The notes below the pieces were generated by a model, which saw only the letters and a list, made by a program, of their open reading frames with translations, was not told the DNA's origin and did not search any database. From Immundisolibacterales bacterium (GTDB lineage: Bacteria; Pseudomonadota; Gammaproteobacteria; HK1), in assembly GCA_026712715.1 (NCBI GenBank), contig JAPOPW010000018.1:1-64000 (forward strand): a stretch of 64,000 bases of DNA. The letters run 5' to 3'. Both the position numbers and the translations under genes were made by a program. Each line of letters begins with the position of its first letter. The stretch's first letter is position 1. This document shows, one piece after another, positions 1 through 64,000 of the stretch.

Positions 1-249
1 CCAACCGGGCGCGGCGCTGCTGAACCCCATCGGACCGCTCCGCGACCGCCAAAAGCCGCTCGACACCCTCTCCTCGCCGTCAACAGCGAGCTCACGCAAT
101 CAATCGGCTCATCTTCAAACCTAACAAGGATCATCCCTGGGGCGGAAGGTGTGCTTCAGCCTAAAGCCCGCGGTGATCGTGGACCATGGCAGCTAGTGAA
201 GTAACTGGAATTTGGCAGAGTCAAGTATGTAGTTCCCTCCGGTCACCGG
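1..249. other. left-edge stretch, no supported gene
   Basis: This lies beyond the 3' end of the minus-strand hydrolase at 250. A frame open from the left edge (base 2) runs to a TAA at 122-124 and could be the tail of a gene outside the window, but the roughly 40 residues carry no motif I recognise. Base composition is slightly less GC-biased than in the neighbouring genes, as expected of non-coding DNA. I see no hairpin followed by a T-run, no tRNA and no insertion-sequence end. Confidence 0.3.
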
Positions 250-1551
250 TCAGGTGCGGTCCGCGAGGGCGGCGATGGCGGCGGCGAGCACTTTCGTCCC
301 CTCGCCGAAGTCCGCAAGCTCCATCTCCTCGTCCGGGTTGTGGCTTCCGTGGGCGTTGCGCACGAGCACCATCGCGGAAGGGATTCCGGCCCGGGCGAAG
401 ATCGACGCGTCGTGGCCGACGGTGGCGAACTCGCGCACGGGTAGCCCGAGCGCCGTGCAGGTGTCCCGGAGCGCCGCGCGAAGATGCGCATCGAGCGGGG
501 TCGGGTCGGAGCCGACGCACTCGCCGAGCTCGAACTCCACCCGGCGCTCGCGGCCGATCCTCTCGGCGAGGGTGCGCGCCCGGTCGCGGCACTCGTCGAG
601 GAACGTCTTCGTGGTGCCGCCGAAGTTGAGGGTGAAGTCGCATCGCCCCGGCACCTTGGTCATGGCGTGGTGGGCGGGGTCGGTGAAGAGCCTTCCGACC
701 GTGAACACGGTATCCGGTACCCCTTCCCGCTCCCGCTCGATCCAGAGCTCGTCCAGGGTGCGGAGGAGCTCGACTACCGCGAGGGCGGCGTCGTGGCGCC
801 ACTCGCGCGGCGTCGCCCCCGAATGCCCGTACCGTCCGGTGCAGCGGGCGTAGGGAAAGCGGACGTTGCCGCGGATGGTGGTCGGGATGCCGACGGGGAG
901 GCCCTCGCCGACGAGCACCGGCCCCTGCTCGATGTGGAGCTCGAGGAAGGCCCGGGTATTGGCTGAAGATACGACGGGTTCGCGGGTGGAGCGGAGCGCC
1001 TCGACGTCCACCCCGACCTCGGCCATGTGCTCGGCGAGGGTCCGGCCGGTGTCGTCGCGGCGGAGCCGTTCGAGCTCGTCGAGCGGGAGGGTGCCGACCG
1101 CGAGCCGGCTGCCGACGTACGCGATCCCGTACCACACGCTCTCCTCGCCCCGAAGGCCGGCCACCGTCACGTCGCAGCCGGGCGCGACCCCGGCATCGCG
1201 AAATGCGGCGCAGGCGACGAGCCCGGCGATCACGCCCGCGAGCCCGTCGTAGTGGCCTCCGGTCGGGACCGAGTCGAGGTGCGAGCCGGTGAGCACCCCG
1301 CGCGCTCCCCGGTCCGCGCCCGGCAGGGTGCAGCGGAGGTTTCCGGCGAGGTCGTACCCCACCTCGAGCCCGAGGTCGCGGGCGGACTCGGCGATGATCC
1401 GGGCCGCGCCGGCATCCTCCGAGCTCCACGCGGGGCGGGTCACTCCGACGGAGTCCGCGGTCTCCGCGCGGATGGAGTCGAACAGCCGTTCGGCGAAGGG
1501 GAGGCGCGCCTCGACGGCGGCGGCCAGACGGTCCGATCCCGGTGCGGTCAC
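250..1551 (-). CDS. M20-family hydrolase, N-carbamoyl-amino-acid hydrolase / allantoate amidohydrolase type
   Basis: The 433-aa product matches the M20 carbamoylase group, which hydrolyses N-carbamoyl amino acids or allantoate and releases ammonia and CO2. Metal-site residues are visible: H91 in GSHLDSVPTGG, D102 in HYDG and the acidic pair E136-E137 in RGEES. A further conserved LELHIEQGP block and a C-terminal VGHDASIFA block with another histidine are present. Length is normal for the family. The start is GTG at 1551. Exact substrate cannot be read from sequence. A hydantoinase B and a nitrilase-family hydrolase elsewhere in the window fit an N-carbamoyl or ureide theme. It is likely cytoplasmic, since no signal peptide is seen. 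Confidence 0.85.
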   Translation of the reverse strand: MTAPGSDRLAAAVEARLPFAERLFDSIRAETADSVGVTRPAWSSEDAGAARIIAESARDLGLEVGYDLAGNLRCTLPGADRGARGVLTGSHLDSVPTGGHYDGLAGVIAGLVACAAFRDAGVAPGCDVTVAGLRGEESVWYGIAYVGSRLAVGTLPLDELERLRRDDTGRTLAEHMAEVGVDVEALRSTREPVVSSANTRAFLELHIEQGPVLVGEGLPVGIPTTIRGNVRFPYARCTGRYGHSGATPREWRHDAALAVVELLRTLDELWIEREREGVPDTVFTVGRLFTDPAHHAMTKVPGRCDFTLNFGGTTKTFLDECRDRARTLAERIGRERRVEFELGECVGSDPTPLDAHLRAALRDTCTALGLPVREFATVGHDASIFARAGIPSAMVLVRNAHGSHNPDEEMELADFGEGTKVLAAAIAALADRT

Positions 1552-1696
1552 TGCCGCCGCCCCGCGAAGCGGAGGGGACCGGCCTTGCCGGGACGAGCCC
1601 GCGAACGACTTCGGGAAAGGGGGCGGCGGCCGGAAGGCGATCGGACCCGTTCGCCAGGCCGGCGGGAAAGATCGCGGGGCCGGAGCGAGCCCGGAT

Positions 1697-2698
1697 TCAT
1701 GGCGCGAACACCTCGAGGATCTCGTCGTAGTTGCGGCTGAGCGGGATCAGGACGAGCTGGTCGAGGCCTTCGCGCAGCCAGCGCCCCGCGCTCGCGACGC
1801 ACTCCTCGGGGGTGCCGTGGGCGATGAGGTCGCTCACCAGGGCGTCGTCGACGAGCGCCATCGCGTCCTCGACGCCGCCCGGCCGGGGAGGCCACCCCCC
1901 CATCACCGCCTTGATCTCGGCGAGCCGGTCGTCCGGGTAGGCGAGGGCCTTCGCGAAGTGCGGCTGCTGGCCGAGGTACTGGGTGACGAGCCGCTTGGCG
2001 TCGAACCGGGCCTTGTCCGGGTCGCGGTCCATGGAAATGTTGACGAGCTGGAGCTTCTCGATGTCGTCGAGGCGGCGCCCGGCGCGGGCGGCCCCCGCCG
2101 CCATGTGCTCGAGGGAGAGCCGGGTGTAGGAGGGCGGGAGGATCCCGTTGATGAGCGCCCCGTCCGCGACCTCGCCGGTGAGCTCCATCATCCGGGGCCC
2201 GGTCGGGCCGAGGAAGATCCGGACATCGGGGGGAACTCGCGGATCCCCGTGGCCGAGGTCGAGGGTGAGATCCCGCACCTTCACGAACTCGCCCTCGAAC
2301 GTCACCCCTTCCTCGAGCGCGAGCAGCCGCCGCAGCACCCCGACGTACTCGCGCATCTGGCTGACCGGCTTGGCCCGATCGATCCCCTGCTTCCACGCGA
2401 GGGGGTCCCAGTAGGCTCCGAGCCCGGCCCCGATGCGCCCCGGCGCGAGGTTCGAAAGGGTGGCGAAGCTCATCGCCATGAGGGCGGGGCCCCGGGTCCA
2501 GGTGTTGACGATCCCGGTGCCGAGGCGGATGCGGCGGGTCGTCGCGGCCATCGCCCCGAGGACCGAGAACGCATCGCGCGCGAGCCGGGTCTCGGTTACC
2601 CAGAGCGAGTCGTAGCCGAGCGCCTCGGCCTTCTGCGCGAGGCGGATCTGCTCGCCGACTCCGGGGCGATCCAGAAAGCCGAAGCCGATGGGATTCAT
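1697..2698 (-). CDS. luciferase-like (LLM class) flavin-dependent oxidoreductase
   Basis: This 333-aa protein has the hallmarks of the bacterial luciferase-like TIM-barrel superfamily, which uses FMN or F420: an N-terminal GFGFLDRPG strand, AEALGYDSLWVTET, then RIRLGTGIVN and LAPGRIGAGLGAYWDP. The start at ATG 2698 (MNPIGFGF) is chosen because the upstream open frame is a proline/arginine-rich extension without similarity. It reads in the same direction as the carbamoylase, about 145 bp upstream of it, so the two may be co-transcribed. It is divergent from a second LLM gene. Cofactor and substrate are unknown; related proteins are often annotated as F420-dependent, and no F420 biosynthesis gene is in the window. 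Confidence 0.85.
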   Translation of the reverse strand: MNPIGFGFLDRPGVGEQIRLAQKAEALGYDSLWVTETRLARDAFSVLGAMAATTRRIRLGTGIVNTWTRGPALMAMSFATLSNLAPGRIGAGLGAYWDPLAWKQGIDRAKPVSQMREYVGVLRRLLALEEGVTFEGEFVKVRDLTLDLGHGDPRVPPDVRIFLGPTGPRMMELTGEVADGALINGILPPSYTRLSLEHMAAGAARAGRRLDDIEKLQLVNISMDRDPDKARFDAKRLVTQYLGQQPHFAKALAYPDDRLAEIKAVMGGWPPRPGGVEDAMALVDDALVSDLIAHGTPEECVASAGRWLREGLDQLVLIPLSRNYDEILEVFAP

Positions 2699-3027
2699 GT
2701 CCGAAAAAGTGCTCCAAATGCAATCGTGGCGAGAGCGGCGGCGTCCCGGTTGCCGCCATGGGGGCCGGGCGATCCCGCCGGCCGGCGGCCGCCGCGCCGG
2801 CCGCGGCCCGCCGTGACGAGGCTCGTGGCGCCGCCGCGTCCGCGGGGACGTCGATCGCTCGCCCGTCTTCGCCACGCGGCACGGCGGAACTGCGGCCCGG
2901 CTCCCGTGGACCCAGACTATACTCCCAACCGTGGGCGGCTCGACTCGACCGCGCTCGCGCGCATCCCGCCGCCGCCCGCTTCGTTTCCTTCACGGCCGCG
3001 GCAGTTGCCCGGCGAGGACGGGCAGCA
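2699..3027. promoter_or_regulatory. divergent intergenic region between two LLM genes
   Basis: This 329-bp GC-rich spacer separates head-to-head LLM oxidoreductase genes. The only promoter-like element I can see is TATACT at 2918-2923 on the plus strand, about 105 bp before the downstream ATG. No convincing -35 element sits 16-18 bp upstream. I see no repeats or stable hairpin. The promoter reading is weak and is offered only as the most likely place for divergent transcription starts. Confidence 0.25.
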
Positions 3028-4020
3028 ATGTCGAGGATTGGTATCGCGTTCTCGGGCGGGCTCACCGCCTCGGAGATCGCGGACTGCGCCGAGCGGGCCG
3101 AAGCGCTCGGGTATGAATCGGTGTGGGTCGCGGAGGGGCACGGCGGCGATCAGTTCGCGATCCTCGCCGCGTGCGCGCTCCGGACCCGGCGCATCCGGCT
3201 CGGAACCGCCATCAGCAGCGTTTTCGTCCGGACCGCCCCCACCATCGCGATGGCCGCGGCCACCGTGGACGAGCTCTCCGGCGGGCGCTTCGTCCTCGGG
3301 CTCGGTTCCAGCCACCGGGTCCAGGTCGGGCCCGAGCACGGCGTCGAGTACGCGCGCCCCCTCGACCGGGTGCGGGAGACGGTGGCGGTGGTGCGCGCCC
3401 TGCTCCGCGACGGCGACGTGAGCCACGCCGGGGAAACGGTCCGGGTCGAGCGGTTCGAGCTCTGGTTCCGTCCGCACCGGGGGGACGTGCCGGTGTACCT
3501 CTCCGCCCTGTTTCCGAAGATGCTGGAGCTCTGCGGCGAGATCGCGGACGGGGTAATCCTCACCCGGAGCACTCTCGCGAGCGCCGCCGCCGCCCGCGCG
3601 CGGGTCGCGGCCGGCGCGGCCCGGGCGGGCCGCGACCCGGTCGCCATCGAGATCGCTTCCCTCTTTCCGGCGAGCGTGGCCCCGGACCGGGACGAGGCGC
3701 TCGCCGCCGCCCGACCCGGGCTCGCCTTCTACGCAGGCTTCTTTCCGCGCTACAACCGCCTCCTTGCGGAGAGCGGTTTCCCCGCCGAGGCGGCCGCGAT
3801 TGCGAAGGCGTGGTCCGAGGGAGATACGGCCGCCGCCACCCGGGCGGTGACCGACGAGATGCTCGCCGCGACCGGGATTGCGGGAACCCCGGCGGAATGC
3901 CGCGAACGGGTCGAGGCCTATCGCGACTCGGGGCTCGACCTCCCCATCATCAGCCCCTTCGCGCGCGGCGCCGGTGCGAAGGAGCGGTTTCTCGCCGCCA
4001 TCGAGGCGTGCGCCCCGTGA
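3028..4020 (+). CDS. luciferase-like (LLM class) flavin-dependent oxidoreductase
   Basis: The 330-aa product is a second luciferase-like TIM-barrel enzyme, only distantly similar to the one at 1697-2698. Typical blocks are MSRIGIAFSGG, AEALGYESVWVAEGHGG, RIRLGTAISSVF and LSGGRFVLGLGSSHRVQ. The C-terminal part carries the usual GTPAECRERVEAYRDSGLD segment. ATG 3028 is preferred, since the longer open frame upstream is a low-complexity Arg/Ala/Pro tract. It is followed on the same strand after 144 bp by an Old Yellow Enzyme homologue, so a shared flavin-based catabolic role is plausible. Substrate is not predictable. Confidence 0.87.
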   Translation: MSRIGIAFSGGLTASEIADCAERAEALGYESVWVAEGHGGDQFAILAACALRTRRIRLGTAISSVFVRTAPTIAMAAATVDELSGGRFVLGLGSSHRVQVGPEHGVEYARPLDRVRETVAVVRALLRDGDVSHAGETVRVERFELWFRPHRGDVPVYLSALFPKMLELCGEIADGVILTRSTLASAAAARARVAAGAARAGRDPVAIEIASLFPASVAPDRDEALAAARPGLAFYAGFFPRYNRLLAESGFPAEAAAIAKAWSEGDTAAATRAVTDEMLAATGIAGTPAECRERVEAYRDSGLDLPIISPFARGAGAKERFLAAIEACAP

Positions 4021-4164
4021 GGCGCATTCGTCCCGGCGGCGGCTCCCGCGCGCCGGCCCCCCGGCGGCCTCCCGGCGCATCGGTTCGACGGGATGCGCGC
4101 TCCGCGGCCTGCCACCGATGACGAATCCCCCGGCGCCGGTCCGCCCCGGCGGCAGGACCGTCCG

Positions 4165-5328
4165 GTGACCGTTTCGCGACCGACTTCGGCGCTCTTCTCC
4201 CCGTTCGAGCTCCGCGGTGCGCGCTTCCCCAACCGGGTGGTGGTCTCGCCGATGCAGATGTACCTCGCGCGCGAGGGAATGGCCAACGACTGGCACTTCC
4301 AGCATCTCGCGAAGTACGCGGTGGCGCGGGCGGGATGCGTCTTCACGGAGGTGCTGTGCGTCGAGCCCCGCGGCCGGAACACGCACTGGGACCTCGGAAT
4401 CTGGAGCGACGCGCAGGTGCCGCCGCTGGCCCGGATCCGCGCGTTCGTGGAGTCCTGCGGCGCGGTGCCCGCGGCGCAGATCGGGCACTGCGGCGGCAAG
4501 GCCTCCCGCCAGCGTCCGTTCGACGGACACGGCCCGCTCGGCGAGGCGGATGCGGCGCGCGGCGAGCCCCCGTGGACCCCCGTGGGGCCCATCGCGGAAC
4601 CCTCCGCCCCCGACTATCACCTACCCCATGAGCTGACCGTGGCGGAGATCGCCGCCATCGTGGACGCCTTCGCGGCGGGGGCGCGGCGGGGCGCCCGGGC
4701 GGGATTCCGCTTCCTGGAGGTGCACGCCGCGCACGGCTATCTCATCCACTCCTTCTACTCCCCGATCGGCAACCTGCGCCGGGACCGCTACGGTGGCGAC
4801 CGGCGCGGGCGCATGCGGCTCGCGCTCGAGATCGCGGAGGCGGTCCGCGGGGAATGGCCGGACGACCGTCCCCTCTCGTTCCGGCTCTCGTGCGTGGACG
4901 GGATGGAGGGCGGTTGGGAGATGGAGGACACCTTCGTTCTCGCCCGCGAGCTCGGGCGGCGCGGCGTGGACACCATCGACTGTTCGTCGCGCGGGATTCG
5001 CGGGGCCACCTCGCTCGCCAACCTCGAGGCGGCCCGCCGGCCGGCCCGGGCCGGGTACCAGGTTCCCTACGCGCAGGAGCTGCGCCGGGCGACCGGCATC
5101 CCGACGATGGCGGTCGGTCTCATCATCACCCCGGGCCAGGCGGAGCGGATCCTCGAACGCGGACAGGCGGACCTCGTTCTGCTCGCGCGCGAGGCCCTCT
5201 ACGACCCGCACTGGGTGCTGCACGCGGCCCGCGAGCTCGAACCGGAATCGGCCTGGGACCTGTGGCCGCCGTCGTGGGGCTGGTGGCTCGCCCAGCGCGA
5301 GCGCACCGGCGTCGAATTCGACGACTGA
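4165..5328 (+). CDS. NADH:flavin oxidoreductase, Old Yellow Enzyme family (YqjM-like)
   Basis: This FMN-dependent ene-reductase type TIM barrel shows LFSPFELRGARFPNRVVVSPM at the N-terminus, AAQIGHCGGKAS, the substrate-anchoring EVHAAHGYLIHSF with both histidines, RDRYGG, and a C-terminal phosphate-binding block ending in REALYDPHW. I chose GTG 4165 because AGGA lies 7 bp upstream; ATG 4093 would add 24 low-complexity residues. Most YqjM-type enzymes have a redox-tuning cysteine in the sequence SPMCMY. Here the equivalent is Gln (SPMQMY), so flavin tuning probably differs. The role may be reduction or demethylation of small substrates, as in related catabolic loci. Confidence 0.88.
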   Translation: MTVSRPTSALFSPFELRGARFPNRVVVSPMQMYLAREGMANDWHFQHLAKYAVARAGCVFTEVLCVEPRGRNTHWDLGIWSDAQVPPLARIRAFVESCGAVPAAQIGHCGGKASRQRPFDGHGPLGEADAARGEPPWTPVGPIAEPSAPDYHLPHELTVAEIAAIVDAFAAGARRGARAGFRFLEVHAAHGYLIHSFYSPIGNLRRDRYGGDRRGRMRLALEIAEAVRGEWPDDRPLSFRLSCVDGMEGGWEMEDTFVLARELGRRGVDTIDCSSRGIRGATSLANLEAARRPARAGYQVPYAQELRRATGIPTMAVGLIITPGQAERILERGQADLVLLAREALYDPHWVLHAARELEPESAWDLWPPSWGWWLAQRERTGVEFDD

Positions 5329-5394
5329 GCGGTCCGCCCCGGACCCGTCGCGCGCCGGCGAGGCGGCGCGGTTGCGGCGGCCCCGCGCTCCGGA

Positions 5395-7986
5395 TCAGGG
5401 AGGATTGGCGGCGACGCGCTGCACGGTGCCCGCGGCCAGCCAGCCGGAGGACCCGTCCGCCAACCGTACCCGGGACCAGGCGCCGCGGGACTCGAGGATG
5501 ATCACCTCGGCGCCGGCGGGCAGCTCCCGGGCGAGCGCGGGGGCCGCCCCCGCGCTGTCCGCGGAGCGAAGGGTCGTGTCGTCCGCCACGACCACCGCCT
5601 CTCCCGGATGCGGCCGCGACCCGAAGGCCGAGGCGATCGCGCCCGCCCACACCGCGAGGGCCGGCGCGACCAGGATCGCGAGTCCGCGCCGGCGGCCGAG
5701 GAACCGGCCCGCGAGCGCCAGGAGGGCCAGGGCGAACGCGCCCGCCGCGACGAGATGGAGCTGGGCCGGGTTGAGGAGCCCCTGCCAGAAGAGAAGGGAG
5801 TCGAGGGCGCTGCCGCCGGTCGGCGGGTGCGGCAGCCAGGCCGGCATCCGATCCCGCAGCCAGGCGAGGTTGGTACGGGAGCGGGCATCGTTCGGCATCG
5901 CCCGGAGGGCGCGGCGGTAGGCGAGGACGGCACGGCCCGCATCCTGGGCGCCGAGGGCCGCGTTCCCCCAGTCCGCCTGGACCCGGGCGGCGTCGGGGTT
6001 GGCCGCCGCGAACGGCCGGAACGCCTGCTCCGCGGCGCCGAAGAGACGCACCCGCCGCTCGCGGTCGGTCTGCGAGAGCGCCTCCGCGTACCGGGCGCGC
6101 GCCTCGGCGAGCTCCGTACCCGGCGTCGCCGCGGTCGCCATGGCCACCACGCCGGCCGCGGCCCCGCCGAGGACCACGAGTACCGCGGCGGTGGAAGCGG
6201 CGGGCCGCGGCGCTTCGCGGGCCCACGTCCGCACGACCGCCCGCACCTCGTCGATCAGGTCTCCCTCGATCGGGTCCCCGGCCGCCGCGGGGTCGAAGGC
6301 GCGGGTCTCCAGGCGTTCGAGGGCCGCGTTCGCGGCGGCCCGGTCCGCGCCGTGCAGACCCGCGAGCCGGCGTACCGCGGCGACGATGGCCGGAGCCGCC
6401 TCGCGGGCCGGCGCGGCGGAGGCGAGGGCGCGTTCCACCTCCCGGAATGCGGCTCGGATCTCGCGTTGCCGGGCGCGTTGCCGGCCGGTGCGGGCGAGCC
6501 ACCAGGCAATGAGTACGAGCAGCCCGGGGACCGCGTAGAGGAGGCCGAGAACGATCCGGAGGTCGCCCGCGCCCCACGGTCTCGCGAGGGTCTCGCGCGG
6601 GTCGCTGAGCGACATGTCGGCTCCGATGAGGGTGGCGATTCCGGCCGGCGCGCCGCTCGCCGGCACGTCGAGCGGTCGGCGGTCGGCGGCCGCCGCGAGC
6701 GCCGGTGCGGCCACCACGTCGCCGGCCCCGACGATCGCCGCGGCATCGACGGACAGGGCGACGGGCCGGCTCCGCGCCGTGCGGTACTCTCCCGCGGAGG
6801 GGTCGAACCAGGAGAACGCGAGTGGCGGGATCTCCTTCGCCTCCGCGCTCGTCACCCGCACCGTCACCGTGAAGACCTTGCCGTTCGTCTCCGTGTCGAT
6901 CCGGCCGGTGACGTCCCCGTCGGGGACGCTGAACTGCCCCGGCGGCAGCCCCCCCGGGCCGGCGAGCGGCGGGAGGGTCAGTCCTTCGAGGGTTCCGTCC
7001 CCCCGCACCCGGACGGTCAGCTCGACCGGGTCGCCGAGCGACACGACGGTGCGGCTCGCCTGCACGTCGATGGAAAAGCCACCGCCGATGGCGTTGACGA
7101 AGCTCGCCGGCCGGCCGGCGATCGGGAGGGGCCGCACGGCGAGGCGCCGGGCCCGGCCCTCGGCCCGGTAGAGACGGTACTGCGGGCGGCGGAATCCGAG
7201 CCGGTCGCGGGTCTCGCCGGTCTGGAGGCGGGCGACGACCCGCACCGGAGCCAGCTCGAACGACCCCGATCGGGCAAGGGTGATCCGGGCCGGAAAGCGG
7301 AAGCGCGTGAGCGTCCGATCGCGAATGACCTCCTCGCCGCGGTGCATCGGAAGCTCGACGTCCGAGGCGCCGGCGGCGAAGCGCACCGTGCGGCCGGTCC
7401 CTGGCGCCGCCTCGACCACCGCGCCCTCGAGGTCGAAGAGGGGCACCACGAACTCGAAGGTCTCGACGTTGCGGGCGAGCAGCCACTCCACCTCCGCATC
7501 GAAGGTCTCGCCCACGTACACGCCGTCTTCCGGCAGGTCCATGCGCACGATCATGTCCGGGGTGTCGGGGACCGCCGTCGCCTCGAAGGAGGCGGCCGAG
7601 GTCCGTGCCGAACGTCCTTCCTGCGCGATTTCGAGCGCCGGCACCTGATACGAGCCCTCCGCCGGGGCGTTCACCCTCCAGCGGTAGAGGAAGGTGACGT
7701 CGCGCTCTTCGGTGGTCCGGCCGTTGATGACCGTGATCCGCGTGGAGACGTTGGGGCTCACCCCGAGAAAGGTCACCGTCGCGCCATCGATGGCGAGTTC
7801 CGGGGCGGCCGGAGGCGGGTCCTCCGCGAAGCCCTTGGCGGTCAGGGTGAGGGTGAACGGCATGCCGGCGTGGATGGAAGGGGAATCCGCGGACAGCGAC
7901 ACGGTGGCCGCGGAGGCGAGCGCCGGCGCAAGCACCGCTGCGGCGAGCACCGCCGCGGCGAGGACGGCCGGCCGAACGAAGGTCAC
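5395..7986 (-). CDS. BatD-BatE-like fusion: oxygen-tolerance beta domains, TPR and SH3-like domain
   Basis: The 863-aa product starts with a signal peptide (alanine-rich, cleavage near ALASA), then the BatD-type beta-rich periplasmic region (roughly 25-450). A membrane helix follows at about 472-495 (IVLGLLYAVPGLLVLIAWW), then a second near 592-619. A TPR-like block (about 629-709, AVLAYRRALRAMPNDARS), two further hydrophobic helices and a C-terminal SH3-like domain (about 795-862, WSRVRLADGSSGWL) complete it. The tail is what a separate BatE supplies in other bacteria, so this looks like a fusion. The GTG start at 7986 overlaps the preceding stop as GTGA and has AAGGA just upstream. It probably works with the VWA proteins BatA and BatB in the envelope. 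Confidence 0.82.
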   Translation of the reverse strand: MTFVRPAVLAAAVLAAAVLAPALASAATVSLSADSPSIHAGMPFTLTLTAKGFAEDPPPAAPELAIDGATVTFLGVSPNVSTRITVINGRTTEERDVTFLYRWRVNAPAEGSYQVPALEIAQEGRSARTSAASFEATAVPDTPDMIVRMDLPEDGVYVGETFDAEVEWLLARNVETFEFVVPLFDLEGAVVEAAPGTGRTVRFAAGASDVELPMHRGEEVIRDRTLTRFRFPARITLARSGSFELAPVRVVARLQTGETRDRLGFRRPQYRLYRAEGRARRLAVRPLPIAGRPASFVNAIGGGFSIDVQASRTVVSLGDPVELTVRVRGDGTLEGLTLPPLAGPGGLPPGQFSVPDGDVTGRIDTETNGKVFTVTVRVTSAEAKEIPPLAFSWFDPSAGEYRTARSRPVALSVDAAAIVGAGDVVAAPALAAAADRRPLDVPASGAPAGIATLIGADMSLSDPRETLARPWGAGDLRIVLGLLYAVPGLLVLIAWWLARTGRQRARQREIRAAFREVERALASAAPAREAAPAIVAAVRRLAGLHGADRAAANAALERLETRAFDPAAAGDPIEGDLIDEVRAVVRTWAREAPRPAASTAAVLVVLGGAAAGVVAMATAATPGTELAEARARYAEALSQTDRERRVRLFGAAEQAFRPFAAANPDAARVQADWGNAALGAQDAGRAVLAYRRALRAMPNDARSRTNLAWLRDRMPAWLPHPPTGGSALDSLLFWQGLLNPAQLHLVAAGAFALALLALAGRFLGRRRGLAILVAPALAVWAGAIASAFGSRPHPGEAVVVADDTTLRSADSAGAAPALARELPAGAEVIILESRGAWSRVRLADGSSGWLAAGTVQRVAANPP

Positions 7987-10400
7987 CAGTCCTTCTCCAC
8001 GGGCTCGTGTCCGGGGGACGCGCGCCGGCGCTGGCGTTCCGCCTCGCGGTCCCGGATCGCCTGCAGGCGCTTCAGCGCCTGGCGCCGGGACATGGGTTCG
8101 TCGCCACCCGCGCGATCTTCGGCCGCTCGGGCCTGGTCCGTCCTGCCCTCTTCGCCTTCCCGAGGCGGTTCGCCGGCGCCGTCGGGAGGTGCGAGCGCCG
8201 CGAGGGCGTTCTCCAGGTGCTCGATCGCCGCGACCTGATCCTCGAGCGCCGGCTCGAGCATCGGCGAAGCGGCCCGCGTCGCCGCGTCCGCGAGCCGCGC
8301 CCCGGCGCCGTGCATGCGCTCGGCGGCAAGGCGCACCTCGCCCGCGGCCTCGGCGAACCGCTTCGGCGCGTCGGGGGCCGCTCCGGGCGCGCCCTGCGCC
8401 CCCGCCTCGCCGGTGGCATCCGCCTGTTCGGCGAGCGCCTCGGCGAGAGCGGCGGCAAGGTGCCGGTGCTCCCGCTGCCGTCCGCCGACGAGCGCGAGCT
8501 CCGCGGCGAGCGCATCGATGTCCGTGAATCGCTCGAATTGCAAGGTGGCCGTTCGATCGTGGGTTTCCGCCTGGTCGGATCGCAGTGCCTGCAGGTGCTC
8601 GACAATGGAGAAGAAGATCCGTCTCAGCTCGTCGAGCGCCGCAAGGGTCGCATTCGCGGCGTCGCGAGCGCCGGCGCCGCCGTCCGCAATGCTCGCCGCC
8701 TCGCCTGCGAGGTCGCGGAGTCCTTCGAGGGCCCGGGCGCGAAGCGTCTCCGCGTGCCGGTAGCGTTCCTCGACGGCTCGCTCCGGCTCTTCGCCCTCGT
8801 CCTTGCCGCCCCCGCTTGCGGTGACGGTCCGCTCTTCTTCGAGCAATGCCTCGAGCCTCGCGAGGCGACGCGTGTTGTCCGCCGCGAGGGCGAGGACCGC
8901 CTCCGTGGGATCGCCGGAGGCCGGCCCATCCGTGGCATCGGAATCGGAATCGGAATCGGCATCGGCATCGAGGATGCCGACGATGGCCCGCTGGTCGCCA
9001 TGGGCGAGCTCGATGAGCTGCCTGACCCCCGCGAAGAGCTCGATTGCCTCCCGCAGGCCGTCCACCGCCGCGCGCTGCGCGGGGAGCGCGGCGTCCGGGT
9101 TCTCCGCCGCGAGCGCGGTACCCGCGTCCCTCATCGCGCCCACCGCGCGGGCGAGCACGGGCCGCGCCCCGGCCGCCGCCCGCAGCGCACGTTGCGTCTC
9201 CGGGTCCGGACCGTCGCCGGGGGTCGCATCCGCCGGTGCCGACGCTGCCGCCTCGAAGCGGGCGAGCACCTGGTCCGCCCGGGACGCCGCATCTTCCTGG
9301 CGCTGCGCAAGGTGCGCGTTCGTCAGCCACCCGGGCGGCGGCCCGCGGTTCCCGGGAGCATCATCTGCGGCGGCGGCGCGGACGGCGGTGTGCGCGGCGA
9401 TTGCGATCTGGTCACGGGCGACGGATCCGAGCACGGTCACCGGGTCGAGCAGGCGTTCGCGGGCCCGCTTGAGATCCGCGAGGGCCGCGTCCGCCCGCCG
9501 ATGGCCGCGTTCGCCCTCGAGGCGCCGCAGTTTGCGGCGGGCGTCGCCGAGGGACTGCCGGGCGCGCTCGAGCTCGGTGCCGAGGGCGGCGAGCTGCCAA
9601 GCGCGGAGCCGTTGCTCCGGGCTTCGCTCGTCCTCCGGCGTCCCCTCGATGAACAGACGCTCTTCCTCCGCCGCGTCGATGCCGTCCCCCACGTCGGCCA
9701 TCAGGGCGCGCTCGCGGCTCCCGAGCTCGTCGTACGCGTGCCGGAAGCCCTGCGGCTCGGCTGCCGCCCCCTCGGATTCCACCTCCGCGAGCAGCCGGCG
9801 GAGGCGGTCGCGCACTGCGCGCTGATCGTCGATCAGCCGTTCCAGGCGGGCCACGAGCCGGTCCGCGCCGCGCAGGCGGTCCGCGAGCTCGAGGATCCGT
9901 CGCGAAACGAGCTCGAGGTTGATCCGGGCGTCGTCGTCCCCCGGGGGGGCGAGACGCACCGCATCGGCGAACCACGCCGCGCTCCGCCGCAACGCCTCGA
10001 GCGCTCGCGGCCGCGATTCGATCTCGTCCGTGCCGGACGCCTCGCCATCGAACGGGTCGTCGCCGGCACCGGCCGCGAGGGCGAGGCCGAGGTTGAACGC
10101 GGCGCGGTAGCGAAGCTCCGGATCGGGGCCGGCCGCGTCCCGGGCCGCGAGGAACGCCTCGGCGGCGGCTTCGTGGTCGCCGGCCGCGAGGTGCTCGAGT
10201 CCCGCGTTGTACCGCTCGCGGGGCGTGCGTTGCGGGCCTTGCGGAGCGCTCGACGAGTCGGACTGCGCTCCCGGCGCGGCGGCGGCGGCCGCGTCCGCCG
10301 GGATCGGTTCCGCGGCCGCGGGCGGCGTCTCGTCCGCGACCGCCGCCGGCACGGCGAGCAGCCACCCCGCGAGTCCGGCGCCCTTGAGGACGGAGCTCAC
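7983..10400 (-). CDS. TPR / coiled-coil periplasmic protein in BatC position
   Basis: The 805-aa protein starts at GTG 10400, which overlaps the batB stop as GTGA. A short signal peptide (cleavage near AVADE) precedes an acidic linker and TPR-like helices (YNAGLEHLAAGDHEAAAEAF, YRAAFNLGLALAAGAGDD). The rest is a long, charged, mostly helical region rich in Ala, Glu and Arg, probably coiled coil. Residues near 480-490 are a DADADSDSDSDA run encoded by six hexanucleotide units at 8935-8970. Position and N-terminal TPRs suggest the BatC role of partner to the VWA proteins, but it is much longer than typical BatC. Beyond that the function is not recognisable. Confidence 0.75.
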   Translation of the reverse strand: MSSVLKGAGLAGWLLAVPAAVADETPPAAAEPIPADAAAAAAPGAQSDSSSAPQGPQRTPRERYNAGLEHLAAGDHEAAAEAFLAARDAAGPDPELRYRAAFNLGLALAAGAGDDPFDGEASGTDEIESRPRALEALRRSAAWFADAVRLAPPGDDDARINLELVSRRILELADRLRGADRLVARLERLIDDQRAVRDRLRRLLAEVESEGAAAEPQGFRHAYDELGSRERALMADVGDGIDAAEEERLFIEGTPEDERSPEQRLRAWQLAALGTELERARQSLGDARRKLRRLEGERGHRRADAALADLKRARERLLDPVTVLGSVARDQIAIAAHTAVRAAAADDAPGNRGPPPGWLTNAHLAQRQEDAASRADQVLARFEAAASAPADATPGDGPDPETQRALRAAAGARPVLARAVGAMRDAGTALAAENPDAALPAQRAAVDGLREAIELFAGVRQLIELAHGDQRAIVGILDADADSDSDSDATDGPASGDPTEAVLALAADNTRRLARLEALLEEERTVTASGGGKDEGEEPERAVEERYRHAETLRARALEGLRDLAGEAASIADGGAGARDAANATLAALDELRRIFFSIVEHLQALRSDQAETHDRTATLQFERFTDIDALAAELALVGGRQREHRHLAAALAEALAEQADATGEAGAQGAPGAAPDAPKRFAEAAGEVRLAAERMHGAGARLADAATRAASPMLEPALEDQVAAIEHLENALAALAPPDGAGEPPREGEEGRTDQARAAEDRAGGDEPMSRRQALKRLQAIRDREAERQRRRASPGHEPVEKDW
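8935..8970 (-). repeat. six-unit hexanucleotide array inside the BatC-like gene
   Basis: Six consecutive units of GAATCG or GCATCG (plus strand) lie here in frame. On the coding strand they encode an alternating Asp-Ala/Asp-Ser tract. Since the unit is a multiple of three, slippage would change tract length without a frameshift. Confidence 0.85.
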
Positions 10401-11428
10401 GTCCGCGACCTGCGCGGCGAGCGCGGCGCGCCGGCCCAGACCGCCCCGACGAGGCACCCGGCCGCGGCGAGGACCAGCCAGAAATAGTGCTCCGCGGGCG
10501 CCCGGCGCCGCACCCCCGACGAAGGGTCGGCGACGAGGGGCTCCACGTGGGCGTCCACGATCGCCTGGAGATCGATGGCGGAGGTCCCGGCCGGCACGTA
10601 TACCCCCTCCGTCCGCAGGGCGAGGTCGCGGAGCAGGTCGCCGTCGAGGCGCGAGCGCACCGTCCGCCCGTCACCGTCGAGAAGCACGGTCCGCGCGCCG
10701 GTGTCGGAATCGGTGAGCACGATCTCGCTTCCCGCCTCGCTCCCGAATCCGATGGCGGCGATGCGGATGCCGGCCCTCACCGCCTCGTCGGCCGCATCGA
10801 GGGGAAACGAGTCGTGGTCCTCGCCGTCCGTGATCAGCAGCAGGAGCCGCGGCGCCCCGCGGTTCGGCCCGAATGCCTCCACCGCCTTGCGGACGGCGTC
10901 TCCGATCCGGGTCCCGCCGCGCGCGACCGAGCCCGGGTCGACACCGTCCAGCACGAGGTGGAAGTAGCCGTAGTCGGTGGTCAGGGGGCACATCACGCTC
11001 GCCCGTCCCGCGAACGCGACGAGCCCGACCCGGTGCCCGCTCACCCGGTCCACCAGCTCGCGGACGTCGGCCTTGGCCCGCGCGAGGCGATTGGGCGCCG
11101 CGTCCTCGGCGAGCATGCTCCGGGAGACGTCGAGGGCCACCAGGACGTCCCCGCCGGCCCTTTGCGTGGCCACTTCGGTGCCGCCCGGGGTCTGGGGGCG
11201 CATGAGGGCCGCGATGCCGAAGAGCAAGGTGGCCCCCATCAGCGCGACCTTGAGGATCCGGCGCGGCCGGGCGGCGCCGTGGGCGAGGCGGGCCTGCATC
11301 GCCGCGGACACGAAACGCGAGAGGCGCTCGCGGCCCCTCACCTCCAGCCACAGGAGCAGGCCGGTCAGCGGGAGCGCGGGCCACGCGAGGTGGACGAAGG
11401 CCGGATCCGCGAACGTCACGGTGCCCAT
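10397..11428 (-). CDS. batB: VWA-domain membrane protein, BatB-like
   Basis: The 343-aa protein has an N-terminal aerotolerance-type membrane region with two hydrophobic helices (FVHLAWPALPLTGLLLWL and ILKVALMGATLLFGIAALM), then a von Willebrand A domain with an intact MIDAS start DVSRSM and the later TDGEDHD motif. A C-terminal helix (YFWLVLAAAGCLVGAVWA) anchors it. BatB proteins sit in the inner membrane with VWA domains facing the periplasm and bind metal-dependent partners. Its stop overlaps the downstream GTG as GTGA, indicating translational coupling. It lies between batA and the TPR protein, the usual Bat gene order. Confidence 0.88.
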   Translation of the reverse strand: MGTVTFADPAFVHLAWPALPLTGLLLWLEVRGRERLSRFVSAAMQARLAHGAARPRRILKVALMGATLLFGIAALMRPQTPGGTEVATQRAGGDVLVALDVSRSMLAEDAAPNRLARAKADVRELVDRVSGHRVGLVAFAGRASVMCPLTTDYGYFHLVLDGVDPGSVARGGTRIGDAVRKAVEAFGPNRGAPRLLLLITDGEDHDSFPLDAADEAVRAGIRIAAIGFGSEAGSEIVLTDSDTGARTVLLDGDGRTVRSRLDGDLLRDLALRTEGVYVPAGTSAIDLQAIVDAHVEPLVADPSSGVRRRAPAEHYFWLVLAAAGCLVGAVWAGAPRSPRRSRT

Positions 11429-11429
11429 G

Positions 11430-12455
11430 CTATGGCGCCCGCGCGAAGAGGGTGCCGCGTACCAGCCACCCGGCCGCGGCCAGGGCGAGGGCGGCGGCGA
11501 GCGGCCACGCGAACCATTCGTCGTACTGGCGCGAACGGTCCTCGGCGATGGGCGCCCGCTCCAGGCGGTCGATCTCGGCGTAGACCTCGGCGAGCGCCTC
11601 CGCGTCTGCGGCCCGGAAGTACCGCCCGCCGGTCCGTGCGGCGATGTCGCGCAAGGTCGCTTCGTCGATCTCGACCCGGACCGCCCGCAGCACCGATCCG
11701 CCGGGCCGGGCGACCCGCATGTGCGCGATCCCGGTGGTGCCGGCGCCGATCGTGTGCACCTTGATGCCGAGCGTACGGGCGAGCTCCGCCGCCGCCCGGG
11801 GCGACTCGACGCCGGCGTTGTTGACGCCGTCGGTCAGAAGCACCGCGACCCGCGATTGCACCGGCGCTTCGCGAAGGCGCTCGACGGCGAGGCCGAGAGC
11901 GTCTCCGATGGCGGTCCGGTTCTCCTCGCGGACGGTCGTGATCTCGAGGTTGCGGGCGACCGCGACGAGGTTCTCGTGGTCCAGGGTGACCGGCGCGGCG
12001 GTGTCCGCGAAAGCGGCGAAGCTGACGATGCCGATGGTGTCGTTCGGCCGGCCCGGCAGCGCGCCGCCGCCGAGCACGAAGTGCTCGAATACGTCCTGCA
12101 CGGCCGCAAGGCGGGTGCGCTCGCGTTCCGGGGTCGACAGATCGAGCGCGCTCATCGAGCCGGAGGTGTCGACCACCATCATGATCGCGATTCCCTCGCG
12201 CTGGACCCGGGTGAAGCCCTCGCCGGTGCGCGGCCCGGCGAGGGCGAGCGCGAAGCCGGCGACCGCGAGCGCCACCAGGAGGTCCGGAACCCAGACGAAG
12301 CGGGCGCGCCAGCCGCCGCCGGTCTCCGGCAGCAGGTCGAGCGACGAGAAGAGCACCCGGCCCGGGGCGCGTCGGGCGAGCCGGTACACCGGCACGGCCG
12401 CGAGGACGAGCAGCAGCATGAGCGGCTCGCGGAACTCGAGGGCGCCCACGGTCAC
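11430..12455 (-). CDS. batA: VWA-domain membrane protein, BatA-like
   Basis: The 341-aa product begins VTVGALEFREPLMLLLVLAA at a GTG that overlaps the preceding stop as GTGA. It has two N-terminal membrane helices, a VWA domain with the MIDAS motif DTSGSM and a later LLTDGVNNAG motif, and a C-terminal helix (WPLAAALALAAAGWLVRG). This layout is that of BatA. The longer open frame upstream of the GTG is antisense-like Arg/Pro sequence and was excluded. Next to MoxR and DUF58 genes, BatA proteins are thought to take part in envelope protein maturation or stress tolerance; the actual client is unknown. Confidence 0.88.
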   Translation of the reverse strand: MTVGALEFREPLMLLLVLAAVPVYRLARRAPGRVLFSSLDLLPETGGGWRARFVWVPDLLVALAVAGFALALAGPRTGEGFTRVQREGIAIMMVVDTSGSMSALDLSTPERERTRLAAVQDVFEHFVLGGGALPGRPNDTIGIVSFAAFADTAAPVTLDHENLVAVARNLEITTVREENRTAIGDALGLAVERLREAPVQSRVAVLLTDGVNNAGVESPRAAAELARTLGIKVHTIGAGTTGIAHMRVARPGGSVLRAVRVEIDEATLRDIAARTGGRYFRAADAEALAEVYAEIDRLERAPIAEDRSRQYDEWFAWPLAAALALAAAGWLVRGTLFARAP

Positions 12456-13467
12456 GCCGGCCGCCCCGCCGGGTCTTCGGGCGCGCGGCTCTCCGCGAGG
12501 AAGCGCTCCGCCACCTCGAACGCCTGCCGCGACTCGTCCGCGCCCGGCGTGTAGCGGGCGAACTTCACCCGATCGCAGCGCTCCAGGAAATCGGAGAGCA
12601 GGCCGCGGTGGCTGGACGAGAGCTCGGCCGAACGCCCGGCCTCGAACAGGAACTCCTCGGTGGTGAGCTCCGGCGCACGGAGCGCAAAGCGCTCCTCGAC
12701 GTAGCGGCGAACGATGTCCGAGAGCTCGACGTACCACGGGTCCACCCGGTCGCCTTCCGGCAGGCCCTGGCCGCGAAGGCGCGCGAGCCGGGCGGAGGCG
12801 CGCTCGAACGCGCCCGCCCGGGCGCGCTCCGGAGCCCGGCGCCGCCGCACCGCGACGACCGCCGCCGCGATGGAGAGGGCGGCGAGCGTGGCGAGCCACG
12901 CCCGGTTCCGCCGCAGCCAGGAGCCGTCGGGCTCGGCGAGCGGAGGGCGCGCCGGACGCAGCTCGATCGTCTCCCGGTCCTCCGGCAGCACCGACGCGAC
13001 GTCGAACGCCAGCTCCTCGGTGAGCAGCTCGCGCGTCGTCCCGTCGCCGCGGCCCGGGCGTTCGTCGGTGAACTCGAGGCGAAGGCGCGGAACGCGGTGG
13101 CGTCCGCTCGCGGTCGCCTGCAGGGTGTAGCGTTGCGCGAGCCGCGGCCCACCGTTCTCGCCGGTCTCCTCGCGCGGAGTGAAGTCGAGGATCGTGAAGC
13201 GCCCGAGCGCGTCCCCGAACGACGGCATTTCGACCCGCACCCCGGGCTCCGCCTCGACCGAGAGCGAGAGCGTCATCCGGTCTCCGAGGCGCGGCTCGGC
13301 GGGGCTCAGGGTGACCTCCGCCACGACCGGGCCGTCGCGCGTCTCGGCCCGGAGCGGCGCCCCGGCCCCGTCTCTGGCCTGGTCCTCTCCGGCCCCGGCC
13401 GCTCCCGGGGCGGCCGCGCCCGCCGCCAGCGCGAGCAGCCCGGCCGCGAGCGCCGGCCGCGCGCCGG

Positions 13468-13471
<4 letters not shown>
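12452..13471 (-). CDS. BatD/DUF4381-like single-pass membrane protein
   Basis: The 339-aa protein has an Ala/Gly-rich signal peptide, a beta-rich external domain (about 40-190, including VEVTLSPAEP-like strands and FTILDFTPREETGE), one membrane helix (AWLATLAALSIAAAVVAV, around 205) and a cytoplasmic domain with WYVELSDIVRRYVEERF and an ELTTEEFLFE segment, typical of DUF4381-like proteins in MoxR/VWA operons. Both ends overlap neighbours by four bases (ATGA upstream, GTGA downstream). It probably bridges the DUF58 protein and the VWA membrane proteins, an inference from gene order. Confidence 0.78.
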
Positions 13472-14460
<989 letters not shown>

Positions 14461-14481
14461 GACGCGAAGACCGGGTGTCGC

Positions 14482-15477
14482 TCAGGGCACCTCGACGTGC
14501 GCGAGGACGGCGCCGGCAAGGTCGTCGGAGTCCCGGCCCTCCGCCTCCGCCTCGTACGTGGTCACGATTCGGTGCCGGAGCACGTCCGGGGCCACCGTCT
14601 TCACGTCGTGCGGGCTCGCGTAGCTGCGCCCCGCGAGCAGGGCGTGGGTCTTGGCGAGCTGCACGAGGGCGAGCGACCCGCGCACCGAGGCGCCGTACTC
14701 GATGAGGCTGGAGAGGTCGGGCAGCCCGGCCGCCGCCGGGTCCCGCGTCGCGGCCGCGAGCTCCACCGCGTAGCGCTTGACCTTCTCGTCCACGAACACC
14801 TGGCGCACCGCCTCGCGGGCGCCGAGAATCTCGGCCCCGCTCATCACCGCCCCGGCCCGCGGCACGCTCCCCGCGCCGGCCATGCGGTCGATGATCCGGA
14901 CCTCCTCGTCGCGGCTCGGATATCCCACGCGAAGCTTCATCACGAAGCGATCGAGCTGGGCTTCGGGAAGCGGGTAGGTGCCTTCCTGCTCGATCGGGTT
15001 CTGGGTCGCCATGACGAGGAACGGCTCCTCGAGCCGGAAGGTCTCCTCGCCGAGGGTCACCTGGCCCTCCTGCATGGCCTCGAGCAGCGCCGCCTGGACC
15101 TTGGCCGGGGCGCGGTTGATCTCGTCCGCCAGCACCAGATTGCCGAACACCGGCCCCTTGCGAACGGAGTAGGTGCCCTCGCGCGGATTGAATATCTGGG
15201 TGCCGGTCACGTCGCCGGGCAGCATGTCGGGGGTAAACTGGATGCGCGAGAAGCGGCCTTCCACGGCATCCGCAAGGGTGCTGACGGCGAGGGTCTTGGC
15301 GAGTCCGGGAACCCCTTCGAGGAGGACGTGGCCACCGGCGAGGAGGGCGAGGAGCAGCCGGTCGACCAGGCCGTCCTGTCCGACGAGCACCTTTCCCACC
15401 TCGGATCGGACCGTGTCGAACCGCTCCTTGATGGCTCCGATGTCCGGCATCTTGCCGGGGGTGGATTGCGCCTTCAT
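14482..15477 (-). CDS. moxR: MoxR-family AAA+ ATPase
   Basis: The 331-aa ATPase has a Walker A motif GVPGLAKT at residues 55-62, Walker B LVLADEI at 114-120, and the sensor and substrate-loop sequence ATQNPIEQEGTYPLPEAQLD typical of MoxR. MoxR proteins are chaperone-like ATPases that help cofactor insertion or assembly of envelope complexes with VWA partners. This is the first gene of a seven-gene minus-strand operon that continues with DUF58, DUF4381-like, batA, batB, TPR and BatD-like genes. The start ATG 15477 fits the family length. Confidence 0.93.
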   Translation of the reverse strand: MKAQSTPGKMPDIGAIKERFDTVRSEVGKVLVGQDGLVDRLLLALLAGGHVLLEGVPGLAKTLAVSTLADAVEGRFSRIQFTPDMLPGDVTGTQIFNPREGTYSVRKGPVFGNLVLADEINRAPAKVQAALLEAMQEGQVTLGEETFRLEEPFLVMATQNPIEQEGTYPLPEAQLDRFVMKLRVGYPSRDEEVRIIDRMAGAGSVPRAGAVMSGAEILGAREAVRQVFVDEKVKRYAVELAAATRDPAAAGLPDLSSLIEYGASVRGSLALVQLAKTHALLAGRSYASPHDVKTVAPDVLRHRIVTTYEAEAEGRDSDDLAGAVLAHVEVP

Positions 15478-15838
15478 TCGTATCCTACCTCGCGATACCG
15501 TGCTGCCGCGGCGCCCTGCGGCCTCCTGCCGCGGGCGCGGATCAGCGCGTCGCCCCGCGACCGCCGCGCCGCGAGCGCGGGCACCACCTGGCCCTGCCGC
15601 GGGCGCGTTCGCGCTGCCCGTATCCCGTTTTCCGGCGCCCCTGCGGGCGCCGGCGTGTCGGAATTGATGGTGACGAAAACCGGGATTTCAAGCGGCCGCA
15701 TGCACCCGACCGCGGGCGCCACGGGTCCGAGCGCTCGTCGGGCCGGCCGGTCCGCCACGGCCCGGGTGCGAACGCCCTCGGTGCCCGGTCTCCGGCCGCG
15801 CCGCGCCTCCGCGCCGGGCCGCGGGGGCCCAACGCGGG
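15478..15838. promoter_or_regulatory. intergenic region upstream of moxR operon with a strong hairpin
   Basis: This 361-bp GC-rich spacer lies between the MetE-like gene, which ends at 15839, and the moxR start, both on the minus strand. It should hold the moxR operon promoter, but I cannot pick clear -10/-35 boxes. It includes a perfect 9-bp stem with a 4-base loop at 15632-15653 (CCGGCGCCC, CTGC, GGGCGCCGG). No T-run follows on either strand, so it is not a standard intrinsic terminator, although it could slow transcription or protect RNA ends. Confidence 0.35.
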
Positions 15839-16972
15839 TCAGATTCGCGCCGACGCGATGGCGGCGCCCTCGGCGAGGGCCGCGAGCTTGACGTAGGTGA
15901 TGTCGGGATCGACGGAGCCGAAGCCGGCGAAGGTCCCGAAGCCGCAGTCGCTCCCCGCGACGACCCGATCCGGCCCGACGATGGTCGCGAACTGCTCGAT
16001 CCGTTGCGCGACGAGCTCCGGGTGCTCGACGAAGTTGTTCGTCGAGTCGATGACCCCGGGCACGAGGACCAGGTCGTCGGGGATCTCGCTTCGCCGGTCG
16101 CGGAACACGGTCCACTCGTGCGCGTGCCGGGGGTTGGCGCTCTCGAAGAGGACGTAGCCGGCGCGGATCGACATGAGGGCCGAGAACACGTGATCGAGCC
16201 CGATGTCGCACACGTGCGGCCCTTCGTAGTTTCCCCAGCAGATGTGGGCCCGCACTCGGGTACGGTCCGCGTCCCGGAGGGCGTGGTTCAGGGCCTCGAC
16301 GTTGGTCGCCGCGACCCTCACGAACTCCTCGTCCGAGAGGTCGCCGAAGACCGCGTGCCGGGAGAGGCCGAGGTCCGGACAGTCGAGCTGAAGATCGAGC
16401 CCGGACGCGAGGATCGCGTCGTACTCGGGCTTCATCGCGTCGGCGAGCGCGGCGAGGTAGGCATCGCGGGTCGGGTAGTACGCGTTCGGCAGGAACTGCG
16501 CGATGACTCCGGGCGACGCCGCGTTCATGAACCCGCGCTTCGCCCCGTGCGCCTCCATCCCCGCCTTCAGGTTGGCGATGTCGGCCGCGAGGTCCGCATC
16601 GCCCTTCGGCGCCACCGGTCCCGTGCACTGCGGGCGCGCGAACTGCGGCGTGCCGCCTTCGCGGGCGATCCGCTGCATGTAGCTCGGGAAGAGCTTGAGG
16701 TCTCCGGGGACGTTCCGGTCGCTGTCCCCGGAGAATCCCGTGTAGCGGTCCTTGACGTAGGTCGAGTAGGAGATCTTGGAGGTCTCGCCGTCGGAGACGA
16801 AGTCGATCCCGGCCTCGACCTGGCGGCGGACGGTCTCGGCGCACTCCTCGGCCATGCAGGCGGCGAAGCCGTCCACGTCGTAGTCGTCGCCGCGGTCGCG
16901 GGCGAAGAGGAAGTCGACCGTCCGCTGGCTTCGCGGCAGCGAGCCGACGTGGGTAGTCGCGAATCGGGTCAT
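15839..16972 (-). CDS. cobalamin-independent methionine synthase (MetE C-terminal) family protein
   Basis: The 377-aa product is a single MetE-like barrel. It has TTHVGSLPRS at the N-terminus and a zinc site with H243 and C245 in RAHICWGNY, E277 in LFESANP and C343 in GSDCGFG, the same ligand types used by MetE and epoxyalkane:CoM transferase. It lacks the MetE N-terminal barrel, so folate-dependent methionine synthesis is unlikely; a thiol transfer or C-S bond reaction on a small catabolite is more probable. AGGAG precedes ATG 16972. It lies downstream of a cupin gene across a duplicated stop-start junction and may belong to the same operon. Confidence 0.82.
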   Translation of the reverse strand: MTRFATTHVGSLPRSQRTVDFLFARDRGDDYDVDGFAACMAEECAETVRRQVEAGIDFVSDGETSKISYSTYVKDRYTGFSGDSDRNVPGDLKLFPSYMQRIAREGGTPQFARPQCTGPVAPKGDADLAADIANLKAGMEAHGAKRGFMNAASPGVIAQFLPNAYYPTRDAYLAALADAMKPEYDAILASGLDLQLDCPDLGLSRHAVFGDLSDEEFVRVAATNVEALNHALRDADRTRVRAHICWGNYEGPHVCDIGLDHVFSALMSIRAGYVLFESANPRHAHEWTVFRDRRSEIPDDLVLVPGVIDSTNNFVEHPELVAQRIEQFATIVGPDRVVAGSDCGFGTFAGFGSVDPDITYVKLAALAEGAAIASARI

Positions 16973-17047
16973 GCGGGTCTCCTGGCGCTTCGGCTCCCAC
17001 GGCGTGAATGCCGTGGAAGCCGAGTGGGGATGCGGGTCATGCGGGTC
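16965..17047. repeat. 15-bp direct repeat flanking a hairpin at the cupin/MetE-like junction
   Basis: CGGGTCATGCGGGTC occurs at 16965-16979 and again at 17033-17047. Each copy contains a stop-start overlap on the minus strand. Between them 16991-17003 and 17010-17022 form a stem of 13 pairs with one mismatch and a 6-base loop, placed just ahead of the MetE-like gene's AGGAG. Confidence 0.75.
16969..17040 (-). CDS. possible 23-residue coupling ORF between cupin and MetE-like genes
   Basis: A short frame starts at an ATG that overlaps the cupin stop (ATGA) and ends at a TGA that overlaps the MetE-like start (ATGA). The peptide begins MTRI, resembling the downstream protein's MTRF, and ends RRPA, the same four residues that end the cupin. 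It therefore looks like a duplicated junction and may only relay ribosomes. Whether it is translated is unknown. Confidence 0.3.
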   Translation of the reverse strand: MTRIPTRLPRHSRRGSRSARRPA

Positions 17048-18011
17048 GCCTTGCGGTCGGACCGGCCGGATCGTCGGTGTCGCGGATGCGAAAGAGCGCC
17101 GCGTCGCCGCTCATCGTCGGCTCGAGGCGGCGCGCGAGTCCGGGCGGAACGGCGCAGGTGTCGCCGGGGGCGAGGAGGCTATCACCGCCGTCCCAGGCGA
17201 GGCGCCAGTGGCCGCGGTGGACCATGAGCACCTCGTGGCACGGGGTGGAGTAGCGATCCGGCGCGAGCGAGCTCCGGGCGAGGAAGTCGACCTCGAAGCC
17301 CGGGCGGTCGTAGATGAGGGCGCCGTCGGTGCCGATGACCGCCGCGGGGCGCTTGGCGGCGCGGGCCGCGAGGTCCTGGTAGCGGCCGATGCAGGCGGGC
17401 ACCACCTCCTCGACGGGAACCTCCGGGAAGGCGGCGAGCTCCCCCTCGGTGAGGAGCGGCATCGGGCTCACGCCCGCGGGGAGGGCTTCTCCCGCATTCG
17501 TGTCGTAGAGCCGGCCAGTCTCGGCGAGGACGAGCCCGTGCTCCCGCGCTTCCTCGATGACCTGCGGCGCCCAGGTCACCCCGCCCCCCGCGTCGTCGCC
17601 CCCGAGCATGGCCATGATGATTCCGTAGTCGGTCCCCACGTTCTCGAAGCCTCGAAAGATGCCGGTCGGAATGTCGAAGATGTCGCCCTCTTCGAGGACC
17701 ACTTCGCCGGCCGTCCCCCACCGCCCCCAGAAGAATCGCCAGCGCCCGCGATGCACGAAGAACACCTCCGCGGTGCGATGCGAGTGGAGCGAGTTCACGC
17801 AGTGCGGAGGCTGCCCGGCCGCGCCGATGTTGAACCCGGTCTTCTCGCGCAGGTGCACGTGCTGGTCCGGGCTCTCCGAGACCCCCGCCCCGATGATGCT
17901 GAAGTTCTCCTTGCGGTCGGACCCGGGGGTGTGGGTGTCGATGAACGCGGTCCGGCAGGGCCTGAGGTCGCCGTAGCGGACGATGTGGGATTCCATCTCG
18001 AGCGGGGTCAT
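17037..18011 (-). CDS. double-cupin domain protein
   Basis: The 324-aa protein has two cupin modules. The first includes HCVNSLHSHRTAEVFFVHRGRW, giving several candidate metal-binding histidines, followed by LEEGDIFDIPTGIFRGFENV. The second includes STPCHEVLMVHRGHWRLAW and LLAPGDTCAVPPG. This arrangement resembles ring-cleaving or sugar-modifying bicupins, but the substrate is not identifiable. The start is ATG 18011; M6 (ATG 17996) is an alternative. It reads with the SnoaL-like gene upstream and the MetE-like gene downstream, so the three may process a shared compound. Confidence 0.75.
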   Translation of the reverse strand: MTPLEMESHIVRYGDLRPCRTAFIDTHTPGSDRKENFSIIGAGVSESPDQHVHLREKTGFNIGAAGQPPHCVNSLHSHRTAEVFFVHRGRWRFFWGRWGTAGEVVLEEGDIFDIPTGIFRGFENVGTDYGIIMAMLGGDDAGGGVTWAPQVIEEAREHGLVLAETGRLYDTNAGEALPAGVSPMPLLTEGELAAFPEVPVEEVVPACIGRYQDLAARAAKRPAAVIGTDGALIYDRPGFEVDFLARSSLAPDRYSTPCHEVLMVHRGHWRLAWDGGDSLLAPGDTCAVPPGLARRLEPTMSGDAALFRIRDTDDPAGPTARRPA

Positions 18012-18075
18012 GTCTGATTCCGGGGTTCGTTCGCGTCGCCGGCACGTTCGTGCGGCCGGCTCCAACCGGCCTCCG

Positions 18076-19044
18076 TCAGCCGGCGTGCAACAGGATTTGC
18101 TTCCAGATCGCGGTCTCGTCGTAGAGTACCCACTCGCGGCGAAGCCCGCGCGGTCCGAACTCGGCGTGGCTGAGGCCGAGCACGTAGACGTTCGCGCCGG
18201 TCGGTTCGCCGAACGCGCCGAACCCGTCGTGCCGGCCCCACAGGCTCCAGCGAAGGGCCGCGCGGGGCGGCATCTGCGGATCCTCGCGCCCGATGACGTG
18301 GTGGATGCGGAATTCGGCGGAAGGGAAGGCGGAGCGAAGGGCCATCCAGAAGCGGTCGGCCGCATCGCGTCCATGTCCGGTGACCCCCCCCGGCGTCTCG
18401 ACCTGCACCGCGCGGTCGTAGTGCTCGCGCACGGCGGCCAGGTCCGCGTCCATGATCCGGGTGACGAGGTCCGCATACGCGGCTCCTCGAGGGTGGTCGT
18501 TTCCGCGCCCCCGGTACCGGCCCTCCACGTCCGTCTCCGGAGTGAGGGGCTTCACGCAGCGGTCCGGCCCGCCCTCGGCCGCGATGCGGTCGGCGGCGAA
18601 GCGCCTCGGGTCGAGGCCGAGCTGGCGCACGATCGCGCCCTGGTCGCGGACCAGCCACTCGTCGTAGATGACGTTCTCCTTCGCCGCGCAGTCCGCGATG
18701 GCGCGGTAGCGTAGGGGCCGTCCGGTCGCGGTCCCGTAGGCGCCGTCCCCGGCATGGGTCGCCACCGAGAGGATGCGGTGGGAGGAGAGGAAGCCCGTTT
18801 CCTCGTCGCCGGACCAGATGACGTCCTCCCCGAGGAGGACGCGATCGGGAAGCTCCGCGAGGGTCGCGAGGGTCGCGGCGATGACCCCGCGGTTGCCGAC
18901 CACCACCGAAGCGGGGGTGCGCACCGGAATGTCGGGCGCATAGTAGCGGTGCAGGGTGGCGACGCCGCGGCCCTCCCAGATCTCCCGGGTCACCCCGAGG
19001 ATGTAGTCGGGCAGGTCCTCGAACTTGGAGTCGAATCCCTTCAT
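18076..19044 (-). CDS. SnoaL-like / NTF2-fold protein, apparently two domains
   Basis: The 322-aa protein appears to contain two SnoaL-like (ketosteroid-isomerase fold) halves: an N-terminal one with IWEGRGVATLHRYYAPDIPV and VIAATLATLAELPD, and a C-terminal one with ADLAAVREHYDRAV, DRFWMALRSAFPSAEFRIHHV and an end strand ETAIWKQILLH. Proteins of this fold bind small hydrophobic substrates as isomerases, cyclases or binding partners. ATG 19044 overlaps the AlkD-like gene's stop as ATGA, so the two are translationally coupled. No function can be assigned beyond the fold. Confidence 0.75.
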   Translation of the reverse strand: MKGFDSKFEDLPDYILGVTREIWEGRGVATLHRYYAPDIPVRTPASVVVGNRGVIAATLATLAELPDRVLLGEDVIWSGDEETGFLSSHRILSVATHAGDGAYGTATGRPLRYRAIADCAAKENVIYDEWLVRDQGAIVRQLGLDPRRFAADRIAAEGGPDRCVKPLTPETDVEGRYRGRGNDHPRGAAYADLVTRIMDADLAAVREHYDRAVQVETPGGVTGHGRDAADRFWMALRSAFPSAEFRIHHVIGREDPQMPPRAALRWSLWGRHDGFGAFGEPTGANVYVLGLSHAEFGPRGLRREWVLYDETAIWKQILLHAG

Positions 19045-19796
19045 TTCCTGTCCGATTCCTCCGGGCCGAAGTTCTTGAGGGCTTCGCGGCGCGCGAGCTT
19101 CGAAAGACGCGTCCCGTTCCCGACGACGAAGCGCCTGACCGCATCGGGGTCCGTGCGCGCAAACGACCGAAGCGCCCACCCGATCGCCTTCTGAACGAAG
19201 AACTCGGGGTGGTCCAGGCACGGCTCCAGGCAATCGTAAAGCAAGGCGGGATCGGTGTCTTCCCCGAGCTTGAGCTGGGAGAGAACGGCGGCGCGCCGGC
19301 GCCAGGTGTCGTCGTCGCGGGCCCATGCGCGAGGGAGGGTGCCGGCCGGTCCGGGGTCCGCGGCGAGCAGGTGGCCGAGCCCCGCCGGCGCGATCCGGTC
19401 GACGTAGTCCCACCAGGCGCCGTCGACGACCAGCTCGTCCACCATCGGGATCGAATCCATCGTCAGCCAGTGGATGCACGAAGGGTTCAGCATGAGCTCG
19501 ACCGCCGCATAGCGGTGCTCGCGGTACTTCGCTTCACGCCACTGGGCGAGGATCGTCGCGATCCAGTCGCCGGCATTCCCCGCCGGGTGCCGGTTGAAGA
19601 CGGCTCTTGCCGTTCTTCGCATCACGGGTACCCGGACGCCCATGAACGGCAGGTCCGACTTCATGTAGCGCCGCTGTCCGGCCGCCCGTTCGGGCTCGCG
19701 TTGCGCCCACAGGGCGCAGTGCACCGCGTTCACCAGCTCGCGGGATACGCGGCCCGGCGGGAGGGGGGGCGGGGTGCTCGCTCTCGGCGACTCCAT
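19041..19796 (-). CDS. alkD: DNA alkylation repair protein, AlkD-type HEAT-repeat glycosylase
   Basis: The 251-aa helical-repeat protein resembles AlkD, which removes N3- and N7-alkylated purines from DNA. Residues correspond by spacing to those of Bacillus cereus AlkD: W129 to W109, D133 to the catalytic D113, R168 to R148 and W207 to W187, in the blocks DGAWWDYVD, WRRRAAVL and KAIGWALR. This makes activity likely. AGGA lies 8 bp upstream of ATG 19796. It overlaps the SnoaL-like gene and lies downstream, on the same strand, of an adenine-deaminase-like gene and an SRAP gene, giving a possible base-damage neighbourhood. Confidence 0.88.
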   Translation of the reverse strand: MESPRASTPPPLPPGRVSRELVNAVHCALWAQREPERAAGQRRYMKSDLPFMGVRVPVMRRTARAVFNRHPAGNAGDWIATILAQWREAKYREHRYAAVELMLNPSCIHWLTMDSIPMVDELVVDGAWWDYVDRIAPAGLGHLLAADPGPAGTLPRAWARDDDTWRRRAAVLSQLKLGEDTDPALLYDCLEPCLDHPEFFVQKAIGWALRSFARTDPDAVRRFVVGNGTRLSKLARREALKNFGPEESDRK

Positions 19797-20034
19797 CGCA
19801 TTTTCCTATGGGGGCGGTAAGAAAACGGTATTGGGAATCCGTCCGGGCGGTTGCTACCTTGGATTCGTCCGGCGGGGCAAGGCGGAAACCGAGGCGGCAG
19901 TTCCGACCCACCCCATGCATGCGCCGTTCACCGGTTCATGTGGTGCCGGCGTCGCCGGGTTCGGGTGCGCTGTTTGATGCCGTGGCAGCGTCTCGGACCG
20001 GCGGCGCCGGTGCCGCTCCCCGACCGGCGTCCGG

Positions 20035-21084
20035 TCAGGGATTCCGCGCGGCGGATTCGACCTCCGCGAGAAGCTCCGATTTCCGGGATGCGTCGAGCCA
20101 CGACGCCTCGAAGGAGTTGCGCGCGAGGCGGACGAGGTCCTCCCGATCGAGACCGACCGCTTCGGCGACCGCGACGTAGTTGTCGTTGACGTATCCCCCG
20201 AAATAGGCGGGATCGTCGGAGTTCACGGTGACGAGGAGTCCGAGATCGAGCATGCGCCCGAGCGGGTGATCGCGCATGCCGGAGACCACGCGGAGCCGCA
20301 CGTTGCTGAGCGGGCACACCGTGAGGGGCATGCGCCGGCGCACGAGCTCCGCCACCAGGTCGTCGTCTTCGACGGCCGCATTGCCGTGGTCGATGCGCAC
20401 CACGTCCAGCAGCTCGAGCGCCTCGCGAACGTACTCCGGCGGGCCTTCCTCGCCCGCGTGGGCGACGGCGGAGAGCCCGGCCGCCCGGGCGCGCCCGAAC
20501 ACCTCGCGGAACTTGCGCGGCGGGTGGCCGCGCTCGGACGAGTCGAGTCCGACCCCGTCGATGCGATCGAGGAAGGGCGCGGCCGCGTCCAGGGTGTCGA
20601 ACGCCTCCGCCTCGTCCAGGTGACGCAGGAAGCACATGATGAGCCGGGAACTGAGCCCCAGCCTCGCCTCGGCTTCGTCGAGCGCGCTCGAGATGCCGTC
20701 CATCACGGTGGCGAAGGGGACGCCGCGCCCGGTATGGGTCTGCGGGTCGAAGAAGATCTCGGCGTGGCGCACGTTGTCCGCGTGCGCGCGGGTGAGGTAG
20801 CTCCAGGTGAGGTCGTGGAAGTCCCGGGCCTCGACCAGCACGCTCGCGCCGGCGTAGTAGAGGTCGAGGAAGTCCTGCAGGTTCGAGAACGCGTACGCCG
20901 CGCGCACCTCTTCCACCGAAGCGTAGGGCAGGCGCACCCGGTTGCGCGCCGCGATGGCGAACATCAGCTCGGGCTCGAAGGTGCCTTCGATGTGCAGGTG
21001 AAGCTCCGCCTTGGGCAGCCGGGCGACCAGCTCCGCGAGCTCCGCTGCGCCCATCGGGCTTCGCATTCGGGTCCGCGCGCTCAT
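20035..21084 (-). CDS. adenine/adenosine deaminase (ADA superfamily)
   Basis: The 349-aa metal-dependent deaminase has metal histidines H29 and H31 in [11 protein letters not shown]209 in [11 protein letters not shown] with nearby E212-E213, H233 in RIDHGN, and metal/catalytic D290-D291 in [11 protein letters not shown]. The [14 protein letters not shown] block resembles the bacterial adenine deaminases of this superfamily more than classic adenosine deaminases, so adenine to hypoxanthine is my preferred reaction. Length is normal. The SRAP gene lies 28 bp upstream on the same strand. A 6-bp perfect hairpin at 20022-20036 overlaps the stop codon but has no T-run. Confidence 0.88.
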
Positions 21085-21112
21085 GCCGGCATCGGTGTCC
21101 GTTGCCCGTCCG

Positions 21113-21802
21113 TCATGCCCCGTCCCCGTTCCCGCTCCCGAGCGGATGCAGCAGCTCCGGCGAGTCGTTCCGGGCGTGGTTCACCGCCCGGTCGACCGCC
21201 CAGTGCTCGAACGGGCCGGGGCTCGAGGCCCGGGCGATCTCCAGGAGTCGCGGCGGAGGCGTGGCCGGGTCGAGCCATCGGTCGAGGTCGTCCGGCTCCA
21301 CGATCGCCGGCTGGCGGTGGTGAAGGCCGGCGAGCGCGGGGGAGGCCTCGGTCGTCAGCACCGTGAAGGTCTCGACCGGCTCGGGGCCCTTCTCCCAGCG
21401 TTCCCACAGGCCGGCGAGCGAGATGACGCCCCCGCCCGCCCGCCGGATGAAGTACGGCTGCTTCGCGCCGTCCTCGCGCCGCCATTCGAACCAGCCGTCG
21501 ACCGGGACGACGCAACGCCGGTGCCGGAGGGCGTTCCGGAACGCCGGCTTTTCGTGCACGGTCTCCGCGCGGGCGTTGATCATGCGGGCGCCCATCCTGA
21601 GATCCCTCGACCAGGCCGGAACCAGGCCCCAGCGAAGCTTCGCGAGCTTCCGCTCGCCGCCCGCCTTGCGGCAGACGACGAAGTCCTGGGTGGGACAGCC
21701 GTTGTAGCGCGGGACGAGGTTCAGCGCGGCGGCCGTGGACGAGAGCCGGTAGATCTCGAACAGCGTCTTGAGGTTCAGATCCTGCGTGATGCGACCGCAC
21801 AT
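21113..21802 (-). CDS. SRAP domain protein (YedK/HMCES family)
   Basis: The 229-aa protein begins MCGR, giving the catalytic Cys2 that forms a stable thiazolidine crosslink with abasic sites in single-stranded DNA. Further family blocks are [17 protein letters not shown] with the conserved Asn, [11 protein letters not shown] and a LHHRQPAIV block with the catalytic His. SRAP proteins shield abasic sites during replication. The start at ATG 21802 is fixed by the need for cysteine at position 2. It is the first gene of a minus-strand run including the deaminase and, further on, AlkD, and it is divergent from the HD-domain gene. Confidence 0.92.
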
Positions 21803-21884
21803 GCCTCTCGCGCTCCACCCGTCGACGGGACCGGACGTTCGACCGGGCCGGCCTGCGCAGATTCGGCGGCCCGGTCCTTCGCTT

Positions 21885-21919
21885 CCCCCCCCTCCCCCGG
21901 GAGCCGGGGGAGGGTGGGG
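21885..21919. repeat. G/C palindrome with G-quadruplex potential
   Basis: CCCTCCCCCGG at 21890-21900 pairs perfectly with CCGGGGGAGGG at 21904-21914 across a 3-base loop, and four more pairs extend the stem after one mismatch. One strand is a run of G-tracts able to form a quadruplex. It sits in the divergent region between the SRAP and HD-domain genes, about 85 bp upstream of the SRAP start. Confidence 0.8.
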
Positions 21920-22093
21920 GAGCCCGGGCGGCGGGGGCGCCATCCGCGTGGCGCGGGACTTCCCGCCCGGTCCGGGCGCGGACGGTCCGGTTCGCCCGAT
22001 CCTGCCGTTTCGCCCCGCGCGAACGCAACCGGTGCGGATCGGAGACGACGTCCGCTGACCCCCGCGCCCGCGGCGAGAGCGCCGTCGCCGTGG

Positions 22094-22122
22094 TTGACGC
22101 TGTCGCACCCCCGCTCTAGATT
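22094..22122 (+). promoter_or_regulatory. sigma-70-type promoter for the HD-domain gene
   Basis: TTGACG at 22094-22099 matches five of six bases of the -35 consensus. After a 17-bp spacer, TAGATT at 22117-22122 matches four of six bases of the -10 box. Transcription would begin near 22129, leaving an untranslated leader of about 255 nt before ATG 22385. Confidence 0.55.
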
Positions 22123-22135
22123 CCCTGAGCGGTCT

Positions 22136-22263
22136 CGATCTTCACAGATGAGTCAAGTTTGCAAAGCGGTTTCAGGAACGAGACGTTCGAGGCCGTTACC
22201 AAGAGAAATGCTTGCATTTCTCCTTGTACGGAGCGGCCGGGCCTCGAACCGGTCTCGTCGGTC
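22136..22263 (+). repeat. dispersed leader element, copy A
   Basis: This segment recurs, diverged, at 59721-59844. The most conserved parts are 22227-22250 (23 of 24 bases identical to 59788-59811) and 22244-22263 (20 of 20 identical to 59825-59844); a preceding 60-bp section is recognisably similar (GAGTCAAGTTTGCAAA versus GAGTCGAGTCTGCAAA). In this copy the two conserved blocks overlap on TCGAACC, whereas copy B has two TCGAACC units 20 bp apart. Its location in a transcribed leader suggests an RNA or regulatory role. Confidence 0.75.
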
Positions 22264-22321
22264 GGGGCTTGCCGCGGTGGCGAGCCACCCCGCTGTCGCG
22301 CAAGGAACTCTCGGGAGTTCC
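22203..22321 (+). promoter_or_regulatory. hairpin series in the HD-gene leader
   Basis: Three stable stems can be drawn in the leader RNA: GAGAAATG/CATTTCTC with loop CTTG (22203-22222), GGTGG/CCACC with loop CGAG (around 22276-22289), and GGAACTC/GAGTTCC with loop TCGG (22304-22321). The last has a UUCG-like stable tetraloop. None is followed by a T-run. A structured leader or cis-acting RNA is possible; I do not recognise a known riboswitch. Confidence 0.45.
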
Positions 22322-22384
22322 ATGTAAGGCGGAGCCTCGCAAGCCTTGCAACCACCCGCCGCCGCCCCCGCCGGAGAGAGCACG

Positions 22385-23134
22385 ATGACCACCGAACAAT
22401 CGATTTCCGAGCGCGCCGACGAGCTCGAGCACCGCCAGATGGAGGAGCTCGGTGAGCGAATCGTCGGCAAGTCGTTGCTCTACCACCTCGCCGACGGGGA
22501 ACGGACTCTCGGCCACCGTGCGTTCGGGGGCCGGATGCTGATGGGGGAGGACCCTCGCCTTCCGCCCCTGCCGGAACGCCCGACCCTGCTCGATTTCTTC
22601 CGCTGCCGCTTCGCGGTCGCGCCCCAGGCCCACCTGCTGCAGAGCGCGAACCTCGCGCAGAAGAACGGACTCCCGGACAAGATGGTGCTCGCCTGCCTGC
22701 TGCACGACATCGCGGTGGCGGGGTTCATCCGGACGGATCACGGCTATTGGGGAGCCCAGCTCGTCGAGCCCTACGTGGACGAGGAGGTGAGCTGGGCGAT
22801 CCGGGCCCACCAGGCCCTGCGCTTCTATCCCGACGAGTCGGTCGGGTATGCGTATCCGGAGAACTACCGGACCCTGTTCGGGGACGACTACCAGCCGGAG
22901 CCGTACGTGGTGGCCGCCTACGAAGCGGCCCGGAAGCACAAGTGGTACATGTCGGCCCGGATCATCTGCGTGAACGATCTCTACTCGTTCGACCCGGACG
23001 TCCACGTCGAGCTCGAGCAGTTCGAGGACGTCGTCGGCCGCGAATTCCGCCAGCCCCCCGAAGGCCTCGGCAACGACAATACCCCCGCCTCCCACATGTG
23101 GCGGACGCTGCGTTGGCCCTGCAACGCGCTCTAG
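22385..23134 (+). CDS. HD-domain metal-dependent protein
   Basis: The 249-aa protein has a full set of dinuclear HD-domain ligands: H83, H107-D108 (CLLHD), H119, H142 and D198 (CVNDLYSFD). The H83-H107, H119-H142 and H142-D198 spacings resemble those I recall for the PhnZ-type diiron oxygenases, though two-metal HD phosphohydrolases share the pattern, so hydrolase and oxygenase are both open. ATG 22385 gives a sensible start. It stands alone on the plus strand behind its own promoter and a long structured leader, and precedes the opp operon by 173 bp. Confidence 0.75.
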   Translation: MTTEQSISERADELEHRQMEELGERIVGKSLLYHLADGERTLGHRAFGGRMLMGEDPRLPPLPERPTLLDFFRCRFAVAPQAHLLQSANLAQKNGLPDKMVLACLLHDIAVAGFIRTDHGYWGAQLVEPYVDEEVSWAIRAHQALRFYPDESVGYAYPENYRTLFGDDYQPEPYVVAAYEAARKHKWYMSARIICVNDLYSFDPDVHVELEQFEDVVGREFRQPPEGLGNDNTPASHMWRTLRWPCNAL

Positions 23135-23307
23135 CCACCGAAGATCAAGGATCTCCGGCCGGGAGCTCATCGATTCGATCGCCATTCGGCACCCTTCCAC
23201 CGTCCGCGCCGGGGTAGTCTCCGGCGTCGGTGTAGAGGATCCGGCGGCGACCCGAGGAACACGGCGGAAGCGCGGGGCGGGAGTCCCGGAAACGACAGGA
23301 GAGGACC

Positions 23308-24960
23308 ATGCGCAATGACAAGTCGTGCGTGAAGCTCGTGACCCGGCTGCGGTCGGCGGCCGCGGCCGCCGCCCTCCTGGCGGCGGCGGTCTCCGCCCCC
23401 GTCCTCGCGGCCGGGACGCACCCGGTGACGGGGGAGGCGCTGGCCGACGACCAGAGCTTTACCTACCGTCTGCTGGACCAGTTCCCGACCCTCGACCCCC
23501 AGCTCAACCAGGACGTCTCGGGATTTCACGTCATTCGCGACCTCTTCGAGGGCCTGCTGAGCCAGGACGGGGAGGGCAACCTCGTGCCGGGGGTGGCGAC
23601 CGGCTACGAGGCGTCCGACGGCAACACCACCTACACCTTCACCCTGCGCGAAGACGCCCGCTGGTCGAACGGGGATCCGGTGACCGCCCACGACTTCGTC
23701 TACGGCTGGCGGCGCGCCGTCGATCCGGCGACCGCCTCACCCTATGCCTGGTACCTCGAGCTTACCGAAATGGTGAACGCGAGGGAGATTCTCGCCGGCG
23801 AGAAGGACCCTTCCGCGCTCGGGGTGCGGGCCGTCGACGACCACACCCTGGAGGTGAAGCTCACCACGCCCTTGCCCTACTTCCCCGCGATGACGACCTA
23901 CGCGACCCTCTTTCCCGCCCACCGGGCGACCATCGAGGCGCACGGGGCGGACTGGACGGCGCCCGGCAACATGGTCTCGAACGGCGCGTACGTGCTCGAC
24001 GAGGTGGTGCTCAACGAGTATCACACCCGGGTCCGGAACCCGATGTACTGGGGCGCCGGCGATGTCATCATCGAGAAGGTCACCGGACTCGTCATCAACG
24101 ACGTCAACCAGGCCCTCACCCGCTATCGCGCCGGCGAGCTCGACCACCTGGAGCCGCTGCCGCCCGGTCAGTACCCGGCCCTCCGGGAACAGTTGCCCGA
24201 CGAGGCGACCAGCGTTCCGCGCCTTTGCTCCTACTACTACGCCGTCAACCACACCGCGAGCGCGAACCCGGCCCTCGCCGACGTGCGGGTGCGCCGGGCC
24301 CTCGGCCTGGCCATCGACCGCGACGTGATCGTCGACCGGGTGCTGAAGGGCGGGCAGTGGCCGGCCTACAACTTCACCCACTTCAAGACGGCGGGGTTCA
24401 CGGTGCCGGACATCGCCTACGCGCGTCTCACCCAGGCCGAGCGGGACGCGGAGGCGAAGCGGCTGATGGAGGAAGCCGGGGCCGGCGACCTCACCCTCCG
24501 GCTCATCTACAACACCTCGGAGAGCCACAAGCAGATCGCGACGGTGGTGAGCCAGATGTGGAAGCAGAAGCTCGGGGTGCGGACGGAGCTCGCGAACTTC
24601 GAGTGGAAGACGTACATCGGCATCCGCCGCAACCAGGAGTTCGACCTCGCCCGCTCCGGCTGGTGCGGCGACTACAACGAGGCGTCGACCTTCCTCGACC
24701 TCCTCACCACCACCCACGGCTCGAACGACGGGAAGTACTCGAACGAGCGGGTGGACGAGCTGATGCGGGCCTCGAAGACGGCGGCCGATCCGAGCGGGAT
24801 CTACGCCGAGGTCGAGGGGATCCTGGCCGAGGACATGGCGATCATCCCCATCTATCACTACGCGAACACGTTCCTCCTGTCCGCCGACATCCGGGGATGG
24901 CCCTACGAAAACGTGGAGAACAACTGGTACGCGAAGAATCTTTACCGCGTAGCGAACTGA
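23308..24960 (+). CDS. oppA: oligopeptide-type ABC transporter substrate-binding protein (OppA-like)
   Basis: The 550-aa periplasmic binding protein of the SBP_bac_5 family has an N-terminal signal peptide (hydrophobic AAAAAALLAAAVSAPVLAAG) and characteristic blocks such as LDPQLNQDVSG, RDLFEGLLSQDG, GVATGYEASDGNTTYTFTLR and DARWSNGDPVTAHDFVYGWR. These match OppA/MppA-like receptors for peptides. AGGAGAGGACC precedes ATG 23308. It is the first gene of the oppABCDF operon, separated from oppB by a 314-bp gap containing a hairpin, an arrangement that often lets the receptor be made in excess of the permease. Confidence 0.93.
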   Translation: MRNDKSCVKLVTRLRSAAAAAALLAAAVSAPVLAAGTHPVTGEALADDQSFTYRLLDQFPTLDPQLNQDVSGFHVIRDLFEGLLSQDGEGNLVPGVATGYEASDGNTTYTFTLREDARWSNGDPVTAHDFVYGWRRAVDPATASPYAWYLELTEMVNAREILAGEKDPSALGVRAVDDHTLEVKLTTPLPYFPAMTTYATLFPAHRATIEAHGADWTAPGNMVSNGAYVLDEVVLNEYHTRVRNPMYWGAGDVIIEKVTGLVINDVNQALTRYRAGELDHLEPLPPGQYPALREQLPDEATSVPRLCSYYYAVNHTASANPALADVRVRRALGLAIDRDVIVDRVLKGGQWPAYNFTHFKTAGFTVPDIAYARLTQAERDAEAKRLMEEAGAGDLTLRLIYNTSESHKQIATVVSQMWKQKLGVRTELANFEWKTYIGIRRNQEFDLARSGWCGDYNEASTFLDLLTTTHGSNDGKYSNERVDELMRASKTAADPSGIYAEVEGILAEDMAIIPIYHYANTFLLSADIRGWPYENVENNWYAKNLYRVAN

Positions 24961-25028
24961 ACGCGCCGGCCGGCTCGTTCCGGACCGCCCGCGACGCCGC
25001 CGCCACGATGGGGGTCGCGCCACGGGGG

Positions 25029-25049
25029 CCGTTCCCCGGTCGGGAACGG
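25029..25049 (+). other. stem-loop downstream of oppA
   Basis: CCGTTCCC pairs perfectly with GGGAACGG over a 5-base loop, about 68 bp after the oppA stop. There is no following T-run. Such stems downstream of binding-protein genes commonly protect the upstream mRNA. Confidence 0.5.
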
Positions 25050-25134
25050 GGCCCGGCGCCGGTCCCCTCCGTTGCGTGGCGGCCGCTCGGCGCGCGGGTC
25101 CGGACTCCCGGGGCGTCGATGAGCCGGCCTTCGG

Positions 25135-25170
25135 CCCCGGCCCCGGCTCCGGCTCCGGTTCCGGTTCCGG
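25135..25170. repeat. six-unit hexanucleotide array, intergenic
   Basis: Two copies each of CCCCGG, CTCCGG and TTCCGG follow one another without interruption. The stepwise doublets suggest slippage plus point mutation. It is not in a recognised gene. Confidence 0.8.
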
Positions 25171-25274
25171 CGGCGAATGCCGCCCCGGGCCGCGTCCGCA
25201 GCCCGGGGCTCGGCACCCGGAAACGGCCTCGCGCGCGGGGCGCAAAGCGGGCGCGGGCCCGCGGCTAGCGCACG

Positions 25275-26198
25275 ATGCTCTCCTATCTTTTCAAGCGGCT
25301 CGCGGTCGCCGTTCCGACCCTGCTCGTCCTCGTCATCGTCTCCTACGTGCTGATGTACGCCGCCCCCGGCGGTCCGTTCGACACCGAGCGGGCGCTTCCG
25401 CCCGAGGTCATGGCCAACCTGGACCGCAAGTACGGTCTCGACCAGCCGCTCGTCGTGCAGATCTGGCGCTACGTCGCCTCCATCGTGACCGACTTCGATT
25501 TCGGTCCCTCGTTCCGCTACCAGGACCAGACCGTCAACGAGATCATTGCGCAGGGGTTCCCGGTGACCCTCACCTACGGGGCCTGGTCCTTTCTGGCCGC
25601 GGTCCTCGTCGGCGTCTCGCTCGGCATCGCGGCCGCCGTTCATCACAACACCTTGCTCGACTACTTCGCGGTGGGGGTCTCGATCGGTGCCCAGGTGCTC
25701 CCGAACTTCGTCATGGCCCCGATCCTCACCCTCGTCTTCACGCTGTGGCTCGGGTGGCTTCCGGGGGGAGGGTGGCAGGGCGGCGAGTGGCCCTACCTCG
25801 TCATGCCGGTCATCGCCCTGTCGACATCGTTCATGGCCTCGATTGCGCGGATCACCCGCTCGTCGATGCTGGAGGTGCTGAACGCGAGCTTCATCCGCAC
25901 CGCCCGGGCCAAGGGCCTTCCCCGGCGGCGGGTCGTGTTCCGCCACGCCCTCAAGCCCGCGCTGCTGCCCGTCGTCTCCTATCTCGGTCCGGCGTTCGTC
26001 GGCATGATCACCGGCTCGGTGGTCATCGACTTCTTCTTCGCCACCGGCGGCATCGGGCAGTTCTTCGTCAACTCGGCCCTCAACCGCGACTACCCGGTGC
26101 TCATGGGGGTCACCATCCTCGCGGGGGGGCTGACGGTCCTGTTCAACCTGCTGGTCGATCTTCTCTACGCCTGGATCGATCCGCGGATCCGGTACTGA
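25275..26198 (+). CDS. oppB: peptide ABC transporter permease, OppB-like
   Basis: The 307-aa inner-membrane permease has about six helices, starting with VAVPTLLVLVIVSYVLMY. It carries the classic N-terminal sequence APGGPFDTERALPPEV of OppB and the cytoplasmic coupling loop IRTARAKGLPRRRVVFRHAL, which contacts the ATPases. Length is typical. It is followed by oppC after only 4 bp. Confidence 0.94.
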   Translation: MLSYLFKRLAVAVPTLLVLVIVSYVLMYAAPGGPFDTERALPPEVMANLDRKYGLDQPLVVQIWRYVASIVTDFDFGPSFRYQDQTVNEIIAQGFPVTLTYGAWSFLAAVLVGVSLGIAAAVHHNTLLDYFAVGVSIGAQVLPNFVMAPILTLVFTLWLGWLPGGGWQGGEWPYLVMPVIALSTSFMASIARITRSSMLEVLNASFIRTARAKGLPRRRVVFRHALKPALLPVVSYLGPAFVGMITGSVVIDFFFATGGIGQFFVNSALNRDYPVLMGVTILAGGLTVLFNLLVDLLYAWIDPRIRY

Positions 26199-26202
26199 GG
26201 GG

Positions 26203-27135
26203 ATGACCCTCCTCTTCGGCCGGCGGATGTTTCGCGAGCCCCTCCCCCCGGGGACCGGAGACGCGCCGGCCGGGCGCTCGCTCTGGCACGACGCCCGCGC
26301 GCGCTTCGTTCGCAACCGCGCCGCGGTCGCGAGCCTCGTCGTGCTCCTCCTGGTCACGCTCTTCGCCCTCTTCGGGGACTTCGTCGCGGCCTGGTCCAAC
26401 GAGGAGATCGACTGGTCGATGCTGGGGAGCGTCGCCGAGAACGGGGCGCCGTCGCTTGCGAACGGGCACTGGTTCGGGGTGGACGAGCTCGGCCGCGACC
26501 TCTTCGCCCGCACCGTGCAGGGAACCCGCATCTCGCTGATGGTCGGCATCGTCGGCGCGCTCATCTCGGTGGTCGTCGGCACCCTGTACGGCGCTACCGC
26601 GGGCTACTTCGGCGGCCGGCTCGACGGGGTGATGATGCGCGTCGTCGACGTGCTGATGGCCATTCCCTACATGTTCGTCCTCATCCTCTTCATGGTGGTC
26701 TTCGGCCGCTCGATCCTGATGCTCTTCATCGGCATCGGCCTCGTGAGCTGGCTCGACATGGCCCGCATCGCCCGCGGGCAGACCCTCAACATCAAGCACC
26801 GGGAATTCGTCGAGGCGGCAGTCGCGATCGGGGTCCGACCCCGCCGGATCATCCTCCGTCACATCGTCCCCAACCTGCTCGGAGTGGTAATCGTCTACGC
26901 GACCCTGCTCGTCCCGTCGATGATCATCTACGAGAGCTTCATCAGCTTCCTCGGCCTCGGCGTCCAGGAGCCCGACACGAGCTGGGGCGCCCTCATCAAC
27001 GACGGGGCAAGCCAGATGCAGTACGGGACGCTCTGGCAGCTCCTGTTTCCGCTCTTCTTCTTCGTCGTCACCCTGTTCTCGCTGTTCTTCCTCGGCGACG
27101 GGCTCCGCGACGCGCTCGACCCGAATGACCGCTGA
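26203..27135 (+). CDS. oppC: peptide ABC transporter permease, OppC-like
   Basis: The 310-aa permease pairs with OppB. It has an N-terminal cytoplasmic stretch (LWHDARARFVRNRAAVASLV), then about six helices, with the family blocks HWFGVDELGRDLFARTVQGT and coupling loop EFVEAAVAIGVRPRRIILRH. The end LGDGLRDALDPNDR is the usual OppC/DppC C-terminus. Its ribosome site overlaps the oppB stop and oppD starts 3 bp after its own stop, so the genes are tightly coupled. Confidence 0.94.
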   Translation: MTLLFGRRMFREPLPPGTGDAPAGRSLWHDARARFVRNRAAVASLVVLLLVTLFALFGDFVAAWSNEEIDWSMLGSVAENGAPSLANGHWFGVDELGRDLFARTVQGTRISLMVGIVGALISVVVGTLYGATAGYFGGRLDGVMMRVVDVLMAIPYMFVLILFMVVFGRSILMLFIGIGLVSWLDMARIARGQTLNIKHREFVEAAVAIGVRPRRIILRHIVPNLLGVVIVYATLLVPSMIIYESFISFLGLGVQEPDTSWGALINDGASQMQYGTLWQLLFPLFFFVVTLFSLFFLGDGLRDALDPNDR

Positions 27136-27138
27136 GCG

Positions 27139-28107
27139 ATGACCCTGCTCAGGGTGCGGAATCTTCGCGTGTCCTTCGCGACCGGGGACGGCACCGTCAA
27201 TGCGGTCAACGGGGTCGATCTCGACGTCGAGGCCGGACAGTCGCTCGCGGTCGTGGGGGAGAGCGGATCGGGCAAGAGCCAGCTCATGCTGGCCGTCATG
27301 GGGCTGCTCGCGCGCAACGGGACCGCGGCCGGCTCGGTCGAGCTCGAGAGCGTCGAGCTCCTCGGCCTCGACGAACGGGAGCTCAACCGGATCCGCTCGC
27401 GCCGGATCGCGATGGTGTTCCAGGACCCGATGACCGCGCTCAATCCGTACCTGCGCGTTGCGGACCAGATGACCGAAGGCCTGGTCCTGCACCTCGGCAT
27501 GGCGCGGCGCGAGGCGCTCGCCGAGTCCGTCCGCCTGCTCGACGCGATGGAGGTGCCGGACGCGAGGCGGCAGATCGCGATGTATCCGCACGAGTTCTCG
27601 GGGGGAATGCGGCAGCGGGTGCTGATCGCGATGGCGCTCTCGTGCCGCCCGCGCCTGCTGATCGCGGACGAGCCGACGACCGCCCTCGACGTCACCGTGC
27701 AGTCCCGGATCATGCGGATTCTCGCCGAGGCGCGGGCGGAGCTCGGCACCGCGGTCGTCCTCGTAACCCACGACGTGGGAATCGTGGCCGGGGGCTGCGA
27801 GCACATGGTCGTGCTGTACGGCGGGCAGGTCATGGAGAGCGGGCCGGTGGACCGGGTCTTCGCCGCCCCGTACCACCCCTACACCGAGGGCCTGCTGAAC
27901 GCGGTGCCGCGACTCGACCGCGACGATTCCCGCCTGCCATCGATCCCGGGCGACCCACCGGACATGAACCGCCCGCCCGCCGGCTGTCCGTTCGCCGCCC
28001 GCTGTCCACGGGCGGTCGATCGCTGCCGGCACGAGCTGCCGGGACTGCTCTCCCGGGCTCCGGATCGGCGGGTCGCCTGCCACCTTCCGCTGGACGGGCC
28101 GGCGTGA
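27139..28107 (+). CDS. oppD: peptide ABC transporter ATPase, OppD-like
   Basis: The 322-aa ATPase shows Walker [10 protein letters not shown]-loop MVFQDPMTALNPYLRV, signature FSGGMRQRV, Walker [13 protein letters not shown] and switch histidine VTHDVG. The oligopeptide-specific C-terminal extension contains GCPFAARCPRAVDRC, a cysteine cluster that in this family can bind an Fe-S centre. The stop overlaps the next gene's GTG as GTGA. It forms a heterodimer with OppF. Confidence 0.94.
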   Translation: MTLLRVRNLRVSFATGDGTVNAVNGVDLDVEAGQSLAVVGESGSGKSQLMLAVMGLLARNGTAAGSVELESVELLGLDERELNRIRSRRIAMVFQDPMTALNPYLRVADQMTEGLVLHLGMARREALAESVRLLDAMEVPDARRQIAMYPHEFSGGMRQRVLIAMALSCRPRLLIADEPTTALDVTVQSRIMRILAEARAELGTAVVLVTHDVGIVAGGCEHMVVLYGGQVMESGPVDRVFAAPYHPYTEGLLNAVPRLDRDDSRLPSIPGDPPDMNRPPAGCPFAARCPRAVDRCRHELPGLLSRAPDRRVACHLPLDGPA

Positions 28108-29114
28108 GCGAGCCGCTCCTGCGCGTCCGCGATCTGTCCGTCACCTTTCCCGTTCGCGGGCGCGAAGGCTGGCCGTGGGCGCGCCCGCGGCCGCTTCGCG
28201 CGGTCCGCGACGTGAGCTTCGACCTCGCGGCGGGCGAGAGCCTGGGGATCGTCGGCGAGAGCGGTTCGGGCAAGACCACCCTCGCCCGCGCCCTCATCGG
28301 GACCGTGCCGGCCGCGGCGGGCGAAGCGCGCTGGCAGGGCGAAGACCTGCTGCGAATGCCTCCGGCGGCGCGTCATCGCCATCGTCGCGACATCCAGATG
28401 GTGTTCCAGGACCCGCTGGCCGCGCTGGACCCCCGGATGACGGCGGGGGAGATCATCGCCGAGCCCCTTCTCGTACATGAGCCGCGACTGGCTCGAAGGG
28501 AAGTCCGGGCGCGGGTCGCGCAGATGATGGAGCGGGTGGGCCTCCTCCCCAATCAGGTCAACCGCTATCCGCACGAATTCTCGGGCGGCCAGTGCCAGCG
28601 CATCAACATTGCGCGGGCCCTCGTCGTGCGGCCCCGCCTCGTCGTCTGCGACGAGCCCGTTTCCGCCCTCGACGTGAGCGTGCAGGCGCAGGTGATCAAC
28701 CTGCTCGGCGATCTCGGCCGCGACCTCGGGCTCGCCCTCATCTTCATCGCGCACGATCTCGCGGTCGTGAAGCACATCTGCGATCGGATCCTGGTGTTCT
28801 ATCTCGGCCGCGCCATGGAGCTCGGCGCGGCCCGCGACGTCGTTCGCGAGCCGCGTCATCCCTACACCCGCGCCCTGGTCGCGGCCGCGCCGATCCCGGA
28901 CCCGGCAATCGAGCGCGGGCGCCGCACGGCCGTTCTCGAAGGGGACCTGCCGTCACCCCTCGCGCCGCCCTCGGGCTGCGTGTTCCGGACCCGCTGCCCG
29001 ATCGCCCGCCCCTCGTGCGCAGCGGCGATTCCGCCCATGCAGGATTTCGGGGGCGGTCACCTCGCGGCTTGCCCGCATACGGGGCAGGCGGGGCACGGTG
29101 AAGCACCCGGGTGA
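28104..29114 (+). CDS. oppF: peptide ABC transporter ATPase, OppF-like
   Basis: The 336-aa second ATPase has Walker A GESGSGKTT, Q-loop MVFQDPLAALDPR, signature FSGGQCQRI, Walker [13 protein letters not shown] and switch histidine IAHDLAVV. The C-terminal extension has the GCVFRTRCPIARPSC cysteine cluster. GTG 28104 overlaps the oppD stop. A CACCCGGGTG palindrome covers the stop codon. This completes the oppABCDF set. Confidence 0.93.
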   Translation: MSEPLLRVRDLSVTFPVRGREGWPWARPRPLRAVRDVSFDLAAGESLGIVGESGSGKTTLARALIGTVPAAAGEARWQGEDLLRMPPAARHRHRRDIQMVFQDPLAALDPRMTAGEIIAEPLLVHEPRLARREVRARVAQMMERVGLLPNQVNRYPHEFSGGQCQRINIARALVVRPRLVVCDEPVSALDVSVQAQVINLLGDLGRDLGLALIFIAHDLAVVKHICDRILVFYLGRAMELGAARDVVREPRHPYTRALVAAAPIPDPAIERGRRTAVLEGDLPSPLAPPSGCVFRTRCPIARPSCAAAIPPMQDFGGGHLAACPHTGQAGHGEAPG

Positions 29115-29508
29115 GCGTGCGGCCGCCGATTCGCCTCCCCCGCATTCGTGCTCCGGTGACTTCGGGCCGAACGTTTCGCTTCCACGGTCCGCGGCGGGGG
29201 CTTCGGCGGTGCGTTCCCGGGAGGGTCGCCGCTCCGCGCGCCGGCCGTCGCCGCCGCCGTCGTTCCGGCGGTCGGTGAGGTCGGTCGGAATTGCCTGCAC
29301 CGTGGTTCGGGAAACGGGCCCGGCGCCCGGAATCGGTGAAGGTCGAAACCGGGATTGGTTGTGGAATTTGCAGGACCTGGTCTATTCTTCTTCTGAATCC
29401 CCAGTTGAGGGTTCGCACGAATTCATATTTTGTCTGTCCGGCCGGATACGAGCTGCCGGATTCATCAATCAGTTCAATCGTCATGGAACCGGGGGAGGGT
29501 GACACCCG
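29115..29508 (+). promoter_or_regulatory. 394-bp region upstream of the GS-like gene
   Basis: The left part is GC-rich and featureless. The segment 29340-29480 is clearly AT-richer than its surroundings and is the likely promoter zone. Candidates are TATTCT at 29383-29388 with a poor -35, or TTGAGG at 29405-29410 with TATTTT at 29426-29431 (15-bp spacer, shorter than ideal). I do not favour one. A GGGGGAGGG ribosome site precedes ATG 29509. Confidence 0.35.
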
Positions 29509-30930
29509 ATGACTGCGCAATCATTGACCATGGCCGGGGCGCTTCCCGATATCGAGCGGGTCCGCGAAGCGAAGGCGATGCTTTCCGAGGCGGGGGTCCG
29601 CTACGTGCTCTCGTGCTGGATCGATCTCCTCGGCGTGCCGAAGACCAAGCCGGTGCCGCTCAGCAACTTCGAGGATCTGTGCATGGGCCGGGGTCCGCAA
29701 TTCGCGGTGCACTCGGTCTCGTTCGTGCCCGAGCTCTCCCCGGCCGACGCCGACCAGATCCCGGTTCCGGACCTCGACACCCTGGTCGTGTGCCCGTGGG
29801 ACCGCACCTGCGCGTGGATGGTCGCGGACCTCTGGTGGGAGGATGCGCCCTACAACCTGTGCCCGCGCCACGCGCTCAAGCGGGTGGTGCGCGACGCCGC
29901 GGCGAAGGGATACGCGGGATTCGCGGGAATCGAGCCGGAGTTCATCGCCATGCGATGGCGGGACGGCCGGCCGGTCAAGGCATTCGACGACGATCCGCTC
30001 CCCGGCGAAGGGGTGCGGCCGCGACGCCAGGCGTTCGGCTACGACGTCGAGTACTCCATCGATTCGATGGGGTATCTCGGCGCCCTGATCGACATTCTCG
30101 AAGAGCTCGGCTGGGGGCTGAAGGACGTGGTCGCCGAGGGAGCCTACTCCCAGTTCGAGCTCGACTTCGGCTACACCGACGTCCTCGAGATGGCGGACCG
30201 GCTGGTGTTCCTGCGCATGCTGCTGAAGGAGGTCGCCAAGAAGCACGGGATGTTCATCACCTTCATGCCCAAGCCCACCATCGGCGACTGGCGTTCGGGG
30301 GCGCACATCAACTACTCGATGCGACGGGTCGACGCCCCGGGGGTGAACCTCTTCGAGGACGCGGGCGGCGGTGGCTGGGCTGACGCCGTGTACCACGCGG
30401 TCGGGGGGCTGCTCCGCCACGGTGGGGCGCTCACCGCCATCGCCTGCTCGACGGTCAACTCCTACAACGGCCTCGTGCCGCGGGTCGGCGGGTTCGAAGG
30501 CGGCACCGTGACGTGGGCGCCGACCCACATGACCTACGGCAACAACAACCGTTCGTGCATGCTGCGCCTGCCCCAGAACCGGTTCTGCATCGAGAACCGG
30601 GCCGCCGACATGTGCATGAACCCGTATCTCGGGCTCGCGATGACGACCGCGGCGACCGTCGCCGGGGTCGTCGAGGGCATCGATCCCGGTCCGCCCCTCG
30701 ACCGCGACCTCTATCGGCTCACCGACGAGGAGATCCGCGCCGGTGGCGGCCAGCGCCTGCCCCGACACCTCCTCGAAGCGACCGAAATCCTGCGCGAGGA
30801 CCCCCTTGCCGCCGAGGTGCTCGGCCCGGCGATGATGAACTCCTGGCTGCGGTACAAGGTCGACGAGTGGGAGCGGTATCACCAGGCGGTGACGGACTGG
30901 GAGGTGCAGGAATACCTGCGGCTCTTCTGA
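29509..30930 (+). CDS. glutamine-synthetase-family ligase (GlnT / gamma-glutamyl-amide synthetase type)
   Basis: The 473-aa enzyme retains the glutamine synthetase active-site blocks: metal glutamate in GFAGIEPEF, the EGAYSQFELDF block with two glutamates and Gln, metal His in GAHINYSM, the ATP/substrate arginine in GNNNRSCMLRLP, and IENRAADMCMNPYL. The N-terminal domain starts VLSCWIDLLGVPKTKPVP. Sequence style is that of GlnT-like enzymes that condense glutamate with ammonia, methylamine or another amine. The true amine is unknown. The next gene, a MetX-like hydrolase, starts 29 bp after the stop, so the pair probably forms an operon, downstream of the peptide importer. Confidence 0.85.
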   Translation: MTAQSLTMAGALPDIERVREAKAMLSEAGVRYVLSCWIDLLGVPKTKPVPLSNFEDLCMGRGPQFAVHSVSFVPELSPADADQIPVPDLDTLVVCPWDRTCAWMVADLWWEDAPYNLCPRHALKRVVRDAAAKGYAGFAGIEPEFIAMRWRDGRPVKAFDDDPLPGEGVRPRRQAFGYDVEYSIDSMGYLGALIDILEELGWGLKDVVAEGAYSQFELDFGYTDVLEMADRLVFLRMLLKEVAKKHGMFITFMPKPTIGDWRSGAHINYSMRRVDAPGVNLFEDAGGGGWADAVYHAVGGLLRHGGALTAIACSTVNSYNGLVPRVGGFEGGTVTWAPTHMTYGNNNRSCMLRLPQNRFCIENRAADMCMNPYLGLAMTTAATVAGVVEGIDPGPPLDRDLYRLTDEEIRAGGGQRLPRHLLEATEILREDPLAAEVLGPAMMNSWLRYKVDEWERYHQAVTDWEVQEYLRLF

Positions 30931-30959
30931 CAGGCGGGCGGGGCCGGGGGCGATCCGCG

Positions 30960-32027
30960 GTGGCAGCGGACCACGCGGTGTTCGAGCTCGGGGAGACGTC
31001 GCTCCAGTGCGGCGTGTCCCTGCCCGCTGCACGGCTCGCCTACCGGACGTACGGCACGCTCGATGCGAGCGGCGACAACGTGATCGTCATGCCCACCTTC
31101 TACACGGGCACGCACGCGCGCAACGAGGGGTACCTGCGAAGGATGCCGGCCCTCGACCCCTCCCGCTGGTTCATCGTTTCGATCAACCTGTTCGGCAACG
31201 GCCTCTCTTCGTCGCCGAGCAACACCGCGCCGCCCTTCGACGGGCCGCGGTTTCCCCCCGTCACCCTGTTCGACAACGTCGCCGCCCAGCACCGGCTCCT
31301 CACCGAGGGGCTGGGTGTCGAGCGCGTCGCGCTCGTGCTGGGGTGGTCCATGGCCGGTTGCCAGGCGTACCAATGGGGAGCGCAGTACCCGGACCTGGTC
31401 GACGCCATACTCCCGTTCTGCGCCTCGGCGCGCACGTCGCCGCACAACCAGGTGTTTCTCGAGGGAGTGAAGGCGGCCCTCGTGGCCGACGCGGCATTTG
31501 CGGGCGGCGACTACGACACGCCGCCCGAGACGGGACTGCGAGCGTTCGGGCGGGTCTACGCGGGCTGGGCGTACTCGCAGACCTTCTACCGCGAGCGGCT
31601 GCACCGCGAGCTCGGCTTCGAGACCTGGGAGGAGCTGCTGCTCGACTGGGAGCGCGACCACCTCGAGTGGGACGCCAACGACCTGCTGGCCAAGCTCCGG
31701 ACCTGGCAGCAGGGCGACATCAGCGCCAACGAGCGCTACCGGGGGGACTTCGTCCGCGCGCTCGGCGGCATCCGTGCCCGGGCGATCCTCGTCCCGTGCA
31801 CCACCGACCTCTACTTCCCGCCCGAGGACAACGCCGTCGAGGCCCGCCACATGCCGAACGCCGAGCTTCGGCCGTATGCCTCGGCGTGGGGCCATTGCGC
31901 GGCGACTCCGAGTCGCGAGGACGGCGACTTCATGCGCTTCCTCGACCGGTGCGTGTCGGAGCTGCTGGAGGGCCGAGAGCGGCCGGAACCATCGGCCGGC
32001 GACCGCGTGCGACCGATGCGTCCCTGA
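30960..32027 (+). CDS. alpha/beta hydrolase, homoserine O-acetyltransferase (MetX)-like
   Basis: The 355-aa protein belongs to the MetX-like branch of the alpha/beta hydrolases. The nucleophile elbow is LGWSMAGCQ, the acid lies in TTDLYFPPE and the catalytic histidine in AWGHCAA. The N-terminus LAYRTYGTLDASGDNVIVM is typical. MetX enzymes usually show GGSMGG at the elbow, so the WSMA variant suggests another acyl transfer or hydrolysis. GTG 30960 is the start consistent with the family. It converges with an amidase gene 9 bp away. Confidence 0.82.
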   Translation: MAADHAVFELGETSLQCGVSLPAARLAYRTYGTLDASGDNVIVMPTFYTGTHARNEGYLRRMPALDPSRWFIVSINLFGNGLSSSPSNTAPPFDGPRFPPVTLFDNVAAQHRLLTEGLGVERVALVLGWSMAGCQAYQWGAQYPDLVDAILPFCASARTSPHNQVFLEGVKAALVADAAFAGGDYDTPPETGLRAFGRVYAGWAYSQTFYRERLHRELGFETWEELLLDWERDHLEWDANDLLAKLRTWQQGDISANERYRGDFVRALGGIRARAILVPCTTDLYFPPEDNAVEARHMPNAELRPYASAWGHCAATPSREDGDFMRFLDRCVSELLEGRERPEPSAGDRVRPMRP

Positions 32028-32036
32028 CCGCCCCGG

Positions 32037-33536
32037 TCATCCGGTGGGCGGGAGTGCCGTCTCGCGTTTGCGGCAGATTTCGTACCGGTCCTGCCAGGGC
32101 CGCAACCGTTCGAACACCGCGCTCGCCGCGAGGACGTCGACGTCGGCGTGCCGCCCCCCGACGATCTGCATCCCGACCGGAAGCCCGTCGGCGAGGCCGG
32201 CCGGGACCGATGCGGCGGGATGGCCGGTGAAGTTGATGGGGTAGGTGAGGCACCAGCCGATCAGCGGGTCGATGGCCTCGCCGTTCACCTCGGTCGGGCC
32301 GACCGTGTTGCCGTCGTCGGCGTTCTCCACCGGAAGGCAGGCCAGCGAGGGAGTGACGAGGAGATCGTGGGTGTCGAGGACTCCCTGGACGGCATCGTAG
32401 ACCTCCGTGCGCACGGCCTGATCGCGAATGACGTCGTGGATCGTCATTCGCTTGCCGGTCTCGATCCAGGCGTGGATTTCGGGCGGCAGATCGTCCGGGT
32501 GCTCTCCGAGAAGGTCGATGCCCCGCTCCTTGATCACCTCCAGGTTGAGCAGCAGGTTGGCCATGATCAATCGGCACCAGAGGTCGCTGAGCTCGCGCTG
32601 CGACCGGCGGATTCCCACCTCGACCTCCTCGACGTGCGCCCCGGCTTCCTCGAAGGCCCGGACCGCCGTCGCGACGACCTCCGCGACCCGCGGGTCCACC
32701 GGGAAGACGTCGAGGTTCGGGCTGTAGGCGACCTTCATCCCCCGAATCGAGCGTCGGGTGGCCCCGAGCCAGTCGATCTCTTCGTCCAGACTGAAGGGAT
32801 CGCGCGAGTCGTAGCCGGCGAGCACGGTGAGGGCGAGGGCCGAGTCCTCCACCGTGCGGGTGATCGCTCCGTCGAACAGGAACGGGCTCGATCCGTTGAA
32901 GGCGTTGGGCCGGGCCACGTGCGGGAGGCGCCCGGCCGACGCCTTGAAGCCGTAGACCCCGGACCAGGAAGACGGGATCCGGATGGAGCCGCCGCCGTCG
33001 GTCCCCTGGGCGAGCGGCAGCAGCCCGTCGGCCACCGCGCCCGCGCTCCCGCCCGACGAGCCCCCGGTGTTGCGCCGGGTGTCGAAGGGGTTGCGGGACG
33101 GTCCGAAGAGATAGTTGTCGCACGTGCCGCGGAACCCGAAGACGGGACTGTTGGTCAGGCCGAGGTGAATCGCGCCGGCTCGCTCCATGCGCTCCGCGAA
33201 GGGGCACCAGCGATCCGCCACGAAGTTGCTGAACGCGCGAATGCCCCCGAAGGTGCCGGGCCAGCCCGGCTTGAGGCCGTTGAGGTCCTTGATCGCGGTC
33301 GGAATGCCGTGGAGCGGCCCGAGCGCGTCCCCGGCCATCACTTCCCGCTCGGCCCGCTTCGCCTCGCTCCGGGCGTCCTCGGCCGCGACATGGACGAAGG
33401 CGGTGATGCCGGGGTTGCGCGCCTCGATCCGTTCGAGAAACGCATCGACGATCTCGACCGGCGAGAGATCCCGGGAGCGGACCCGGCGCGCCAGCTCGGC
33501 GGCGCTCGTGTAGGCGAGTTCATCGGACAGGGACAT
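32037..33536 (-). CDS. amidase, amidase-signature family
   Basis: The 499-aa amidase has the Ser-cisSer-Lys triad: K83 in PTAIKDLNG, S160 in NTGGSSGGSAG and nucleophile S184 in GTDGGGSIRIP. The S160 to S184 spacing equals that of characterised members. It hydrolyses an amide to acid and ammonia in the cytoplasm; substrate unknown. A strong AGGAGGAAGCC site precedes ATG 33536. It is 51 bp downstream of the dppC-like gene on the same strand, so it probably degrades something imported by that transporter. Confidence 0.9.
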   Translation of the reverse strand: MSLSDELAYTSAAELARRVRSRDLSPVEIVDAFLERIEARNPGITAFVHVAAEDARSEAKRAEREVMAGDALGPLHGIPTAIKDLNGLKPGWPGTFGGIRAFSNFVADRWCPFAERMERAGAIHLGLTNSPVFGFRGTCDNYLFGPSRNPFDTRRNTGGSSGGSAGAVADGLLPLAQGTDGGGSIRIPSSWSGVYGFKASAGRLPHVARPNAFNGSSPFLFDGAITRTVEDSALALTVLAGYDSRDPFSLDEEIDWLGATRRSIRGMKVAYSPNLDVFPVDPRVAEVVATAVRAFEEAGAHVEEVEVGIRRSQRELSDLWCRLIMANLLLNLEVIKERGIDLLGEHPDDLPPEIHAWIETGKRMTIHDVIRDQAVRTEVYDAVQGVLDTHDLLVTPSLACLPVENADDGNTVGPTEVNGEAIDPLIGWCLTYPINFTGHPAASVPAGLADGLPVGMQIVGGRHADVDVLAASAVFERLRPWQDRYEICRKRETALPPTG

Positions 33537-33587
33537 GGCTTCCTCCTGAGGGGTGGTCCGCCCCGACGCCTCGGTCGGGGAATCGAT

Positions 33588-34412
33588 TCATCGTTCCGTC
33601 ATGATGGTGGGATCGAGCACGTCGCGGAGCACGTCGCCCAGCATGTTGAGACCGAGGACGGTGGCCGCGACCGCGATTCCCGGGACGAGCGCGGTCCACG
33701 CCGCCACGTCGAGATAGTCGCGCGACGCCTGGATCATGAGGCCCCAGGACGGGGTCGGTGGCTGGGTTCCGAGACCGAGGAACGAGAGGGCGGCCTCGGC
33801 AAGGATCGCGAACGCGATCGAGATGGTCGCCTGCACGATGACGGGCGCCATGATGTTCGGCACGATGTGCAGCCGGATGATTCGCCAGTTCGACGCGCCC
33901 TGCGAGCGTGCCGCCTCGACGTAGGGAAGGGCCGCCACCCGCAGGGTCTCGCCCCGAACGATGCGCGAGAGATACGGCGTGAACGCGATCCCGATGGCGA
34001 GGATGGTGTTGGGCAGGTTCGGCCCGAGCACGGCCGAGATCGTGAGCGCGAGCAGCAGCACGGGAAAGCTCAGGAGGGTGTCCACGAGCCGCATCAGGGA
34101 GTGATCCGTCCATCCGCCGAAGTAGCCCGAGACCACGCCGAGGGGGAGGCCGATGACGAGGCTCAAGGCCACCGCGAGGACCGCGATCACGAGCGAGGTG
34201 TGAGCGCCGAGGAGCACCCGCCAGACGAGCTCGCGCCCGAGCTGGTCGGTCCCGAACGGGTGCTCGATCGATGGCGGTTTCAGCCGCACGAGCACGTTGA
34301 TCTTCGTCGTCAGCTCTTCGGGGACGAGGAACGGGGCCCCGATCGCCACCAGGGTGAAGACGGTCACCAGCGAGAGGCCGATGATGCCCTTTGGCGAGAG
34401 GATGGCGCGCAC
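33588..34412 (-). CDS. dppC: peptide/nickel-type ABC permease, DppC-like
   Basis: The 274-aa permease has about five to six helices. It carries HPFGTDQLGRELVWRVLLG at the start of the conserved part, the coupling loop PYVEAARSQGASNWRIIRLH and an LNMLGDVLRDVLDPT end. GTG 34412 lies 10 bp after the dppB stop. It is the partner of the dppB product. Confidence 0.92.
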   Translation of the reverse strand: MRAILSPKGIIGLSLVTVFTLVAIGAPFLVPEELTTKINVLVRLKPPSIEHPFGTDQLGRELVWRVLLGAHTSLVIAVLAVALSLVIGLPLGVVSGYFGGWTDHSLMRLVDTLLSFPVLLLALTISAVLGPNLPNTILAIGIAFTPYLSRIVRGETLRVAALPYVEAARSQGASNWRIIRLHIVPNIMAPVIVQATISIAFAILAEAALSFLGLGTQPPTPSWGLMIQASRDYLDVAAWTALVPGIAVAATVLGLNMLGDVLRDVLDPTIMTER

Positions 34413-34422
34413 GCTTCGCTCC

Positions 34423-35364
34423 CTACTCCAGCCGGACGCGCGGGTCGATGAGGGTGTAGAGCACGTCGACGACGAGGTTCGCGAGCATCACGACGGCCGC
34501 GATCACGAACACGGACGACTGGATGAGGGGCACGTCCCGGTTGAGGAGCGCCTGGTAGGTGAGCCAGCCCATCCCCGTGTAGTTGAACAGGCTCTCGATC
34601 ACGATGATCGAGCCGAAGAGATAGCCGAGCTGCAGGCCGGCGACCGTCACCACCGGCGAGATGGCGTTGCGGAGCGCGTGCCGGAACACCACCGCCCCGC
34701 GCCCGAGGCCCTTCGCGCGGCACACCCGGATGAAGTCCTGGCCCAGCACCTCGAGCATGGCGGATCGGGTCATGCGGGTAAGATGGGCCATGAGGCTCAG
34801 CCCGAGCGCGGTGGCGGGCAGGAGCGCGTGGCGGAACGCGAGCCAGAAGTCCTCGGTCGGCGATGCGTATCCCGACGACGGCAGCCACCCGAGCCCCCGG
34901 GAGATCAGCAGGATGAGCACGATGCCCCAGAAGAAATCGGGGAGGCTGATGCCGGCGAGGGCTATCCCGGAACCGGCCGTGTCCTGCCACCGGTCGCGGT
35001 AGACGGCACTCACCACCCCGAGCGGAATCGCGGTCGCGAGCGCGATGAGCAGCGACAGGACCACGATCATCGCGCTCGCCGTCACCTTCTGGCCGATGAG
35101 CGCGGCAATCGGCTCCTTGTAGCGAAGGCTCACCCCCCAGTCGCCGGAGAGCATGCCGCCGATCCAGCGGCCGTACTGCACGATGAGCGGGTCGTTGAGT
35201 CCGAGCGACTCGCGAAGCCCGGCCAGGGCGGTCGGGTTACTCTGGGTCCCCATGATCATCATGGCCACGTCGCCGGGGAGGACGTGGGTGATCGCGAACG
35301 TCACCACGGAGATGAGGAGGAGGGTGAGGGCGAACAGGGCCGCCCGCCGGGCGAGATAGCTCAC
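34423..35364 (-). CDS. dppB: peptide/nickel-type ABC permease, DppB-like
   Basis: The 313-aa permease has six predicted helices, an N-terminal VTFAITHVLPGDVAMMI block and the coupling loop IRVCRAKGLGRGAVVFRHAL. The start is GTG 35364, and it ends in LIDPRVRLE as is typical of DppB. It follows dppA after a 209-bp gap of GC-rich sequence and precedes dppC by 10 bp. Confidence 0.92.
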   Translation of the reverse strand: MSYLARRAALFALTLLLISVVTFAITHVLPGDVAMMIMGTQSNPTALAGLRESLGLNDPLIVQYGRWIGGMLSGDWGVSLRYKEPIAALIGQKVTASAMIVVLSLLIALATAIPLGVVSAVYRDRWQDTAGSGIALAGISLPDFFWGIVLILLISRGLGWLPSSGYASPTEDFWLAFRHALLPATALGLSLMAHLTRMTRSAMLEVLGQDFIRVCRAKGLGRGAVVFRHALRNAISPVVTVAGLQLGYLFGSIIVIESLFNYTGMGWLTYQALLNRDVPLIQSSVFVIAAVVMLANLVVDVLYTLIDPRVRLE

Positions 35365-35573
35365 GGCCGGCTACCGGTGGTCCGGGTCATTGCACCTTCC
35401 GGGCCGGTCACGGCGTGATGACGAAGGGTCCGGTCGGGCAGGTACGCGGTCGAGGAATCCGCCCCGCGCGCCCAGGGCGGTCCGCGAACGCCCTGCACCT
35501 CCCGAACGCCCGGGCGCCCCGTTCGGGACGCCCGGGCCGTCGGTGCGCACGACTCCGCGTCGGAGCCGGAGTC

Positions 35574-37121
35574 TCAGGACTTGAGCCAGACGTTCTTGAA
35601 CTGGAGGTTCGAGCCGTTCGGGTGCACCAGAGCGTCGAGCCCGCCCACGTTCCGGCGCGCCGCGACCGTCCCGTTCCGGAACCAGAGCACCACGTCGAGG
35701 GCCTCGTCCTGCACCCTCTTCTGGACCGCCTTGTAGATCTCGGCCCGCTCGATCGGGTCGACGACCCGCCGGGCCGCCTCGGTCAGCTCGTCGATCTTCG
35801 CGTCCTTGATGTTGCGGTAGTTGAAGGCGCCCGTGGAGTGCCACAGGGAGTAGTAGAGGAAGTCCGGCTCCCACAGGGTGAAGAAGTTCATCATCGTGAC
35901 CTGGTAGTCGCGATCGACCCAGCACTGGCTCAGCCAGTCCGACCAGGTCAGCTGCTGCACGGAGGCCTTGACCCCGCCCTGGCGGAACCACTCGACGAGA
36001 ATCTGGGTCGCCTCGACGTGCCACGGATAGTTGGTGGTGGTCTTGAAGACGAACTCGAGCTCGTTCGGTCCGAATCCCGCTTCGGCCAGCAGCTCCCTGG
36101 CCGCGTCGTAGTCCTGCGCGCGGGGGGCGAGGCCGTCGTTGTAGGACGGCGAGGTCGGGAAGCTCGGCGACGCGGTGACCACCCCCTGGCCCCAGAGCGC
36201 GCCCTGCACCAGGGTCTCCTTGTCGACCATGAGGTCGAGGGCCTTGCGCACCCGCGGGTCGTCGAAGGGCTTGACCGCGTGGTTGAAGTTGAGAAACGCC
36301 CAGGAGAGCGGGAACCACGTGAGCACCTGGAGGTCGGGGTCGTTCTTCAGCGCGTCGACCCGGTCGAGGGGGATGTCGTTGATGAGGTGCATCTCGCCGG
36401 TCTGAATTCCGGTCAGGCGCACGGTCGGCTCCGTCACCTCGCGGCTCAGCACGCCGTCGAGATGGGGCGCGCCTCCCCAGTAGTCGTCGAAGCGGACGAG
36501 CTCGACCTCGTTCCCGAACTCGCGGCGCACGAACTTGAACGGGCCGGCGCCGGTGGGGGTGGTGCCCTGGATGTCGCCCGATCCGTCCGGGATGATGACC
36601 CCCGCGCCGTTCTCGGCGAGCCGGCTGAGGAACGGCGCGTTCACCTGGTTCATGCGGATGACCACGGTGAGGTCGTCCGGGGTCTCGATGGCCGCCACGT
36701 CGTTGAAGACCTCGAAGTTGACCGCGCCGGTCTCGGGATTCTTCACCCTCTCGAAGGAGTACTTGACGGCTGCCGACGTCAACGCTGAGCCGTCGTGGAA
36801 CTTGACCCCGGGACGAAGATGGAACGTGTAGGTGAGCCCGTCGGGCGACTCCTCGAAGCGCTCCGCGAGGCTCGGGATGACCGTGAAGTTGTCGTCGACG
36901 GTGACGATCGCGTCATGGACGTTCTGGAGGAGCCGGCCGGTGGACGCGGTTCCGGTCTTGTGCATGTCGAGGTTCTGGGTCGTCTCCGAGTGGCCCCAGA
37001 TGAGGGTTCCGCCGCGGACCGGCTGGTCGGCCGCGTGCGCGGCGATGGAATGGAGGCCGGGACCGAGCACCGCCCCGCCCATCAGGGCGCTCGAACTCGC
37101 AAGAAATTCTCTTCGCTTCAT
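35574..37121 (-). CDS. dppA: peptide-type ABC substrate-binding protein with twin-arginine signal
   Basis: The 515-aa SBP_bac_5 receptor starts at ATG 37121, with GAGGA 8 bp upstream; a GTG at 37139 is less likely. The N-terminus MKRREFLASSSALMGG is a Tat-type signal, so it may fold in the cytoplasm before export. Family blocks include RGGTLIWGHSETTQNLD, FHDGSALTSAAVKYSFERV and FHLRPGVKFHDG. It differs clearly from the OppA receptor at 23308. It heads the minus-strand dppABC-amidase operon and is divergent from the ATPase genes. Confidence 0.92.
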   Translation of the reverse strand: MKRREFLASSSALMGGAVLGPGLHSIAAHAADQPVRGGTLIWGHSETTQNLDMHKTGTASTGRLLQNVHDAIVTVDDNFTVIPSLAERFEESPDGLTYTFHLRPGVKFHDGSALTSAAVKYSFERVKNPETGAVNFEVFNDVAAIETPDDLTVVIRMNQVNAPFLSRLAENGAGVIIPDGSGDIQGTTPTGAGPFKFVRREFGNEVELVRFDDYWGGAPHLDGVLSREVTEPTVRLTGIQTGEMHLINDIPLDRVDALKNDPDLQVLTWFPLSWAFLNFNHAVKPFDDPRVRKALDLMVDKETLVQGALWGQGVVTASPSFPTSPSYNDGLAPRAQDYDAARELLAEAGFGPNELEFVFKTTTNYPWHVEATQILVEWFRQGGVKASVQQLTWSDWLSQCWVDRDYQVTMMNFFTLWEPDFLYYSLWHSTGAFNYRNIKDAKIDELTEAARRVVDPIERAEIYKAVQKRVQDEALDVVLWFRNGTVAARRNVGGLDALVHPNGSNLQFKNVWLKS

Positions 37122-37383
37122 GATTGCCGTCCTCGTCACTTGTGGTGGGTGGCTCGACCGCCGATATTAGTCGACTCGCGCGCCGCCGTCCCTTCGGCAC
37201 CGCGGGCCGGCGTCGGGACCGGCCGGCGATGGCGGGCGGCGGCGGCGCATCGGTGCGGGTCCCGGTACGGGCGCGCAGGTCACCCGGAGGGCAGCCGTCA
37301 CGTCGAACCGAGCGAGTCCCGCGGCTACGCCACCTTCCGAACCGGAGGCGGATGACGCGATCGTCCGCGTCGAGGATCTTCGC
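37122..37383. promoter_or_regulatory. divergent region between dppA and dppD
   Basis: These 262 bp should contain the promoters for both halves of the split transporter locus. GGAGG at 37344-37348 precedes an ATG at 37352 that is out of frame with dppD, while GAGGA at 37372-37376 precedes the in-frame GTG 37384. No clear -10/-35 pairs are visible. Confidence 0.35.
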
Positions 37384-38364
37384 GTGCGCTTCGACGTTCC
37401 GGAGGGGGTGGTCCGGGCCGTCAACGGCGTCTCCTTCGACGTCCGGCGCGGGGAGACCCTGGCCGTCGTCGGCGAGTCGGGGAGCGGCAAGAGCGTCACC
37501 GCGCTCGCGATCCTCGGCCTCTTGCCGATGCCCCCGGCCCGGGTGGAGGCGGGACGCATCCGGTTCGGGGAGCGCGACCTCCTCACCCTGCCCGAGTCCG
37601 CGATGCGCGACGTCCGCGGCAACTCCATCTCGATGATCTTCCAGGAACCGATGACGTCCCTCGATCCGCTGATGACGGTCGGGCGCCAGATCGCGGAGTC
37701 GATCGAGATCCATCAGGGGCTCCCGCGGTCGGAGGCCCTCGAGGCGGCGGTCGAGTCGCTTGCGCTCGTGCGGGTGCCGGAGCCTGCGCGCCGCGCGCGG
37801 CAGTATCCGTTCCAGCTTTCCGGCGGGCTTCGCCAGCGGGTGATGATCGCGATGGCGATGGCATGCAACCCGCGGCTTCTCATCGCGGACGAGCCGACCA
37901 CCGCGCTCGACGTCACCGTTCAGGCCCAGATCCTCAACCTGATGGACGAGCTCAAGGAGCGCACCGCGGCCTCGATCATCCTCATTACCCACGACCTCGG
38001 GGTCGTAGCGGAGATGGCGCAGCGGGTCGTCGTGATGTACGCGGGACAGGTCGTGGAGCGCGGCGGGGTGCAGGCGCTCTTCGAGCGCCCCCTGCACCCG
38101 TACACGGCCGGGCTCCTCGGCTCCGTGCCGCGGCTCTACTCGTCGCTCGCGATGGAACCGGGCGCCGACGGAGACGATCTCCGGGAGATCCCGGGGATCG
38201 TGCCCTCGATGCGCGAAGAGATTGCGGGGTGCGCGTTCGCGCCGCGTTGTCCGCTCGCGACGGAACGGTGCCGGCGCGAAGCGCCGGCGCTCGAGTCGAA
38301 GCGCCCGGGGCAGGCGGCGGCCTGCTGGGAGAGCGGGCGCCTCGGGATGGAACGTGCCGCCTGA
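37384..38364 (+). CDS. dppD: peptide ABC transporter ATPase, DppD-like
   Basis: The 326-aa ATPase has Walker [10 protein letters not shown]-loop [13 protein letters not shown], signature LSGGLRQRV, Walker [13 protein letters not shown], switch His ITHDLG and the [14 protein letters not shown] cysteine cluster. The reading frame upstream of GTG 37384 encodes the expected first strand (IVRVEDLR) but offers no ATG, GTG or TTG back to the stop at 37168. Translation from GTG 37384 (GAGGA 7 bp upstream) would omit that strand; a non-canonical start or a lost start codon is possible. It is followed by dppF with an 11-bp overlap. Confidence 0.88.
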
Positions 38365-39385
38365 GGCCGGCCGCGCCGGCGCCGCCGCGGGCGCGGGCGC
38401 GCACCCCGCGCCGATCCTCGAGGTCACCGACCTCGACAAGCGCTTTCCGCTTCGGGCCGGTCTCTTCGGGCGCGGCGGGGGCTGGGTCAACGCGGTCAAC
38501 GGGGTCAGCTTCGACGTGCGCGCGGGCGAGACCCTCGGGGTGGTGGGCGAGAGCGGCTGCGGCAAGACGACCCTCGGAAAGACGGTGATGCGCCTGCTGC
38601 GTCCCGACGGGGGGCGGATTGTCCTCCACGGGCGCGACATCACCACCGCGAGCGACACGGAGCTCCGCGAGGGCCGGCGCGACATCCAGATGGTGTTCCA
38701 GGATCCGTTCTCGTCGCTCAACCCCCGCCTCACGTGCCGGCGGATCGTGGCCGAGCCGCTCGAGATCCACGGCCTCGTCGCCGGCCGCGGGAAGGAGGAC
38801 CGGGTCGCCGAAATGTTCGAGCGCACCGGTCTTCGCCTCGAGCACCTCGACCGCTACCCGCATCAGCTTTCCGGCGGGCAGCGCCAGCGGCTCGGCATCG
38901 CGCGCGCGCTCGCGCTCGAGCCGTCGGTGATCGTCGCGGACGAGCCGGTCTCGGCCCTCGACGTCTCGGTGCAGGCCCAGGTGCTGAACCTGTTGCGTAC
39001 GCTCCAGCGGGGCTCGCGCCTCGCCTATCTATTCATCTCCCACGACCTCGCGGTGGTCGAGCACATCGCGCACCGCATCGCGGTGATGTATCTGGGAAAG
39101 GTCGTCGAGCTCGCGGAGAAGCGGGCGCTCTTCTCCGCACCACGCCATCCCTACACCGAAGCCCTGCTCGCCGCGGTGCCGGTCCCGAGCCCGGGCCGAA
39201 AGCGCGAGCGGGTCATCCTGCACGGCGAGGTGCCGAGCCCCGTCAACCTCCCGTCCGGGTGCGCCTTCCACACCCGCTGTCCCATTGCCGAGGACGTGTG
39301 TCGGCGGGAAACGCCCCGGCTGCGCCCGGTGGAGACGGGCCACGAAGTCGCATGCCACCTTCGCGGAGGCGAAGGCTCCGCATAG
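38354..39385 (+). CDS. dppF: peptide ABC transporter ATPase, DppF-like
   Basis: The 343-aa ATPase has Walker [11 protein letters not shown]-loop [13 protein letters not shown], signature LSGGQRQRL, Walker [13 protein letters not shown], switch His ISHDLAVV and the cysteine cluster [17 protein letters not shown] 38354, which overlaps the end of the previous gene by 11 bp, is the best start. With the dppD product it should energise the permease encoded on the opposite strand. It converges with an amidase 18 bp further on. Confidence 0.92.
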
Positions 39386-39403
39386 TCGACGCCGGAGCGG
39401 TCG

Positions 39404-41071
39404 TCAATCGTCCGGTTGGAGGTCCGGCCGGCGCGCCGCGACCCCGAGCTCCGCCTCGAGCGCCATCCCGAGGTTGAGTAGCCTGCCTTCGTCGAAGAGG
39501 GGACCCCAGAGCGAGATCCCCTGCGGAACCTCGTGCGATTCCGCGCTCTCGGCCGCCGAACCGATGTCGAGCTTGCCGCCCTCGAGGGACGGGTCGCCTC
39601 GGGTCGGCGATTCGAGGAAGCCCGCGCGCAGGTGCAGGCAGGGATGGCCGGTGAAGTTGGAGGCGACCAGCATCGGCCCGGTCCCGAACGGTCCGATCAT
39701 CGCATCGACCTCCCGGAACGTCGCGTCGAGCGCCTGCATGACCCGATAGCGAAGGCGGTCGAGCTGCACGTGGTCGACCGCGGACAGGAACCTCGCCTGG
39801 CGGAACGCGTTTGGCCACGCGCCCTTGTCCTGGCGGACGAGCTCGTCGTCGCGGTCCGTGAGGGTGAGCTCCTCGAACGCGGCCGCCGCCTCCGCGAAGA
39901 GCATGCTCATGAGAGAGCCGTAGGGAAGATCCGGGAGGGCGACCTCGACCACCTCGACCCCCAGCCGGCGGGTGGCTTCGAGGGCCGCGCGGTCGACGTC
40001 GGTCGCACCGTCGTCCTCGAACGTGGCCGGGAGATACCCGATGCGAAGACCCGCCACGTCCCGGGTCGCGTCGAAGTTGAACGGCGCCCCGATCGAGCTC
40101 CGATCGGCGGGATCCGGCCCGTTGATGGCGGCGAGGACGAGGGCGCAGTCCTCGACCGAACGGCAGATGGGTCCCACCTTGTCGAGCGACCAGCAAAGGG
40201 CCATGCCGCCGGCGCGAGAGACGCGCCCGAAGGTCGGACGAAGGCCCGTCGTCCCGCACCGCTGGGACGGCGCGGTGATGGAGCCCAGGGTCTCGGTCCC
40301 GATCGAGAATGCGCAGAGCCCCGCCGCGGTCGCGGACGCGGAGCCGGCGCTCGATCCGCTGGATCCTTCGTCGAGATTCCAGGGGTTGCGCGTTTTTCCT
40401 CCGAACCAGACTTCGCCGTAGGCGAGGGCGCCGAGGGTGGTCTTGCCGAGGAGCACCGCCCCCGCCGAGCGCAGGAGCTCCACCACCCGCGCGTCCCCGT
40501 CGGGGACGCGGTCCCGGTACGGGGCGGCCCCCCAGGTGGTCAGGATGCCGCTGGTGTCGAAGAGGTCCTTGAGCCCGTAGGGGATGCCATGGAGCGGCCC
40601 GAGCCGGGTCCCGGCGCGGAGGAGGGCGTCCGCGGCGTCGGCTTGCGCGCGGGCAAGCTCCGGAGTGACCGTGACGAAGCACTCCAGCCGCGCGGCGTGC
40701 GCCTCGATGCGGTCAAGGTAGATCTCGGTCAGGCGCCGGCTCGTGAGGTCGCCGCGCGCGATCCACCACGAGAGCGAGGTCACGGGCGCGAAGGCGATGT
40801 CCTCGTCCGAATCGGGAAGCGGTCCCGGATCCGTCACGCACGCGCGAACCGGCGCCTGCGGGGGGGGCGGCCGGAAGCCGGGCAGGCGCGGATCGAAGCG
40901 CGATGCGGGCGGAACGTGGTTCTCGAGGGTCAGCGCCCGGCGCGCGCGGGCCTCCTCGATCTGACCGTCGAGACCGTCGAGCATGAGCTCGCGCTCCTCG
41001 CGGGTGTAGTTGACGCCGACGAGGCGTTCCGCCGCCTCGATGGTCTCGAGGGTGATGGGGGTGTTCTCCAT
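39404..41071 (-). CDS. amidase, amidase-signature family
   Basis: The 555-aa amidase has K168 in YGLKDLFD, cis-Ser S240 in EGSSGSSAGS and nucleophile S264 in GTETLGSITAP. The SSGSS variant and the long N-terminal region (first 90 residues, helical then Pro-rich) separate it from the amidase at 32037. ATG 41071 fits. It lies directly beyond the dppDF genes on the opposite strand, so both ends of the split transporter locus carry an amidase. It is divergent from the DUF1028 gene. The substrate is unknown. Confidence 0.88.
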   Translation of the reverse strand: MENTPITLETIEAAERLVGVNYTREERELMLDGLDGQIEEARARRALTLENHVPPASRFDPRLPGFRPPPPQAPVRACVTDPGPLPDSDEDIAFAPVTSLSWWIARGDLTSRRLTEIYLDRIEAHAARLECFVTVTPELARAQADAADALLRAGTRLGPLHGIPYGLKDLFDTSGILTTWGAAPYRDRVPDGDARVVELLRSAGAVLLGKTTLGALAYGEVWFGGKTRNPWNLDEGSSGSSAGSASATAAGLCAFSIGTETLGSITAPSQRCGTTGLRPTFGRVSRAGGMALCWSLDKVGPICRSVEDCALVLAAINGPDPADRSSIGAPFNFDATRDVAGLRIGYLPATFEDDGATDVDRAALEATRRLGVEVVEVALPDLPYGSLMSMLFAEAAAAFEELTLTDRDDELVRQDKGAWPNAFRQARFLSAVDHVQLDRLRYRVMQALDATFREVDAMIGPFGTGPMLVASNFTGHPCLHLRAGFLESPTRGDPSLEGGKLDIGSAAESAESHEVPQGISLWGPLFDEGRLLNLGMALEAELGVAARRPDLQPDD

Positions 41072-41395
41072 GACCTGGCTTCTCGGCTGCGGGGACCTGG
41101 TGCGACCTCGAAGGGCCGTTGATCCACTATGAACGCCCGCTCCGCGCCCGTCCATCCATCGGAGACCGGATCGCCAGCCTCCGGGTCCGAATCGACGCGA
41201 GCACCGTCGCGGCGGGAAGAATCCTCTTCCTCGCCAGGGTAGCGCTCGCTCAAGCGAACGCGCGATGCCTTCGCCTCGCAATCGTCGCCGGTCGCCACTC
41301 CACTACGATGGATCGCAATCACCTCGGGTATAGTCGTCAGGGATTGAGGATCGGACGGAAACGGCGGGATTTCCCTGCCGAACAGAGGACCGAAG
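41072..41395. promoter_or_regulatory. divergent region between amidase and DUF1028 genes
   Basis: These 324 bp contain a good -10 sequence TATAGT at 41329-41334 on the plus strand, 62 bp before the DUF1028 ATG. No good -35 lies at the expected distance. The minus-strand promoter for the amidase is not apparent. No repeats are seen. Confidence 0.35.
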
Positions 41396-42058
41396 ATGAC
41401 CTTTTCGCTCGTGGGGATGTGCCGGCGAACCGGAATGTTCGGCGCCGCGGTGACCACGTCCAGCATCAACGTCGGGGCGCGTTGCCCCTGGGCGAGAGCC
41501 GGCGTCGGCGCGGTCCTCACCCAGCACCGAACGGACGCGCGCCTCGGCCCGCGCGGCCTCGATCGGCTCGAATCGGGAGCGACGGCCGGCGAGGCGATCG
41601 CCTCGCTCACCCGGGACGACCCCACCATCGGCTGGCGCCAGCTCGCGGTCGTCGACCGCGGGGGCGGCACCGCCTGGTACCACGGCGACCGCATCGCCTC
41701 GGTCCACGCGGCGGCCGAGGGTGACGGCTGCTGCGCCATCGGCAACATCATCCGCAACGATCGGATCCCCGCCGCGATGGTCGAGGCCTTCGAGGCCGCG
41801 CCGGACGAGCATCTCGCCGAGCGCCTGCTCCTCGCCGTCGAGGCGGGGCTCGCGGCGGGCGGCGAGCCCAGGCAGGTCAAGTCCGCCGCGCTCCTCGTGG
41901 TGGACGACCAGCCGTTCCCCCTCGTCGACCTCCGGGTCGAGCTCGACCGCGCGCCGCTTGCCGAGCTGCGCTTCCTGTGGGAGGTCTACCGTCCGCGGAT
42001 GGAGGTGTTCGTGACCCGCGCCGTCGACCCCGACCGCGTCCCGTTTCCGGAGGACTGA
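41396..42058 (+). CDS. DUF1028 family protein (Ntn-hydrolase-like)
   Basis: The 220-aa protein has the DUF1028 pattern: TFSLVGMCRRTGMFGAAVTT at the N-terminus, VGARCPWARAGVGAVLTQ, a GLDRLESGATAGEAIASL helix and a WYHGDRIASVHAAAEGDGCC strand-turn. These proteins resemble N-terminal-nucleophile hydrolases. They are often encoded next to peptide transporters and amidases, as here. GAGGA lies upstream of ATG 41396. Activity is unproven for the family, so amide or peptide hydrolysis is only a guess from context. Confidence 0.85.
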   Translation: MTFSLVGMCRRTGMFGAAVTTSSINVGARCPWARAGVGAVLTQHRTDARLGPRGLDRLESGATAGEAIASLTRDDPTIGWRQLAVVDRGGGTAWYHGDRIASVHAAAEGDGCCAIGNIIRNDRIPAAMVEAFEAAPDEHLAERLLLAVEAGLAAGGEPRQVKSAALLVVDDQPFPLVDLRVELDRAPLAELRFLWEVYRPRMEVFVTRAVDPDRVPFPED

Positions 42059-42142
42059 CCGGCGGTGCCCGGAGTGGTCGTCCGGTTCCGTCCGTTCGCG
42101 CCGTTGCGTAGCGTGCGGCGGCCGCGGGGCGGGGACGGGGGA

Positions 42143-42928
42143 TCAGACGACGGAGCGGCGCGACGTGATACCGCCGTCGAGGGTGACCACGCAGCCCGAG
42201 AGGTAGCCGGCGCGCGCCGACGCGCAGAACACGATGAGGTCGCCGACCTCGTCGGCGGTGGCGGCCCGGCCGCCGGGGAAGCGGGAGAGTAGCTCCCCCC
42301 ACCGGCCTTCGTCGCCGAGCTCCGCCCCGGCGCGCTGCCTGAGCATCGTCTCCATCCGGCCGGTGTCGACCGGGCCGGGGTTCACCGCGACGACCCGGAT
42401 CCCGTGGTCGAGGCTCCGCCCCCCGAGGGCCCGGGTGAGGGTCATCAGGCTCGAGTTGCCGCACGAGCCGGCGATGTAGTCGAAGTCCGGGTTCTCGCCC
42501 GAGTTGCCGACGTCGTTCACGATGACCCCGTGGCCGCGTTCGCGCATGCGCGCGAAGTAGGCCCGGCACATCGCGATGTAGCCGAAGACCTTGAGCTCCC
42601 AGCCGGCCCGCCATGCGTCGTCGTCGACCGCGTCCATGGAGCCCGACGGGATCGCGCCCGCGTTGTTGACGAGGATGTCGACGTCGATGGTCTGCGCGAT
42701 GAGTCCGTCGCGCGCCGCCCGGTCCGTGAGGTCGAGCGCGTAGGTGCGGACGCGGCAGCCGTGCGCCCCTTCGATCGCGCGCGCCGCCTCGTCGAGCGCG
42801 TCGCCCGATCGGGCGGTGATGTGGATCTCGCCCGCCCCCTCGCGGGCGAACGCCTCCGCCGTCGCCCGGCCGATGCCCTTCGAGCCGCCGGTGATCAATA
42901 CGCTCTTGCCGTCGAGACCGAGTTCCAC
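42143..42928 (-). CDS. short-chain dehydrogenase/reductase family protein lacking the catalytic lysine
   Basis: The 261-aa Rossmann-fold SDR has TGGSKGIG (cofactor loop), ALDLTD, NNAG and VNPGPVDTGR. The usual YxxxK pair appears as YIAGS: tyrosine is kept but the lysine position is serine. Activity may therefore be altered, as in SDR subgroups with changed active sites. The start is GTG 42928. It is the last gene of the Liv-type operon, 19 bp after a second, intact SDR. An oxidation or reduction of a compound brought in by the transporter is the likely context. Confidence 0.82.
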   Translation of the reverse strand: MELGLDGKSVLITGGSKGIGRATAEAFAREGAGEIHITARSGDALDEAARAIEGAHGCRVRTYALDLTDRAARDGLIAQTIDVDILVNNAGAIPSGSMDAVDDDAWRAGWELKVFGYIAMCRAYFARMRERGHGVIVNDVGNSGENPDFDYIAGSCGNSSLMTLTRALGGRSLDHGIRVVAVNPGPVDTGRMETMLRQRAGAELGDEGRWGELLSRFPGGRAATADEVGDLIVFCASARAGYLSGCVVTLDGGITSRRSVV

Positions 42929-42947
42929 TGTCTGCTTCTCCGTGAAT

Positions 42948-43703
42948 TCAGGCGAGGATGTAGCCGCCGTCCGCGATCAGGGTCTCGCCGACCACGTAGT
43001 CGGCGAGCGGGGAGGCGAGGAAGAGGGCGAGGCGCGCCATCTCGCCCGCGTCGCCGAGGCGCCCGGCGGGAATGCGGGCGAGGCTCTCGGCGAGATAGTC
43101 GGGGTCCGCGAGGGCCGCCTCCGTGAGCGGGGTCGGGGTGCGACCGGGCGCGAGGGCCGCCACCCGCACTCCGTGGGGGCCAAGCTCGGCCGCGGCGGCC
43201 CGGGTGAACTGAACGAGCCCTGCTTTCGCGGTGCCGTAGATCGCCCGCTCGGGGCCGCCGGTGAACGCGATCTGGGACGCCGTGTTGACGATGACCCCGG
43301 AGCCGCGCCCGACCATCCCGCGCGCGACCGCCCGGGCGAGGAGGACAGGGCCGGTGAGGTTGGTCGCGATCAGCCGTTCGATGGCTTCCGCGTCCATCTC
43401 GAGGAACGGTCCGACGTGCAGGATCCCGGCGTTGTTGAGGAGCACGTCGACCGGGTCGGCCGCACGGGCGAGGGCCTCGACCGAGGCGGCGTCGGCCTGG
43501 TCGAAGGCGTGGCGCTCCGCGCCGCCGATCTCGGCCGCGAGCGGCGCAAGCCTCTCCCGGTCCAGGTCGGCGAGAACCACCTCGGCACCGTGCGCATGGA
43601 ACGCCCGCGCCATCCGGCTCCCGAGCCCGCCCGCCGCGCCGGTCACGAGGACCCGCCGGCCGCCGAAGTCGAGATGCCGCGCCTCGATCCCGTTTTCGTT
43701 CAT
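42948..43703 (-). CDS. short-chain dehydrogenase/reductase
   Basis: The 251-aa SDR has the full motif set: TGAAGGLG, NNAGILH, catalytic Ser in NTASQIAF and YGTAK with Tyr and Lys, then an APGRTPTPL region and a C-terminal VGETLIADGGYIL. The aspartate in VLADLDRERL favours NAD(H). Its ATG overlaps the livF stop as TGATG, so the two are coupled. Substrate unknown. Confidence 0.9.
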   Translation of the reverse strand: MNENGIEARHLDFGGRRVLVTGAAGGLGSRMARAFHAHGAEVVLADLDRERLAPLAAEIGGAERHAFDQADAASVEALARAADPVDVLLNNAGILHVGPFLEMDAEAIERLIATNLTGPVLLARAVARGMVGRGSGVIVNTASQIAFTGGPERAIYGTAKAGLVQFTRAAAAELGPHGVRVAALAPGRTPTPLTEAALADPDYLAESLARIPAGRLGDAGEMARLALFLASPLADYVVGETLIADGGYILA

Positions 43704-44422
43704 CAGCGCCCGAGGTACGACGAGAGCACTTCGGGGTTGTCGATGAGGCCCGGGGCGTCGCCCTTGAAGGCGATCGCGCCGTCCTTGAGCACGAACGCGT
43801 CCTCCGCCACCGCGGCCGCGACCCCGACGTTCTGCTCGACGATGAGGATGGTGAGCCCGCGCGCGTGCAGCGCCCTGACCGTCTCGATGACCATGTCCAC
43901 GATGATCGGGGAGAGTCCGACCGAGGGCTCGTCCATCAGCAGGAGCTTCGGGCGGGCCATGAGGGCGCGGCCGATCGCGACCTGCTGCTGCTCGCCCCCG
44001 CTGAGCGACCCCGCCCGTTGCCCGCGCCGTTCCGCGATGTGGGGAAAGAGCTCGTACATTCGGTCGACGTCGTCGCGGATCCCGGCCCGGTCGCGCCGGG
44101 TCGCCGCCCCGAGCTCGAGGTTCTCGTTCACCGTCATGGAGGCGAACACCTCGCGCCCCTGCGGCACCTGGACGATGCCGGCCTTCACCATGTGGTCCGA
44201 GGGCCGGCCGGCGACGTCCGCGCCGTCGAAGACGATGTCCCCCGCGCGCGGCCGGAGGAGTCCCGAGAGGGTGTTGATGATCGTCGTCTTGCCCGAGCCG
44301 TTGCCGCCGAGGAGGGCGACGATCCGCCCCTCGGGCACCTCGAACGAGACGTCCCGGAGGACCTCGGTCACCCCGTACCAGACCTTGAGATGGCGGACCT
44401 CGAGCATCGGTTCTCCCGGCAT
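43703..44422 (-). CDS. livF: branched-chain amino acid-type ABC ATPase, LivF-like
   Basis: The 239-aa ATPase has Walker A GGNGSGKTT, signature LSGGEQQQV, Walker B LLLMDEPSVGLSP and switch EQNVG, with the length and C-terminal end of LivF. It overlaps livG upstream and the SDR downstream by single-base TGATG junctions. It partners LivG to power a HAAT-type importer. Confidence 0.94.
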   Translation of the reverse strand: MPGEPMLEVRHLKVWYGVTEVLRDVSFEVPEGRIVALLGGNGSGKTTIINTLSGLLRPRAGDIVFDGADVAGRPSDHMVKAGIVQVPQGREVFASMTVNENLELGAATRRDRAGIRDDVDRMYELFPHIAERRGQRAGSLSGGEQQQVAIGRALMARPKLLLMDEPSVGLSPIIVDMVIETVRALHARGLTILIVEQNVGVAAAVAEDAFVLKDGAIAFKGDAPGLIDNPEVLSSYLGR

Positions 44423-45198
44423 CAGCTCTCTGCCTGGTGCCCGAGGTACGCCTCGGCGACGGCCGGATCGGCCCGCACCGTCTCCGGGAGGCCTTCCGCG
44501 ATCTTGCGCCCGGAGTTGAGCACGACGACCCGGTCCGAGACCCCCATGACGAGCCGGATGACGTGCTCGATCATGACCAGGGTCACCCCCCGCTCGTCGC
44601 GGATGCGCCGCAGCAGCTCGTCGAGCTCCGCCACCCGGTTGACCGAGAGCCCGACCGCGGGCTCGTCGAGGAGCACGACCTTGGGCTCGTGGATGAGGGT
44701 GCGCGCGATCTCGATGATCCGCTGCTGGCCGAACGAGAGCGCGTCGCCCGCCCGGTTCGCGAAGTGGCGAAAGCCGACGAAGTCGAGGGCCGTCAGCGCC
44801 CGTTCGCGCATCTCCTCCTCCTCCGCGCGCATGCGCTTCGAGCGGAGCACCGCGCCGACGAGACCCGTCGAGCTCATGAGGTGGAGCCCCGCCATCATGT
44901 TCTCGAGCACCGTCATGCCGGCGAAGAGCTGGGAGGACTGGAAGGTGCGACGAAGACCGAGCTCCGCGATTCGGTTCGGCTTGAGGCCGGTAATCGTCCT
45001 TTCCTCGAGGAACACGTTGCCCGCGTCGGGCGGGTTCATGCCGCAGATGACGTTGAGGAGCGTGGTCTTGCCCGCTCCGTTCGGGCCGATGATCCCGGTG
45101 ATCTCGCCCGGCGGGAAGTCCACGTCCACCGTGTCGAGGGCGCTCACCCCCCCGAACGCGATCGAGACGCCGCGGACCCTGAGCGCGGCCTCCGTCAT
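44422..45198 (-). CDS. livG: branched-chain amino acid-type ABC ATPase, LivG-like
   Basis: The 258-aa ATPase starts at ATG 45198, overlapping the livM stop (ATGA). Motifs are Walker A GPNGAGKTT, the FQSSQLFAGMTVLENMMAG Q-loop region of LivG, signature LSFGQQRII and Walker B VVLLDEPAVGLS with switch IEHVI. Signature LSFGQ instead of LSGGQ is common in LivG. Confidence 0.94.
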   Translation of the reverse strand: MTEAALRVRGVSIAFGGVSALDTVDVDFPPGEITGIIGPNGAGKTTLLNVICGMNPPDAGNVFLEERTITGLKPNRIAELGLRRTFQSSQLFAGMTVLENMMAGLHLMSSTGLVGAVLRSKRMRAEEEEMRERALTALDFVGFRHFANRAGDALSFGQQRIIEIARTLIHEPKVVLLDEPAVGLSVNRVAELDELLRRIRDERGVTLVMIEHVIRLVMGVSDRVVVLNSGRKIAEGLPETVRADPAVAEAYLGHQAES

Positions 45199-46271
45199 AC
45201 CGGACCGCCTCCGCGAGGCTGGGTGGCGGGGACTTCGGCCGGATCGTCCGGCTCGGCTGGGGCCTCGGGGTCCGTCTCGGGCACCGCCCCGAAGTCCTCC
45301 TCCGTCTCCTTGCCGGGCGGCACGTAGTGGAGGCGCTCGTTCCAGCCGGGAAGGAGCCTTCGCACGAACACGATGACCCCGTTCGGCTGGAAGAGCACGA
45401 ACACGATGAGCAGGCCCCCGAACGCGACCTCGATCGAGAACTTGAACTCCTTGGTGAGCTCGACGAGCACGGTGAGGAGCACGCCCCCGATGAGCGAGCC
45501 GATCACCGAGCCCATGCCGCCCAGCACCACCGCCGCCTTGTGGAGCACCATCTGGAGGAGGTCGAAGCTCTCCGGGCCGACGAAGCCGAGCATGCCGCTG
45601 TAGAGGGCTCCCGCGACCCCGGCGTAGAACCCCGACAGCGCGAACGCGAGGGACTTGTACTTGAGGAGGTCGATCCCGAGCGCCTGGGCGGCGACCTCGC
45701 CGTCGCGGATCGCGACGAATGCCCGTCCGATGGGCGACTCCATCGCGTGCTTGGCGAACACGTAGAGCACGAGCGCGGCCCCCCAGCTCAGGTAGTAGAT
45801 CCCGGTCTCCTGGGTGATCGGGAGCGGCGAGAAGTCGATGGGAGGCGGAATGAAGCCCCCCGCCCCGAACGTTACCGGGGTCCAGTGGGTCATCAGCCAG
45901 AACGTGAACTGGGCGAACGCGAGGGTCGCGAGCGCGAGGTAGATGCCGGACAGGCGCAGGGCCGGGAGGGCGAGCAGGGTCCCCGAGATGACCGCGATGG
46001 CGACGCCCCCCGGGGCGGAGATCCAGAACGGAAGGCCGAAGTGCTTCATGAGTAGCCCGGTTCCGTACGCGCCGATGCCGTACATCGCGGCGTTCGCGAG
46101 GGCGAGCTGGCCCGCGAACCCGATGAGGAGGTTGAGCCCGAGGGAGAGGATGACGTAGAGCAGGATGAGGTTCGCGACGAAGGTGTGGTACTCGTTCGCG
46201 ATCCAGGGGATCACGAAGAGGAAGACGAAGAGGGCGGTCAGAAACGCCCGCTTCCCGACGAGAACCTGCAT
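45195..46271 (-). CDS. livM: branched-chain amino acid-type ABC permease, LivM-like
   Basis: The 358-aa membrane protein has about ten hydrophobic segments. It shows the LivM pattern LLIGFAGQLALANAAMYGIGAY and the later RAFVAIRDGEVAAQALGIDL cytoplasmic loop. A hydrophilic Pro/Glu-rich tail of about 40 residues follows the last helix and is longer than usual. It is 21 bp downstream of livH. Confidence 0.92.
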   Translation of the reverse strand: MQVLVGKRAFLTALFVFLFVIPWIANEYHTFVANLILLYVILSLGLNLLIGFAGQLALANAAMYGIGAYGTGLLMKHFGLPFWISAPGGVAIAVISGTLLALPALRLSGIYLALATLAFAQFTFWLMTHWTPVTFGAGGFIPPPIDFSPLPITQETGIYYLSWGAALVLYVFAKHAMESPIGRAFVAIRDGEVAAQALGIDLLKYKSLAFALSGFYAGVAGALYSGMLGFVGPESFDLLQMVLHKAAVVLGGMGSVIGSLIGGVLLTVLVELTKEFKFSIEVAFGGLLIVFVLFQPNGVIVFVRRLLPGWNERLHYVPPGKETEEDFGAVPETDPEAPAEPDDPAEVPATQPRGGGPV

Positions 46272-46292
46272 CGTGGCGCCGGGTCCGGTCCG

Positions 46293-47177
46293 TCAGACCT
46301 TGCGCATCCGGCCGAGCCCGAAGAGGCCGGTCGGAATGAAGATCATCACGATCATGATGACGATGAACGCCGCGACTTCCTGCATCGCGGTATGGAGGTA
46401 GCCGGCCGCGAGCTGCTCGATGATGCCGATGAGGAAGCCCCCGACCACCGCCCCCGGAATGCTCGTGAGGCCACCGAGGACCGCCGCCGCGAACGCCTTG
46501 ATGAAGAGCATGAACCCGATGTCGGGGTAGAGGAGGGTGAGCGGGGCCATGAGCACGGCCGCCGCGGCGGCGACCGCGGAGCCGACCCCGAAGGTGTACA
46601 TGTACACCCGGTCGGTGCGAAGCCCGACGAGCTTCGCCGCCTTCGGGTTGTCCGCCGTCGCCTGCATGAAGCGCCCGGCCCGGGTGAGCTTGAAGAACAG
46701 GGCGAAGGCGACCATCACCGCGCAGGCCGCCCCGAGCACGACGAGCTGCTGCGACATGACCATGATCCCGGCGAAGCTGAGCGGCTCCGGCGAGATGAGG
46801 GGCGGGAAGGTGAGGTAGTCCCCCTTTCCGCCCCAGAGCCAGCGCGCGACCCCCTTCAGGACGAAGGAGAGCCCGATCATCACGAGGAGGACGCTGACGA
46901 GGGTCTGGCGCTGCATGAGGGGCCGGAACGCGACCCGGTCGACCGCGATCCCGACCCCGAAGGCGAGGGCGACGGCGAGGGCGAAGGAGGGGAGGTAGGG
47001 CCAGTCGAGCATCACGTGGAACGTGTACGCGAAGAAGCCCCCGAGCATGAACATCTCGCCGTGGGCGAAGTTCACGACCTGGGTCGCCTTGTAGATGACG
47101 ACGATGCCGAGGGCGACGAGGGCGTAGAGCGCCCCCGTCGAGATCCCGGTCGCCACGAGATAGCTCAGGTACTCCAC
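46293..47177 (-). CDS. livH: branched-chain amino acid-type ABC permease, LivH-like
   Basis: The 294-aa permease has multiple helices, the GALYALVALGIVVIYKATQV start and NFAHGEMFMLGGF block typical of LivH, and AVLGGLTSIPGAVVGGFLIG near the end. The start is GTG 47177 with AGGAGG upstream. It lies 48 bp after the receptor gene stop. Confidence 0.93.
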   Translation of the reverse strand: MEYLSYLVATGISTGALYALVALGIVVIYKATQVVNFAHGEMFMLGGFFAYTFHVMLDWPYLPSFALAVALAFGVGIAVDRVAFRPLMQRQTLVSVLLVMIGLSFVLKGVARWLWGGKGDYLTFPPLISPEPLSFAGIMVMSQQLVVLGAACAVMVAFALFFKLTRAGRFMQATADNPKAAKLVGLRTDRVYMYTFGVGSAVAAAAAVLMAPLTLLYPDIGFMLFIKAFAAAVLGGLTSIPGAVVGGFLIGIIEQLAAGYLHTAMQEVAAFIVIMIVMIFIPTGLFGLGRMRKV

Positions 47178-47225
47178 CCGGCCGTCTCCTCCTCTCCTGC
47201 CCGCGCGCGCCGCGCCTCCGGTCGC

Positions 47226-48398
47226 CTACTGCAGCTTGACGACCTTGCCGTCCTCGAGGGCGAGCCAGCCCGGGTGCTGGTTGCACTGGTGGCTCTCACC
47301 GGCCGAGCACTTGATGGGCCCCGCGTAGACGTCCACCTCCATGTCCATGCTTCCCATCGCGGCGAGGAACCCGTCGCGGGTGAGATCGGGACCCGCCTTG
47401 CGGAGCGCCTCGACGAGCACCTGCGCGCTCCCGATGCCGTTCATGTTGAATACGGACAGCTCGTCGTTCGGGAACAGCGACTTGACCCGGTCGGTCCAGT
47501 CCTTCACCTCCGGATCGCTCGGCTGGAAGGCCGTCGCGGTGATGGTGACGAAGTTCGTGAGCGCGTCCGGCACGCCCACCTGCTTCTCGAAGGCGACGAA
47601 GTCGTTGATCGCGGTCTGGCCGACCCACAGCGGGTTCGAGCCGATCTTGAGCGAGTCGCGGATGAGGACCGCGCCCGGCTTCGGATAGAGGATCATGATG
47701 ACCGCGTCGACCCCCGCGCCCTTGAGCTTGAGCGCCTGCGGGGTGGCGTCGTTGGCGTCGACCCCGAGCTCGAGGTTCTCGACGAACTCGATGCCCTTCT
47801 CCTCGGCGTACGCGATGAGCGGGTTGTAGCGGGCCATCGCCCACGCGTCGGTCATCCGCACCACCGCCATCGTCTTCGCGCCCCGGGCGAGGGCGAAGTC
47901 GATCTGGGCGCGGCTCTCCACCCCGGAGGTGAGCTGGGTGGTGTAGATGTTCGTCTTCGGCGGGTCGGTGATGCCGTCGGCCACCGCGGAGTTGACGACC
48001 ATCGGGATCCCGGACTTCTCGAGCTCCGGTACCGAGGCGAGGGTGGCGTTCGAGCAGGCGCCGCCGATGATCGCGAACACCTTCTGGTCGTACGCGAGCT
48101 TCTTGACCGCCGCGATGGCCCCCTCGGGCTTGCAGTTGTCGTCCTCGCGGACGAGCACCACGTTGCGACCGTGGACCCCGCCCTCGGAGTTGACCTTGTC
48201 GAAGACCGCCTCGACGCCGTTCATCACGAGCTTGCCGTAGAGATAGACCGGGCCGCCGAACGGGCCGAACGCTCCGATCCGGACCTCGTTGTCGGTGACG
48301 CCCTGCATCTGCACGTCGGCCGAAGCGGGCCCGGCCGCGAGGCCGGTGCCGAAGGCAAGGGCCGCGGCGAGCGCGGCGACTGGATAGCGCCTTCTCAT
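47226..48398 (-). CDS. branched-chain amino acid-type ABC substrate-binding protein
   Basis: The 390-aa periplasmic receptor (type I fold, LivK/HAAT class) has a signal peptide of about 27 residues ending GPASA. Family blocks include VRIGAFGPFGGP, GGVHGRNVVLVREDDNCKP and FAIIGGACSNATLASVPELE. GAGG lies 8 bp upstream of ATG 48398. It is the first gene of the minus-strand receptor-livHMGF-SDR-SDR operon. Ligand class cannot be told; the co-encoded SDRs hint at a hydroxy or keto compound rather than simple leucine uptake. Confidence 0.92.
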   Translation of the reverse strand: MRRRYPVAALAAALAFGTGLAAGPASADVQMQGVTDNEVRIGAFGPFGGPVYLYGKLVMNGVEAVFDKVNSEGGVHGRNVVLVREDDNCKPEGAIAAVKKLAYDQKVFAIIGGACSNATLASVPELEKSGIPMVVNSAVADGITDPPKTNIYTTQLTSGVESRAQIDFALARGAKTMAVVRMTDAWAMARYNPLIAYAEEKGIEFVENLELGVDANDATPQALKLKGAGVDAVIMILYPKPGAVLIRDSLKIGSNPLWVGQTAINDFVAFEKQVGVPDALTNFVTITATAFQPSDPEVKDWTDRVKSLFPNDELSVFNMNGIGSAQVLVEALRKAGPDLTRDGFLAAMGSMDMEVDVYAGPIKCSAGESHQCNQHPGWLALEDGKVVKLQ

Positions 48399-48736
48399 TT
48401 TCAATACCTCATTCTGGATTGCGGTACGGTGTCGGCCCCAACGGAACCCCCTGCAACCGCCCGAGGGCGAATGCATCGGTGGCAACCGGCAGGGGACCCA
48501 CATCCGGCGTTGATGGTAGTCGCGGCCCGGCCCTACGGCAAACCGCACGGCCGGCGGCGGCGGACGGAACGGCCTCGCCACGGCGGGCAAGAGGTCCGCG
48601 CGCGCCGCCCCGCAGACCTCACGGGGCGAAGCGGCCGGCGGGGGACGGGACCGGCCGGATCCGGCGCAAGGAGTATAATCGCGGCGCTTTGGCGGCGGAC
48701 CCCCGCGCCGCTTCCCGCGAGCCGAGGAGACCACCC
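48399..48736. promoter_or_regulatory. divergent region between Liv receptor and nitrilase-family genes
   Basis: This 338-bp spacer is GC-rich apart from the end facing the receptor gene and the -10 box at 48674. Both flanking genes should start from it. I see no repeats or long hairpins. The minus-strand promoter cannot be located with confidence. Confidence 0.4.
48674..48679 (+). promoter_or_regulatory. perfect -10 hexamer TATAAT
   Basis: An exact -10 consensus lies 58 bp upstream of ATG 48737 in otherwise GC-rich DNA. No recognisable -35 sits 16-18 bp before it, and there is no TG extension, so an activator or alternative upstream contacts may be needed. Confidence 0.45.
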
Positions 48737-49555
48737 ATGCGAGCCGCCCTCGTGCAGATGAGCGCCACGGACGACGTCACCGAGAACCTCGCCCGCACGG
48801 AGGCGAACCTCGAGGCGGCGAAGCGCGAGGGCGCGGACGTCGTCTGCCTCCAGGAGTGCTTCAACACGTGGTTCTTCGCCCAGCGGATCGACCCGCGGGC
48901 GCAAGGGCTCGCGGAGCCGGTGGACGGTCCCTCCGTCACCCGCATGCGTGCGGCCGCGAGACGGCTCGGGCTCTTTCTCGTCGTGCCGTTCTACGAGCGC
49001 GCGATGCCGGGCGAGCTCTACAACACCGCCCTGCTCGTCGACGACGGCGGGGAGATCCGGGGCGCCTACCGCAAGCACCACCTCCCGATGAGCTCGCACT
49101 TCAACGAGAAGTTCTACTTCCGTCCCGGAAACTCGGGCTTTCCGGTATTCGACACGCCCCACGGGCGCATCGGGATCATGATCTGCTACGACCGCCACTT
49201 TCCGGAGTCCGCCCGGGCCCTCGGTGTCGGCGGCGCGGAGTACGTGTTCGTCCCGACCGCGACCACCACCCGCGGCTATTCGCGGAGCGTGTGGGAGACC
49301 GAGCTCCGGGCCCACGCGATCGCGAACGGGTTCTATGTTGCCGGGGTCAACCGGGTGGGGGTCGAGCTCGAGAGCACCTACTACGGAGCGAGCGTGTTCA
49401 TCGATCCCATCGGCGAGATCGTCGCCCAGGCGGATGCCGGGGACGAGGTGCTCGTCGCCGATCTCCCGCGGGCACGGCTCGAGGAGATCCGTTCGGTGTG
49501 GCCGTTCTACCGGGACCGGCGCCCGGACGCCTACACCGCGCTCGTGCTGCCCTGA
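48737..49555 (+). CDS. nitrilase-superfamily carbon-nitrogen hydrolase (carbamoylputrescine/beta-ureidopropionase type)
   Basis: The 272-aa amidohydrolase has the catalytic triad E40 (LQECF), K113 (YRKHHLP) and C150 (MICYDRHFPE). The KHHLP variant and FNEKFYFRPGN following it resemble N-carbamoylputrescine amidases and beta-ureidopropionases, which release ammonia and CO2 from N-carbamoyl amines. GAGGAGA precedes ATG 48737. It is followed after 156 bp by an LLM flavoenzyme on the same strand, which may act in the same pathway. Confidence 0.9.
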   Translation: MRAALVQMSATDDVTENLARTEANLEAAKREGADVVCLQECFNTWFFAQRIDPRAQGLAEPVDGPSVTRMRAAARRLGLFLVVPFYERAMPGELYNTALLVDDGGEIRGAYRKHHLPMSSHFNEKFYFRPGNSGFPVFDTPHGRIGIMICYDRHFPESARALGVGGAEYVFVPTATTTRGYSRSVWETELRAHAIANGFYVAGVNRVGVELESTYYGASVFIDPIGEIVAQADAGDEVLVADLPRARLEEIRSVWPFYRDRRPDAYTALVLP

Positions 49556-49711
49556 AAACAGGACTCGTGCGCATGCCGGGACCGTCCGCGAGCCGGGGTG
49601 CCGCCGGGCCGCCGGCGAAGGCCCGGTGCACGCGGCCCGGCTCGGACCCCCGGCGGGGCGGCCGCCATCTCGGACCGGGGGCATTCACGCCATGAATACG
49701 GAGTGCAGTTC

Positions 49712-50713
49712 ATGAAGGTCGGGCTCTATCTCGCGACCCAGTTCACCCCGGACACGCCGCTCGGGCCGCAGCCCGCGAACCTCGTGGAGCAGGTCCGGGT
49801 CGCGCGCGCCAGCGGCTTCTCCTCGCTCTGGGCGGCCCAGCACTTCATGACCTCTCCGGTGCAGATGCTGCAGACGATGCCCCTCCTCGCGCGGCTCGTC
49901 CCGGAGGCGGAGGGGATGCAGATCGGACCGAACATCCTCGTCTTCCCGGCCCTGAACCCCGTGCTGGTGGCCGAGGAGGCGGCGACGATGGACTGGCTCT
50001 CGGGCGGGCGCTTCGTGCTCGGCCTCGGGCTCGGCTATCGCGAAGAGGAGTACACCGCCTTCGGGGTGTCGCTCCGCCACCGGGCGGAGCGGATGGAGGA
50101 AGGGGTGGAGCTCGTCCGGCGGCTCTGGGCCGAGGACCGGGTGACCCACCGCGGAAAGCACTTCACGGTGGAGGACGCGGGGCTCGCCCTCAAGCCGCAG
50201 CAGCGCCCCGGCCCTCCGATCTGGATTGCGGCGGTGGTGGAGAAGGCGATCGAGCGGGCCGCGACCCTCGGCGACGAGTGGCTCATCACGTTCTACCCGA
50301 CCGTGCAGGCGCTCGGGTCGCAGCTCGCGCGCTACCGCGAGGCGCGCGAGGCGGCCGGCCTCCCGCCCGCCGTCGACTATCCCCTGTGCCGCGAGTGCCA
50401 CGTGGGCGCGACCATGGCGGGCGCGCTCGACGCGGCCCGGGGGCCTCTCGACTACAAGTACGCGGCCTATGCCTCGTGGGGGCAGGACGAGATTCTCGAC
50501 AAGGCGGATCGCTTCGACCAGCCCTTCGACGAGTTTCGGCCCGACCGTTTCATCATCGGCGACGAGGCTTGGGTGAAGGACGAGATCGAGCGTTACCGCG
50601 ACACGCTCGGGGTCCGGCATTTCATCATGCGGATGCAGTGGCCGGGGCTCGAGCAGAAGCTCGTGCTCGAGAGCATCGAGCGCCTCGGCCGCATCGTCGC
50701 CTCGATCCGCTGA
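49712..50713 (+). CDS. luciferase-like (LLM class) flavin-dependent oxidoreductase
   Basis: The 333-aa protein is the third LLM enzyme in the window. It starts MKVGLYLATQFTPDTPLGPQ, then SGFSSLWAAQHFMTSPVQML and LSGGRFVLGLGLGYREEEYT. A distinctive block, CRECHVGATMAGALDAARG, precedes the C-terminus. The start is ATG 49712; an ATG at 49692 is out of frame. Its neighbours (nitrilase-type hydrolase upstream, hydantoinase B converging downstream) suggest oxidation of a cyclic or N-substituted amide, but this is only context. Confidence 0.87.
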   Translation: MKVGLYLATQFTPDTPLGPQPANLVEQVRVARASGFSSLWAAQHFMTSPVQMLQTMPLLARLVPEAEGMQIGPNILVFPALNPVLVAEEAATMDWLSGGRFVLGLGLGYREEEYTAFGVSLRHRAERMEEGVELVRRLWAEDRVTHRGKHFTVEDAGLALKPQQRPGPPIWIAAVVEKAIERAATLGDEWLITFYPTVQALGSQLARYREAREAAGLPPAVDYPLCRECHVGATMAGALDAARGPLDYKYAAYASWGQDEILDKADRFDQPFDEFRPDRFIIGDEAWVKDEIERYRDTLGVRHFIMRMQWPGLEQKLVLESIERLGRIVASIR

Positions 50714-50744
50714 GCGCCCGCCGGACCGGAGGCTCCCGCGCCTT

Positions 50745-50894
50745 GTGCCATGGCGGGGAGCCTTGGAGACCGGGAGGTCGTACTGAAATGCAACCCTGCG
50801 CGGGCTACCGCCCGCGTTTGGTGCCATGGCGGGGAGCCCTGGAGGCCGGGAGGTCGTATCGAGATGCAACTCTGCGCGGGCTACCGCCCGCGTC
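50745..50894. repeat. 76-bp tandem duplication with terminator-like stems
   Basis: Two adjacent copies begin GTGCCATGGCGGGGAGCC at 50745 and 50821; nearly all differences are transitions. Each contains GCGGGC-TACC-GCCCGC, a 6-bp perfect stem with a 4-base loop. The second copy runs into the stop codon of the convergent hydantoinase B gene at 50881. It lies between two convergent genes, so a bidirectional transcription block is possible, although T-runs are absent. Confidence 0.85.
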
Positions 50895-52548
50895 CGGTAA
50901 CGAAACCGTCGCGGCGGTCGCGCCGCCGCTCCTCGTCCGTGCGCTCCGCGGGGTCGCCCCATCCACCGCCGCCCGCCGCATGCACCTCGAACACGGTTCC
51001 GGGCGGCACCGGGATGCCTTCGTGCTTGGAGTCGAGGACCGCCGGACGCCGGCCCGGCGCGCGCATGCGGTAGCGGTGCGGGAGCCCCGGCTCGCCCCCC
51101 ATCATCCCGACCGGCCCGTGGCGCACGCCGTCGCCCGCGGTGTTCGCGACGCAACTCTCCTCGGTCTCGACCACGAACTCGAGCTCCCCGCCCGCACCGC
51201 CCAGGTAGCGTCCGTTTCCGCCCGAGTTCGGACGGAACTCGTGGTGCCGGAAGAAGAACGGAAAGCGCACCTCGGCCACCTCGACGGAGCCGAACTTGAG
51301 GCCCCCGGCCGAGTGCCACTCGCCCGAGTTGTGCCATCCGTCGCCACCCGATGACGCCCCCGCACCGGGCCGGGCGTGGAACATGTGCCAGATGAAGTCG
51401 CGCCCGTTGCGCGGGTCGCGGCCCTTGAGGGCGATTCGAAGCCGCTTCCCCCACGCCGCCATCGTCTGCTCCGGACACGCGCGGGCGAGGGCGCTCACCA
51501 CCGCCTCGATGATCTCCTGCCCGCAGTGCGAGGTCGACATGGTGACCGGCGCCCAGTCGTCCGACCAGACGATCGTGCCGCGCCGGGCGACGATCTCCAC
51601 CGGCCGCATGGTCCCGTCGTTCTTCGCGATCTCCGGATCGAGGAGATAGGTGAGGGCCATGGTTACCGCGGACCGAGTGTTCGCCCACGAGGAGTTGAGG
51701 AAGCTGCGGACCTGGGGGTCGGACTCGGACAGATCCACCCGCAGGTCGCTCCCGGCCACGGTCACCTCGGCGCGGATGGCGATGTCGAGGTTCCCGCGCC
51801 CGTCGTCGTCGAGGAGCGCCTCGGCCGCGTACGTGCCGTCCCTCCAGCCCGAGATGATGGTGCGGGTCTCCGCCTCGGCCGCGTCGAGGATCCGGCCGGC
51901 CGCGACCGCGACGGTGTCCGCCCCGAGCTCCTCGACGAACTCGAGGAGGCGGCGCTCGCCGAGGCGCACCGAGCCGATCTGGGCCGCGAGGTCGCCCCTG
52001 AAGTCGCGCGGATGCCGGACGTTGACCGTGAGCATCCGCATGACGTCCTCGCGGAGCTCCCCCCGGTCGTAGAGGCGAAGGGGCGGCACCCGGAGCCCCT
52101 CCTGCCAGATCTCGGTCGCGGAGGCGTTGTACGCGCCGTAGGTCGCGCCGCCGATGTCCGAGTGGTGGGCGCGGTTCAGGGTCCAGAAGAGGAGGCGCTC
52201 GCCCGCGAAGACCGGCAGGCACGCGGTGAGGTCCGGCAGGTGGCTCCCCCCGTGGTAGGGATCGTTCAGGAGGAAGACGTCGCCCGGATGGATGTCGTCT
52301 CCGAACGCATCCATGGTCGCGAGGGCGGAGGAGGGCATCGCCCCGACGTGGACCGGAATGTACTCCGCCTGGGCGACCAGCTCGCCGCCGCCGTCGGTGA
52401 TCGCGGTCGAGAAGTCGCGGCTCGAGTTGAGGATCTGCGAGAACGACGTGCGCAGCATCGCCTCCCCCATCTCGTCGACGATGCCGACGAGACGATGCTG
52501 CACGACCGAGACGGTGATCGGATCGGGTTCGGGTCGGTTCGTGGTCAA
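50881..52548 (-). CDS. hyuB: hydantoinase B / oxoprolinase subunit (HyuB family)
   Basis: The 555-aa protein starts most plausibly at TTG 52548, with GGAG 7 bp upstream, giving TTNRPEPDPITVSVVQHRLV, a normal HyuB N-terminus; the next in-frame option, GTG 52503, would cut into the conserved region. Family blocks are MGEAMLRTSFSQILNSSRDF, VHVGAMPSSALAT, GDVFLLNDPYHGGSHLPD and the glycine-rich end. HyuB normally works with HyuA in ATP-dependent opening of hydantoin or 5-oxoproline rings. No hyuA is adjacent or elsewhere in the window. Confidence 0.9.
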   Translation of the reverse strand: MTTNRPEPDPITVSVVQHRLVGIVDEMGEAMLRTSFSQILNSSRDFSTAITDGGGELVAQAEYIPVHVGAMPSSALATMDAFGDDIHPGDVFLLNDPYHGGSHLPDLTACLPVFAGERLLFWTLNRAHHSDIGGATYGAYNASATEIWQEGLRVPPLRLYDRGELREDVMRMLTVNVRHPRDFRGDLAAQIGSVRLGERRLLEFVEELGADTVAVAAGRILDAAEAETRTIISGWRDGTYAAEALLDDDGRGNLDIAIRAEVTVAGSDLRVDLSESDPQVRSFLNSSWANTRSAVTMALTYLLDPEIAKNDGTMRPVEIVARRGTIVWSDDWAPVTMSTSHCGQEIIEAVVSALARACPEQTMAAWGKRLRIALKGRDPRNGRDFIWHMFHARPGAGASSGGDGWHNSGEWHSAGGLKFGSVEVAEVRFPFFFRHHEFRPNSGGNGRYLGGAGGELEFVVETEESCVANTAGDGVRHGPVGMMGGEPGLPHRYRMRAPGRRPAVLDSKHEGIPVPPGTVFEVHAAGGGGWGDPAERTDEERRRDRRDGFVTGRGR

Positions 52549-52885
52549 CGCGATGCTCCGGTGACGGTGGGGGCCGGAGGGGCGGCCCGCGCCCGGCGGG
52601 CGCCGCCCCGGCGAAAGGAGGAGACTACCGTATCGCGCCGCCCGATCGCATCCGCCGGCCCGGTTGCGGTCGGCTTCCTCCCGGCCGGCGCAAGCGGCGC
52701 GCCGGGCAGGGCCGAAGCGGGCTACGATCGCCGGATGGAGCGCGCGGCTCGCGCCGTGCGAGTCGCACGCGGCGCTTCGTACGAGAGCCCGGCCCGTATC
52801 GATGTCCCGGCGCGGCTCGCCCTGCGTGTCCGGCGCCCGGCGATCGGCGCCCGGCGTCGCGGCATCGTTCGAGGAAAGACACCAG
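52549..52885. promoter_or_regulatory. divergent region between hyuB and MATE genes
   Basis: These 337 bp hold the presumed divergent promoters. A strong ribosome-site-like AAAGGAGGA lies near 52615 on the plus strand but is not followed by a start codon at a usable distance. No clear promoter boxes, repeats or short gene could be supported. Confidence 0.3.
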
Positions 52886-54268
52886 ATGGCCAATGCGCAC
52901 GCTCCGGGCGTTCAACGGATCCTGAGTGCTCCGGTCGCCGGGGAGCTCTGGCGCCTCGCGACGCCGAACGTCCTCGCGGTGGCCATGATGACCGCGGTGA
53001 CGTTCTTCGACGCCTGGTTCGTCGGGCAGCTCGGCACCGCCGCCCTGGCGAGCCTCGCGCTGGCGTTCCCCTTTCTGACCCTGATGGTGATGATGGCGGG
53101 CGGATCCATCGGCGGTGCCGCGACCTCGTCGGTGGCGCGCGCCCTCGGCGCCGGGGCGCTCGAGCGGGCCGAGAGCCTCGCCTGGCACTCGGTGCTGCTC
53201 GCGCTCGCGATGTCCGTGCTCTTCATGATCGTCCTCGGCCTGTTCGCGCGGCCGGTGTTCCAGCTCCTCGGCGGCGAAGGCGCCGCCCTCGCCGGAGCGG
53301 TCGGCTATGCCCGGATCGCCTTCGGAGGAGCGGCGGCCACGTGGTTCGTCTGGGTGATCTCCGCGATCCACCGGGGCACGGGCGACACCGCGACCCCGGC
53401 TCGGGCCATCGCGATCGCGAGCACGGCGCAGATCGCGGTGTCCGGAGCGCTGACCCTGGGCTGGTTCGGCCTTCCGGCCATGGGGGTCGCCGGCACGGCG
53501 GTGGCGCTGGTCGTGTGCCAGGGGGCGGCGGCGGCCTGGCTCGCCGGGTTGCTGGTTCGCGGCGCGGGACGATTGCGGCTTCGTCCGCAGCCCCTCCGGT
53601 GGGCGTCGTTCACCGACCTCATGAGCGTCGGCGGCATCGGCCTCGTCAACAGCGTCTGCATGGCGATGACCGTCGTCGTGGTGACCGGGCTGGTGGGCCG
53701 CCATGGCACCGAGGCGCTCGCCGGGTATGGACTCGGCGCGCGGCTGGAGCTCATGCTGGTGCCGATCGCCTTCGGGGTGGGCGCCGCCCTGACGGCGGCG
53801 GTCGGCGTCAACGTCGGGGCCGGGCAGTTCGCGCGCGCCCGGCGCTTCGCCTGGACCGGCGCCGGTGCGACCCTCGCGCTGACCGGGCTGATGGGTGCGT
53901 GCGTCGCCGTGGTCCCCGGCCTGTGGCTCGATCTGTTCACCGCCGATCCCGGGGCCTACGAATTCGGGGTCCTCTCCCTCACCATCGCGGCGCCATTCTA
54001 TGGGCTGTTCGGAGCGGGTCAGGCATTCTACTTCGCGAGCCAGGGCACCGGTCGCATGGTCCTTCCGGTCACCGTTTCGTTCATCCGGTTCCTGGGTGTG
54101 GTGGCCGGCGGAGCGCTGGCCGCCGCGCTTGGCTGGGGGGTTGCCGCGGTGTTCGTCGCGGTCGCGGTCGGCCTGACCCTGATGGGGGCCGGACAGGCCC
54201 TGTGCCTGCTCGGTCCGGGTTGGCGAGCCGCCCGTCCGGGCGGGGCGAAGGTACCTGCCCGTCGCTGA
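52886..54268 (+). CDS. MATE-family multidrug/metabolite efflux transporter
   Basis: The 460-aa inner-membrane protein has about twelve hydrophobic helices in two related halves. MATE features include LWRLATPNVLAVAMMTAVTF at the N-terminus, FDAWFVGQLGTAALASLAL in helix 1-2 and ALTAAVGVNVGAGQFARARR in the second half. MATE proteins expel cationic compounds using Na+ or H+ gradients. ATG 52886 is chosen with GAGGA upstream; the longer frame is low complexity. It precedes an amidohydrolase gene on the same strand by 50 bp. Confidence 0.92.
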   Translation: MANAHAPGVQRILSAPVAGELWRLATPNVLAVAMMTAVTFFDAWFVGQLGTAALASLALAFPFLTLMVMMAGGSIGGAATSSVARALGAGALERAESLAWHSVLLALAMSVLFMIVLGLFARPVFQLLGGEGAALAGAVGYARIAFGGAAATWFVWVISAIHRGTGDTATPARAIAIASTAQIAVSGALTLGWFGLPAMGVAGTAVALVVCQGAAAAWLAGLLVRGAGRLRLRPQPLRWASFTDLMSVGGIGLVNSVCMAMTVVVVTGLVGRHGTEALAGYGLGARLELMLVPIAFGVGAALTAAVGVNVGAGQFARARRFAWTGAGATLALTGLMGACVAVVPGLWLDLFTADPGAYEFGVLSLTIAAPFYGLFGAGQAFYFASQGTGRMVLPVTVSFIRFLGVVAGGALAAALGWGVAAVFVAVAVGLTLMGAGQALCLLGPGWRAARPGGAKVPARR

Positions 54269-54305
54269 TGGAGCGCACCTTGAGCAATTGAATCATCGAG
54301 ATCCG

Positions 54306-54313
54306 AAAGGAGG
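54306..54313 (+). promoter_or_regulatory. near-perfect Shine-Dalgarno site deciding the amidohydrolase start
   Basis: AAAGGAGG, continuing into TGA, is almost the full anti-16S complement. Its position excludes GTG 54313 as a start and supports GTG 54319 with a 5-base spacer. High translation is expected. Confidence 0.7.
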
Positions 54314-54318
54314 TGAAA

Positions 54319-55560
54319 GTGAACGTTGAACCACCAAACGACTCCACGCTCTATCGCGGAGGGCGCGTCTTCGACGGGGAGCGGATGCGGGACGGGTACG
54401 CCGTGCTCGTCGAGGGGGCCCGGATCGGCCGGGTCGCCCCGGAGGGGGAGTTCGACGGGTTCGCCGGAGCGACCGTCGACTGCGAGGGGGGCACGGTGAT
54501 GCCGGGGCTCATCGACTGCCACGTCCACCTCCTGTTTCGGGGCGAGCCGGACCCGATGACCGCCCTCGAGAAGCTCGACACCGCCCACGCGGTGGTCCGC
54601 GCCCTCGAGAACGCCGGGCGCACCCTGCGGGGGGGCACCACCTCCGTCCGCGACTGCGGGGGGCGCGAGTACCAGGAGTTCGCGGTGCGAGACGCCTGCA
54701 ACGAGGGCCGGTTCCCCGGCCCCACCATCCGGGCCGCAGGCAAGATGATCTGCATGACCGGTGGGCACGGCAACCGCATGGGACGGGTCGCGGACGGGGT
54801 CGAGGAAGTGCTGAAGGCGGTCCGCGAGCAGATTCACGCGGGCTCCGATCTCGTCAAGATCATGGCGACGGGCGGGGTGATGACCCCGGGGGTCGACCCC
54901 GAGGACGCCCACTACTCGGCGGAAGAGATGGCGGTCGGGATCGCGGAGGCGACCCGCTTTCGCCGGACCACCGCGAGCCACGCGCAGGGCTCGGAGGGCA
55001 TCCTGAACGCGACCCGGGGCGGGGTCACCTCCATCGAGCACGGCATCTTCATGAACGACGAGTGTTGCGCGGAGATGGTGGAGCGCGGGACGTTCCTCGT
55101 CCCCACCCTGGCCGCGCTACGCAACATCCTTGACCATGCGGAGGAAGGGATCCCCGACTACGTGGTGGAGAAGGCGCGGCGCTGCGCGCAGGCGCACGAG
55201 CGATCGGTGCGCATGTTCCACGAGGCGGGCGGGCGCATCGCGCTCGGCACGGATGCGGGCACGCCCTTCAACCTGCACGGCTCCAATGCGGACGAGCTCC
55301 GGTTCATGGTGGAGGTCGGCCTGTCGAACCTCGACGCCCTGCGGGCCGGCACGAGGAACGCCGCGGACCTGATGCGCCTCGACGACCGCGGCCGCATCGC
55401 CGACGGCGCCGCCGCCGACCTGCTCGTGGTCGACGGTGACCCGTCGGCGGACATCGCGGCCGCCGCCGACCGGGAGCGCCATCGCCTGGTGGTCAAGGAC
55501 GGCGCCGCCGTGGACGGCGCCGGTTCGGGTCCGGAGGTGCGTGAGCGTCTGCCCGCGTAG
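54319..55560 (+). CDS. metal-dependent amidohydrolase (imidazolonepropionase-like / prolidase-type)
   Basis: The 413-aa amidohydrolase has metal-binding HVH in GLIDCHVHLLF, the probable bridging lysine in DLVKIMATGGVMTPG, further His residues in TASHAQG and IEHGIF, and catalytic Asp in LGTDAGTP. This block order is typical of the group containing prolidase-like and carboxypeptidase amidohydrolases that cleave Xaa-Pro or N-acyl bonds. GTG 54319 is the start: AAAGGAGG at 54306-54313 lies 5 bp upstream, and the earlier GTG (54313) is part of that ribosome site. Confidence 0.88.
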   Translation: MNVEPPNDSTLYRGGRVFDGERMRDGYAVLVEGARIGRVAPEGEFDGFAGATVDCEGGTVMPGLIDCHVHLLFRGEPDPMTALEKLDTAHAVVRALENAGRTLRGGTTSVRDCGGREYQEFAVRDACNEGRFPGPTIRAAGKMICMTGGHGNRMGRVADGVEEVLKAVREQIHAGSDLVKIMATGGVMTPGVDPEDAHYSAEEMAVGIAEATRFRRTTASHAQGSEGILNATRGGVTSIEHGIFMNDECCAEMVERGTFLVPTLAALRNILDHAEEGIPDYVVEKARRCAQAHERSVRMFHEAGGRIALGTDAGTPFNLHGSNADELRFMVEVGLSNLDALRAGTRNAADLMRLDDRGRIADGAAADLLVVDGDPSADIAAAADRERHRLVVKDGAAVDGAGSGPEVRERLPA

Positions 55561-55667
55561 GGTGCGGCACGCCCGCGGGCGCCGGGCGACCATGCGCTCG
55601 ACTTCTCCGCCGGGAAGCACGGCCCGCGTGCTCGCCCCGGGGTCCGTCCCCGGCGCCGGCCTGCTGG

Positions 55668-57398
55668 TCAGGGCAGCTCGCCGGCGTCGCCGACGATGAA
55701 GACGGCGAGCGGCTCGCGGCGCCCGCGCACCGCCACCGCCTCCCCGCGCCATGCCGTGAGGTCCACGCCGGCCTCGCTCGCGACCTCGGCCGAGACGACG
55801 AGCTGCGCCCCGAACTCCTTCGACGTCGACTCGAGCCGGCTCGCGGTGTTCACCGTATCGCCGATCGCGGTGACGGACACGGCCGTGGCGTAGCCCATCT
55901 CGCCGACGATGGCGGGTCCGATGTGGATGCCCATGCCGATGCGAAGCGGGGCCGGTAGATCGGACTCGAGCAGCCGGTTGAGGGCGCGCAGCGCCTCCGC
56001 CATGCCCTTGGCCGCGGCGAGGGCCTGCGCGGCGCCGGCCGCCGGGGTCGTGTCGACTCCGAACAGGGCCATGATGCCGTCGCCGATGAACTTGTCGACC
56101 CGGCCGCCGGCTTGCTCGATCGCCTCCCCCATGGAGCGGAAGTAGCGATTGAGCACGAACACCACGTCGTAGGGCAGCTTCGCTTCGGCGATTCCGGTGA
56201 ATCCGCGGATGTCGGCGAAGAGCACCGCGATCGTCCGTTCCTCGCCTTGCATCGCCGCCGCCGCGCGCAACCCCTCGGCCGGGCCGGCGTTGGGGGGCAG
56301 GAGCGGGGTGACCGAGATCCCGGCGCTCGGGCGGAGCTGGCAGGCGAGACGCACGTCCGGGGGGACTCCGATCCGGTCGAGGACCCGGCGCTCCTCCGGC
56401 GACGGCGGCGGCAGCGCCTCGTGCCCCTCGTCGACGCGCACCCGGCAGGTCGAGCACCGGCTGCGCCCGCCGCAGACCGACGCATGCGCGATGCCGTTCG
56501 CCCGGCTCGCCTCGAGAACGGAGGTGCCGGGTGCGATGCGGACCTCGCGCCCGCCCGGATAGCGCACCCGCACCCGATGGCGCCGGCTCTCGAGCCGGTG
56601 GCGCACCTCGCGGGCGGCGAGCACCAGGGCGAGCACCGCGGCGAGCCCGACGAGGGTCCATCGCTCGACCGTGAGGAGGATCGCAAGGTCCTCGAGGGCC
56701 GGAGCATCGACCTCGGCGAGCAGCGCCTCGCGCCAGCCCGGCTCGTCGTTCAGCGCGGCCACGGTGCGGCCCGCGAAGACGAAGCCGAGCAGCGAGAATA
56801 CCGGCAGGAGCAACGCGGCGGCGAAGAGGTACGGGCGCACGCGGGCGTACCACGACTTCAGCCGGAGCCAGTAGTGCAGGCCGATGCAGGCGTGGCCCCA
56901 GACGATCACGGTCGCGGCCGCCTGGCGCAGCGCGACGGCCGGATCGTGGACCCACAGCGCGAGCAGCACGTAGGCGTAGGTGTCGTCGGTCCCGAACATC
57001 CGGTGGTTCGCGGCCGTGCCGAGAACATGGATGACGAGCAGCGGCGGGATCGCGATGCCGAGGAGGAGCTGGACCGCCTCGGGCCCCGGCATCCGCCAGC
57101 CCCGGCGCCGGTAGATGGCGTGGTAGGCGAGCCCCAGGTGGACCGCCATGCACGCGACGAGGATCGGCCCGGCCGGCGTGCCTCGCCAGAATCCGACGAA
57201 GACCTCCCGGCCGGCCTCCAGCACCTCGAGCGAGACGAGTCCGAGCGCGTGGTTCACGAGGTGGGTGGCGACGAAGAACGAAATCACCAGACCACTCGCA
57301 AGGCGCAGGTTGCGGGCGCTCCCGAAGCGCCGCAGTCGGTCCCCCGTCGTGCCCGTGGCCGGGCCGGGGAACGTGGGCAATCGGGAATGGCGGAGCAT
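55668..57398 (-). CDS. class III adenylate cyclase with SDH-like membrane domain and [2Fe-2S] ferredoxin domain (CyaC-like)
   Basis: The 576-aa protein has an N-terminal membrane part (about 33-262, six helices) rich in histidines (H46, H50, H87, H124, H169, H175) like succinate-dehydrogenase cytochrome anchors. A ferredoxin-like domain follows (about 275-368) with C309, C315, C318 and C353, then a class III cyclase domain (about 385-570) with metal aspartates D396 and D440. K436 and T510 sit where ATP-specific cyclases have Lys and Asp/Thr, so cAMP is the likely product. Redox or quinone control through heme and Fe-S is inferred by analogy with rhizobial CyaC. ATG 57398 is used; TTG 57473 would add 25 Pro-rich residues. 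The Alr-like gene lies just upstream. Confidence 0.88.
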   Translation of the reverse strand: MLRHSRLPTFPGPATGTTGDRLRRFGSARNLRLASGLVISFFVATHLVNHALGLVSLEVLEAGREVFVGFWRGTPAGPILVACMAVHLGLAYHAIYRRRGWRMPGPEAVQLLLGIAIPPLLVIHVLGTAANHRMFGTDDTYAYVLLALWVHDPAVALRQAAATVIVWGHACIGLHYWLRLKSWYARVRPYLFAAALLLPVFSLLGFVFAGRTVAALNDEPGWREALLAEVDAPALEDLAILLTVERWTLVGLAAVLALVLAAREVRHRLESRRHRVRVRYPGGREVRIAPGTSVLEASRANGIAHASVCGGRSRCSTCRVRVDEGHEALPPPSPEERRVLDRIGVPPDVRLACQLRPSAGISVTPLLPPNAGPAEGLRAAAAMQGEERTIAVLFADIRGFTGIAEAKLPYDVVFVLNRYFRSMGEAIEQAGGRVDKFIGDGIMALFGVDTTPAAGAAQALAAAKGMAEALRALNRLLESDLPAPLRIGMGIHIGPAIVGEMGYATAVSVTAIGDTVNTASRLESTSKEFGAQLVVSAEVASEAGVDLTAWRGEAVAVRGRREPLAVFIVGDAGELP

Positions 57399-57483
57399 CA
57401 GGGGGCGGCCGGTCGCGAACGCTCCGGGCAAGCGGTCCGGGACGCTCGCCGGCCGGAGGCTCGGCGGGGGCAAGCCGCTCCGG

Positions 57484-58614
57484 TCAGGGGGGGTCGCCGT
57501 CGTCGTAGTGGGCGGGGAGGCGACCGTCGAGCGCCATCAGGACGTGGTGCAGGCGCGTGCCCTGCCAGTCGGCGAGGTCGGCGAGGGTGATCGACTCGCC
57601 GCCGCTCTCGCCGAGCAGCACGACCTCGTCGCCGACCCCGGCGGCCGGCCGTGCGGAGAGGTCGAGGGTGATGTGCTCGAGGGAGACGCCCCGGATGGGG
57701 ACGCGGGCGCCGTCGACGAGGGCGCACGGCGAGCGTCCGGCGGCCGCGGGACGGTACCCGTCCGCGAGCCCGAGCGGAATCACCCCGATCCGGCTCGGCG
57801 TGTCGCGTTCCGGGAGGCCGCGCATGCCCGCCTTCGGGGGGCCGGCGTGGATGATGCGGCTCTTGATCGAGCGCAGCACCGGGCGGAACGCGGAGGTGTC
57901 CGCGACCGACGGCGCGATCGACGGCACCCCGTAGAGAAAGTGTCCCGGACACACCGCGTTGCCCCGGCTGGCGAGGCCCGCGACCATGCACGAGCTCGCA
58001 AGGGCCTGGGTCACGGGCACCTCGATTCCGGCCGCTTCGAGCGCCTCGAGCAGGGCGTCGAACCCGCGCAGGTGGCTCCGGGCCCACTCGCGCTCCATCT
58101 CGTCGTAGAAAGAGAGGTGGGTGTAGACGCCCTCGACCCGGAGGTTCGGGAGTCGCTGCAGCGCCCGGATGTACTCGAGGGCGTCGGGGAGGGGGACCCC
58201 GAGCCGCCCGAGACCGGCATCCACCTTGACGTACACCGGGGCGGTCCGGCCCGCCGCCGCTCCGGCCGCCGAAGCCGCTTCGGCGCCGGGGAGGTCGTAG
58301 ACGGTGGGCATCAGATCGTGCGCGAGAACGAGCGGGGCGGCCTCGGGGAGCGCGCCGGCGAACATCATGATCGGCAGCTCCACGCCGGCGCTCCGGATGG
58401 CGAGCGCGTCCTCGAAGCTCCCCGTCGCGAGGGCGAAGGTGTCGCCGTCGTCGGCCAGGGTCCGCGCCACCGGGGCGGCGCCGTGTCCGTAGGCGTTGGC
58501 CTTGAGGGCGGCGATGATCTTCGCCTCCGGACCCGCGAGCCGGCGGAGCTCGCGGGCATTGTGTCGAAGGGCGCCGAGATCGAACTCGGCCCGGTTCGGT
58601 CGGACGGATTCCAA
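57484..58614 (-). CDS. alanine-racemase-fold PLP protein with altered catalytic residues
   Basis: The 376-aa protein has the Alr N-terminal barrel: PLP lysine in ALKANAYGHG, KVDAGLGRLG with the conserved Arg, THLSFYD and CPGHFLYGV, then a beta domain with IPLGLADGYR. Two residues expected in true alanine racemases are missing: the Arg that contacts the PLP ring (R219 in the Geobacillus enzyme) aligns with Cys in NAVCPG, and the second catalytic base Tyr265 aligns with GMRG, which has no tyrosine. Racemase activity is thus doubtful. TTG 58614 gives the family-typical start; ATG 58683 would add 23 residues. It sits between the cyclase and an MBL-fold gene. Confidence 0.8.
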   Translation of the reverse strand: MESVRPNRAEFDLGALRHNARELRRLAGPEAKIIAALKANAYGHGAAPVARTLADDGDTFALATGSFEDALAIRSAGVELPIMMFAGALPEAAPLVLAHDLMPTVYDLPGAEAASAAGAAAGRTAPVYVKVDAGLGRLGVPLPDALEYIRALQRLPNLRVEGVYTHLSFYDEMEREWARSHLRGFDALLEALEAAGIEVPVTQALASSCMVAGLASRGNAVCPGHFLYGVPSIAPSVADTSAFRPVLRSIKSRIIHAGPPKAGMRGLPERDTPSRIGVIPLGLADGYRPAAAGRSPCALVDGARVPIRGVSLEHITLDLSARPAAGVGDEVVLLGESGGESITLADLADWQGTRLHHVLMALDGRLPAHYDDGDPP

Positions 58615-58762
58615 GTTGTCCCCCAATGCCGGCAATGCGATCGCCGGCGTTCGCTGGCCGATGACGGCGGTCGGCGGCAGCATACACTCCGTCGCGCCTC
58701 CGGCGCTTCTGAAACGGGGGGCGCTCCGGCATACTTCGCCGGTGAACACCGCCGGTCACGAG

Positions 58763-59581
58763 ATGTACGCCCGATTCTGGGGCGTGCGGGGGAGCATTCC
58801 GGTCGCCGATACCCGGTTCGCCCGGTACGGCGGGAACACCTCCTGCGTCGAGGTGCGCTGCGGCGACGCGCGGCTCGTGTTCGACGCGGGCACGGGGCTT
58901 CGTCCCCTCGCCGCCGCCCTTGACCGGGAAGGATGTTCCGACCTCGACCTCTTCCTGTCCCACGGGCACGTGGATCACGTGATCGGGCTTCCCTTCTTCA
59001 CCTTCGCGTACCGGCGGGAGAACTCCCTTCGGATCTGGTCCGGCCACCAGGAGGAGGAGGGCGCCACGACGGAATCGGGGGTCCGCCGCCTCATGAGCTC
59101 GCCCCTCCTTCCGATCACTCCCGACATCTTTCCCGCCGACGTCTCCTTCCGTGACTTCTCGCCGGGAAACGGGCTCTCGCCGGCCGCCGGGGTATCGATC
59201 CGCACCGCACGCCTGCGCCATCCGGGCGGGGCGACCGGCTACCGGGTGGACTACCGCGGGCGCAGCATCTGCTACGTCACCGACACCGAGCACGACCCGC
59301 AAGCGCCGGACGAGAACATCCTGGCCCTGGTCGAGGGCGCCGACCTCATGATCTACGACGCGATGTTCACCGACGACGAGCTCCCCCGCCACCGGGGATG
59401 GGGTCACTCGACCTGGGAGGAGGGGGCGCGCCTTTGCCGCGCGGCCGGGGTCGGGACCTACGTCATCTTCCACCACTCGCCGGAGCGCGACGACGAGGCC
59501 CTCGACCGAATCGGCGCTGCCGCCGAGCGCCTGCTGCCGGGCGCCGTGGTCGCTCGCGAGGGCCTTGCCCTGGTGCCCTGA
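58763..59581 (+). CDS. metallo-beta-lactamase-fold hydrolase
   Basis: The 272-aa protein starts MYARFWGVRGSIPVADTRFA, then the metal motif SHGHVDHVIGL (HxHxDH), a later YVTDTEHDP strand with the bridging Asp and a C-terminal FHHSPERDD histidine. The start fits a PhnP-like branch; the HxHxDH site also partly matches the class II cyclic nucleotide phosphodiesterase signature. Position next to an adenylate cyclase and a cyclic-nucleotide-binding protein makes a phosphodiesterase role attractive but unproven. ATG 58763 is preferred; GTG 58742 is possible. It is divergent from the Alr-like gene. Confidence 0.82.
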   Translation: MYARFWGVRGSIPVADTRFARYGGNTSCVEVRCGDARLVFDAGTGLRPLAAALDREGCSDLDLFLSHGHVDHVIGLPFFTFAYRRENSLRIWSGHQEEEGATTESGVRRLMSSPLLPITPDIFPADVSFRDFSPGNGLSPAAGVSIRTARLRHPGGATGYRVDYRGRSICYVTDTEHDPQAPDENILALVEGADLMIYDAMFTDDELPRHRGWGHSTWEEGARLCRAAGVGTYVIFHHSPERDDEALDRIGAAAERLLPGAVVAREGLALVP

Positions 59582-59880
59582 ATCCGCCAGGCCCCGGTAC
59601 CCTTGCACCGTGATCGCAATCGATTGAAGAACAGGAACCCCAGCGCCACGATGGTCTCGCCTGCGCCGTCCCGTCCGGTCGGGACCACTGTGCAGGGGCG
59701 CTGAATTTCTCGAGGGGCCCCGAGCTTCATGAACGAGTCGAGTCTGCAAACCGGTTTGCCGGATGAGAGAAACGAGGCTGCCAACGCTACGGAGCGGCCG
59801 GGTCTCGAACCAGGATGGGGGGCTTCGAACCGGTCTCGTCGGTCCGAGGTGCAGCCTCGCTAGGTCCCGAGGGCGGTTCG
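59582..59880 (+). promoter_or_regulatory. leader of the ABC gene containing repeat copy B
   Basis: This 299-bp spacer separates the MBL-fold gene from the ABC gene. It includes the 14-bp palindrome GCAAACCGGTTTGC at 59746-59759, copy B of the dispersed element (59721-59844), and a stem CGAGG/CCTCG at 59845-59859 just before the start codon. I find no convincing promoter boxes; transcription may begin here or upstream. Confidence 0.45.
59721..59844 (+). repeat. dispersed leader element, copy B
   Basis: This is the second copy of the element at 22136-22263. Conserved blocks are 59788-59811 and 59825-59844. Here TCGAACC occurs twice (59805-59811 and 59825-59831), while copy A has it once, as if 20 bp had been lost there between short direct repeats. 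The element ends 36 bp before the ABC gene ATG. Confidence 0.75.
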
Positions 59881-62493
59881 ATGGAACACTCGATCTACCG
59901 CTACGTCATCCGGCACTCGCTTCGCGCGCAGGTGGTGCTGACTCTCCTCGCGATCGCGTCGTTCCCCTTTCTCTACGCGTTCTACGAGCTTCCGAAGCAG
60001 ATCGTGAACCGGGTGATCCAGGGCGACACGGGGGACTTTCCGGCCGTCGTCCTCGACGTCTCCTTCACCCAGTTCGAGTACCTGTTCATCCTCTGCGGCG
60101 GGTTCCTCCTCCTCGTCGTCGCCAACCAGGCGTTCAAGTACGTGATCAACGTGCTCGCGGGGCGCACCGGGGAGCGCATGCTCCGCCGGCTCCGATACGA
60201 CCTCTACGCGCGGGTGCTGCGCTTTCCCCTGCCGCACTTCCGCAAGCTCTCCCAGGGCGAGATCATCACCATGATCACCGCCGAGGTGGAGCCGCTCGGG
60301 GGCTTCATCGGCGATGCGTTCAAGCTCCCCGTCTTCCAGGGCGGCTATCTCCTCGTCATCCTCGCCTTCCTGCTGGTGCAGAACTGGGTGATGGCCGCCG
60401 CCGCGGTGGCCCTCTATCCGCTCCAGTTCTACGTGGTCCCGAAGCTGCAGCGCCGCGTGAACTCGTTCGCCAAGGAACGGGTGCGGCTCGTGCGCCGGCT
60501 GTCCGATCGGATCGGGGAGACGGTTTCCGGGGTCCAGGAGATCCGCGGCAACGACACCTCCGCCTACGAGCGCGCCGCCATGTCCGCCGCGCTCGGCGAG
60601 ATCTACACGGTGCGCCTTCGCATCTTCATCTGGAAGTTCGTCATCAAGTTCCTGAACAACTCCATCAACCACCTCGGTCCGTTCTGCTTCTACTCGATCG
60701 GCGGCTACTTCGTGATCCAGGGGCGGCTCGAGATCGGCACCCTGATGGCCGCGATCGCCGCCCACAAGGACCTCGCCGCGCCCTGGAAGGAGCTGCTCAA
60801 CTACTACCAGCGCCGCGAGGATGCCCGGATCAAGTACGAGCAGGTGGTCACCCAGTTCAGCCCGCCGGGGATGCTCGACGAGTCGCTCCAGCTCGGGCCC
60901 CCGCCCCCGGGCGCCCGGGTGCACGGCGAGCTCGCGGCCTCCGGCCTCGCCCTCCGGGACGATACCGGGACGGTATTTCTCGAAGGGGTGTCGCTCGGCA
61001 TTCCCGCCGACGCCCCGGTGGCGGTGGTCGGTGCCCCGGGGAGCGGGCGCGAGGAGCTCGCCCTGGTGCTCGCCCGGTTGACGAGTCCCACCTCGGGAGC
61101 GCTCGTCATCAGTGGGGAGCGGTCGGATCGGTTGCACGAGGGGGTCACCGGCCGCCGGCTGGCCTTCGTCGGCCCGCACGCGTTCCTGTTCAACGCGACG
61201 GTGCGCGACAACCTCCTCTACGGACTCAAGCACGAGCCGGGTCCCGATGCGCGGCCGGACCCGCGCTGGGTGGCGGAAGCGGCGGTCGCCGGAAATTCGA
61301 CCGACGACGTCAACGGGGACTGGATCGACCACGAGGCCCTGGGCGGCGATCCACTCGGACGGATGATCGAGGTGCTCGCGATGGTCGAGCTCGACGGGGA
61401 CGTGTTCGACCTGGGACTGCGCGGCACGGTCGACGCGCGGGGCGACCTTCGCGATCGGCTGCTGCGCGCCCGCCGCGCGTTCCGCGAGCGGTTGGCGGAC
61501 CCTGCCATCGCGGCGCTCGTCGAGAGCTTCGACGCCGACCGCTACAACGACAACGCCACGGTGGGCGAGAACCTCCTGTTCGGGACGCCGGTGGGAGAAG
61601 GGTTCGACACGGAGCGCCTCGCCGAGAACCCCTGGGTCATGGAAGTGCTGGAGGCGGAGGGGCTGGTGCCGGTCCTGCTCGAGGCCGGGCGCACGGTCGC
61701 GGCCACCATGATCGAGCTCTTCTCCGGGCTGCCCCCCGGCCACACGGCGTTCGAACGGTTCAGCTTCATCGAGGCGGACGACCTGCCGGAGTACCAGGCG
61801 GTGCTCGATCGCGCCGCCCAGGACGGCCTCGAAGCGCTCGCGGCGGAGGATCGCGGCCGGCTCCTGTCGCTGCCGTTCCTGCTGCAGCCGGCGCGTCATC
61901 GCCTCGGGGTGGTCGATGACGACCTGCGGGCGCGGCTGCTCGCCGCCCGCCGCCGCTTCGCGGCGCGCCTGCCGGAATCGCTTCGGGACCGGATCCAGTT
62001 CTTCGAAGCGGACCGCTACAACGCGGCCGCCTCCATCCAGGACAACATCCTCTTCGGCAAGGTCGCCTACGGGCAGGCGCGGGCGGCGGAGAGGGTCAAG
62101 GGGCTGGTGACCGAGGTGATCGACGAGCTCGATCTCCGCTCCGCGGTGGTCGAGGCGGGCCTCGACTACCCGGTGGGGATCGGCGGAGGGCGTCTCGGCG
62201 CCGTGCAGCGCCAGAAGCTCGGGCTCGCCCGCGCCGTCGTCAAGCGGCCCGACGTGCTGGTGCTTTCCGATGCCACGGCCGGTCTCGACGGCGGCACCCA
62301 CGGACGCATCGCCGATCGCCTGTTCCGCGAGTTCTCCGGCCGCGGGCTCATCTGGTCCCTGCACCGGGCGGACCTCGCCCGCCCGTTCGACCGGGTGGTC
62401 GTGATGCGCTCGGCACGGGTGGCGGAGTCCGGTACCTTCGAGGAGCTCGACCGCGACGGGACCGCGCTCCGCGAGCTTCTCGAGGCAGGGTGA
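59881..62493 (+). CDS. ABC exporter-like protein with expanded, degenerate ATPase domain
   Basis: The 870-aa protein has an exporter-type six-helix membrane domain (about 15-330, including LRRLRYDLYARVLRFPLPHF), then a nucleotide-binding domain about 300 residues longer than normal. Walker A is GAPGSGREE (near 384-392): Lys is Arg and Ser/Thr is Glu. The signature is GGGRLGAVQRQ (near 768), Walker B is VLVLSDATAGLD (near 791) without the usual Asp-Glu pair; the switch histidine is present in WSLHRAD. A motif that follows the Q-loop occurs three times: FNATVRDNLLYG (about 440), YNDNATVGENLLFG (about 555) and YNAAASIQDNILFG (about 712). ATP hydrolysis looks weak or absent. A CNB gene follows 121 bp downstream. 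Confidence 0.85.
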   Translation: MEHSIYRYVIRHSLRAQVVLTLLAIASFPFLYAFYELPKQIVNRVIQGDTGDFPAVVLDVSFTQFEYLFILCGGFLLLVVANQAFKYVINVLAGRTGERMLRRLRYDLYARVLRFPLPHFRKLSQGEIITMITAEVEPLGGFIGDAFKLPVFQGGYLLVILAFLLVQNWVMAAAAVALYPLQFYVVPKLQRRVNSFAKERVRLVRRLSDRIGETVSGVQEIRGNDTSAYERAAMSAALGEIYTVRLRIFIWKFVIKFLNNSINHLGPFCFYSIGGYFVIQGRLEIGTLMAAIAAHKDLAAPWKELLNYYQRREDARIKYEQVVTQFSPPGMLDESLQLGPPPPGARVHGELAASGLALRDDTGTVFLEGVSLGIPADAPVAVVGAPGSGREELALVLARLTSPTSGALVISGERSDRLHEGVTGRRLAFVGPHAFLFNATVRDNLLYGLKHEPGPDARPDPRWVAEAAVAGNSTDDVNGDWIDHEALGGDPLGRMIEVLAMVELDGDVFDLGLRGTVDARGDLRDRLLRARRAFRERLADPAIAALVESFDADRYNDNATVGENLLFGTPVGEGFDTERLAENPWVMEVLEAEGLVPVLLEAGRTVAATMIELFSGLPPGHTAFERFSFIEADDLPEYQAVLDRAAQDGLEALAAEDRGRLLSLPFLLQPARHRLGVVDDDLRARLLAARRRFAARLPESLRDRIQFFEADRYNAAASIQDNILFGKVAYGQARAAERVKGLVTEVIDELDLRSAVVEAGLDYPVGIGGGRLGAVQRQKLGLARAVVKRPDVLVLSDATAGLDGGTHGRIADRLFREFSGRGLIWSLHRADLARPFDRVVVMRSARVAESGTFEELDRDGTALRELLEAG

Positions 62494-62614
62494 ACGAGCT
62501 GCGCACGGCGGATGGGACCGCGCGGCGCGGACGAGCTCGTGCGCCGCGGCGCGCGCGCAACGCAGCGGGAAGGCAGGTCGCGAACCCGGCCCGGCAGGAC
62601 GCAGGAGAGGAACC

Positions 62615-63073
62615 ATGAGCCTGAACGAAGAGGTTGAAGTCCTGCGGCGGGTGCCGCTGTTTGCCCGGATCGATCCGGCGAAGCTCAAGCTGCTCGCGTT
62701 CACGAGCGAACGGCTCGTCTTTCCGGCCGGCTCGGAGCTCTTCCACCAGGGCGATGCGGGAGATGCGGCCTACATTCTCCTCGACGGGGAGGCGGACATC
62801 CTCGTCGATACCCCCGAGGGGGAGATCGTCGTCGCGAAGGCGGGCCGCCACGAGTTCGTGGGGGAGATCGCGATCCTCATCGACGTCCCGCGCACCGCTA
62901 CCGTGCGGGCGCGAAGCGAGCTCTCCACCCTGGTCGTCACCAAGGAGACGTTCCTCGGCATGGCGTCCGAGTTCCCCGACGTCGCCATCGAGATCATGCG
63001 CGAGCTCGCCCAGCGGCTCGCGGACACCACCGCGCAGCTCACCGCGGCGCGAGCGGCGGCCGCCGCGGGCTGA
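62615..63073 (+). CDS. stand-alone cyclic nucleotide-binding domain protein
   Basis: The 152-aa protein is a single cNMP-binding domain of the CRP type: a beta-roll from about 10 to 115 with the phosphate-binding cassette FVGEIAILIDVPRTATVRA. E84 and R93 are the residues that hold cyclic nucleotide ribose and phosphate (CRP E72 and R82). A C-terminal helix rich in Ala ends the protein; there is no DNA-binding domain, so it should act on a protein partner. GGAGAGG precedes ATG 62615. The adjacent ABC protein is the obvious candidate partner. Confidence 0.92.
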   Translation: MSLNEEVEVLRRVPLFARIDPAKLKLLAFTSERLVFPAGSELFHQGDAGDAAYILLDGEADILVDTPEGEIVVAKAGRHEFVGEIAILIDVPRTATVRARSELSTLVVTKETFLGMASEFPDVAIEIMRELAQRLADTTAQLTAARAAAAAG

Positions 63074-63233
63074 GCGGCCCTCCCGGCCCGGTCCCGGGCC
63101 GTCGCGCCGGTGTCCGGGCGGCGTGCGGACCCGGGGCAGGGTCTCGCCCGCCATCACGGCTGGATGGCCAGGGTGAGGCACGGGTCGTGCGTCCACGGAC
63201 GGCCGGGCTTCGCATGGGCGCCGGTCCGGTCCG

Positions 63234-63992
63234 TCAGGGCGAAGCGAGCGCGCGCTCGAGGGCCTCCTCGTGACCAAGGCCGAGGATCCAGGCCTCCTCG
63301 GTCTCGATGAGTCGGCGTTGCGAAGCGGTGAGAGACGCCGTGCCGCCGAACAGGGGCGCAAGACCGCCGCCCGCATCCAGCCGGGCGAAGGCCAGGGCAT
63401 TCACGCGCGCCTGGGCACAGTCGGAGATTTCGCCTTTTCGTGCGCGCGCATGGATCTCCCGCCTGAGCAACGAGGGATAGACCTCGGCGATCACCACGGC
63501 CGGCTCCTTCGGGGTCCGCAGGCCGGTTTGCAATGGCCAGATGGCGATCTGTCCGGCGATGCTCGAGTCCTCGATCAGGCGCTTGAGCGCGGGCAGACCG
63601 AGCAGGATCTGGGAGCCGACGGAGCCGGCATAGGCCAATTGCCATACGGTCTTCGCGCCCACGGCGAGTTGATCGGCGACGCGACGTTCCGGAGGGTGGC
63701 TTTCCCGCCCGGAGCGCGCTGACTTCTTTACCGGGATGGTCGGAAAGGACCAGCCGGCAGGACGGCCCCAGCAAGGGCCGAGCCCCGGATAGGCCGCGTT
63801 GATCTCCGCCGCGATCTCGTAGCGATTGTTCTCGTTGTCGGGCCCGTCATTCGTGCGCGCCGCCAGCCAATCCCACAGGGCAAGGGCCGAAGCCTCCCCG
63901 GTCAGGCGCCCGGCCACCCCTTCGGGATAGCCGAAGGGGAAATCGAATCCCACCAGCGCGCGCCGCCCGGCGTCAAGCTCGCCCTGGAGCAA
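63234..63992 (-). CDS. hypothetical protein with RNase-H-like (DUF429-type) features, N-terminus off window
   Basis: At least 252 residues are encoded and the frame continues through the right edge (reading VRLLQGELDAG), so the true start is outside. A VGFDFPFGYPEG segment resembles the IGIDAPLG-type strand of DUF429 proteins, and a later VIAEVYPSLLRREIHA segment resembles their EVYPAL block. No catalytic assignment is possible. It converges with the CNB gene across a 160-bp spacer. Confidence 0.6.
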   Translation of the reverse strand: MLQGELDAGRRALVGFDFPFGYPEGVAGRLTGEASALALWDWLAARTNDGPDNENNRYEIAAEINAAYPGLGPCWGRPAGWSFPTIPVKKSARSGRESHPPERRVADQLAVGAKTVWQLAYAGSVGSQILLGLPALKRLIEDSSIAGQIAIWPLQTGLRTPKEPAVVIAEVYPSLLRREIHARARKGEISDCAQARVNALAFARLDAGGGLAPLFGGTASLTASQRRLIETEEAWILGLGHEEALERALASP

Positions 63993-64000
63993 GCGGACGA

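Follow-up and report, generated by a model that had tools for sequence, protein, structure and literature searches.

The window, i.e. the entire 64,000-nucleotide stretch of DNA analyzed here, belongs to a 5.05 Mb genome assembly whose nearest public relatives carry the labels uncultured Gammaproteobacteria or Alphaproteobacteria. An open reading frame check combined with Pfam searches bore out the five consecutive genes of the initial annotation, both in their positions and in their domains, as well as the 121-bp gap between the ABC and CNB genes. Together with the gene that follows, they are arranged as listed below:

55668-57473, minus strand: class III adenylate cyclase of the CyaC type (PF00211 and Fer2, with an N-terminal membrane part)
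57484-~58690, minus strand: Alr-like protein (PF01168/PF00842)
58763-59581, plus strand: MBL-fold hydrolase (PF12706), a candidate cyclic-nucleotide phosphodiesterase
~59881-62493, plus strand: pseudo-ABC exporter (PF00664 and a split PF00005)
62615-63073, plus strand: stand-alone CNB protein (PF00027 only, no HTH)
63234-63992, minus strand: gene 3' of the CNB gene, with a match to NF011066 (MobB/unknown fusion) in its unknown domain only

The last of these genes returned zero Pfam matches. Homologs of the Alr, MBL, ABC, and CNB proteins are encoded in both congeners (G001 and G002) at 79-94% identity and a homolog of the cyclase in one of the two at 80% identity, which places the coding potential of the five genes beyond doubt.

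The ABC protein consists of a six-TM ABC_membrane domain (PF00664, 78 bits) and an NBD, for which PF00005 scores 41.6 bits over the N-terminal part. In the AF2 model (pLDDT 83.5), the NBD can be superimposed on that of ComA over 239 of 239 residues at 1.7 Å, and the full-length protein matches ABC exporters (Z approximately 29), with SUR also present among the structural matches. The protein possesses the ABC_membrane TM domain, which is strongly conserved and exporter-like, and the NBD fold of a type IV, MsbA-like ABC exporter; the consensus Walker A (GxxGxGK[ST]), Walker B (hhhhDE), and LSGGQ motifs are missing. The initial annotation had described an ABC exporter-like protein with broken ATPase motifs, and across 89 relatives the Walker A and B, signature, Q-loop, and H-loop positions indeed depart from consensus. 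Asp/Glu occupies the position of the Walker A Ser/Thr in 72 of these homologs and Asn/Ser that of the Walker B Asp in 71, LSxxQ takes the place of LSGGQ, and the Q-loop Gln and the H-loop His are kept in 18 and 47 of the 89, respectively. Because the consensus motifs are lost, we classify the protein as a pseudo-ABC protein and not as an active ATPase. With the Mg-coordinating Walker A Ser/Thr and Walker B Asp gone, efficient hydrolysis is not expected in most members of the family, and their ATP hydrolysis is probably impaired. A residual capacity to bind or turn over ATP may persist, since the Walker A Lys and the Glu after Walker B survive in 64/89 and 65/89 homologs, respectively, and the motifs look nearly intact in a few relatives from family f1.

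Between the Q-loop and the signature, the NBD carries an insert of approximately 240 amino acids, which is well ordered in the AF2 model. A helical-subdomain segment that follows the Q-loop, 'xTVxENLLFG', occurs in three copies in the NBD (window 61222-62184, residues ~470-790); a repeat test pairs two of the copies with a probability of 96%, and the core residues of the later two are almost invariant among the 89 homologs. The window protein shares its overall fold and TM domain with the type IV ABC exporters MsbA, TmrAB, and TM287-288, and differs from them in its degraded motifs, its insert with a repeated segment, and its CNB partner.

This partner comprises 152 amino acids, with PF00027 as the sole Pfam match, in agreement with its earlier description as a CNB-only protein; it contains no DNA-binding domain, and the C-terminal HTH of CRP/FNR transcription factors is missing. 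Its phosphate-binding cassette (PBC) reads GEIAILIDVPRTATVRA, and the positions of the GE...PR[TS]AT motif are maintained in nearly all of 88 closer homologs (G in 88, E in 86, P in 87, R in 88, A in 88, and T in 86). Among its nearest solved relatives are PKA/PKG regulatory domains. Judged by these features, the protein looks competent for cyclic-nucleotide binding.

To follow the ABC family through other genomes, its unusual NBD insert, taken as specific, was used as a probe. The probe detected one copy per genome in 11 of the 17 genomes of the window's order and, in a collection of species genomes, 478 stretches that encode the protein; the best 80 of these stretches come mostly from Alphaproteobacteria. 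At 76 of these best 80 loci the CNB gene lies directly 3' of the ABC gene on the same strand, and at one more (L059) the two are fused; elsewhere among the 80, a methyltransferase gene sits between them (L044), the CNB gene lies 5' of the ABC gene (L104), or no CNB gene was found at the ABC locus (L105). All 10 order-level relatives show the CNB gene directly 3' on the same strand. Within a further 29 loci, the CNB gene is adjacent in 20 and fused C-terminally in five, and no CNB gene was found beside the ABC gene in four divergent f74 members. C-terminal fusions, aligned by means of in-frame ABC and CNB rows, occur in L059, f109, and f91, and Azospirillum lipoferum encodes another, of 1,051 amino acids. 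Adjacency (77/80 with the fused locus counted) and natural fusions indicate that the CNB and pseudo-ABC proteins belong together, and their partnership, as proposed in the initial annotation, is well supported by gene order. Operon hitchhiking, with the CNB protein acting elsewhere and its position devoid of functional meaning, would account for the four f74 members without an adjacent CNB gene, whereas near-universal adjacency over many families and repeated fusions speak against it, and we regard it as highly improbable.

Of 74 separate pairs from L030-L109, 39 have the ABC stop and the CNB start in a common frame (one third expected; p = 5e-4, a value that ignores relatedness), which may be a relic of an ancestral fusion. 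Many of the gaps between the two genes in these loci hold a Shine-Dalgarno-like sequence.

The gene content around the pair is also recurrent, and the unit extends beyond the five genes of the initial annotation, which had overlooked its tie to a glycosyltransferase cluster. Among 398 genomes of Pseudomonadota, 31 carry the ABC family and 29 a glycosyltransferase that we take to be COG4671-like; 27 genomes, spanning 11 families, carry both, four the ABC family only, and two the glycosyltransferase only (Fisher p = 2e-35, which ignores relatedness). At most alphaproteobacterial loci, the pair divergently adjoins several glycosyltransferase genes, a histidine phosphatase gene, a deacetylase-like gene (so labeled by resemblance only, as one member scanned had zero Pfam matches), and a gene encoding an ABC ATPase of the oligopeptide type; 3' of the pair lies a Methyltransf_17 gene. 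Elsewhere in the window's family, the genes of this glycosyltransferase cluster come after the ABC and CNB genes, and in the window's own genome the cluster lies on another contig than the pair. Rhizobium and Sinorhizobium plasmids, including S. meliloti pSymB, show a like arrangement with a complete importer, and on pSymB a cyclase gene is located just 5' of the importer. These neighbors suggest a role of the ABC and CNB proteins in the export or assembly of surface glycans. A pseudo-ABC protein that is no transporter, and that acts as a SUR-like membrane receptor or scaffold relaying the state of the CNB protein to either the glycosyltransferases or the Opp-type importer, would fit the family-wide loss of ABC motifs, the importer ATPase, substrate-binding protein, and permeases within the cluster, and the structural match with SUR. 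We consider such a role unlikely, given that the TM domain is so strongly conserved and exporter-like, and the tie with the glycosyltransferases suits an exporter equally well.

In three loci from rhizobia and Azospirillum (L218, L220, and L221), the cluster holds a complete oligopeptide-type importer composed of an ATPase, a substrate-binding protein, and two permeases.

Regarding the ligand of the CNB protein, the closest precedent is HetC of Nostoc, an ABC exporter whose N-terminal CNB domain bound ppGpp and not cAMP (PMC10986499). HetC resembles the pair described here in that a CNB domain, in its case needed for function, belongs to an ABC exporter; it alone has a C39 peptidase, a required ATPase catalytic residue, and an N-terminal, fused CNB domain (PMC10986499), whereas in the window type CNB is usually encoded by a separate 3' gene, is C-terminal when fused, and accompanies a degenerate NBD. 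The HetC example, together with a degenerate PBC in some f74 and f91 members (in f74 even with an adjacent cyclase), would be consistent with a genuine pair in which the CNB protein senses another ligand or none, as a structural or ppGpp-type sensor subunit. We assign little probability to this explanation, because the window family keeps the canonical PBC Arg and Glu almost without exception and cyclases recur beside window-type CNB genes; the PBC exceptions fall in more distant members of a few families. The pair likely uses cAMP.

A degenerate PBC was observed in L150, L151, L213, L220, L209, and L210. CNB with a degenerate PBC is fused in f91 and A. lipoferum and separate in f74.

In L198, L199, and L209-L211, a class III cyclase gene follows 3' of the pair in the same orientation, and in L198 and L199 the ABC, CNB, MBL, and cyclase genes all share one strand. 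The cyclase and CNB genes are neighbors in L209-L211, f1 relatives, and L100; in L100, as in most of the remaining members of the window's family, they are convergent. Genome G433 encodes a single PF00211 cyclase overall, and a cyclase gene lies 1.2 kb from its CNB gene; where a genome has between one and seven cyclases, fewer than 0.01 would be expected by chance within 3 kb in each case. Among the best 80 of the 478 stretches, such proximity was found in approximately five of 55 loci with at least 4 kb downstream, and many alphaproteobacterial loci have no nearby cyclase. With cyclases nearby in several lineages but at so few of the 55 loci, the cyclic-nucleotide link is recurrent and not universal.

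In the MBL protein, HGHVDH and the later H, D, and H residues are invariant in 27 of 27 homologs. Compared with the HxHLDH signature of class II cyclic-nucleotide phosphodiesterases, it has HGHVDH only, and it scores 39 bits against the 400-bit cut-off of NF041851, in line with the partial signature originally noted for this PF12706 protein; its best solved relative is RNase Z. Among 27 genomes encoding an MBL homolog of at least 40% identity, 25 also carry the ABC family. A close homolog is encoded directly 3' of the CNB gene in nine sampled genomes (f87 and f110), and a search of f91 genomes yielded no close homolog. The MBL protein is a conserved optional member of the module and a candidate phosphodiesterase.

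The window's own cyclase has the CyaC-type architecture, namely a membrane domain with His, an adrenodoxin-type [2Fe-2S] domain, and a class III catalytic domain. The membrane His and the CGGRxRCxTC...C motif are conserved across three relatives (the window, G002, and G007), which, together with PF00211 and Fer2, agrees with the cytochrome-like and [2Fe-2S] domains proposed for it. S. meliloti CyaC, of the same architecture, comprises a six-TM membrane domain with heme, a [2Fe-2S] domain, and a class III cyclase; it responds to quinones, and its interaction with the regulators Clr and CycR has been demonstrated (PMC10463352, and Wissig 2019 as cited therein). The window cyclase, unlike CyaC with its tie to Clr and CycR, is not a conserved neighbor of the ABC-CNB pair: in G002 the ortholog and the pair are 3.7 Mb apart, and in G001 no ortholog was found. 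At the corresponding G002 site, a block comprising MATE, amidohydrolase, and cyclase genes is absent, and the window junction could also be an assembly error.

In the Alr-like protein, the PLP Lys motif is kept, and in three of three congeners the catalytic Tyr ('GYADG') is replaced by Leu and the PLP-ring Arg by Cys, which agrees with the key residues originally reported as lacking. Its TIGR00492 score is above the cut-off, yet the combination of PLP Lys and Tyr typical of alanine racemase is not present, and the protein is likely a non-racemase PLP protein. The Alr gene was rejected as a module member, as it lies beside the MBL and ABC genes only in the congeners G001 and G002.

The neighborhood survey consequently divides the initial proposal: the ABC-CNB pair is conserved and MBL proteins and cyclases recur with it, whereas the five genes do not form one conserved cassette, the redox cyclase being local to the source genome and Alr confined to the genus. 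In its complete form, that proposal ran from quinone redox state through the CyaC-type cyclase and cAMP to the CNB and then the ABC protein, with MBL and Alr in the same cassette. The likeness of the window cyclase to quinone-responsive CyaC (PMC10463352), the recurrence of MBL with the pair, and the position of the cyclase near the pair in a source genome that has only five would favor it. The distant ortholog in G002, the negative search in G001, and the lack of a Fer2 domain in the cyclases scanned beside other pairs, make it very unlikely. A redox-to-ABC link through the window's cyclase was rejected as a conserved feature, and since this cyclase is a local neighbor in the source genome only, redox state as the input is not supported.

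With moderate confidence, we favor a two-subunit, cAMP-controlled membrane switch built on a pseudo-ABC exporter, in which the ABC and CNB proteins would govern export or assembly in a surface-glycan locus. The ABC protein would provide an MsbA/TmrAB-type exporter fold with an NBD that, in most members, presumably lacks efficient ATP hydrolysis, and the CNB protein would bind cAMP and dock directly on it. A cAMP-dependent change in the CNB protein, either replacing ATP turnover or acting on top of it, could then gate flipping or export, or assembly, of a substrate that, to judge from the associated glycosyltransferases, may be a glycan or glycolipid. Cyclases encoded nearby would be the source of cAMP, which the MBL hydrolase may remove in many genomes. 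In a stricter, rather doubtful version, which we put forward tentatively, the ABC-fold protein would not hydrolyze ATP at all and the cAMP-binding subunit would itself drive or open glycan or glycolipid translocation, i.e. a cyclic-nucleotide-gated ABC exporter.

Known bacterial cAMP effectors are mostly transcription factors, alongside a few enzymes and channels. Bacteriocin-type transport-associated CNB proteins (TIGR03896) also have no DNA-binding domain and are linked to ABC exporter genes; the window CNB protein differs from them in its score (49 vs. a cut-off of 161) and its single CNB domain, and its linked ABC gene encodes a pseudo-ATPase in a glycan cluster. No description of the ABC-CNB module was found in the literature, which is weak evidence of absence because only open-licence PMC papers were searched. 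The analysis suggests an apparently undescribed, direct cAMP control of the bacterial surface via the ABC and CNB proteins, and the conservation and repeated fusion of the pair in alphaproteobacterial glycan loci suggest that a second messenger acts directly on surface assembly. Carriers include the plant symbionts Sinorhizobium and Rhizobium, and the pair offers a ready test system for an exporter fold without a normal ATPase, for which S. meliloti is tractable. The CNB ortholog on S. meliloti pSymB (L221, 14809-15273, approximately 154 amino acids) is annotated as a Crp/Fnr family transcriptional regulator; this annotation hides the CNB gene, whose product is too short to contain both CNB and HTH.
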